A DNA stretch of 28,527 bases, from positions 1 to 28,527 of IMG/VR virus record IMGVR_UViG_3300043548_000364; one strand, given 5' to 3'. Below, one piece after another: positions 1-28,527 of the stretch. Position 1 is the stretch's first letter. Each line of letters opens with the position of its first letter. Origin of the DNA: a virus. A model generated the notes under the pieces. That model was not told the DNA's origin. It did no database searches and worked only from the letters and a program-made list of their open reading frames with translations. A program made the translations under genes and the position numbers.

Positions 1-2
1 CT

Positions 3-338
3 ATAAATCACTTACTTTTCGAAAAGCCTTCGCCCGAAATAGATGCATCGGCTCTTGATGAATTTTCTCCTTATATGGTAAATCGATATTTCTCGTTTTA
101 CAGCAATGGAGCCTATGTTGATTATATCAACGCAACGACAAACACGTATCATGATATCTTTAATTCAGACGAAGATGCATATAGGTTTTTCGAGCATGTA
201 CTACCAAAGGTTAAAAAGCGTAAAATCGATTACGTGAAGAAAAACAAAAAACAGCAGGCTTCAGATAAAATTGAGCCACAAGTGCCTGATTTTTATTCAA
301 AGAGAGAATGGAATATGTTGACAAATACTGACATGTAA
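3..338 (+). CDS. Clamp-loader small subunit (gp62-like), 5' end cut by window
   Basis: The frame is open from the left edge, so the first visible ATG (75) is internal and the N-terminus lies outside. The visible tail reads SPYMVNRYFSFYSNG followed by a helical stretch ending in a basic segment (VKKRKIDYVKK). This resembles the N-terminal half of the short phage clamp-loader A family (gp62 of T4-like marine phages), which has an 'SPY-xx-NR-xx-S' motif, a row of aromatic and Asn residues, then a Lys/Arg-rich stretch. In T4 this subunit works with gp44 to load the sliding clamp gp45 at replication forks. gp44 and gp45 are not in the window, so the neighbourhood gives no extra support. Family assignment is from memory of the pattern and is moderate. 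A different small phage protein is possible. Confidence 0.5.
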   Translation: MNHLLFEKPSPEIDASALDEFSPYMVNRYFSFYSNGAYVDYINATTNTYHDIFNSDEDAYRFFEHVLPKVKKRKIDYVKKNKKQQASDKIEPQVPDFYSKREWNMLTNTDM

Positions 339-350
339 TTAAATGTTTAC

Positions 351-764
351 ATGTCAGTATCTGTAGATATATTAACTCCTCAAAAGTCTCACATCGATCT
401 AGCAGATCGAGCACTTCCAAGCGATTTCGGTCTGGATGATTACAAACTATCGAAGGTTTTCGATGATGTAATTCTGATTGAATATTGTGATATTCACGGT
501 TCAGAAGATGGATCTGAGTATATCCTGCGTGGTGGAATCGCAGTTCCAATTAACCAAGTCCACAATGCTTGGAGAAAAGGTAAAGTTATTCTGATTGGAC
601 CCAATGTAAAATATACAAAGGTTGGCGAAATTGTAGTATTCCCCAACAACATGGGAATTCCAATTACCAATCTTGAAGTTGAAAATTACGGAAAACTTAA
701 AAATGGACTGTTCATCAATGAACAAAGAATGTTTGGAATCTGTAAAGTAAATGAGAAAGGTTGA
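351..764 (+). CDS. GroES-like co-chaperonin (gp31 functional analogue)
   Basis: The 137-residue protein has the layout of a GroES/Hsp10 beta-barrel: a strand (DDVILIEYCD), an acidic loop in the position of the mobile loop, then RGGIAVP, KGKVILIGP, VGEIVVFPN and a final strand NEQRMFGICKV. The G-x-V-xx-xG-P and G-(D/E)-x-V-xFP spacing is typical of the family. T4 gp31 replaces host GroES so that GroEL can fold the capsid protein gp23, and a capsid gene is present in this window. The start at 351 is used because the ATG at 343 is in another frame and stops quickly. TTAAATG lies just upstream, a weak match to the late box. The stop overlaps the next gene by 14 nt, which suggests translational coupling. 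Confidence 0.72.
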   Translation: MSVSVDILTPQKSHIDLADRALPSDFGLDDYKLSKVFDDVILIEYCDIHGSEDGSEYILRGGIAVPINQVHNAWRKGKVILIGPNVKYTKVGEIVVFPNNMGIPITNLEVENYGKLKNGLFINEQRMFGICKVNEKG

Positions 765-1149
765 TCGGATTGAGCTGGCAAACTTGCTGAAGACAAACGT
801 GTGTGAAATTGTTTTTATTAGAAGACGCCCTGAGCGGACACTAAAACAGAACAAATTCATACGCCGAATGCTTTGTTGTAATTCAAATTCTCTATTGAAT
901 TCAATCAACGGCATTACGAACTTGAGTTACAGAAAGCCAAAAGGTCCGAAAAAAATAAACGAAGCTAAACACAACGTTGTTGTTACTTGGGATATAATGA
1001 TGAAAGATTACAGAAATGTATCCATGGATAAATGCTTTTTAGTCAATCAGTATCCAGCAAACGATACATTTTGGAAATTCTTCGCAGAAAACATTTACAT
1101 CATGTCCCCTGAACAGCAACAATATTTCATGGAAACTCTGCCGCAATGA
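751..1149 (+). CDS. Small basic phage protein, possible WYL_2 (SH3-like) fold
   Basis: A 132-residue protein that overlaps the co-chaperonin gene by 14 nt. It begins with a helix (RIELANLLKTN) then a strand and basic turn (CEIVFIRRRPERTLK), a middle basic segment (RKPKGPKKINEAKHN), then VVVTWDIMMKDYRNVSMDKCF. The order 'short helix, strand, basic turn, arginine strand, later V-x-D-xx-xxx-YR-x-(V/F)' recalls the small Sm/SH3-barrel family WYL_2 (DUF2693) common in T4-like cyanophages. That is a pattern resemblance only. No catalytic motif is visible. Possible roles would be nucleic acid binding given the net positive charge. Its stop TGA overlaps the next start in ATGATG. Confidence 0.45.
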   Translation: MRKVDRIELANLLKTNVCEIVFIRRRPERTLKQNKFIRRMLCCNSNSLLNSINGITNLSYRKPKGPKKINEAKHNVVVTWDIMMKDYRNVSMDKCFLVNQYPANDTFWKFFAENIYIMSPEQQQYFMETLPQ

Positions 1150-1484
1150 TGGAAAACGTAGAATCTGAATTAAAAAGACTCGTTTTGAAAAATGTAGTTT
1201 TCAAAATCGACAATAAAGTTTTAAAAAGCGGGAAGATTAAAATCTTCAATACAAAGCAATTTTTTATAAAATTCAAATTACTTTCGAATAATTTGGAAAA
1301 AGAATACGAATTGCCGTATCCATATAGCATGAAGAAAGTTCCCGGAGGCTTACTCTTCGATTACACGCTGAGCGCATTTTGTCCATTCAAGGACGAAACG
1401 TATTACAAGCTCTTGCTCTGTGACAAGAGCAATGCATCCAAGCTGCACAACAAGTATTTGATGATACTGCAAAACGATGATTGA
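1146..1484 (+). CDS. Hypothetical protein, 112 aa
   Basis: Not recognised. The start overlaps the previous stop (ATGA), so it is probably translated by coupling. An alternative start is the second ATG three nt later. The protein is lysine-rich at its N-terminus (residues 1-60, several KxxK pairs), with alternating hydrophobic residues that suggest beta strands, then YPYSMKKVPGGLLFDYTLS and a cysteine-containing tail. It has no membrane segment and no zinc motif. It lies between the WYL_2-like gene and a helicase in what looks like one early or middle operon (351-3134), so a DNA-metabolism accessory role is conceivable but not shown. Confidence 0.6.
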   Translation: MMENVESELKRLVLKNVVFKIDNKVLKSGKIKIFNTKQFFIKFKLLSNNLEKEYELPYPYSMKKVPGGLLFDYTLSAFCPFKDETYYKLLLCDKSNASKLHNKYLMILQNDD

Positions 1485-1500
1485 CTTTCTTGGATGTCGT

Positions 1501-1513
1501 GGCTAGAATAGCC
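1501..1513 (+). other. Small hairpin 4 nt before helicase start
   Basis: GGCTA-GAA-TAGCC is a perfect 5-bp stem with a 3-nt loop ending 4 nt before the ATG at 1518, in the place where a ribosome-binding site would sit. No purine-rich Shine-Dalgarno is visible next to it. It could modulate helicase translation, but a stem this short can occur by chance. Confidence 0.3.
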
Positions 1514-1517
1514 CCAG

Positions 1518-3134
1518 ATGACAAAGCTGATTCTAAACTTCCCGGACAATTACCAGCCGAACGACAATCAGGTAAAAATTATAAATTCAATTGAAAAGGC
1601 AATTTTCAACAACCAGAAATTTATAATCTGTAACGCTCCAACAGGTTCTGGTAAATCTTTCATAGCGCCAACTCTCGCAAAATATGCGGGAGAACCTGAT
1701 TCGGAGTGGTGCTCGAAAGTTGATGATTACTCCATTTTTTCGGAGGATGGTATAGAGTTTTCCAAGTCGGTCGAGCCATTTGGTGTGTATGCTTTGACAA
1801 TAACAAAGTCTCTACAGGATCAATACAAAGAAACATTCGACTTTGCAAATCTACTGAAGGGTCAATCAAACTATCAATGTGCATACGATGAAGAACTCAC
1901 AGTTGACTCAGCGCCATGCCTTTATGTCAAAGGACTGAAGCGTGAATGCTGGGACTGCAATAGATGCCCATATTACAATGATCGAAACAAGATGCTGAAG
2001 GGATCATTTGCAACCCTGAATTACAGCATGTATTTCTCATTACCTGAACATCTCAAACGTAGAAAGATCCTAGTTCTGGATGAAGCCAGCGAATTAGAAG
2101 AACAGCTTGTCGGACAGTTCACATGCGAAATCGATATTCCGTTTCTAATGAAAACCGAAACATCCGTGACAGCATTCCCAACTGATGAAAAAATGGTGAA
2201 TATCATCAGCTGGTTGAATAAGATTTCAAATGCGATATCTGCTAATGTTGGCACTTACATGGAATATCTTAAAAATAAAAAGAACAAGGATTCTGAGTTT
2301 TATAAGAAAAATACCGAATGTAACAAGTTACAAAGGCTTCAGAAAAGTGTGGATCTATTGATCCAAACATATCATGACAGTCAATACATCGTTGAACGAA
2401 TTGATAAAAGTATAAAATTCACACCACTCAAAGTGGATAAACTGAGCAAGTATCTTTTTGACAATGCTGATCATGTTGTTTTGCTGAGTGCAACTATCAT
2501 CGATCCTTCATCGTTCGCCAGAACACTGGGAATCGCTGATTATTCATATGTTGAAGTTGATTCAAAATTCGACGCATCAAAATCTCCGATTTATATTCTG
2601 GCAAAGCAAAAGATTAATTATCAGAATCTGAAATCTCTGTTGCCGACTATTTGCAAACAAATTGAAGGTATCTTGGAGGAACACAAGGATCACAAGGGTA
2701 TCATTCACACCCACACGCAATACATAGCCGATTACATTCGAGACAATGTGAAAAGTGCAAGACTATTATGCAGAGAGATGGGAGTGAAGAATGAAGACAT
2801 TCTTGAAAAGCACTTTACATCGAAGCACCCAACTGTTCTGGTCTCTCCATCAATGACATACGGAGTTGATTTGAAAGGAGACCTTGCAAACTTTCAAATA
2901 GTTCTAAAGGCACCTTGGCTACCAACCAAAGACGCGAGAATTGAGAAAATGATGAAACTCGATTCGAATTGGTATGTCAACAAGATGCTATGCACGCTCG
3001 TTCAAGCTTGTGGTCGAGGTGTTCGAAGTGCGAGTGATGAATGTCCGACATATATACTAGATGGCGGTATTTTCGACGCAATCGCTAAAAATAAACGAAA
3101 ATTGCCAAAGTATTTCATGGATAGATTACAGTGA
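1518..3134 (+). CDS. XPD/DinG-like superfamily 2 DNA helicase with Fe-S cysteines
   Basis: A 538-residue ATP-dependent helicase. Walker A is APTGSGKS at residues 40-47, Walker B is LDEAS (D188-S191, DEAS in place of DEAH), motif III region is VVLLSATI, and motif VI is QACGRGVR at 496-503. Between Walker A and B there are five cysteines (121, 134, 144, 147, 150) in the position where XPD and DinG carry a 4Fe-4S cluster, so four of them probably bind one. Rad3-family enzymes of this kind unwind DNA 5' to 3' in repair, recombination or R-loop removal. It follows the small early genes with a 33-nt gap. The length is near the minimum for the family, and no nuclease domain is attached. Confidence 0.87.
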   Translation: MTKLILNFPDNYQPNDNQVKIINSIEKAIFNNQKFIICNAPTGSGKSFIAPTLAKYAGEPDSEWCSKVDDYSIFSEDGIEFSKSVEPFGVYALTITKSLQDQYKETFDFANLLKGQSNYQCAYDEELTVDSAPCLYVKGLKRECWDCNRCPYYNDRNKMLKGSFATLNYSMYFSLPEHLKRRKILVLDEASELEEQLVGQFTCEIDIPFLMKTETSVTAFPTDEKMVNIISWLNKISNAISANVGTYMEYLKNKKNKDSEFYKKNTECNKLQRLQKSVDLLIQTYHDSQYIVERIDKSIKFTPLKVDKLSKYLFDNADHVVLLSATIIDPSSFARTLGIADYSYVEVDSKFDASKSPIYILAKQKINYQNLKSLLPTICKQIEGILEEHKDHKGIIHTHTQYIADYIRDNVKSARLLCREMGVKNEDILEKHFTSKHPTVLVSPSMTYGVDLKGDLANFQIVLKAPWLPTKDARIEKMMKLDSNWYVNKMLCTLVQACGRGVRSASDECPTYILDGGIFDAIAKNKRKLPKYFMDRLQ

Positions 3135-3149
3135 TGGTGATTCCATTGC

Positions 3150-3156
3150 TTAAATA
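3150..3156 (+). promoter_or_regulatory. Late-promoter-like box for gp15 gene
   Basis: TTAAATA ends 5 nt before the GTG start at 3162. It matches the T4-type late -10 element (TATAAATA core). Confidence 0.6.
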
Positions 3157-3161
3157 TTTTA

Positions 3162-4268
3162 GTGCTACAATATTCATATCACAGAGAGCAAATAGACATG
3201 CTCATGCTGTTTACAGCGGCGTTTGATGATGCTTTTATTTATAGGTATAATCAAACGACGCTGCAACCAGAATCGAAAATAAACGTCCGATACATACACG
3301 GGCCGAAGCAAAGAGTTATACATGATATAGTAACAAAGGAAAAGAATCTGACTCTTCCTGTGGTTTCCATTGAACAAACAGGATTGGCCAGAGATCCAAA
3401 CCGTGTTGTTCACAAGCACCAGAATATCATAAGACCCATGGTGAATGACGATTCGAGAGTTGGAAGACTTCCGACTCCGATTCCCGTAAATATCGACGTA
3501 AAAGTTTCGATAATTGCGAAATACAAAGAAGATGTGGATCAGATTGTTCAAAATTTTGCAACTGTCTGCAATCCTTATTTTGTTGTATCTTGGAAAATTC
3601 CTGAAGAATTCGGATTCAATTTCATAGATGAACTTAGAATTCAGATAGAGTGGAGTGGTAGTATTTCATACACAACACCGACAACATTGTCAAAAGATGA
3701 CAAGTATAGAATAACTGCCGACACTACCTTTACAATCAAAGGTTGGCTTTTCCCACCAACTGAAAATCCAGAAGGTACAATTTATGTAATTCAAAATAAA
3801 TTCATAAATGCAAGTCTGGCTGGTAGATTGACATCATATGATGACTACCCAGCACTTTCAGCGGCATACGCCGAAAGTGAAACGATTTCAATATCTGCAT
3901 ATCCAACATTTACAAATCTGTATTATTCCACTTCTGCTGATATTGTTCCAATATATGAAACAATCAACATCAGAAAAGATTTACAAAATTCGTTTTTGAT
4001 ATTGGGAAAACGTTTTGAATATTCAAACGGTTGGTATTTGAGTTCTGGATCTTCGAATTTGATCGGAACGTTTCAAGAGATTGATACAGTCAAATTCCCA
4101 ACAATATCAGCGTACAGGCTTCCAGAATCATATGTGAATGTTCAATCTGATAATTCAGTGACCATAACACTTCCAGTCAGTTCATTATCAGCAACTGGTA
4201 ATTTTACTTTTGTAACTTCCAACAGTGCGGGATGGACTTATTACCCTCTTAACCTAAATATTATCTAA
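3162..4268 (+). CDS. 15: Tail terminator / sheath stabiliser, gp15-like
   Basis: The protein matches T4 gp15 in order and spacing: an N-terminal helix (SYHREQIDMLMLFTAAFDD), then VSIIAKYKEDVDQIVQNF, a strand pair with IQIEWSG, and FTIKGWLFPPTENPEGTI, equivalent to gp15's EVNGWMYPPVDDAEGLI. gp15 caps the completed tail tube and sheath and joins the tail to the neck. The GTG at 3162 is chosen because the family's conserved N-terminus begins before the first ATG (Met13), and the late box stands 5 nt upstream. At 368 residues it is about 100 longer than T4 gp15. The extra C-terminal part (from about residue 280) is beta-rich and ends in Ser/Thr-rich strands. It precedes the portal gene, whereas sheath, tube and terminase genes are absent here. 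Confidence 0.82.
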   Translation: MLQYSYHREQIDMLMLFTAAFDDAFIYRYNQTTLQPESKINVRYIHGPKQRVIHDIVTKEKNLTLPVVSIEQTGLARDPNRVVHKHQNIIRPMVNDDSRVGRLPTPIPVNIDVKVSIIAKYKEDVDQIVQNFATVCNPYFVVSWKIPEEFGFNFIDELRIQIEWSGSISYTTPTTLSKDDKYRITADTTFTIKGWLFPPTENPEGTIYVIQNKFINASLAGRLTSYDDYPALSAAYAESETISISAYPTFTNLYYSTSADIVPIYETINIRKDLQNSFLILGKRFEYSNGWYLSSGSSNLIGTFQEIDTVKFPTISAYRLPESYVNVQSDNSVTITLPVSSLSATGNFTFVTSNSAGWTYYPLNLNII

Positions 4269-4271
4269 ATA
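4265..4271 (+). promoter_or_regulatory. Late-promoter-like box for portal gene
   Basis: CTAAATA ends 5 nt before the ATG at 4277 and lies across the stop codon of the gp15 gene. Confidence 0.6.
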
Positions 4272-4276
4272 GATAT

Positions 4277-6112
4277 ATGGCAGGTTCAGACAGTTCAAGC
4301 ACCCCGAACAGCAACAGAAATTTCGTAGCTAGAGACGGAAGATCATCGACTTTCGACAGATCGATGACTTCATTTCTGAAAGCGAGATCGCCGTATGCTT
4401 ATGATATTTTAGACACCGACGAAAACAAAAATACAAAATATAAGTATTTCAAAAAAGTCGGAATGCGTAGACCGGAAGCGATTGCTAAAAATTCAATCGC
4501 TCTGAGTAACGATTACAACAACACGCCATATGGCATGATGCATCAAGACTCCTCTTTTGGAGATATCATGTATGCCAAGGTTTCTGAAGACAAACCGGGA
4601 AGACTGCGTGATTACAGAACGATAGCTGCATATTCTGAGGTTGCGGACGCCCTTGATGAAATATGTGATGAGTGCATCAACTACAATGACAATAAGGAAA
4701 TTGTATGTTTAAATTTCATTAATGATAATCTGAAATCCACAGAAAAAGAAGATTTACAAGATGAATTTTCAAAATTCATCGAATACTTCGATTTAAAAAA
4801 CAAAGGATGGCGTTATTTCAGACAATTCCTGATAGAAGGTGAATTGTTTTTTGAAAACATCATACACTCCGATTATACCAAGCAAGGAATTCTAGCTGTT
4901 CAAAATTTACCAGCGGATAATATCGATCCGGTTTATGGCAATATCCAGAACATGTTGATCAAAGGATTCTTGTACAAGAAGCCAATTTTTGACAAACACG
5001 ATTCTAAACAAGTTGATAGATATGAATATATTCCATTTGAAGAGAATCAAATCATATACATCAACAACGAGCAATACAATGAAACCAAAGAATTCGTAAT
5101 CCCGTTTGTTGAGAATTGCAGACGCTCGTATCGTCAATTGTCGATGATTGAAGACAGCGTTGTTATTCATAGACTTGTACATGCTCCTCTTCGCTTCATA
5201 TTCAACGTTGACGTTGGTAGAATGCCAGTTCCACAAGCTGAATCTTATCTAAGAAAACTGCAACAACAATACTGGTCAACAAAGACTTTTGATAGTGATC
5301 AAAACGACATTGTTAAAAAGTACAACCCGCAATCCATGCTTGATAGCTATTGGTTTGCAAAACGCCAAGGTCAGGAAGCGACAAACGTTCAAACATTCGG
5401 CGGTCAACCAAGCGACGGCAATCTTGATGTATTGGATTGGTTCTTGAAGAAACTCTACCGTTCTTTAAAGGTTCCTACAAACAGACTCAAGGAAGATTCC
5501 GGCTTATCTGACGGTTCTCAAATGTTGAATGAAGAACTTAAGTTTGCGAAAATGATCGTTCGTCAGCAACAAAAGTTTGCAGCAGGTATCAAAAAAGGCT
5601 TCATCACTCATATCAAACTTCGTGGCAAGTTTGAAGAATATGATATTGAAGAACAACACATCGATGTTGAATTTGTCAAACCCGGAACATTCTTTGAAAT
5701 GCGGGAGAATCAGAAGAAACAACTTAAAGTTGAAATGTATAACAACGTTATAGGCACACAAAATGTTTCCGACATCTTCGCCAAGAAAAAGTATCTTGAA
5801 TGGAGTGACAAAGACATTCTAGCCGATAGAGAATTCAGAAGAAAAGACGCGGAATTCCAATGGGAGTTACAACAAATTGCAGCTATGGGTCCGGGTTGGA
5901 AAGCTCAGATATTAGCTCAAGGTGCTGCCGCAGAAGGCGGGGAAGCTCCGATTGGAGGAGGTGGCGGAATGCCATCAGCGGGAGGCGGTGATATGCCTCC
6001 ACCATTCTCAGGAGGCCCACCAATCGAAGCCGGGGGCGGCGAGACTCCACCTCCTTTCGGAGGGGAACCTAATACAACACCTCCCGCTGGAGAAGGTCAA
6101 CCAACGGAATAA
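4277..6112 (+). CDS. 20: Portal vertex protein, gp20-like
   Basis: A 611-residue protein of the T4 portal family. It has a variable Ser/Asn-rich N-terminus, then the diagnostic block RLRDYRTIAAYSEVADALDEICDE at about 108-131, the acidic wing region, GEL-FFENI, and LKVPTNRLKEDSGLSDGSQ followed by helices of the stem. The portal forms the 12-subunit ring through which DNA is packed and ejected, nucleates prohead assembly and later binds the neck. Unlike T4 gp20 the C-terminus carries a long low-complexity tail of Gly and Pro repeats (about residues 555-611) such as GGGGMPSAGGGDMPPPF, probably disordered. Its stop codon directly abuts the stop of the convergent - strand gene, with no spacer. Confidence 0.92.
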   Translation: MAGSDSSSTPNSNRNFVARDGRSSTFDRSMTSFLKARSPYAYDILDTDENKNTKYKYFKKVGMRRPEAIAKNSIALSNDYNNTPYGMMHQDSSFGDIMYAKVSEDKPGRLRDYRTIAAYSEVADALDEICDECINYNDNKEIVCLNFINDNLKSTEKEDLQDEFSKFIEYFDLKNKGWRYFRQFLIEGELFFENIIHSDYTKQGILAVQNLPADNIDPVYGNIQNMLIKGFLYKKPIFDKHDSKQVDRYEYIPFEENQIIYINNEQYNETKEFVIPFVENCRRSYRQLSMIEDSVVIHRLVHAPLRFIFNVDVGRMPVPQAESYLRKLQQQYWSTKTFDSDQNDIVKKYNPQSMLDSYWFAKRQGQEATNVQTFGGQPSDGNLDVLDWFLKKLYRSLKVPTNRLKEDSGLSDGSQMLNEELKFAKMIVRQQQKFAAGIKKGFITHIKLRGKFEEYDIEEQHIDVEFVKPGTFFEMRENQKKQLKVEMYNNVIGTQNVSDIFAKKKYLEWSDKDILADREFRRKDAEFQWELQQIAAMGPGWKAQILAQGAAAEGGEAPIGGGGGMPSAGGGDMPPPFSGGPPIEAGGGETPPPFGGEPNTTPPAGEGQPTE

Positions 6113-6406
6113 TTATCTAGGGAACGCTGAATTGTAGAATTGAGTTCTGTAATATACAGTACCGGTTCCAGTTACGGTTCTAGCGCTCAGTTGATTGCAA
6201 TCTGAAACTCCAAGAAATGTGAATACATCATTGGCGCTTAATAAAAAGCCATTTGATGCATCTGTGTTGTTATTATCAAATATTAAAATTCCTTGACCAG
6301 TTTTGTTTGATATGGTTACTTGTGAGCATTCTTGAGAACTCAATCCGACTAAATTTGTAGTTAGAACCTGATTGAATGATTTGCATTGATTTAAGTTTGA
6401 AAACAT
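6113..6406 (-). CDS. Small virion-like protein, 97 aa
   Basis: Transcribed against its neighbours but well supported: it fills the gap between two + genes exactly and has its own late box 5 nt before the ATG. The sequence has the look of a small beta-sandwich decoration or head protein: SQVTISNKTGQGILIFDNN, NGFLLSANDVFTFLG, then CNQLSARTVTGTGTVYYRTQF. Polar beta strands with Asn, Thr and Gly turns and no charged surface helices support this. Three cysteines are present. Phages often have similar short proteins with 'N-xx-G-xx-(I/V)-YDN ... GF-xL' patterns attached to virions, but no family is named with confidence. It is convergent with the portal gene and divergent from gp13. Confidence 0.62.
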   Translation of the reverse strand: MFSNLNQCKSFNQVLTTNLVGLSSQECSQVTISNKTGQGILIFDNNNTDASNGFLLSANDVFTFLGVSDCNQLSARTVTGTGTVYYRTQFYNSAFPR

Positions 6407-6441
6407 AACTATATTTAGCGATATTCTTAAATATAGTTATG
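6404..6441. promoter_or_regulatory. Divergent palindromic late promoters with both start codons inside
   Basis: A perfect 14-bp inverted repeat (CATAACTATATTTA and TAAATATAGTTATG) is separated by 10 nt. Each arm contains a late box (6412-6418 on -, 6427-6433 on +) and the ATG of the gene it drives, 5 nt away. The 32 bp between the two start codons hold both promoters and leave no room for a leader on either mRNA. Confidence 0.65.
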
Positions 6442-7581
6442 AGTAATCTTTGTGAGATAACACCAATCAGCGCATTTATGTCAACCAATCTTAGTTCCAA
6501 GATTGAGTGTTACCAACAGTTGGGTGAACGCATCATGAGAATGCTTGGGCATCCAATTATAAATGTCGAAATTCACCCCGATCAATTATACGATGCGATA
6601 TCCATGGCTGTTGAGTTCTTCACAAAATACGCTGGATATACGAGGGAATATTTGATATTCGATAGTAATTTATACGAAACGAACAAGGGGCTGAGATTGG
6701 ATCACCTGTTCACGGTTGCGAATACAGGATTTACGTTGTCTCAAAGATTGGCGGAACCAGCAAGATCGAATCCTGATTTCACTGTGGATATTCCAAAGGC
6801 GCTGTATGTATCTCTAAGCTCGATACCGCAGTCATTTTTCTCAGCGAGCAGTTCTTTAAGTTCTGCTGTGCCGTCCGATGGTATATATGAAATGCAAGTC
6901 ATTGACAGTGAAGCATACAATGAATTTGTGAGCTATAATTCATCTTTAAGTGCCTTGTTTAAAATGTCTCCCCAGCGAAAGATTTCTTCTCAATGCGAGA
7001 CGATTGAAAACGCCGTGCAATACAACAACATGTTTGATTATGATGTGATGGATTATAGAAAGGTTATATCTGTAACCGACTTTGAAGAAGGCAGCACAAC
7101 AGGTATCAACACACTATTCACACTGGAACAAACATTGGCACAGCAAACGTATTTCAGTTATGCCATGGGGAATTATGGATTCGATCTTCTTTCATGGCAC
7201 ACAATGAAAGATTGGATTGATACCAGAGAGAAGCTCTTAGCAATAAGAAGGGATCTACATTTCGATCCAAGAACTCAGTATCTGAAAATGTACCCACAAC
7301 CAAAAAATACTAGATTTTATGGTGTCGTATCTTGTTATGTCGAAAGACCAATCAGAGATATAATCAAAGAGAAATGGGTTCTGGAATATAGCATAGCATT
7401 GGCCAAGGTGATGTGGGGAAGAATCTTAACAAAGATAAATGGTGTTTCTTTACTTGGAGGTGGAAATTTCAGTGGGGATACTATCTTGTCTGAAGGAAAT
7501 AAAGAAAAGGAAGCCTTGGAGCAATTACTAATCGAAGGTGGCTACGGAGATTTCGAACCGGTTATGTTCCTCACTGCATAA
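6439..7581 (+). CDS. 13: Neck protein, gp13-like (head-to-tail connector)
   Basis: The hallmark near the N-terminus is MLGHPIINVEIHPDQLYDAISMAVEFF, which aligns with T4 gp13's [26 protein letters not shown]. The C-terminal half keeps the gp13 signature of an 'E-x-ALAKVMWGRILTKINGVSLLGGGNFSGDTI' type helix-loop followed by a Lys/Glu-rich helix. gp13 binds the portal after DNA packaging and, with gp14, makes the neck onto which the tail docks. At 380 residues it is longer than T4 gp13 (309), with the extra sequence in the middle Ser-rich part (residues 120-160). gp14 is not found next to it. A late box precedes it by 5 nt. Confidence 0.86.
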   Translation: MSNLCEITPISAFMSTNLSSKIECYQQLGERIMRMLGHPIINVEIHPDQLYDAISMAVEFFTKYAGYTREYLIFDSNLYETNKGLRLDHLFTVANTGFTLSQRLAEPARSNPDFTVDIPKALYVSLSSIPQSFFSASSSLSSAVPSDGIYEMQVIDSEAYNEFVSYNSSLSALFKMSPQRKISSQCETIENAVQYNNMFDYDVMDYRKVISVTDFEEGSTTGINTLFTLEQTLAQQTYFSYAMGNYGFDLLSWHTMKDWIDTREKLLAIRRDLHFDPRTQYLKMYPQPKNTRFYGVVSCYVERPIRDIIKEKWVLEYSIALAKVMWGRILTKINGVSLLGGGNFSGDTILSEGNKEKEALEQLLIEGGYGDFEPVMFLTA

Positions 7582-7584
7582 TTT

Positions 7585-8037
7585 ATGTTGCCTCTTAAAA
7601 GAGATAAGCGTTTCAAGCAGGGTATTTACACTCCAAAAAACCCATCCAAATTCATGGGCAAGACTGCCGTTTACAGAAGCGGTCTTGAGTGCAAGTTTTT
7701 TATGTTTTGTGACAATAATCCAAACGTTGTTCGTTGGGGTAGTGAAAACATCGTGGTTCCTTATGTATCCAAGATCGATGGCAAGGTCCATAAATATTAC
7801 GTCGATAACTATGTTGAGATTTTAGAGGGTAAAGAGATCGTGAAATATCTCATAGAGATAAAACCGGAGAAACAAACAAGAAAACCAGAACCCAAGCGAG
7901 GAAAGAAAAAAAGCAGTCTTCTTTATGAACAAACCCAGTGGATTATAAATGCGGAGGGGAAATGGCCTGCTGCTGAAAAATATTGCAAAGCCAGAGGTTG
8001 GAAATTTTTAATCTTGACAGAAAAACATTTGATATAA
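7585..8037 (+). CDS. 4: Head completion nuclease, gp4 (gp50)-like
   Basis: A 150-residue protein of the TnsA-like nuclease fold. Visible landmarks are IYTPKNPSKFMG, the catalytic-type Glu in RSGLECKF (E35), CDNNPNVVRW, HKYYVDNYVEI (D74) and IEIKP (E91-x-K93), an E...D...ExK arrangement. T4 gp4 completes the filled head before tail joining and is thought to trim DNA. It starts 3 nt after the gp13 stop with no late box of its own, so it is probably read from the gp13 transcript. The last 30 residues are basic and contain WPAAEKYCKARGWKFLILTE, typical of the family's C-terminus. D74 is followed by Asn where many relatives have Phe. Confidence 0.8.
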   Translation: MLPLKRDKRFKQGIYTPKNPSKFMGKTAVYRSGLECKFFMFCDNNPNVVRWGSENIVVPYVSKIDGKVHKYYVDNYVEILEGKEIVKYLIEIKPEKQTRKPEPKRGKKKSSLLYEQTQWIINAEGKWPAAEKYCKARGWKFLILTEKHLI

Positions 8038-8049
8038 CATTTGTCCTCA

Positions 8050-8056
8050 TTAAATA
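8050..8056 (+). promoter_or_regulatory. Late-promoter-like box for fibre gene
   Basis: TTAAATA lies 7 nt before the ATG at 8064. This box is one reason for preferring that start over an earlier in-frame ATG at 7983 inside gp4. Confidence 0.55.
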
Positions 8057-8063
8057 TCCTTAC

Positions 8064-10706
8064 ATGAAGTTGTTTAGCGAAAAGGTAAATCCAACCTTGA
8101 CTAACTCTTCTCTTAACATCTTAACAGTTGAAAATTTTCACGAAATTTTCTTCGATGTCTATGAGATTGAGCTTAACAAGAAAAAGTATCCAGTTGAAAA
8201 GATTTCTTCTTATAAAGGGAATCCGGTTGTTGCTGTGCCTGTATCCATAGGAGAAAATACAGTGGAATATCCATTTGTATTGATGAAGGGCGCACCTGAC
8301 GTAGTTTTTAACGAAAACAACACGGAACATCCACTTGATCTTCAAGAAGAATCACAAAAGATCGAGGTTGATACATTCGAGTCTCCAGATTTGGAATATG
8401 AAAGCCGGATAACTGAAGAAGCAAAAACTCAAATTTTAAATCAGATTGAATTTGCTAAAAAGCAAGCGATTGAAAATGCTGAGAAGATAAAGCTTCAGAA
8501 AATAAAAGAAGCTGATCTTGAAATAAAAGCAAAAAACAAGCTATTACAAGAAACTTTAAAATCCGCAAAACAACAACTTGTAGAAGAATTCATCACAATC
8601 AGCGAATCCATCAAAAAGGAATTGCTGGGTGGTGTCGATTCAAGATATTCGGAAATTTCCGATACCGTGGATAACAAGATCAAGTATCTTGCTGATAATT
8701 TATCAGAGTCCATCAACAGCGATTTCGAAAATTCCGAAAAACGTTTCGAGAAAAACATAAAAGAATTTGTCAAGTCCCTCCACAACACAACTGTGTTGCC
8801 TGAACTTAAAAAACAACTTCATGAAATTTCTGAAAGTATCGTTGACAAAATATCAAACATCGAAGCCAACTTGGATGAAAAGTTGACAGAGAAAGTTGAT
8901 TTAAGTGTTATAGAAGAGATAAGCTCAGAACTGAGCGCTATCCGAGATAGCAATCTTGAACTTAACAATAATATAAACAAAGGCGTTAATAGAGCACTTT
9001 CAAGAATCGGTAATGTAAACACAAAAATCGACGAGGTTTCTGAAAACCTGATAAAGCAAGTTGATGAAAAAATATCAACAACAGCTTCTGAGATCACTGA
9101 ATATTACAGCGAGAAATTAAAAGAACTTGAAGATCAGACATTTAATCTGAATGAGACTTCTAGAAAATATGTAATCGATCTGGTTGAAGAATCTCGAAAC
9201 GCATTGGTTTCCGAAATCAGAAAAATTCAAAAAGAAGCACCTGTTGAACTTGTCATTGAATCATCTGGCAAGAAACAAGTTAAGAGTCTGGATGTCATTG
9301 AAAAAGACATCAATAAAAAAATCGCAGACAAGATAGCGGATGAAGTTGTAAAACTTAGAAAATACGTAGCTGTTTATTCAAGTGGTGGTGGTTCTGTTGC
9401 TCAACAATTCGCCAACGGTGGTGTGATGAATGGTAATCTAACTATCGTTGGTACTATCTCTGCTTCTCAATATCTAGGACTATCTGCTGGTGGAGGTGGT
9501 GGTGGAGTATCTGGTGATTATCTACCACTAAGCGGTGGAACGATAACTGGAAGCTTAAGTGTTTTTGATGGATTATCTGCCAATAGTTTAAATTTAACTA
9601 ATGGTATCAATATTTCCAATACCAGTGGTGGTATTACAATTGATGGTATCACAAATGCATTTGGTGCTCAGAATCAATTCAACTCTCAAATCAGGTCATC
9701 TGCTGGTGTAGCAATGGTCTTCCGTAATGTTGATGTTGTTTGTGAAAGAGAAACATTTTATGTAGGTGGATTAGATGGTTCTGGCACTGTTTATGGTAAT
9801 ATTAGCGGTGGTAGTGGCAGATTCGGAACACTTACAGTTAGTGGGCCGATATCCGCTGACAGCTCATCTGGTACAGCACACGAAATAGTCGGCAATATTA
9901 ATTTAACTGGAACTGGTAGTAATCAGTTTAATGCTACATATGCCAACACTATCACTTTAAATGGTAATTCTGGTATAAATTTAAACACAACTTCTGGAAG
10001 CATTAATCTCAGTAGTGGGTCTGGTGTAGATATAAGTTCAGCATCAGGTTTTATTAACTTGCCAGAGTTAATTAAAATAGGTGGAACGTCAGCAAGTTTC
10101 CCATCTATTAAAAGAAATGGATCAGGAATTGATATCAGAGATGCTGCTGATACAAGTTTTACTGATCTAAAAGCTGCTAATATAACAGCTTCTAGTACAT
10201 TATCGGCTAGTAGCGTCATAATAACAGGTGGAACGGCTGGGTTATCGGCTACTAGAGACTCAATTAGACAAAAATCTACAGTATCAACTGATCTTTCTGC
10301 TACAAGCACAACATTCATTTCTACAGGTTTGAGTGTTTCTCTAATCGGTGGCTTGGACTACTTAATACGAGGAATGTTTGATCTCGATTCGACTACTAAT
10401 TCATTTGGATCTAAATTACAACTAAGTATGTCACAGCCTGTTGATACTTTACAAGCAAGCGGGACTAATCTTGGAATACAGTATAATGCAGCGGCAGCAC
10501 CAGCATCTGTGAACTTATTAACCACAACTAGAAGTGATTTTTACATTAATGCTACGGCTAACAGCTACCGACGTGTCAATATTGATATTAGAGTTAGGCT
10601 TACAGCGACTGGTACTGTATCAGTAAGCTTCGGTCAACAAGCAACAGGCGGTACACCAGCTACAGTTCTTAGAGCAGGATCATTCTTAACAGCAGAATTA
10701 ATTTAA
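8064..10706 (+). CDS. Coiled-coil virion fibre protein
   Basis: The 880-residue product starts at the ATG behind the late box. An upstream in-frame ATG (7983) would overlap gp4 by 55 nt and is less likely. Residues 1-100 form a compact domain (KGNPVVAVPVSIGENTVEYP). Residues about 110-450 are long amphipathic helices rich in Glu, Lys and Ser without Pro, which look like a trimeric coiled coil. A glycine run (AGGGGGGVSGDYLPLSGGT) follows. The phrase 'YLPLSGGTITGSL' is common in phage tail-fibre shafts. The rest is low in charge, rich in Ser, Thr, Asn and Gly, with repeated 'G-x-I-N-L-(N/S)-T-xSG' beta repeats, ending in a beta-rich tip. It may be a head fibre, whisker or tail fibre. Its place between neck and prohead protease genes favours the head or neck. 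No enzymatic motif is seen. Confidence 0.7.
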   Translation: MKLFSEKVNPTLTNSSLNILTVENFHEIFFDVYEIELNKKKYPVEKISSYKGNPVVAVPVSIGENTVEYPFVLMKGAPDVVFNENNTEHPLDLQEESQKIEVDTFESPDLEYESRITEEAKTQILNQIEFAKKQAIENAEKIKLQKIKEADLEIKAKNKLLQETLKSAKQQLVEEFITISESIKKELLGGVDSRYSEISDTVDNKIKYLADNLSESINSDFENSEKRFEKNIKEFVKSLHNTTVLPELKKQLHEISESIVDKISNIEANLDEKLTEKVDLSVIEEISSELSAIRDSNLELNNNINKGVNRALSRIGNVNTKIDEVSENLIKQVDEKISTTASEITEYYSEKLKELEDQTFNLNETSRKYVIDLVEESRNALVSEIRKIQKEAPVELVIESSGKKQVKSLDVIEKDINKKIADKIADEVVKLRKYVAVYSSGGGSVAQQFANGGVMNGNLTIVGTISASQYLGLSAGGGGGGVSGDYLPLSGGTITGSLSVFDGLSANSLNLTNGINISNTSGGITIDGITNAFGAQNQFNSQIRSSAGVAMVFRNVDVVCERETFYVGGLDGSGTVYGNISGGSGRFGTLTVSGPISADSSSGTAHEIVGNINLTGTGSNQFNATYANTITLNGNSGINLNTTSGSINLSSGSGVDISSASGFINLPELIKIGGTSASFPSIKRNGSGIDIRDAADTSFTDLKAANITASSTLSASSVIITGGTAGLSATRDSIRQKSTVSTDLSATSTTFISTGLSVSLIGGLDYLIRGMFDLDSTTNSFGSKLQLSMSQPVDTLQASGTNLGIQYNAAAAPASVNLLTTTRSDFYINATANSYRRVNIDIRVRLTATGTVSVSFGQQATGGTPATVLRAGSFLTAELI

Positions 10707-10709
10707 ATT

Positions 10710-11066
10710 ATGACAATAACCAATCCAACTCCAATCGTAATCCCACCAACTCCACAGCAAGAGTTTCCACATCTATGGATCTCAGACATAGTTGTACATG
10801 CTCCAACTGTAGATAAAGGGTTTATCCACATTGAAACAAAACCTTATAATCAAGAAACAAAAGCAATCGGAACCGATGCTTTCCGTTCAATTATCAGAAC
10901 TGATGATCTCTGGGCTGCTGTTAATGAGGTTCCAGAAGTAGCACAAGCTATGTTTGCTATCTTCCAAGCTGTTGATCCATTGAGAGCATGGTTAGAAAGT
11001 AAGAAGCCAGTTATTCAACCTACTCCAGATCCTGTAGTGGAGCCAGATCCAGAAGTATCTGAATAA
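10710..11066 (+). CDS. Small protein following the fibre gene, 118 aa
   Basis: It starts 3 nt after the fibre stop, so it is likely co-translated. Layout: a Pro/Thr-rich start (TNPTPIVIPPTPQQE), a beta domain (LWISDIVVHAPTVDKGFIHIETKPYN), a helix (SIIRTDDLWAAVNEVPEVAQAMFAIFQAV), and a Pro/acid tail. Many phages place a similar small protein beside fibre or appendage genes, with a 'P-Y-(D/N)-xx-T' turn and a 'L-xx-xx-PE-xAxAxxAI' helix. It could be a minor virion protein or an assembly helper. No family name is given with confidence. Confidence 0.6.
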   Translation: MTITNPTPIVIPPTPQQEFPHLWISDIVVHAPTVDKGFIHIETKPYNQETKAIGTDAFRSIIRTDDLWAAVNEVPEVAQAMFAIFQAVDPLRAWLESKKPVIQPTPDPVVEPDPEVSE

Positions 11067-11079
11067 ATTTATAATGAGC

Positions 11080-11088
11080 TTAAATATA
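11080..11088 (+). promoter_or_regulatory. Additional late-type box upstream of gp21
   Basis: TTAAATATA lies 44 nt before the gp21 start. An ATG 7 nt upstream of the box opens a 17-codon ORF (11073-11126). The box may be a second promoter giving a leadered gp21 transcript. Confidence 0.35.
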
Positions 11089-11119
11089 AACTTTCCATTG
11101 AAAGTTGCCATACACAACA

Positions 11120-11126
11120 TTAAATA
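11120..11126 (+). promoter_or_regulatory. Late-promoter-like box for gp21 gene
   Basis: TTAAATA followed by AATAC, then the ATG at 11132, a 5-nt gap. The box decides the start codon over an in-frame ATG at 11105 that would place the promoter inside the gene. Confidence 0.6.
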
Positions 11127-11131
11127 AATAC

Positions 11132-11800
11132 ATGTCATTAAAACTGCGATTAATCTCAGAAAACCCGGATGTTCTGGAAAGATTTGAAATCATTGAAGAA
11201 CAAGATAACTTAAAAAAAGGAAACTCTCTTTATGTAAAGGGTCCATTTATAGGATGTAATCAAATCAATAAAAATAAAAGACTTTACAATCTTGATGATA
11301 CAAGATCTGAAGTTAATCGCTACATCGAAGAGATGGTCGTTCCGGGAAGAGCCATGGGAGAACTGAATCACCCAAGCAGTGGCGAAGTCAATCTTGAGAG
11401 AGCTTGTCACTTGGTCACGGAACTCAGGGAGGAAGGCGATACATTCTACGGTAAATCTAAAGTGTTGTCAACCCCGCTTGGACAATTGCTGAGATCATTG
11501 ATCAATGACGGTGTTAAAGTTGGCATGTCCACAAGAGCCTTGGGAAGTCTTCATGAAGAAGCAACACATAATGTTGTAAAAAACATGAGACTGATCGCAA
11601 TTGACGCAGTTGCAGATCCATCATTCCCTAAAGCATTTGTTAATGGAATTTTGGAATCAAAACAGTGGGTGGTTACATCTGATGGACACTACGAAGAAAT
11701 TTATGAAAATTTTGAAAACAGTGTCTCCAAACTTCCAAGAAAAGACATGGATGGCTATCTAAAAGAACAAATTATGAAATTTATCAACGCCTTGAGATAA
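11132..11800 (+). CDS. 21: Prohead core maturation protease, gp21-like
   Basis: A serine protease of the T4 gp21 / U9 family. It has the N-terminal KLRLISEN, YVKGPFIGCNQINKNKRLY, GELNHP with catalytic His80, and GVKVGMSTRALGS with catalytic Ser133. The His-to-Ser spacing of 53 is close to T4 gp21. Inside the prohead it cleaves scaffold, core proteins and the capsid protein N-terminus after Glu, and then itself. The start at 11132 gives the family's usual beginning (M-x-LKLRLI). The open frame reaches back to 11105, but those nine residues overlap the promoter box. It precedes the core protein, scaffold and capsid in the same order as in T4. Confidence 0.88.
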   Translation: MSLKLRLISENPDVLERFEIIEEQDNLKKGNSLYVKGPFIGCNQINKNKRLYNLDDTRSEVNRYIEEMVVPGRAMGELNHPSSGEVNLERACHLVTELREEGDTFYGKSKVLSTPLGQLLRSLINDGVKVGMSTRALGSLHEEATHNVVKNMRLIAIDAVADPSFPKAFVNGILESKQWVVTSDGHYEEIYENFENSVSKLPRKDMDGYLKEQIMKFINALR

Positions 11801-11803
11801 ATA
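11798..11803 (+). promoter_or_regulatory. Late-promoter-like box for core protein gene
   Basis: GATAAATA overlaps the gp21 stop codon, and TAAATA ends 5 nt before the ATG at 11809. Confidence 0.55.
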
Positions 11804-11808
11804 AAAGT

Positions 11809-12261
11809 ATGCCATCAAAGAGTCCAAAACAAGCTCGTTTCTTCGGTGCCGTAATGGCCGCAGAAAAAGGAGATAAAAAAGCATCGAAAGCTGCTAAAAA
11901 AGTATCTAAGGAAATGTCTGAAAAGGAAATTAAAAAATTCCTAAAGGTGAAAGGTGAGGAAGACGCCGAATCAGTTGCCAAGAAAGTTAAAAAGACTGGT
12001 AAGGTTGAATTGGCAAAAGAAGCTCCCAAATCACGTAAGAAAACAGCACCTCCAACACAGGTTCAAAAAAGCAAAAAAGGTAAGGGATCTTTCACAAGAA
12101 AATCAAAGAATTCGAAAACAATTGAAGAATCTTCAATATCGTTATTCATTGATAGTATTTTAGAGAAAAATTACGACGACGCGAGTAAATACTTAACAAG
12201 CATTCTTAATTCAAAACTTCAAGCAAGAATTGAAAAGGAATTAGCAAACCCTTTATTTTAA
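11809..12261 (+). CDS. Fusion of a DUF3008-like domain and a prohead core domain
   Basis: Two parts can be seen in 150 residues. Residues 1-55 (MPSKSPKQARFFGAVMAAEKG, then a Lys/Ala helix and 'MSEKEIKKFLKVKG') match the small DUF3008 family, typically 'MPAKS-xx-QQRFMGMV-xA-xx-KG', common in phages of this type. Residues 55-105 are a very basic linker (KSRKKTAPP, KSKKGKGS). Residues 108-150 (SISLFIDSILEKNYDDASKYLTSILNSKLQARIEKEL) resemble the C-terminal segment of T4-type prohead core proteins (gp67/gp68 group), 'KNY-xx-A-xx-YL-xx-xx-xK-xx-RI'. It sits between gp21 and gp22, where T4-like phages keep core proteins. It probably helps form the internal core and is cut by gp21. Confidence 0.68.
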   Translation: MPSKSPKQARFFGAVMAAEKGDKKASKAAKKVSKEMSEKEIKKFLKVKGEEDAESVAKKVKKTGKVELAKEAPKSRKKTAPPTQVQKSKKGKGSFTRKSKNSKTIEESSISLFIDSILEKNYDDASKYLTSILNSKLQARIEKELANPLF

Positions 12262-12264
12262 CAC

Positions 12265-13140
12265 ATGAAAATCAAAGATCTACTAAACAAAGACGCGGTT
12301 GAAGTTTTTAGCGAATCTTCTCTGGATGCAATCCAAGAAGCTTTCGATAAAAAAGTCGAACTTGCAACCGAAGCTGCCTTAGTTGCACAAGATGAACTGT
12401 ATGCTGAAAAGTTAGACAAGCTCATCAAAACAATTGATAAGGATCACACCGCAAAGATGAAAAAAATCGTCGAAGCTGTTGATCAAGACAGAGCGCAGAA
12501 ACTGTTAAAGGTTGTCAAGAAGTATGAAAGAATGGTAAACGAAGATGCTGCTGTTTACAAGAAACAATTAGTCGGTGCTGTTAGTGCATATCTCGACGAG
12601 TTTCTTGAAGAAAGCATCTCAACTGAAGATCTGGCAACTGCTGTTAAAAACAAGTCCGCTATGGGTGTGTTATCAAAACTTCGCAATGTGCTTTCAGTTG
12701 GCTCCGTTATGATGAACGAGTCCATTCAAGAAGCAGTTCTCGATGGTAAATCACAAATCACATCTCTTCAATCTGAAAACGAAAATCTCAAGAAGCAAAT
12801 CGAACAACTCAAAGAGAGCTATGACAACGTTCGCGTTAACGCTCTAATTGAAGAAAAGATTTCATCAATGGATGATTCCAAGAAGTCCTTCATCAGAAAG
12901 ACTCTCAAAGACAAATCATTCGAATTCATCAAGGAGAACTTTGATTATGTTTCCCGCTTATTCGATAAGAAAGAAAAGGAAAAAATCAAAAATATCACAG
13001 AAGATGCGAAGAAAAAGAGCGCTAATGTAGATTTTATTCCAAAAACAGAAAAAATTCTAACCGAAAGCCTAAATACAAACAGCGCATCTAGTGGTGATAT
13101 CTACCTAGATGAACTAACAAAGGTTTTTGGAACCCGATAA
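12265..13140 (+). CDS. 22: Prohead scaffold core protein, gp22-like
   Basis: A 291-residue, almost entirely helical protein rich in Lys, Glu, Asp and Ala. It has a first helix of 'LLNKDAVEVFSESSLDAIQEAF', a middle part with AVSAYLDEFLEESI, a coiled coil (ITSLQSENENLKKQIEQLKE at about 170-190) and a C-terminal 'FIPKTEKILTES'. The order of gp21, core, this gene and gp23 is the T4 order for scaffold gp22, which fills the prohead and is degraded by gp21. It starts 3 nt after the core protein stop and has no late box, so it should be co-transcribed with its neighbour. Confidence 0.82.
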   Translation: MKIKDLLNKDAVEVFSESSLDAIQEAFDKKVELATEAALVAQDELYAEKLDKLIKTIDKDHTAKMKKIVEAVDQDRAQKLLKVVKKYERMVNEDAAVYKKQLVGAVSAYLDEFLEESISTEDLATAVKNKSAMGVLSKLRNVLSVGSVMMNESIQEAVLDGKSQITSLQSENENLKKQIEQLKESYDNVRVNALIEEKISSMDDSKKSFIRKTLKDKSFEFIKENFDYVSRLFDKKEKEKIKNITEDAKKKSANVDFIPKTEKILTESLNTNSASSGDIYLDELTKVFGTR

Positions 13141-13158
13141 TTTTCCACCAAGAACAAT

Positions 13159-13173
13159 GAGGTCTACATGACC
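13159..13173 (+). other. Hairpin in capsid gene leader
   Basis: AGGTC-TACAT-GACCT forms a perfect 5-bp stem 28 nt before the capsid ATG. The 61-nt gap between scaffold and capsid has no TAAATA box, so this is one of the few virion genes here with an untranslated leader. Confidence 0.35.
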
Positions 13174-13201
13174 TGAATTAGAAACAGAGAATACGTCACA
13201 T

Positions 13202-14656
13202 ATGAATAAACCAAACTCACAAGTCAATGAAAGCAGAACAGACGCTCTTGTAAGAAAGTGGTCAAAGGTTCTTGATTACAGCAGCAATGCTGTTCCAGAA
13301 ATCCGCGACGAGCACACTTACAGAACAACTGCTATGCTGCTCGAAAACCAAGAGAAATGGTGTATGGAGTCTAATAATACTTCTGGTATCTTCGGCGCTA
13401 CTGGCGCTGGTGGTCCCGGTACTATTCCTAACTCAGATGGGTACGCCCAAGGAGATAGCAGACTTCCTAAAATCCTCATTCCTATGATCCGACGCACTTT
13501 CCCAGAGTTGCTTTCCAACGAACTCGTTGGTGTTCAGCCTATGGGTGGACCAGTTGGTCTTGCTTTCGCCCTTCGTTACGCTTATCAAAATGAGACCCTT
13601 GGTCCAGATGGCGTGGATGGCAGATCATTTTCAACTGCAAACCGTGCAAATGGTACAGCTTACCTGTCCGGCGCACAAGGCTTAAACGCTACCGAACTTG
13701 GTTATCAACTTCTTGACACACGTTTCACAGGTACTTCAGCAGGTGCGCTTTCCGGTCTAACCGGTGAGTGGCTCTTCGCTGATCAAGACCGTGGTGTTGC
13801 CGAACTTCTACAAAACTACGAACTGACAGGTAAAATCCCTCAGATCGAGATGAAGTTCGAAAAGACCGCAGTTGAAGCTGGAACTCGTAGACTTGCTACT
13901 CGCTGGTCTGTCGAGCTTGAGCAAGACCTGAAGAACATGCAAGGTATCGATATCGACGGCGAACTCACTAACGCAATGAGTTATGAGATCCAAGCCGAAA
14001 TCGACCGTGAAGTTGTCATTAGAATGATCCAGAGCGCCATGAACGGTGGTCTGGGCGCAGGTTACTCCATCTGGAGTCCTGTAAGTGCAGATGGTCGTTG
14101 GACTGCTGAGCGTAATATCACTTTCTACCAAAAGCTACTAATCGAGGCAGGTCGTATGGCCGCTCGTAACCGTAGAGGTGCTGCTAACTTCATCGTTGCA
14201 ACTCCTCGCGTTTGCACCATCCTCGAAATGCTTCCTGACTTCAAGACCTTTGAAATCACTGGAAACGTTTCAACCGCTGGTGTTGGTATCGCTAAGGTAG
14301 GTACAGTGGGAAGCCGCTTCACCGTTTATCGTGACACCAGAACAGAAGTTCAGAACAACACTCTCTATTCAACCAACTACAGCGGAAGAACTCCTTCCAC
14401 TGCCTCCTCAGTGGAGTATGCGTTGCTTGGATATAAAGGTTCTGAGTACTATGATACTGGTATCATCTACTGCCCATACATTCCGATCATGGTTCAAAGA
14501 ACAATTGGTCCGAACGATTTTGCACCCCGTGTTGGTCTCATGACTCGCTACGGAATTGTGAATAACATCTTCGGAGCAAATCTTTACTACCACCTGATCA
14601 TTGTTAAGAACCTTGGTGATGCGTTTACTCCCGGAACAGTCAGCACATATTTATAA
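13202..14656 (+). CDS. 23: Major capsid protein, gp23-like
   Basis: A 484-residue HK97-fold capsid protein of the T4 group. Diagnostic stretches include LIPMIRRTFPELLSNELVGVQPM, GPVGLAFALRYAY, KTAVEAGTRRLATRWSVELEQDL, a helix ending in 'AEIDREVVIRMIQ', NFIVATPRVCTILEM and PYIPIMVQRTI. It builds the prohead shell and expands after DNA entry. In T4 the first 65 residues are removed by gp21. Here glutamates at 48 (AMLLE) and 56 (WCME) lie in the comparable region and are candidate cut sites, by inference. It uses GC-richer, C-ending codons compared with neighbours (GGTATC, ACCGGT), as expected for a very highly expressed gene. A strong terminator follows. Confidence 0.95.
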   Translation: MNKPNSQVNESRTDALVRKWSKVLDYSSNAVPEIRDEHTYRTTAMLLENQEKWCMESNNTSGIFGATGAGGPGTIPNSDGYAQGDSRLPKILIPMIRRTFPELLSNELVGVQPMGGPVGLAFALRYAYQNETLGPDGVDGRSFSTANRANGTAYLSGAQGLNATELGYQLLDTRFTGTSAGALSGLTGEWLFADQDRGVAELLQNYELTGKIPQIEMKFEKTAVEAGTRRLATRWSVELEQDLKNMQGIDIDGELTNAMSYEIQAEIDREVVIRMIQSAMNGGLGAGYSIWSPVSADGRWTAERNITFYQKLLIEAGRMAARNRRGAANFIVATPRVCTILEMLPDFKTFEITGNVSTAGVGIAKVGTVGSRFTVYRDTRTEVQNNTLYSTNYSGRTPSTASSVEYALLGYKGSEYYDTGIIYCPYIPIMVQRTIGPNDFAPRVGLMTRYGIVNNIFGANLYYHLIIVKNLGDAFTPGTVSTYL

Positions 14657-14705
14657 CTCGTTATAAATAAGCTACTTACCGAAAGTAAAACAAAGAATCA
14701 AACCG

Positions 14706-14740
14706 AAACCGGAGGTGCCGAAGAACCTCCGGTTTCTTAT
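14706..14740 (+). terminator. Terminator after major capsid gene
   Basis: A perfect 11-bp stem, AAACCGGAGGT and ACCTCCGGTTT, has an 8-nt loop and is followed by CTTATTATTT. It lies 50 nt after the capsid stop and isolates capsid transcription from the homing endonuclease downstream. Confidence 0.8.
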
Positions 14741-14779
14741 TATTTAAAAATAAATACTTGATATTGGACCGACTGTACG

Positions 14780-14786
14780 TTAAATA
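14780..14786 (+). promoter_or_regulatory. Late-promoter-like box for Vsr-like endonuclease
   Basis: TTAAATA followed by TATAC, then the ATG at 14792, a 5-nt gap. Confidence 0.58.
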
Positions 14787-14791
14787 TATAC

Positions 14792-16255
14792 ATGGCATTA
14801 AAACTCACAACATCAGATGTAATCAAAAGATTCAAAGCGATACACGGCGATAGATATGATTATAGCGAATATGAATACAAAGGAACTAAACTAGATAAAA
14901 GCACTGTAATATGCAAAGAACATGGTAGATTTGAGATTAATAGAATGCATCATGAGAGAGGATGTGGATGCCCAACATGTTCGAATGTTCCAGCGGGGGG
15001 ACACAAGAGAAAAACCAAATCTGAATTTTTGAATAGTCTCGATCCATCTATTTTAAATTGCTACGATTTTTCAAAATTTGATTATAAAAATAACCACACT
15101 AAAAGCACTGTAGTGTGCAGTGTACACGGAGAGTTCTTGAAAAGTCCCAAGAAATTATTACTTAAACAGGGATGCCCTGTGTGCAGTGGAAAAGTTAAAT
15201 TGTCTAGCCAAGCATTGCAAATCGCACTTCCCAATTATGATTTCTCGAAATTTGATTATGTAAACAATAAAACTCCCGGTATTGTTATATGTCCCATCCA
15301 TGGCGAGTGGACTGCAAGAGCTGATAATTTGATACATGGTGAAACCAGATGCCCAGCATGTGCTGGAAGTTTGTCTAAAATAGAAGCTGATGTAAGGGAA
15401 TACGTGCAATCACTCGGGGTTGAATGCTTATTCAATAAGAAAAACATACTACCATCCAAATTGGAATTAGATATTTATATTCCAAAACATTCATTGGCGA
15501 TTGAATTGGATGGGTTATATACACACTCGGAAAACACAGGTAAAAAAACAAAAAATTATCATCTGTTGAAAACTACAGAGTGTGAGGAGTTGGGAATTCA
15601 ATTATTACACATTTTCGAAGACGAGTGGCGAAATAAGAATGATTTGTGTAAAAGCATAATTAGAAATAAACTCAAACTGAACACGCAGAAAGTATTTGCG
15701 AGAAAGTGCATCATTAAAGAATTGACAGTGGCTGAATGCTCGAAATTTTTTAATGAAAACCACATACAAGGATATGGAGTTTGCAAATATCGATACGGAC
15801 TTTTTTTCCAAGATGAATTACTGGCATCTCTTACAATATGCAAGAGCAGATTCGATAAATCAATAGAATATGAAATATCAAGGTTCGCTACAAAAATAGA
15901 CTGTAATGTCGTGGGAGGATTCAGTAAACTATTATCATTTTTTATAAAAACACAAAATCCGAAAAGTATCGTAACATACGCTGATAGAAGATATTCTAAT
16001 GGTGATGTGTATAGAAAATATGGAATGCTTGAAATGACCCCAACAGCACCTAGCTATACATATTTTAAAAAACGAGAGTGTAGGAGATTTTCTAGAATGC
16101 AGTTTCAAAAACATAAACTTGCAAGCAAACTTGAAAATTTTGATGAAAACATGAATGAGTGGGACAACATGTTGAATAATGGATACGATAGAATATGGGA
16201 TTGTGGTAATAGAAAATTCGTATGGTATAACAGACCCAGTTTCACTTTTCAATAA
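14792..16255 (+). CDS. Homing endonuclease: three zinc ribbons plus Vsr/EDxHD-like nuclease
   Basis: The 487-residue protein has three consecutive repeats (about 15-62, 85-137, 145-195). Each has 'YD(Y/F)S-x-(Y/F)-x-Y', 'V(I/V)C-xx-HG-x-(F/W)' and a closing CPxC. These are treble-clef zinc modules like those in DUF723-type phage endonucleases and probably bind DNA. Next comes a PD-(D/E)xK / Vsr-like core: SKIEADVREYVQSLG, LELDIYIPKHSLAIELDGLY (about 224-243), YHLLKT, and LLHIFEDEW (about 271-279), the EDxHD type known from I-Bth0305I. The last 190 residues (ARKCIIKELTVAECSKFF, then 'GFSKLLSFF' and 'YADRRYSNGDVY') form an extra domain often attached to such enzymes. It sits between the capsid terminator and a late box, a typical mobile-gene location beside a conserved gene. 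Confidence 0.8.
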   Translation: MALKLTTSDVIKRFKAIHGDRYDYSEYEYKGTKLDKSTVICKEHGRFEINRMHHERGCGCPTCSNVPAGGHKRKTKSEFLNSLDPSILNCYDFSKFDYKNNHTKSTVVCSVHGEFLKSPKKLLLKQGCPVCSGKVKLSSQALQIALPNYDFSKFDYVNNKTPGIVICPIHGEWTARADNLIHGETRCPACAGSLSKIEADVREYVQSLGVECLFNKKNILPSKLELDIYIPKHSLAIELDGLYTHSENTGKKTKNYHLLKTTECEELGIQLLHIFEDEWRNKNDLCKSIIRNKLKLNTQKVFARKCIIKELTVAECSKFFNENHIQGYGVCKYRYGLFFQDELLASLTICKSRFDKSIEYEISRFATKIDCNVVGGFSKLLSFFIKTQNPKSIVTYADRRYSNGDVYRKYGMLEMTPTAPSYTYFKKRECRRFSRMQFQKHKLASKLENFDENMNEWDNMLNNGYDRIWDCGNRKFVWYNRPSFTFQ

Positions 16256-16263
16256 CCATTAGA

Positions 16264-16270
16264 CTAAATA
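16264..16270 (+). promoter_or_regulatory. Late-promoter-like box
   Basis: CTAAATA ends 5 nt before the ATG at 16276. Confidence 0.58.
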
Positions 16271-16275
16271 CTAAC

Positions 16276-16650
16276 ATGGCACTTTACACATTCACTTCAA
16301 ATGTACTATCAGCAGCTTCCGTAGGAAATCCACCTCCTACTCACACAGTATTATCAGCCGCTGGCGTTAACACAATATCTCTATCATCAGTTTTCGATGG
16401 ATTGGCATTTAATGCTATAACACCGCTTCTCTCAACTCTCACTACAGTAAACGCGTTTGGTTCAGTGTTTAGAATTGATACAGCATATAATAACTCGGTG
16501 TTTGCATTAATGAGATCTGATAGAACTTATACTGTATTCACGTATCAATCCGCATACGCCACAGTTCCTCTTTCAGCAGTCGCGCTATCTGCTACGAAAG
16601 AAGTCACGACTCCTGAATCTCTTAGATTACGCCTATTGGGATACTTCTGA
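16276..16650 (+). CDS. Small probable virion protein, 124 aa
   Basis: Not recognised by family. It is uncharged and beta-like, very rich in Ser, Ala, Thr, Leu and Val, with repeated LSA tripeptides (VLSAASV, VLSAAGV, PLSAVALSATKE). There are few Lys or Glu residues and no cysteine. The composition matches the outer part of the fibre protein and the small - strand gene at 6113-6406, which suggests a structural or decoration role in the particle. It lies between the mobile endonuclease and the gp5-like gene and has its own late box. Confidence 0.55.
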   Translation: MALYTFTSNVLSAASVGNPPPTHTVLSAAGVNTISLSSVFDGLAFNAITPLLSTLTTVNAFGSVFRIDTAYNNSVFALMRSDRTYTVFTYQSAYATVPLSAVALSATKEVTTPESLRLRLLGYF

Positions 16651-16657
16651 TTAAATA
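16651..16657 (+). promoter_or_regulatory. Late-promoter-like box for gp5-like gene
   Basis: TTAAATA with a 6-nt gap to the ATG at 16664. The TTAAATATAGTT string is shared with the 6427 promoter. Confidence 0.57.
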
Positions 16658-16663
16658 TAGTTA

Positions 16664-17383
16664 ATGTTTGCCAGAGGCTCATCAACAGGTCAAGAATTCC
16701 GCAGGGATGAATTGGCATTCTACAAAGGGATCGTTGTTAAAAATAACGATCCTCTTCGTTTAAACAGGGTCAAGGTATACATTCCAGAACTGACAAACCA
16801 ACCATTTGAAGAATGGTTTGCTGATAATGAAAACATAAAGGTTAAAGTTCCGGGAATAAACAACATTGGAGATAACTGGATAGACACTGACATATATGAA
16901 AATATATGTACGACAATTCCATGGGCTGAACCATGCTATCCAGTGATTGGGGAAAGCGGCTCCAGTAGATATATAAAAGACGAGAAAAGCGTCTCCATAT
17001 CAGACTCCAATTACTTATCGGAAAAGTCAGCCATTGATGACACACCTCCAAGTTTGGAAAACGGTGAATTCGCACCAGCGTTTTTATTCGAGAACGCAGG
17101 AACAGCTATAGGCGATGGATTTGCAGATCCCACTGTCAACTTTGCAGTGAATTGCAATCCGTATAGCTTTTCATACAAGCCATCGAAGCATGTTAACAAA
17201 GCAAAAGGATTGTTTGGGATACCGGAAGTTGGAGCGCATGTTTGGGTGTTTTTCTGGCAAGGCAACACACAATTCCCGGTGTATTTCGGGGTTACAAGAA
17301 ACTACAGAGAGTTGACACTTATAAACGATACAGACAATGAATCCAAATTAAGCCCGACGTATCCTATTGATTTTGAGAGTTGA
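16664..17383 (+). CDS. Baseplate hub OB-fold protein, gp5 N-terminal-like
   Basis: The 239-residue protein opens with FYKGIVVKNNDPLRLNRVKVYIPEL, the equivalent of T4 gp5 'WFVGVVEDRMDPLKLGRVRVRVVGL', the start of the OB fold. It later has TTIPWAEPCYPV and, after an insertion of about 90 residues, GLFGIPEVGAHVWVFFWQGNTQFPVYFGV, the closing strands. In T4, gp5 sits at the baseplate centre, holds the spike and carries a lysozyme. Here the gene stops after the OB domain: there is no lysozyme-like E...D...T catalytic region and no beta-helix, which may be supplied by the next gene. Insertions between OB strands are long and acidic. Confidence 0.72.
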   Translation: MFARGSSTGQEFRRDELAFYKGIVVKNNDPLRLNRVKVYIPELTNQPFEEWFADNENIKVKVPGINNIGDNWIDTDIYENICTTIPWAEPCYPVIGESGSSRYIKDEKSVSISDSNYLSEKSAIDDTPPSLENGEFAPAFLFENAGTAIGDGFADPTVNFAVNCNPYSFSYKPSKHVNKAKGLFGIPEVGAHVWVFFWQGNTQFPVYFGVTRNYRELTLINDTDNESKLSPTYPIDFES

Positions 17384-17386
17384 GTC

Positions 17387-17393
17387 TTAAATA
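17387..17393 (+). promoter_or_regulatory. Late-promoter-like box
   Basis: TTAAATA with a 9-nt gap to the ATG at 17403, the longest spacing among the virion genes. Confidence 0.5.
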
Positions 17394-17402
17394 TTTGTAT
17401 CT

Positions 17403-18992
17403 ATGTCATTGAGATATAAAAACAGAACAGTTATAAACCAACGGGGTGGATCTATTGATATAGACAATTCCACCGACAACGAAAAGGTTCATATATCTCA
17501 AAGAAGCGGCAGCAATATCAATTTAACCAATGTTGTAACAAGCGAACTGGCTTCGAACAACAAGCAAGTCAATGTCGTTCACGATCTATTCCAAACGGTA
17601 GGTAACAACGCATCCGAGTTTGTTGTAAATGATAAAACCGAAAGAGTTGGTCAAACCACATATACATTCAAAGGATTCATCGATGAATCGGAATTGGATG
17701 CATATAAATTATGGAAAGATACGTATGCTGACATAGCTGCCACCAACAGTCAATTTAAAATCAGCAGAGGAGGGACTGGTTATCCAAACGGCGATGAAAC
17801 ACCACTTACGGGAGATCGCAGCGATAATCCTGTTTTAAATTACAAAATAACAACTGTTGATAACAAGTTTTCCGGGTATCTCTCAACGCCAATCAGAGAC
17901 TATAATACCGATCAGGTTGTCGATTATACACCGGTTCCCAGTAGAGACACAAACCCAGCCACTGAGAAATCGCTTACAGTTGAAGCTATAGAAAAAGCCG
18001 CTGGCGCATCTGGTTCAAACGCTCCCGGTGTTTTGGAATTTGGCGCTTCTAAAAGTGCAGCCACCGAAAATGGAAACTGGGAACCCAATCCAAATACTGA
18101 ATCTTTAGCTGATGATATAGTTGATATCCAAGACACTTTGATGCCTATTGAACAAGCCATGGGCAATGGTGGAGATGATATCAGCTATATCAAGAGAAAT
18201 AAACTACAAACGGTTGGTGCTGTATTCAATGATTACCCATCGATACGAGTTGATGAGAAAGGCAGAAGCCATCCATTTGAAGTTGTTGTCAGTGATCTTG
18301 GGGCTTTTAAAAATCACGATTATTTCCCGGTTGTCGAAGACGTTGACAATTCCTCTAACTTTCCCGGTGGAGATGATACAAATATAATTGGAAACAAACA
18401 AAGCGTATCAATAGGCTCAGGTGGTTATAATTTAAAAACCACAGGGCCGATTGAATTGGGAGGTTCCAGTTTTAAAGGAGGGTTTAAAAAGTGTAATATA
18501 AGCGCCACTTATGGCATCCACTTACTGAGTGAAAACGTCGTTGAATTAGCTAGTTTAAAAGCCATAACACTCAGAACCAATAGACAAGTGTTTGTTGAGA
18601 GTGCGATGGGTGTTAAAAACAATCTGGTTCTTGGAGGGGGGATGTATGCAGAGGGAGAGTTATATGTTCAGCACATAACAGCGCCTGTGGAAATACAACA
18701 AACCGAAGATACGATTGTGTTGGGCAAATTCAATGCAGCGCAAAGCAGAACAGTTCCAATAGGGGAAGTCTTGATCGACGGTGCTTGGGAAACGGTGTAT
18801 GCGCTGAATGCTGATAATCTTATCATCACATATCCACACAGCCACCACTTTAAAAATATACCGATAAGGTTGTGTGAGAGTAATTCAGACGTTAGAAAAT
18901 TTGCCCAAGACGAGGATATCAATTCACATGGAACGATATCCCCGTCTTTAGCACAGCGTCATGAACGTAAGCCGATATTTAAAGTGTCTTAA
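17403..18992 (+). CDS. Baseplate/spike structural protein, 529 aa
   Basis: It follows the gp5-like OB protein and is probably its partner. The N-terminus (RTVINQRGGSIDIDNSTDNEKVHISQRSGSNINLTN) and the segment at about 345-430 (GNKQSVSIGSGGYNLKTTGPIELG, GIHLLSENVVELASLKAITLRTN) have alternating short strands like the beta-prism or beta-helix part of gp5 and VgrG spikes. The middle is a polar, Asp/Asn-rich region (residues 130-300). Near the C-terminus YPHSHHFKNIPIRL offers three clustered histidines, possibly a metal site as at some spike tips. No lysozyme or peptidase motif is seen. Its stop codon overlaps the stop of clpP on the other strand (shared TTAA). Confidence 0.55.
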   Translation: MSLRYKNRTVINQRGGSIDIDNSTDNEKVHISQRSGSNINLTNVVTSELASNNKQVNVVHDLFQTVGNNASEFVVNDKTERVGQTTYTFKGFIDESELDAYKLWKDTYADIAATNSQFKISRGGTGYPNGDETPLTGDRSDNPVLNYKITTVDNKFSGYLSTPIRDYNTDQVVDYTPVPSRDTNPATEKSLTVEAIEKAAGASGSNAPGVLEFGASKSAATENGNWEPNPNTESLADDIVDIQDTLMPIEQAMGNGGDDISYIKRNKLQTVGAVFNDYPSIRVDEKGRSHPFEVVVSDLGAFKNHDYFPVVEDVDNSSNFPGGDDTNIIGNKQSVSIGSGGYNLKTTGPIELGGSSFKGGFKKCNISATYGIHLLSENVVELASLKAITLRTNRQVFVESAMGVKNNLVLGGGMYAEGELYVQHITAPVEIQQTEDTIVLGKFNAAQSRTVPIGEVLIDGAWETVYALNADNLIITYPHSHHFKNIPIRLCESNSDVRKFAQDEDINSHGTISPSLAQRHERKPIFKVS

Positions 18993-19633
18993 ATAATCTG
19001 ATCCACGATGCCGTATTGGAGGCATTCATCTGGTGATAACCAGATATCTTTCAATAGGATTTCATCTAACTTTTTCATAGGCATCTTGGTCTTCTCTTTA
19101 TAGAATGCCTTCATTAGTTTCATGAGATTTGTACAGTTGTAAATCTCATCTTCCATCTCGTTGAATTTTCCATACATACCACCGCTCAATTGATGGATCA
19201 ATAGATGGGAATATTTTCCCATGAATCGCTTTTTACCAGCTAATGAAATCAACGTTCCAGCACTTGCAACAGCGCCATCAACGTATGTATAAACATCACT
19301 CTTCATTTGTCTGATTGTATCTACAACGGCAAACGCTGAGAATAACTCCCCACCATTTGTTGATATATGCAGATGACACACTGGTGTATAATCATCCCCG
19401 AGGGTGTTTTTTGTATTTTGCAATTTAATATCAGTTTCAACAAGCAGTTTGATTAATTCAACTGCTGATGTGCTGTCTATATCCGTATAGAAATATAGTT
19501 TATTTTCAATTGCTTTGATTCCACCAAATCCATATTGATCATTTGAATTCCCAGAACTTGGGATATTTAAAAATATCGGTGTTGATTGGATTGGCTGCTC
19601 TTCTGTATTCGCTTTGTATTTCCACGTTTTCAT
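18989..19633 (-). CDS. clpP: ClpP-like serine protease
   Basis: A 214-residue ClpP-family peptidase. The catalytic triad can be placed as Ser124 (VDGAVASAGTLI), His147 (HLLIHQLSGG) and Asp196 (LLKDIWLSPDE). The oxyanion strand ISTNGGELFSAFAVVDTI and the final 'LQYGIVDQII' are typical. Host ClpP works as a 14-mer with ClpX or ClpA. Phage copies may process virion proteins or redirect host proteolysis. The first 40 residues are not ClpP-like. The gene lies 9 nt after nrdA on the same strand, so it is probably the last gene of the nrd operon. A TTAAATC string on - is a weak promoter candidate 7 nt upstream. It converges on the baseplate gene with a 4-nt overlap and no visible terminator. Confidence 0.88.
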   Translation of the reverse strand: MKTWKYKANTEEQPIQSTPIFLNIPSSGNSNDQYGFGGIKAIENKLYFYTDIDSTSAVELIKLLVETDIKLQNTKNTLGDDYTPVCHLHISTNGGELFSAFAVVDTIRQMKSDVYTYVDGAVASAGTLISLAGKKRFMGKYSHLLIHQLSGGMYGKFNEMEDEIYNCTNLMKLMKAFYKEKTKMPMKKLDEILLKDIWLSPDECLQYGIVDQII

Positions 19634-19642
19634 AATAAAGAT

Positions 19643-21298
19643 TTAAGATTCGCATGTTGAGCATGACAAGATTGATCTTGCCAATTCTTGTGCTGGGTTG
19701 CTTGAGCGTTGATAATATAGGCTCTTGATTCCATTCTCCCAAGCAAAAATCATCAACTCATTCACATCTTTTGGTTTTGTGTTTGGTGGAATCATCAGGT
19801 TTAATGATTGTCCTTGATCAATCCACTTTTGTCTTTGAGCCGCTTGAATGACGATTTCTTTTTGGGAAATTTCCCCGAATGTTTTGAAAACATCCTTTTC
19901 ATCATCAGTCAACTCAGCGAGATGCTGCACACTCCCACCTTTCGTGAGGATACTCTTCCAGATGTTTTGTGTATTGATGCCCTTGCTTTCCAGAAGATTG
20001 ACTAGATATGGGTTTTTATATGTGAATTTACCCTTGGCCAAATCCTTGGTGAAATAATTGCTATTCAGCGGCTCAATACTTGGAGAAACCTGACCAAGAA
20101 TAAATGAACTGCTTGTAGTTGGTGCAATCGCCATTGTTGTTGTGTTTCGTCTTCCATAGCCTTTTAGCAATGGAGGCTCACCCAACAAGTGTGCCAAATT
20201 GGCGCTTGCCAGATCACACAATGTTCTTATGTGTTTGAAAATCTCGATATTGAGCATTTTAGCTTCCATGGATTCAAACGCGATCATTTTTGATTGTAGA
20301 AGAGAATGCCATCCCAAGACACCAACACCCAAAGCTCTTTGATTTATTGCAAAGTTACGAGGAGCTTCCATGAAGGTTAAATCTTCAGTTTTGCTGATGA
20401 ATTCAGTCATCACAGCATCTAGGAAATATACGAGAGTTTCAACGGCATCCGTGTTCTTCCATTCATCATATGTTTCCAGATTCAAACTTGATAGGTCACA
20501 AACGAATGATTCATTGTCTGAATTTGAAAGCATGATTTCAGAGCATAGATTTGAATTGTTAATCTTCAATCCTTTGTCTTTATAAACTTGAGGAGCTTGA
20601 TTGTTTGCATTGTCTTCGAAGAAGATGTATGGATATCCACTTTCAAATCTCTTCTTGATTACAAGACCCCAAATTCTGCGAGCTTGCTTATCCCCATCAA
20701 TCATCTTCCGCATCCATTCATCGGATACACAGACACCAATTGACATTTCTTGAATTGAATTTCCCTCTCCTCTGATCTTTAAGAATTCTTCAATATCAGG
20801 ATGATCGATTGGCAAGTATGCAGCGAATGATCCTCTTCTAACGTTGCCTTGAGACACAACGTTCATAAGCTTGTCATAAAGCTCCATGAAATGAACTGAA
20901 CCCGTCGATGTTCCTCCTGATGATATGGGAGCACCACGCCCGCGCAAATCTCCGAAATAACCGCTTGTGCCTCCCCCACACTTGGTCATTATTCCAACTT
21001 CTGAAAGCTTTCCTAAAATCCCTTTCATAGTGTCTGGAATGTAACTACCAAAACAACTGATCGGCAATCCTCTAGCTCTTCCAAAGTTGCTCCAGATCGG
21101 GCTGCTCAATGAGTAAAACCCTCTGGACATATAATCGACAAACTTATCGGCAAATCCTTCAAATCCCAGATATCCTTCAGCAGCTGTAGCTATTTGCTTG
21201 ATACGCTCTTCAGCAGTCTCTCCCTCCATTAAATAACCCCTTTCGAGAAATTTTCTCGAATCCTCGTTTAACCAATACCATTGTTGTGTTTTCATCAT
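19643..21298 (-). CDS. nrdA: Class I ribonucleotide reductase large subunit without ATP-cone
   Basis: It reduces ribonucleotides to deoxyribonucleotides together with NrdB. The active-site residues are visible: Cys82 (LPISCFGS), Asn250-Cys252-Glu254 (NSNLCSEIML), Cys267 (FVCDLSS), the radical-transfer tyrosines 528-529 (LYYQRSSN) and the C-terminal shuttle pair Cys546/Cys549 (CSTC, a CxxC rather than E. coli's CxxxxC). The protein is 551 residues against about 750-760 for E. coli or T4. About 140 residues are missing ahead of the first active cysteine, including the ATP-cone, so dATP inhibition through that domain is not possible. The start ATG overlaps the stop of the endonuclease gene (ATGA), so translation is coupled to a mobile gene. 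Confidence 0.93.
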   Translation of the reverse strand: MMKTQQWYWLNEDSRKFLERGYLMEGETAEERIKQIATAAEGYLGFEGFADKFVDYMSRGFYSLSSPIWSNFGRARGLPISCFGSYIPDTMKGILGKLSEVGIMTKCGGGTSGYFGDLRGRGAPISSGGTSTGSVHFMELYDKLMNVVSQGNVRRGSFAAYLPIDHPDIEEFLKIRGEGNSIQEMSIGVCVSDEWMRKMIDGDKQARRIWGLVIKKRFESGYPYIFFEDNANNQAPQVYKDKGLKINNSNLCSEIMLSNSDNESFVCDLSSLNLETYDEWKNTDAVETLVYFLDAVMTEFISKTEDLTFMEAPRNFAINQRALGVGVLGWHSLLQSKMIAFESMEAKMLNIEIFKHIRTLCDLASANLAHLLGEPPLLKGYGRRNTTTMAIAPTTSSSFILGQVSPSIEPLNSNYFTKDLAKGKFTYKNPYLVNLLESKGINTQNIWKSILTKGGSVQHLAELTDDEKDVFKTFGEISQKEIVIQAAQRQKWIDQGQSLNLMIPPNTKPKDVNELMIFAWENGIKSLYYQRSSNPAQELARSILSCSTCES

Positions 21299-22020
21299 AT
21301 TTCAGTAAAATTATTTTGAGATTTTTCTTTTCTTTTTTTCCAAGCAAGTCTCATTTTTTCTTTAGCAGATTCTGAGTGTTGCTTTCCAAACATCGCATTT
21401 AATTCTCCAACGTTTTTATTTTTTAGTTTTTCTTTGGTCTCTTCCGAAATTGGGTTATTTTTATAATATTCAATCATTCGAGATCTTTGCATTTCTCGAT
21501 TTTCAGATGTCCAATATTGTTGGTTGAATTCTTTAATTTTTTCTTTTTGATCATCGGAAATCCAAGGTGTCCCTTTTGATTTTCTAGTATCTACCATTTT
21601 TTTATATACATCTTTGGATCTAGTTTTCTTTTCTAAATTTTGTTTTTGTATAGTCTCTTCCGATTTTGGCTTTGACATTTTTAATCTGGTTGACATTTTC
21701 AATTTATACCCCCCTTTGTTTACAAATTTTTTACCACCATTATGTTTATTTAAAAACTTGCAGTTATTAGCGGCATCAACTTTTGTTAAGAATCTAGTTT
21801 CATACGAAAGTGCAAGATCAGGAGTTTTAAAATGTTTGATTTTTAAAATTTTAAATGATTCTAGACCGTCTGTCAATATTAAATTCTTTACAATTTTAGA
21901 TGTTGTTTTATATCCAGATTCTGTCATGAGATTTTCAGAATTTGCTGTCTTATTTATTTTACAGCCAGCATAGTATTTACCTGATGGTAAGTGCATTATA
22001 ATATAAAAATATGGAGTCAT
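21295..22020 (-). CDS. GIY-YIG homing endonuclease between nrdB and nrdA
   Basis: The 241-residue protein begins with a GIY-YIG nuclease domain: YFYIIMHLPSGKYYAGCK (the two motif halves), a central basic part, and LSYETRFL with the catalytic Glu at about residue 74. The C-terminal 130 residues are Lys-rich and carry repeats like 'KMS-x-PKSEETIQK' and 'PISEETKEKLKNK...MFGKQHSESAKEKM', which are NUMOD3-type DNA-binding modules of Seg-like enzymes. T4 and relatives also carry mobile endonucleases at nrdA/nrdB (mobE, I-TevIII). It has its own late box 5 nt before the ATG, and its stop overlaps the nrdA start. Codons are more AT-rich than in nrdA. Confidence 0.87.
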   Translation of the reverse strand: MTPYFYIIMHLPSGKYYAGCKINKTANSENLMTESGYKTTSKIVKNLILTDGLESFKILKIKHFKTPDLALSYETRFLTKVDAANNCKFLNKHNGGKKFVNKGGYKLKMSTRLKMSKPKSEETIQKQNLEKKTRSKDVYKKMVDTRKSKGTPWISDDQKEKIKEFNQQYWTSENREMQRSRMIEYYKNNPISEETKEKLKNKNVGELNAMFGKQHSESAKEKMRLAWKKRKEKSQNNFTEI

Positions 22021-22025
22021 GTTTA

Positions 22026-22032
22026 TATTTAG
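22026..22032 (-). promoter_or_regulatory. Late-promoter-like box for GIY-YIG gene
   Basis: On the - strand CTAAATA stands 5 nt before the ATG at 22020, inside the 32-nt gap after nrdB. Confidence 0.55.
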
Positions 22033-22052
22033 TACACACGGCCTACCGAATA

Positions 22053-23063
22053 TTAAAATAATTCATTTTCATCAAAGCATTGAAAGTGTTTACTATAACC
22101 TGTGTCTCTACTATGGAAAAAATCGGTCATGTTGTTGCCCAACAGCTCCTCATCAAACCACACCGTTTTCGAAAGTAAAGAGTCATCCACATCGAAAACC
22201 TTGGAAAATCCGATCTGTGTCATAGATTCGTTGATTCTATTTTTGATAAATTCCTTCAGAATAGGCGCTGATAAACTGTCTTCCGAAATACCATTAATCA
22301 TCCAATCCACAATCTTACTTTCGGATTTAAATGCTTCCTGTGCTTCGTGTTCTATACGCTCCTTCAATTCATCATCAAATAGTTCAGGATGCTCTTCACG
22401 AATGGTGTTGATTAGTTTTATACCAACCAGCGCATGAATATTTTCTTCGTTGCGTGTGTATTTAACTTGCTGGTCTGTATCTTTCAGCACGTTTTTAAAA
22501 CGAGCGAACCAATTTATAATATAAAATTGGGAAAATAAGGAAACATTTTCAACGAAAAGCGTGAATAAAATCAACGCATATAGATATTGTTTTTTGGAAT
22601 CTTTATAAAATTTGTGAGTGTACTTTCTGAGATATTTCACTCTTCCCTGAATCCACTCCAATTTCAGATTCTCTTCGAAAATATCATTTAGTCCCAAAAC
22701 ATCCAATAGACGTTCGTATGCGTTATTGTGGATAACTTCCACGTTTGCCATTACATATCCAAGATCGCATAAAGATGGATGTGGTAGGTTCTCGCCAAGT
22801 TTGGCCCAGAAAGTTTTAACGGCAACTTCGATCTGTCCAATCGCGGAAAGTGTTCTGATTATAATTTCTCTTTCCTGATCGTTCAGTTCCACTTTGAACT
22901 GTTGGATATCGGACTTGAAATTGAACTCTTTATCTGTCCAAAAGCCGTTGTGCATGGCTTCTATGAATTGATCTGTCCACGGGTAACGGTTTGGTTTTCG
23001 GCTTATCTGTTCTTTAAAAATGCTCATGTGTAATGGATCGTCTTCGATTGTAGCGTTGTTCAT
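22053..23063 (-). CDS. nrdB: Class I ribonucleotide reductase small (radical) subunit
   Basis: A 336-residue ferritin-like protein with the di-metal ligands in order: Glu79 (GQIEVAVKTFW), Glu109 and His112 (ANVEVIHNNAY), Glu172 (LFVENVSLF), and Glu207 and His210 (NEENIHALVG). Tyr116 is in the place of the radical tyrosine (Tyr122 in E. coli). The first ligand appears to be Glu rather than the Asp of E. coli, although exact alignment there is uncertain. It supplies the radical to NrdA. The gene leads the - strand block. The GIY-YIG endonuclease separates it from nrdA. The C-terminal tail (YSKHFQCFDENELF) ends in acidic and aromatic residues, as usual for NrdA docking. Confidence 0.93.
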   Translation of the reverse strand: MNNATIEDDPLHMSIFKEQISRKPNRYPWTDQFIEAMHNGFWTDKEFNFKSDIQQFKVELNDQEREIIIRTLSAIGQIEVAVKTFWAKLGENLPHPSLCDLGYVMANVEVIHNNAYERLLDVLGLNDIFEENLKLEWIQGRVKYLRKYTHKFYKDSKKQYLYALILFTLFVENVSLFSQFYIINWFARFKNVLKDTDQQVKYTRNEENIHALVGIKLINTIREEHPELFDDELKERIEHEAQEAFKSESKIVDWMINGISEDSLSAPILKEFIKNRINESMTQIGFSKVFDVDDSLLSKTVWFDEELLGNNMTDFFHSRDTGYSKHFQCFDENELF

Positions 23064-23159
23064 AAAATTGTCAAACTGTTTTCGTTTGATTATTTAGCTT
23101 GGGGGTTTTTCTCTGCGAGAACCCACCAAAGTCGGTTTTTTAACTAAATATATGTAATC
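23064..23159. promoter_or_regulatory. Divergent intergenic region nrdB / 23160 gene
   Basis: It holds a - strand box CTAAATA (23091-23097), 27 nt before the nrdB start, and a + strand CTAAATA (23144-23150), 9 nt before the GTG at 23160. The nrdB leader can form TCAAAC-GAAAACA-GTTTGA. Between the boxes lies a longer imperfect hairpin (23098-23131, loop TGC) followed on + by TCGGTTTTTT, which looks like a terminator or insulator. Confidence 0.45.
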
Positions 23160-23492
23160 GTGAGTAATAAATGGACTGATGAAATGCACCTGATGTGCGA
23201 ATGGGATGCGAGGCAATCCTTCCCAAAAATGGCAGATGGTATGGGCGCGGCGACGATGGATTTCAAAAATTCATACAGGAGTCGAGTCGCTGTGAGTGAT
23301 GGAAGCGCCAGCACACACGCAGCAGCAAATCCCATGCAGCAATCATTCAACAGCGAAATGGAAGAAGATGAAGCGATATCGAAATCCAAAATATATAATT
23401 TGATTGACAACATGATGGATGAATTAAGCCCGAATTCCGAACTAGACAAAAAAGCCATACTGATGCTATCCTTATTGAAAAGAAAAATATGA
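23160..23492 (+). CDS. Hypothetical protein, 110 aa
   Basis: Not recognised. The GTG start is chosen because of the late box just upstream and because no ATG occurs nearby except at internal Met codons. The sequence begins SNKWTDEMHLMCEWDARQSFPKMADGMG, then a Ser/Ala-rich part, then an acidic helix (EMEEDEAISKSKIYNLIDNMMDEL) and a basic end. It is Met-rich (11 Met). Its stop overlaps the next start by 4 nt (ATGA), so it is probably coupled to, and may work with, the 290-residue protein that follows. Confidence 0.55.
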   Translation: MSNKWTDEMHLMCEWDARQSFPKMADGMGAATMDFKNSYRSRVAVSDGSASTHAAANPMQQSFNSEMEEDEAISKSKIYNLIDNMMDELSPNSELDKKAILMLSLLKRKI

Positions 23493-24361
23493 AAAATTTT
23501 GACGAGTTATATGATGCCATTTGTGAAATGGCGCTCACCGATTTTAAAAAGATCGGAAAGTGGGATGACAAGAAAAGCAGGCATGGATACGATAAAGCGT
23601 CTGTTGCACTATTAAATTCGGATGCTGGCGTTCGCAAGATACAGGACACCTTCAACAAAGTCAAGCTCGCGGATTTTAATCTTTATTTTCTTAAAAAACC
23701 AAACGCTAAAAACTTTGCTGAGACTGGACAAGTCGATAGTGAATTTTTACAAAAAAATCTTGGATTAACCATCGGACAAGACATAAAAGATCCATCTGAA
23801 AATGGAGAAATAACAATCATCTTCACGAATAATACAGCTGCTGAAAAAGTTCCCTTGACTCCTTGGACTATTGCACATAGAATAGGACATGCCTTTTACG
23901 CAACTGAACAAAAAAAATATAGAAGTTCAACCATAGATTCTCATATTAAATATATTGATAATATACTAAAAGATATATTCGATTCTTGCTATGATTATGA
24001 TATACTTTCAAAGTCTTATAATAGAACAATATTAGGAAATAGAGATTATATATTGAGAGACTTCTTAGAAAATATAGGAACATTTAGAAGTGCCAGACTT
24101 AAAAAACTGCCAAGAACATTTGAATTCTTTTTTGAATGCTTCGCTCAATGGTTATTATCAAATGGTAATTTAAAATTTAATGATTTTCCAAAGGTTCTAA
24201 AATCTAGCAATCGGAAAGCGTGGGGAAACGATACTGGTCGTTATTATAGATTAATAGATGAAGACCTAGCAGATAATTATAAAAGTGATTTAACTTATGC
24301 ATTTGAAAATGCATTTAGAAAATTATTGGACTCAAATTTTGGAAAATTTTCAGTAATGTGA
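23489..24361 (+). CDS. Phage protein with degenerate HxxxH metalloprotease-like motif
   Basis: A 290-residue protein. The central motif is LTPWTIAHRIGHAFYA (His130, His134), and a second element, FEFFFECFAQWLLSNG (Glu216), lies 82 residues later. The layout copies zinc metallopeptidases (HExxH plus a downstream Glu helix of the 'ExFA-x-(Y/W)' type), but the catalytic Glu after the first His is replaced (H-R-I-G-H). It could therefore be a metal-binding non-peptidase, or use an unusual base. The N-terminal 100 residues are helical and charged, with KKSRHGYDKASVALLNSDAGV. A perfect hairpin (GTGATA-AAAAA-TATCAC) overlaps its stop codon. I recall similar 'TPW-xx-AHR-xGHA' proteins in other large phages but no known function. 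Confidence 0.6.
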   Translation: MKNFDELYDAICEMALTDFKKIGKWDDKKSRHGYDKASVALLNSDAGVRKIQDTFNKVKLADFNLYFLKKPNAKNFAETGQVDSEFLQKNLGLTIGQDIKDPSENGEITIIFTNNTAAEKVPLTPWTIAHRIGHAFYATEQKKYRSSTIDSHIKYIDNILKDIFDSCYDYDILSKSYNRTILGNRDYILRDFLENIGTFRSARLKKLPRTFEFFFECFAQWLLSNGNLKFNDFPKVLKSSNRKAWGNDTGRYYRLIDEDLADNYKSDLTYAFENAFRKLLDSNFGKFSVM

Positions 24362-24374
24362 TAAAAAATATCAC
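24358..24374 (+). other. Hairpin overlapping the stop codon of the 23489 gene
   Basis: GTGATA and TATCAC pair around an A5 loop. No U-tract follows, so it is more likely an mRNA 3' stabiliser or chance than a terminator. Confidence 0.3.
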
Positions 24375-24382
24375 CACTCAGA

Positions 24383-24389
24383 CTAAATA
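24383..24389 (+). promoter_or_regulatory. Late-promoter-like box for the 25-codon ORF
   Basis: CTAAATA, 15 nt before the ATG at 24405. Confidence 0.4.
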
Positions 24390-24404
24390 GATTTGCAAGA
24401 ACAA

Positions 24405-24482
24405 ATGTTTTCAGAAATTACAAGAAAAGATTATTTACAAGTAGCCCGCCCGTTTAATTGCGGATGGAGTGCTGTAGTCTAA
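24405..24482 (+). CDS. Small ORF, 25 codons (MFSEITRKDYLQVARPFNCG...)
   Basis: A 25-residue ORF preceded by a late-type box and followed 34 nt later by a strong terminator, so it is the only coding content of a short transcription unit. The peptide is helical at first, then RPFNCGWSAVV. It could be a real small protein, the 5' remnant of a larger gene, or not translated. Nothing in the sequence identifies a function. Confidence 0.35.
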   Translation: MFSEITRKDYLQVARPFNCGWSAVV

Positions 24483-24516
24483 TCATTTTTAAGTAGGATT
24501 TGAAAGAAAATGATTA

Positions 24517-24538
24517 GGCTCCTACGGGAGCCTTTTTT
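24517..24538 (+). terminator. Rho-independent terminator before tRNA region
   Basis: GGCTCC-TACG-GGAGCC, then TTTTTT. The 6-bp GC-rich stem with tetraloop and six T residues is a textbook terminator. An outer repeat AATCATTTT / AAAATGATT (24481-24515) precedes it. Confidence 0.85.
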
Positions 24539-24540
24539 AT

Positions 24541-24793
24541 TACACAGATTAATGGCCCATGACGAGGGAGTGCCAGAAACGCCCAAGAGTGCGGTGCAAT
24601 CAGATTGGCCGAGGTCGAAGCCAGATGGCTTGGAGAAGAAATCTGAAAAAAATGTAAAGGTGGTGTTGACAACCGCTTCGGACTGTGGTAGAGTGACTAC
24701 ATCAATCGCTGACGGCGCTGCCGACACCGAAAGATACCAACCCGAAGGCGAGGTTGTTCAAATAGTTCTTTTACATTTTCATTTTCAAAAAAA
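24541..24793 (+). other. Non-coding leader of the tRNA array
   Basis: About 250 nt without a convincing gene. An open frame across it overlaps the terminator and runs into tRNA-Glu, with random composition. It contains small hairpins (AAGCC-AGAT-GGCTT at 24618-24631, CAACC...GGTTG at 24738-24756) and a sigma70-type promoter. GC content is higher than in flanking genes. Confidence 0.5.
24666..24694 (+). promoter_or_regulatory. Sigma70-type promoter for the tRNA array
   Basis: A perfect -35 TTGACA (24666-24671), 17-nt spacer and -10 TAGAGT (24689-24694, 4 of 6 to TATAAT). It lies 100 nt upstream of the first tRNA, consistent with early expression by the unmodified host polymerase, unlike the TAAATA boxes elsewhere. 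Confidence 0.65.
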
Positions 24794-24865
24794 GCTCTCA
24801 TCGTCTAACGGTCAGGACAGCTGGTTTTCAACCAACAAATCGGGGTTCGATTCCCCGTGGGAGTG
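24794..24865 (+). tRNA. tRNA-Glu (anticodon TTC)
   Basis: Acceptor GCTCTCA pairs with TGGGAGT (two G.U). The D-arm has GTCTAACGGTCAGGAC, the anticodon loop is TTTTCAA, and the T-arm is CGGGG-TTCGATT-CCCCG. One C-A mismatch occurs in the anticodon stem. CCA is not encoded. Confidence 0.88.
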
Positions 24866-24873
24866 TTTTAATA

Positions 24874-24945
24874 GCGGTTAGGACAAGATGGTTAGTCGGC
24901 AGTCTCATAAGCTGCATTCTGGGGGATTCGAGCGCCCCAACCGCC
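24874..24945 (+). tRNA. tRNA with CAT anticodon (Met)
   Basis: Acceptor GCGGTTA pairs with CAACCGC (one mismatch). The anticodon arm is GCAGT-CTCATAA-GCTGC. The T-arm GGGGG-ATTCGAG-CGCCC has one G-G mismatch. Whether it is elongator Met, initiator, or Ile after lysidine modification cannot be told. Confidence 0.75.
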
Positions 24946-24950
24946 ACCTT

Positions 24951-25018
24951 TAATGCATCGTCTAATTAGGACTCCTCCGACGCAGGAGGGAATGTAGGTG
25001 GAAATCCTACTGCATTAA
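24951..25018 (+). tRNA. Degenerate tRNA, Val-like (anticodon GAC?)
   Basis: A perfect 7-bp acceptor (TAATGCA/TGCATTA) and perfect T-stem (GTAGG/CCTAC) show a tRNA shape, but it is only 68 nt. The D-loop lacks GG, the T-loop is TGGAAAT instead of TTCxAAT, and the anticodon arm folds either as CTCCT-CCGACGC-AGGAG without U33 or as CCTCC with a 6-nt loop. The read-out GAC is uncertain. Confidence 0.5.
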
Positions 25019-25024
25019 CTTTTT

Positions 25025-25096
25025 GGGTTGTTCGTTCAACGGATAGGACATCTGGCTACGGACTAGAAGATTGGGGTTCGATTCCCTAACGACCCA
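25025..25096 (+). tRNA. tRNA-Arg (anticodon ACG)
   Basis: Acceptor GGGTTGT pairs with ACGACCC. The anticodon arm is TCTGG-CTACGGA-CTAGA, and the T-loop is TTCGATT. It resembles the tRNA-Arg(TCT) at 26349 in the acceptor and D-arm. Confidence 0.88.
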
Positions 25097-25105
25097 CTTT
25101 ATATT

Positions 25106-25145
25106 GTGTTAGCGCCGACGTTGGAGGGTCGGGGTAGGCTGTAAA
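25106..25145 (+). pseudogene. 5' half of a tRNA, ends in anticodon loop (GTA)
   Basis: Acceptor strand GTGTTAG, D-arm CCGA...TCGG with GG in the loop, anticodon 5' strand GTAGG and loop CTGTAAA, as in tRNA-Tyr. The expected 3' anticodon strand CCTAC does not follow. The partner acceptor strand CTAACAC is at 25806-25812. Confidence 0.65.
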
Positions 25146-25162
25146 AAAGTTTACATTCTAAA

Positions 25163-25169
25163 CTAAATA
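25163..25169 (+). promoter_or_regulatory. Late-promoter-like box for HNH gene
   Basis: CTAAATA, 5 nt before the ATG at 25175, embedded in the tRNA array. Confidence 0.58.
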
Positions 25170-25174
25170 CTTGT

Positions 25175-25705
25175 ATGAATAAATGCAAACATTGCGATTC
25201 AGATATCCCTTATGTGAATAAAAATTCCAAAACTAAAAAGTTTTGCAATCAAAGTTGCGCAGCCAAATATAATAACTCTAAACGACCTCCTCTCTCGGAT
25301 GAGCATAGGAGGAAAATATCAGAAGGGTTAAAAAAAAGGTATGCAAGTAATAACCCACCTAAAGTCTTGTCTCCAGAAGAACAATCGAAGATTGTGGGCA
25401 AATCTACAAAACTTAAATATAAAGGATTGGAGGTAAGATCAATATGGGAATGTTCGTCTAGAACAATTGGAAAGATCATAAAACGAATGGATATTGGATG
25501 CTCTAGATGCGGATGGAAAGAAGCATCGTGTGACCTTCATCACATTAAAGGAAGAAAAATCGATGATCCTCATAATCATACTAACTTGATTTTATTATGT
25601 CCTAATTGCCATAGATTGGCACACAATAAAAAAATTGATCTATGTGGATATAAAACTATATATGATTTGTTTGGCGAGACATGGAAAGATTATTATTACG
25701 GGTGA
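25175..25705 (+). CDS. HNH homing endonuclease with zinc ribbon
   Basis: A 176-residue protein. The N-terminal zinc module is CKHC...FCNQSC (Cys4, 7, 23, 28). A NUMOD3-like helix pair follows (SDEHRRKISEGLKKRY). The C-terminal HNH domain has CSRCGW, DLHHIKGRKIDDPHNHTNL and LLCPNCHRLAHN, with structural cysteines and catalytic His residues. It probably cuts a tRNA or intergenic target in phages lacking the insert. Its TGA stop (25703-25705) lies inside the acceptor of the tRNA-Tyr gene. It sits between two halves of a broken tRNA, so it or its carrier probably caused the break. Confidence 0.85.
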   Translation: MNKCKHCDSDIPYVNKNSKTKKFCNQSCAAKYNNSKRPPLSDEHRRKISEGLKKRYASNNPPKVLSPEEQSKIVGKSTKLKYKGLEVRSIWECSSRTIGKIIKRMDIGCSRCGWKEASCDLHHIKGRKIDDPHNHTNLILLCPNCHRLAHNKKIDLCGYKTIYDLFGETWKDYYYG

Positions 25706-25781
25706 GTAAAACCAGCGGCTCTGGTAGCAGAACTGTAAATTCTGTCCCTTCGGGGGAGTGGATCGACACCACACTCACCCA
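25700..25781 (+). tRNA. tRNA-Tyr (anticodon GTA)
   Basis: A complete type II tRNA. Acceptor GGGTGAG/CTCACCC, D-arm ACCAG...CTGGT, anticodon arm CAGAA-CTGTAAA-TTCTG, long variable arm CCC-TTCG-GGG, T-arm GTGG-ATCGACA-CCAC. Its first 6 nt overlap the end of the HNH gene. Confidence 0.85.
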
Positions 25782-25813
25782 CCTTTTAGTCTGTTCGAAT
25801 CAGACCTAACACA
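25782..25813 (+). pseudogene. 3' half of a split tRNA
   Basis: T-arm GTCTG-TTCGAAT-CAGAC and acceptor CTAACAC plus A. No 5' strand is adjacent, but it pairs perfectly over 7 bp with GTGTTAG at 25106-25112. Confidence 0.65.
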
Positions 25814-25820
25814 CTTTTTA

Positions 25821-25892
25821 CCACTGATAGCTGAGATGGATTAGCGCTAGCCTGAAGAGCCTGAGAGATTGGATCGTTACCAATTCAGTGGA
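25821..25892 (+). tRNA. tRNA-Phe (anticodon GAA)
   Basis: Acceptor CCACTGA/TCAGTGG and T-stem ATTGG/CCAAT are perfect. The D-arm is GCTG...TAGC and the anticodon loop is CTGAAGA. The anticodon stem has two mismatches and the T-loop (ATCGTTA) is unusual, so the tRNA may be weak. Confidence 0.7.
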
Positions 25893-26348
25893 CCATATTC
25901 GGAAAAGATCCGAATACGCATCAGGGTTTCGGTCGCCTGATGTAAAAGAAAAGACCGTCCAATTTTTCGATTAGAGATGGAGTTAGCCATGAAAACGAGG
26001 ATATACTAGTACTTTTCTTCGTGAGTAATTTAAGGAGCCGCTAACGGCTAACTACACAACCCCTCGGTCAAAGGTTATAATCGAAGTTTTTTCAAACGGG
26101 CCGTACCCTTGTGGGCATCCAAAGCAGTGAAATGTGGAGGTTAGGTAATAAGTTGGACGATACCAACACGGCACACTTTTTCAAATCGTCATGTATGCAA
26201 ACAGGTAAAGCAGGCGGCGGTCCCGTTGATGAGACATAGCTTGGATGTAGAAAGAAAAGAAACCATGGAATGCTTTTCTGATGTAACATACTAAGGGTCC
26301 AATCTCAGCTGTAGGTTCGAATCCTACCATGGCAATTAATTTTATAAC
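25893..26348 (+). ncRNA. Hairpin-rich non-coding stretch between tRNA-Phe and tRNA-Arg
   Basis: About 450 nt without a plausible ORF. Clear elements are TATTCGGA-AAAGA-TCCGAATA (25896-25916) and CATCAGG...CCTGATG (25919-25944). Three long-range stems follow: GACCG 25953 with CGGTC 26064, TTCGATTA 25966 with TAATCGAA 26077 (crossing the former, a pseudoknot), and AGTTAGCC 25981 with GGCTAACT 26046. A tRNA-like piece at 26098-26173 (GGGCCGT/ACGGCAC, GTTGG/CCAAC) is next. A canonical T-arm plus acceptor strand without a 5' half (GTAGG-TTCGAAT-CCTAC-CATGGCA, 26311-26334) closes it. T4 also has stable non-tRNA RNAs (species C and D) in its tRNA cluster. Confidence 0.45.
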
Positions 26349-26420
26349 GGGTTGTTCGTCTAATGGATAGGACTGCTCCCTTCTAAGGAGACAACGGGGG
26401 TTCGATTCCCTCACGACCTA
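26349..26420 (+). tRNA. tRNA-Arg (anticodon TCT)
   Basis: Acceptor GGGTTGT/ACGACCT, anticodon arm GCTCC-CTTCTAA-GGAGA (inner four pairs good), T-loop TTCGATT. It reads the AGA codons that are frequent in these genes. Confidence 0.86.
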
Positions 26421-26427
26421 CTTTCAA

Positions 26428-26492
26428 TGCTCGCTGGAATCCTGCATATCGCGATCAGGATAGCCTGTGCTGTGAGAACCAGACGGTGAGCA
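26428..26492 (+). ncRNA. Small structured RNA candidate
   Basis: TGCTCGC and GTGAGCA close a 65-nt element containing a perfect stem ATCCTG...CAGGAT with an 11-nt loop and a weakly paired third part. It has tRNA-like size but no T-arm and no anticodon arm. Confidence 0.35.
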
Positions 26493-26501
26493 ACCAATTT
26501 C

Positions 26502-26572
26502 GCGGGATTAGTTTAATGGTAAAACAATAGTCTTCCAAACTGAAGTCGAGAGTTCGATTCTCTCATCCCGTA
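26502..26572 (+). tRNA. tRNA-Gly (anticodon TCC)
   Basis: Acceptor GCGGGAT/ATCCCGT, anticodon loop CTTCCAA, T-arm GAGAG-TTCGATT-CTCTC. The anticodon stem has one terminal mismatch. Confidence 0.86.
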
Positions 26573-26744
26573 CTTTTTACCACGCCACATACGGCAATGC
26601 GGATTCGTATGTGAGCGTTTGTATTGAGTTTGTACTAGCCATACAAACAAAAGGATACAACGTATTCCGACGCACGATAGTAAAACTAGGTGGCTCTAGA
26701 TAATATCTATCCTCTGTGAATCTCGGTAGTGTGGTAAAGTTTTC
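26573..26744 (+). ncRNA. Hairpin pair between tRNA-Gly and tRNA-Pro
   Basis: CACATACG...CGTATGTG (26586-26613), extendable by CGC/GCG with one bulge, and GTTTGTA...TACAAAC (26617-26648), then a smaller repeat GATAG...CTATC. No ORF is supported on either strand. This is likely a stable RNA or processing spacer in the tRNA transcript. Confidence 0.4.
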
Positions 26745-26820
26745 TCTGGTATTAGCGAAGCTTGGTATCGCGCTGGCCTTGGGAGTCAGAGATCGTAGGT
26801 TCAAATCCTACATACCAGAC
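26745..26820 (+). tRNA. tRNA-Pro (anticodon TGG)
   Basis: Perfect acceptor TCTGGTA/TACCAGA, anticodon arm CTGGC-CTTGGGA-GTCAG, T-arm GTAGG-TTCAAAT-CCTAC. Confidence 0.9.
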
Positions 26821-26825
26821 CATTT

Positions 26826-26927
26826 AAACATGTAGTTCAGTGGTAGATCGCATCTTCTCTATGATGGTAAGCTACACCGCAAAAGAGAGAAGCTCTGAGG
26901 ACGCGGGTTCAATCCCCGCCATGTTTA
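26826..26927 (+). tRNA. tRNA-like gene with about 30 extra nt, identity unclear
   Basis: Perfect acceptor AAACATG/CATGTTT, T-arm GCGGG-TTCAATC-CCCGC and a D-arm GTTC-AGTGGTA-GATC (one mismatch) are standard. Between D- and T-arms there are about 60 nt instead of about 25. Candidate stems are CATC-TTCTCTAT-GATG, or CTTCTCT with AGAGAAG enclosing 25 nt. It may be an insertion, a long variable arm, or a small intron. Confidence 0.5.
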
Positions 26928-26939
26928 AGATTATTTTAT

Positions 26940-27028
26940 GGGTGTGTGGCTGAGTCTGGTTTAAGGCGCTCGCCTTGAAAGCGAGAGAGGTCTTAAAGCC
27001 TCCGTGGGTTCAAATCCTACCGCACCCG
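26940..27028 (+). tRNA. tRNA-Ser (anticodon TGA)
   Basis: Acceptor GGGTGTG/CGCACCC, perfect anticodon arm CTCGC-CTTGAAA-GCGAG, long variable arm (GAGG...CCTC), T-arm GTGGG-TTCAAAT-CCTAC. Confidence 0.9.
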
Positions 27029-27037
27029 CTTTTTAAT

Positions 27038-27070
27038 TGGCATATAGCGTAATGGTAGCGCAACTGACTA
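27038..27070 (+). pseudogene. Orphan tRNA 5' half fused to tRNA-Gln
   Basis: TGGCATA acceptor strand, canonical T8-A9, D-arm GCG-TAATGGTAG-CGC, anticodon strand ACTGA, then CTA. It stops inside the anticodon loop exactly where tRNA-Gln begins. No matching 3' strand (TATGCCA) was found in the array. Confidence 0.55.
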
Positions 27071-27145
27071 AGCAGCGTAGTGTAATGGTTTAGCACTAGT
27101 GGTTTTGATCCACTCGGAGTTCGGGTTCAATTCCCACCGCTGCCG
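27071..27145 (+). tRNA. tRNA-Gln (anticodon TTG)
   Basis: Acceptor GCAGCG/CGCTGC (first pair A-C mismatched), D-arm GTG...CAC, anticodon arm AGTGG-TTTTGAT-CCACT, T-loop TTCAATT with three stem pairs. Confidence 0.8.
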
Positions 27146-27165
27146 CTTATAAAATGTTAAAATTT

Positions 27166-27669
27166 TTATATTTTTTTATTCTTCTTACCAGCGAAAGAAG
27201 AAGTTTGACTGTGGCAATTTGGACAGAGAAAACATAGATTTTCTAATCTATTATCATTCGATATTCCATTTATATGTTCCAATTGTAATATCATTGGCTC
27301 ACCCATCCAACTTCCCAAATTGCCACATTTATGGCATTTGTAATCTAATAGCTTAAATTTCGTTAAGTATTTTTTTAGGTGAAATCTATTTCTTGTTGAA
27401 TTTTCAATTAACCAATTTTGCTCGAACTCCTCTTTTGATAATTTTCTGGTTAAATTAGAAGCTTCTACATTATTTAAAAAATGAGAAATATCAATGTTCA
27501 ATTCTGATATTCTTTGTTTAATAGTTCTGAAATTACCTCCTTTATTTTCTAATCCAAAATAATTCAAAGCTTCTTTTACTGATCTGCTCTTCTTAATAAG
27601 ATTAGAGAATTCTTCTTCTGGTAAAAGCCAAATTTTCGATCTTTTCTTTCTTGTTTTTATTGTACGCAT
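27166..27669 (-). CDS. HNH homing endonuclease
   Basis: A 167-residue protein read against the tRNA array. The C-terminal HNH domain is clear: YKCHKCGNLGSW, LQLEHINGISNDNRLENL and CFLCPNCHSQTSS, giving two CxxC pairs and the catalytic His. The N-terminal 100 residues form a helical DNA-binding part (SVKEALNYFGLENKGGNFRTIKQRI, resembling a helix-turn-helix). This HNH type is common in phages as a free-standing homing enzyme. A late box lies 5 nt before its ATG. It follows a tRNA-Gln fused to a broken tRNA half, the same company as the 25175 gene. Confidence 0.85.
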   Translation of the reverse strand: MRTIKTRKKRSKIWLLPEEEFSNLIKKSRSVKEALNYFGLENKGGNFRTIKQRISELNIDISHFLNNVEASNLTRKLSKEEFEQNWLIENSTRNRFHLKKYLTKFKLLDYKCHKCGNLGSWMGEPMILQLEHINGISNDNRLENLCFLCPNCHSQTSSFAGKKNKKI

Positions 27670-27674
27670 AAATA

Positions 27675-27681
27675 TATTTAG
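27675..27681 (-). promoter_or_regulatory. Late-promoter-like box for - strand HNH gene
   Basis: CTAAATA on -, 5 nt before the ATG at 27669. Confidence 0.58.
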
Positions 27682-27705
27682 TTCATTAGTACTTACACTT
27701 TTTGT

Positions 27706-27733
27706 TTGACATCGAACATATTTATGTTAATAT
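27706..27733 (+). promoter_or_regulatory. Possible sigma70-type promoter
   Basis: TTGACA (27706-27711), 16-nt spacer, TAATAT (27728-27733). It would drive the 100-nt non-coding stretch and the 27851 gene. The -10 is only a fair match. The stretch 27740-27830 has weak hairpins (CAGATT...AATCCTG) and no tRNA. Confidence 0.4.
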
Positions 27734-27833
27734 CTTTTCTACCTGATAAGAGCCTATAAGGAACGGTGATATAATGATCGTAGTGCTTCGGCCAGATTGT
27801 TTGAGTCGGGCGAATCCTGCACGGTAGAATGTT

Positions 27834-27840
27834 TTAAATA
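27834..27840 (+). promoter_or_regulatory. Late-promoter-like box
   Basis: TTAAATA with a 10-nt gap to the ATG at 27851. Confidence 0.45.
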
Positions 27841-27850
27841 AATAGAATTG

Positions 27851-28393
27851 ATGAAAAATGAAAACGCCATAATATGGGAACAGTTCTTATCTGAGTCTCC
27901 TTGGATAACTCAGCAAGTCCCCGATCAATTCAATATTGATATGTCAAATATCAGTGTAGAAAAAATAAAATCTAACCCAAAAATTGGAAGTTATAAAGAT
28001 TTTGAAATATACCAACGTGTAGATGAGTATGAAACAAGTCTGTATTTTCTTAAAGACGACACATTCGCTGCTTTTTATAAATACATAAAAACAGAACTTG
28101 GAAATATTCAAACTAAATTGATATGGAATGATAAAAAATACAAAGGATCGTTTCTAGACATCTTCGCGAATTATATAATTCCAAGATTTAAAATTGTCGA
28201 GAGTGATGTCATGATGACACCACAAGCTTTTGATATGTGGAAATCTTTAATGCTGTTGAAACCGGAATATAAATTCTATGTTAAACGAGACGATAAACTT
28301 CTAAAATTAGAATCTCCGTATGACGTTCATTTATATAAAGAACGCATGGGATTAGATGATAAAGAAAACACAACATTTGTAGTTCAAGAATAA
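27851..28393 (+). CDS. Uncharacterised phage protein, 180 aa
   Basis: The ATG at 27851 is used, and an in-frame TTG one codon earlier is possible. The protein has an N-terminal helix (NENAIIWEQFLSES), then YETSLYFLKDDTFAAFYKYI, a 'GSFLDIFANYIIPRFKIVESD' helix and MMTPQAFDMWKSLMLLKPEYKFYV. The pattern of strands, a helix, 'SD-xx-(M/Q)T-xx-(A/G)-xx-(F)W-xx-L' recalls GNAT-like phage proteins with a degenerate acetyl-CoA site, but no A-motif (Q/R-x-x-G-x-G/A) is seen. Function unknown. It lies between an HNH gene and tRNA-Lys. Confidence 0.55.
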   Translation: MKNENAIIWEQFLSESPWITQQVPDQFNIDMSNISVEKIKSNPKIGSYKDFEIYQRVDEYETSLYFLKDDTFAAFYKYIKTELGNIQTKLIWNDKKYKGSFLDIFANYIIPRFKIVESDVMMTPQAFDMWKSLMLLKPEYKFYVKRDDKLLKLESPYDVHLYKERMGLDDKENTTFVVQE

Positions 28394-28430
28394 CAACGGA
28401 ACAAATCAAATTAATAAAAAGTTTTTAATG

Positions 28431-28462
28431 ATTAAGGAGGGTCCGAGTCCATGTCTCCTCCG
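28431..28462 (+). other. Hairpin / possible tRNA 3' remnant before tRNA-Lys
   Basis: AAGGAGGGTCCGAGTCC then ATGTCTCCTCC: GGAGG can pair with CCTCC, and TCCGAGT resembles a T-loop. It may be a decayed tRNA 3' end. No 5' part was found. Confidence 0.25.
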
Positions 28463-28471
28463 CAATTTTAT

Positions 28472-28527
28472 GGGGGTATAGCTCAATGGTAGAGCAAGCG
28501 GCTTTTAACCGAGAGGTTTTGGGTTCG
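28472..28527 (+). tRNA. tRNA-Lys (anticodon TTT), cut by window end
   Basis: Acceptor strand GGGGGTA, D-arm GCTC-AATGGTA-GAGC, anticodon loop CTTTTAA, start of T-arm TTGGGTTCG. The 3' part lies outside. Confidence 0.85.

What the first reader, a model, noticed from the sequence alone, without database searches (positions are those of the whole stretch)
25106..25813. Split tRNA with an HNH gene and a full tRNA-Tyr between its halves
A 5' tRNA half ending in the anticodon loop (CTGTAAA) and a 3' half with canonical T-arm form a perfect 7-bp acceptor stem (GTGTTAG/CTAACAC), yet are about 640 nt apart. Between them are a late-box HNH endonuclease and an intact tRNA-Tyr overlapping its stop. There is no room for a group I intron core next to the exons. 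Either a mobile cassette broke a tRNA-Tyr and supplied its own replacement, or the halves are joined in trans or by splicing. CCCAC at the end of tRNA-Tyr could partly pair with the orphan GTAGG strand.
Basis: partly seen in the sequence, partly recalled or inferred. Interest (0 to 1): 0.7.

Follow-up and report, generated by a model that had tools for sequence, protein, structure and literature searches.

The report
tRNA-breaking homing cassette with spare tRNA
In this phage an endonuclease gene has broken a tyrosine-tRNA gene and sits joined to its own complete replacement tyrosine-tRNA, and the same 'break it and bring a spare' layout recurs for other tRNAs in many environmental phages, suggesting a selfish element that is placed like an intron but needs no splicing.

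Summary
The two halves are real. Relatives L009 and L011 carry the intact tRNA-Tyr; its first 39 nt match window 25106-25144 (E 2e-15) and its last 30 match 25786-25815 (E 5e-10), with a compensatory acceptor change. The insert replaced 17 nt (3' anticodon strand, most of the variable arm), so splicing could not restore the tRNA. Rfam finds no group I intron here, but does in a tRNA-Leu of L011. Between the halves lie a late-promoter HNH gene and, overlapping its stop, a divergent tRNA-Tyr(GUA) whose fold is supported by 7 compensatory pairs. The layout recurs: Arg-ACG, Gly, Met, Arg-TCT and Gln loci of the same phage group show a broken tRNA, a nuclease gene (HNH or GIY-YIG) and a complete tRNA of the same anticodon. 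A survey of about 165 further IMG/VR nuclease loci adds likely Trp, Met, Gly, Gln, His and Arg cases, two nested like the window (L196, L201). Nuclease families keep to one tRNA type (Arg-UCU 17/34, P 9e-8; Met 8/16, P 4e-4). Best reading: a homing cassette that cuts a tRNA gene and supplies a replacement. Cleavage and function are inferred, not shown.

The parts
25106..25144 (+). 5' fragment (positions 1-37) of the broken original tRNA-Tyr(GTA)
   Evidence: 38/39 identical to intact tRNA-Tyr of L009 and L011, E 2e-15
25164..25169 (+). late-promoter-like box TAAATA, 11 nt before the HNH ATG
   Evidence: same box at -11 before structural genes and before the HEGs of the Arg-ACG, Gly, Met, Gln and Arg-TCT cassettes
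25175..25705 (+). HNH endonuclease gene, 176 aa (zinc-finger-like N terminus, HNH domain)
   Evidence: Pfam PF01844 30.2 bits, above cut-off; homologue next to tRNA-Tyr(GTA) in Lak phages, 43-46% identity
25700..25781 (+). replacement tRNA-Tyr(GTA), atypical (5-nt D loop, 4-bp T stem)
   Evidence: all 25 pairs kept and 7 compensatory changes against the L003 4306-4391 homologue; not detected by ARAGORN or Rfam
25786..25813 (+). 3' fragment (end of variable arm, T arm, acceptor) of the broken tRNA-Tyr
   Evidence: 29/30 identical to intact tRNA-Tyr of L009/L011 over 25786-25815, E 5e-10
27038..27069 (+). second cassette: 5' fragment (1-33) of a broken tRNA-Gln
   Evidence: 5'-half model score 27.3 (background 99% quantile 13.2); nearest isotype Gln
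27071..27146 (+). replacement tRNA-Gln(TTG)
   Evidence: 89.5% identical to a lone tRNA-Gln in L014
27166..27669 (-). HNH endonuclease of the second cassette, TAAATA at -11
   Evidence: Pfam PF01844 23.8 bits

Best explanation
The locus is a mobile cassette made of a late promoter, an HNH homing endonuclease gene and a complete tRNA-Tyr gene whose 5' end overlaps the nuclease stop codon. It sits inside an older tRNA-Tyr gene. Proposed cycle: the nuclease cuts the cognate tRNA gene of a co-infecting phage that lacks the cassette, usually in the anticodon arm; repair from the cassette-bearing genome, using the remaining tRNA half or halves and the flanks as homology, copies in the nuclease gene together with the spare tRNA. 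The diverged spare keeps the anticodon, so the phage does not lose that tRNA, and its different sequence presumably makes it resistant to cutting. The element is placed like an anticodon-loop intron, but it repairs the damage with a second gene copy instead of splicing. Later loss of the nuclease and fragment leaves only a swapped tRNA. Shown: broken gene, nested spare, recurrence, isotype fidelity. Inferred: cleavage, homing, resistance, function of the spare.
For: Intact tRNA-Tyr in HNH-free relatives. The spare tRNA lies between the halves, so it came with the insert. Spare tRNA fold conserved with 7 compensatory pairs. Same layout at Arg-ACG and Gly in L003 (Gly also in L014), Met and Arg-TCT in L011/L012 and Arg-TCT in L016/L018, Gln in the window, with the same loci intact in other relatives. 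Lone spare-type tRNAs without nuclease: Met in L003 identical 77/77 to the L011 spare, Gln in L014, Tyr in L003. Survey: 5' tRNA halves above the 99% background level upstream of 9/88 GIY-YIG HEGs, about 0.9 expected, and 6/27 of those with a tRNA at their 3' end; nearest isotype of the fragment equals that of the spare in 11/17, 1.1 expected. HEG stop codon inside a tRNA in 17/61 loci against 6.3 expected, 8 of them at the same offset, tRNA positions 8-10. HNH family next to Arg(TCT) 17/34, P 9e-8; GIY-YIG Met family next to Met 8/16, P 4e-4. Nested splits with 7/7 acceptor pairing in L196 and L201.
Against: No cleavage, homing or tRNA charging was tested. The Tyr cassette itself is known from this one contig; no close relative of the window HNH was found in IMG/VR or GTDB. 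The spare tRNA-Tyr is atypical and not recognised by ARAGORN or Rfam. Some HEGs sit in front of an intact tRNA with no broken fragment (FelixO1 Ile, L009 Asn), so HEG-tRNA overlap alone is not proof of replacement. The isotype of several surveyed fragments is not resolved by nearest-neighbour comparison (L064, L115, L125, L028, L036); some surveyed loci are related to each other, so counts overstate independence; tRNA shares rest on ARAGORN calls and are approximate.
Confidence: 0.78

Rival explanations
1. Ordinary free-standing homing with co-conversion: the nuclease gene merely happened to lie beside a tRNA in the donor, and that tRNA was dragged along when a cut tRNA gene was repaired. There is no dedicated cassette.
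For: T4/T6 SegB cuts within tRNA genes and favours inheritance of the tRNA region (PMC13096335, PMC2988022). FelixO1 HNH in front of tRNA-Ile and L009 HNH in front of tRNA-Asn look like plain insertions beside an unchanged tRNA.
Against: Nested cases keep both the complete spare tRNA and the 3' part of the broken one (window, L196, L201), which points to insertion of a discrete unit. HEG families keep to one isotype across diverged phages and the ORF overlaps the tRNA.
Confidence: 0.18
2. The halves are spliced or joined in trans into a working tRNA.
For: Perfect 7-bp acceptor pairing and intact D and T arms.
Against: 17 nt lost, including the whole 3' anticodon strand; no intron detected although one is detected in L011 tRNA-Leu; in most sister cassettes one half is absent.
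Confidence: 0.02
3. Assembly artefact joining two tRNA-Tyr loci.
For: Metagenomic contig; the Tyr insertion is seen once.
Against: Same architecture at other tRNAs in contigs from several metagenomes (L003/L014, L011/L012, L016/L018, L196, L201); the Tyr locus is syntenic with relatives on both sides.
Confidence: 0.02

Closest known systems
SegB of T4/T6 (free-standing GIY-YIG homing endonuclease in the tRNA array)
   Same: Phage HEG located among tRNA genes, cuts inside tRNA genes, drives inheritance or amplification of tRNA genes; microhomology reported between the segB 3' end and the tRNA-Tyr 5' end (PMC13096335)
   Different: SegB lies between intact tRNAs; no broken cognate tRNA and no same-anticodon spare fused to it is described. 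Here insertion is inside the tRNA, often directly after U33, and several HEG families are involved
Fungal mitochondrial mobile ORFs carrying a foreign gene 3' end (Allomyces atp6, Glomus atp6/atp9/cox2/nad3; PMC3630166)
   Same: Endonuclease inserts in a gene and brings a replacement piece; the displaced original piece remains downstream
   Different: There a C-terminal coding segment is replaced in frame; here a whole tRNA gene is supplied and nothing is fused to the target gene
Group I introns in tRNA anticodon loops with HEGs
   Same: Position in the anticodon loop, HEG present
   Different: No ribozyme; function restored by a second copy
Integrative elements that use tRNA 3' ends as attachment sites
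   Same: The element restores the tRNA it enters
   Different: Nuclease instead of integrase at the junction, entry in the anticodon arm, whole divergent tRNA supplied (comparison from general knowledge)

Membership tests
free-standing phage homing endonuclease element | HEG of a known family outside an intron or intein | tested here: met
   HNH PF01844 above cut-off; no intron found
free-standing phage homing endonuclease element | target gene uninterrupted in HEG-free relatives | tested here: met
   L009 and L011 tRNA-Tyr
free-standing phage homing endonuclease element | nuclease cuts the HEG-free allele and is over-inherited in mixed infection | not testable with these tools
   needs purified protein and phage crosses
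free-standing phage homing endonuclease element | insertion between genes, at a distance from the cut site | tested here: not met
   Insertion lies inside the tRNA gene; the cut site is unknown. So it is a variant, not a typical member
group I intron | catalytic core detectable | tested here: not met
   No Intron_gpI at E<=10 in 25098-25820; 60 bits for the positive control in L011
split or trans-spliced tRNA | halves together contain a complete tRNA | tested here: not met
   17 nt missing against the intact gene
fungal mORF-type gene-end replacement | foreign gene end fused in frame to the target | tested here: not met
   Whole tRNA gene supplied separately; works alike but is not a member

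The most novel reading that the evidence does not exclude
A widespread class of phage mobile elements, built repeatedly from unrelated nuclease families, homes into tRNA anticodon arms and carries a same-anticodon, cut-resistant spare tRNA. These elements drive the turnover of phage tRNA repertoires and thereby also spread tRNA variants that resist host tRNA-cleaving defences such as Septu.
Probability: 0.3. Interest if true: 0.88.

Novelty: new variant of a known kind. Interest (0 to 1): 0.74.

Why it matters
It would show a third way for a selfish endonuclease to live inside a needed gene: not splicing and not sitting between genes, but replacing the broken gene with a spare. It offers a testable explanation for why phage tRNA arrays are full of homing endonucleases, why phage tRNAs of one anticodon can be non-orthologous between close relatives, and where tRNA fragments in phage genomes come from. 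Because host defences cut specific tRNAs, the same process could spread resistant tRNA alleles.

Tried and rejected
Window HNH in IMG/VR and in GTDB genomes: no relatives by pattern scan. Protein 27854-28390 as anchor for relatives: none. FelixO1 HNH/tRNA-Ile first looked like a swap against Michonne, but closer Felix-like phages without HNH carry the same tRNA-Ile, so it is a plain insertion. A scan of named-phage arrays (L019-L022 and L004; the script stopped before L007, L005, L006, L025, L015) found mostly intact tRNAs that ARAGORN misses and no clear broken half next to a HEG. Named-phage relatives of the Met nuclease sit between protein genes. A rigid motif and an nhmmer profile for 5' halves were too insensitive; replaced by a position-and-pair model. 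L138 and L182 fragments judged too uncertain to count.

Full report
The window is a 28.5-kb IMG/VR virus contig of a large tailed phage; its portal, prohead protease and major head proteins match PHROG families. Many late and structural genes, and the endonuclease genes examined in the tRNA array except one (L009 Asn), carry TAAATA 11 nt before ATG, which looks like a T4-type late promoter giving nearly leaderless messages.

Observation. The 5' half (25106-25144), the HNH gene (25175-25705), a tRNA-Tyr (25700-25781) and the 3' half (25786-25813) are all present. A pattern scan for a conserved element of the array brought in relatives. L009 and L011 carry, at the same place between tRNA-Arg and tRNA-Phe, an uninterrupted tRNA-Tyr, GTGTCAG...CTGTAACCCTATTGCCTTCGGGCTTAGTCTG...CTGACAC. 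Its first 39 nt match the window 5' half with one difference and its last 30 the 3' half with one difference; the two differences form a C-G to T-A pair change in the acceptor stem. So the halves were one tRNA, and it was still evolving as a paired structure after the lineages split. The insert took out CCCTATTGCCTTCGGGC, so the halves cannot rebuild an anticodon stem. No group I intron is found in the insert, although the same search finds one in the tRNA-Leu of L011.

The inserted tRNA. The inner tRNA-Tyr is missed by ARAGORN and Rfam. L003 has a homologue standing alone. Over a tRNA fold with a 5-nt D loop and a 4-bp T stem, all 25 pairs are kept in both and seven change on both sides, against 3.5 in shuffles and 0 when the partners are slid. 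It is therefore probably a working, atypical tRNA. Because it lies between the halves it arrived with the HNH gene.

The same layout at other tRNAs. In L003 the tRNA-Arg(ACG) is broken in the T loop, followed by an HNH gene whose end overlaps a new Arg(ACG) tRNA; tRNA-Gly is broken in the anticodon arm, followed by a GIY-YIG gene overlapping a new tRNA-Gly(TCC) (the Gly case also in L014). Both tRNAs are intact in the window. In L011/L012 a tRNA-Met broken after U33 is followed by a GIY-YIG gene and a new tRNA-Met(CAT); the window and L009 have it intact, and L003 has the new tRNA-Met alone, identical in 77 of 77 nt. In L011, L012, L016 and L018 a new tRNA-Arg(TCT) is followed by an HNH gene on the other strand and then the 3' fragment of the old Arg(TCT). 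In the window a tRNA-Gln broken after U33 is followed by a new tRNA-Gln and an HNH gene on the other strand (27038-27669). In all six loci, Tyr included, the new tRNA has the anticodon of the broken one, as read from the fragment or from the intact gene at the same place in a relative.

Wider survey. 160 IMG/VR loci with relatives of the two GIY-YIG nucleases gave 99 distinct HEGs. Of the 61 with tRNAs in the locus, 31 have a tRNA starting within -40..+60 nt of the stop codon (14 expected), 17 with the stop inside the tRNA (6.3 expected), and 8 at exactly the offset where tRNA positions 8-10 serve as the stop codon. With a position-and-pair model of tRNA 5' halves trained on 519 halves, 9 of 88 upstream regions exceed the 99% background quantile (0.9 expected), 6 of them among the 27 with a tRNA at the 3' end. 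These and weaker cases include Trp (L064), Met (L115, L125, L073, L127, L131, L108), Gly (L143, L030), Gln (L037) and His (L028, L036), usually broken at or within a few nucleotides of U33. The nearest isotype of the fragment equals that of the complete tRNA in 11 of 17 cases, with 1.1 expected by library share; outside the window's phage group it is about 5 of 11.

The HNH family of the Arg(TCT) cassette gave 66 distinct loci: 34 have a tRNA at the HEG end, 17 of them Arg(TCT) although this tRNA is 12% of those present (P 9e-8). Orphan T arms lie upstream of 12 of 66 against 1.7% background, but some of these belong to intact tRNAs that ARAGORN missed. In L196 and L201 both halves of a broken tRNA, with 7 of 7 acceptor pairs, flank the HNH gene plus a complete Arg(TCT) tRNA, a nested layout like that of the window with the order of nuclease and spare reversed.

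Mechanism. The best account is a homing cassette that targets a tRNA gene and carries a spare. The insertion point in the anticodon arm resembles that of introns, but the repair is by gene replacement. The overlap of ORF and tRNA binds the two physically. The retained halves can serve as homology arms for homing into intact alleles. In L011 an 11-nt repeat TTTAATAGCGG at the start of both the fragment and the spare would, by deletion, give exactly the lone tRNA-Met of L003, showing how the swap could become permanent (sequence). Cleavage, spread and resistance of the spare are inferred.

Relation to known systems. SegB of T-even phages cuts inside tRNA genes and drives inheritance and amplification of tRNA genes. 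Fungal mitochondrial mobile ORFs bring a substitute gene end. Nine literature searches of the open PMC library turned up no description of a HEG linked to a same-anticodon spare tRNA inside a broken tRNA; most subscription papers were not searchable, so novelty is provisional.

Limits. Metagenomic contigs, no experiment, related loci inflate counts, and the Tyr case itself rests on one contig.

Noticed in passing
window 26826-26927; also L003 5849-5950, L009 and L011: tRNA-like gene with a greatly enlarged anticodon-arm or variable region (about 43 nt), nearly identical in all relatives; function unknown.
   Followed up: no
window 25893-25965, 26425-26500, 26577-26745, 27740-27835: Conserved non-tRNA elements between the tRNAs, shared by several relatives; no Rfam match at the gathering threshold.
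   Followed up: no
window, upstream of many ORFs: TAAATA at exactly -11 from ATG of many late genes and most HEGs, implying a T4-type late promoter and nearly leaderless mRNAs.
   Followed up: partly
L011 9470-9665: True group I intron in the anticodon loop of tRNA-Leu(TAA), absent in L009, next to an HNH gene on the opposite strand.
   Followed up: partly
L003 4222-4298: Replacement tRNA-Arg(ACG) appears to lack a normal D arm and has a long variable region.
   Followed up: no
L004 2001-2692 (Aeromonas phage Ah1): Unannotated GIY-YIG ORF, 45% identical to the L003 nuclease, overlapping a tRNA-Gly(TCC) by 14 nt in a cultured phage; a possible laboratory model.
   Followed up: partly
L005 and L006 (Lak phages): HNH homologue of the window nuclease directly after a tRNA-Tyr(GTA).
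   Followed up: partly
L019 5031-5585 (FelixO1): HNH gene overlapping tRNA-Ile by 7 nt; close relatives lack the HNH gene but keep the tRNA.
   Followed up: yes
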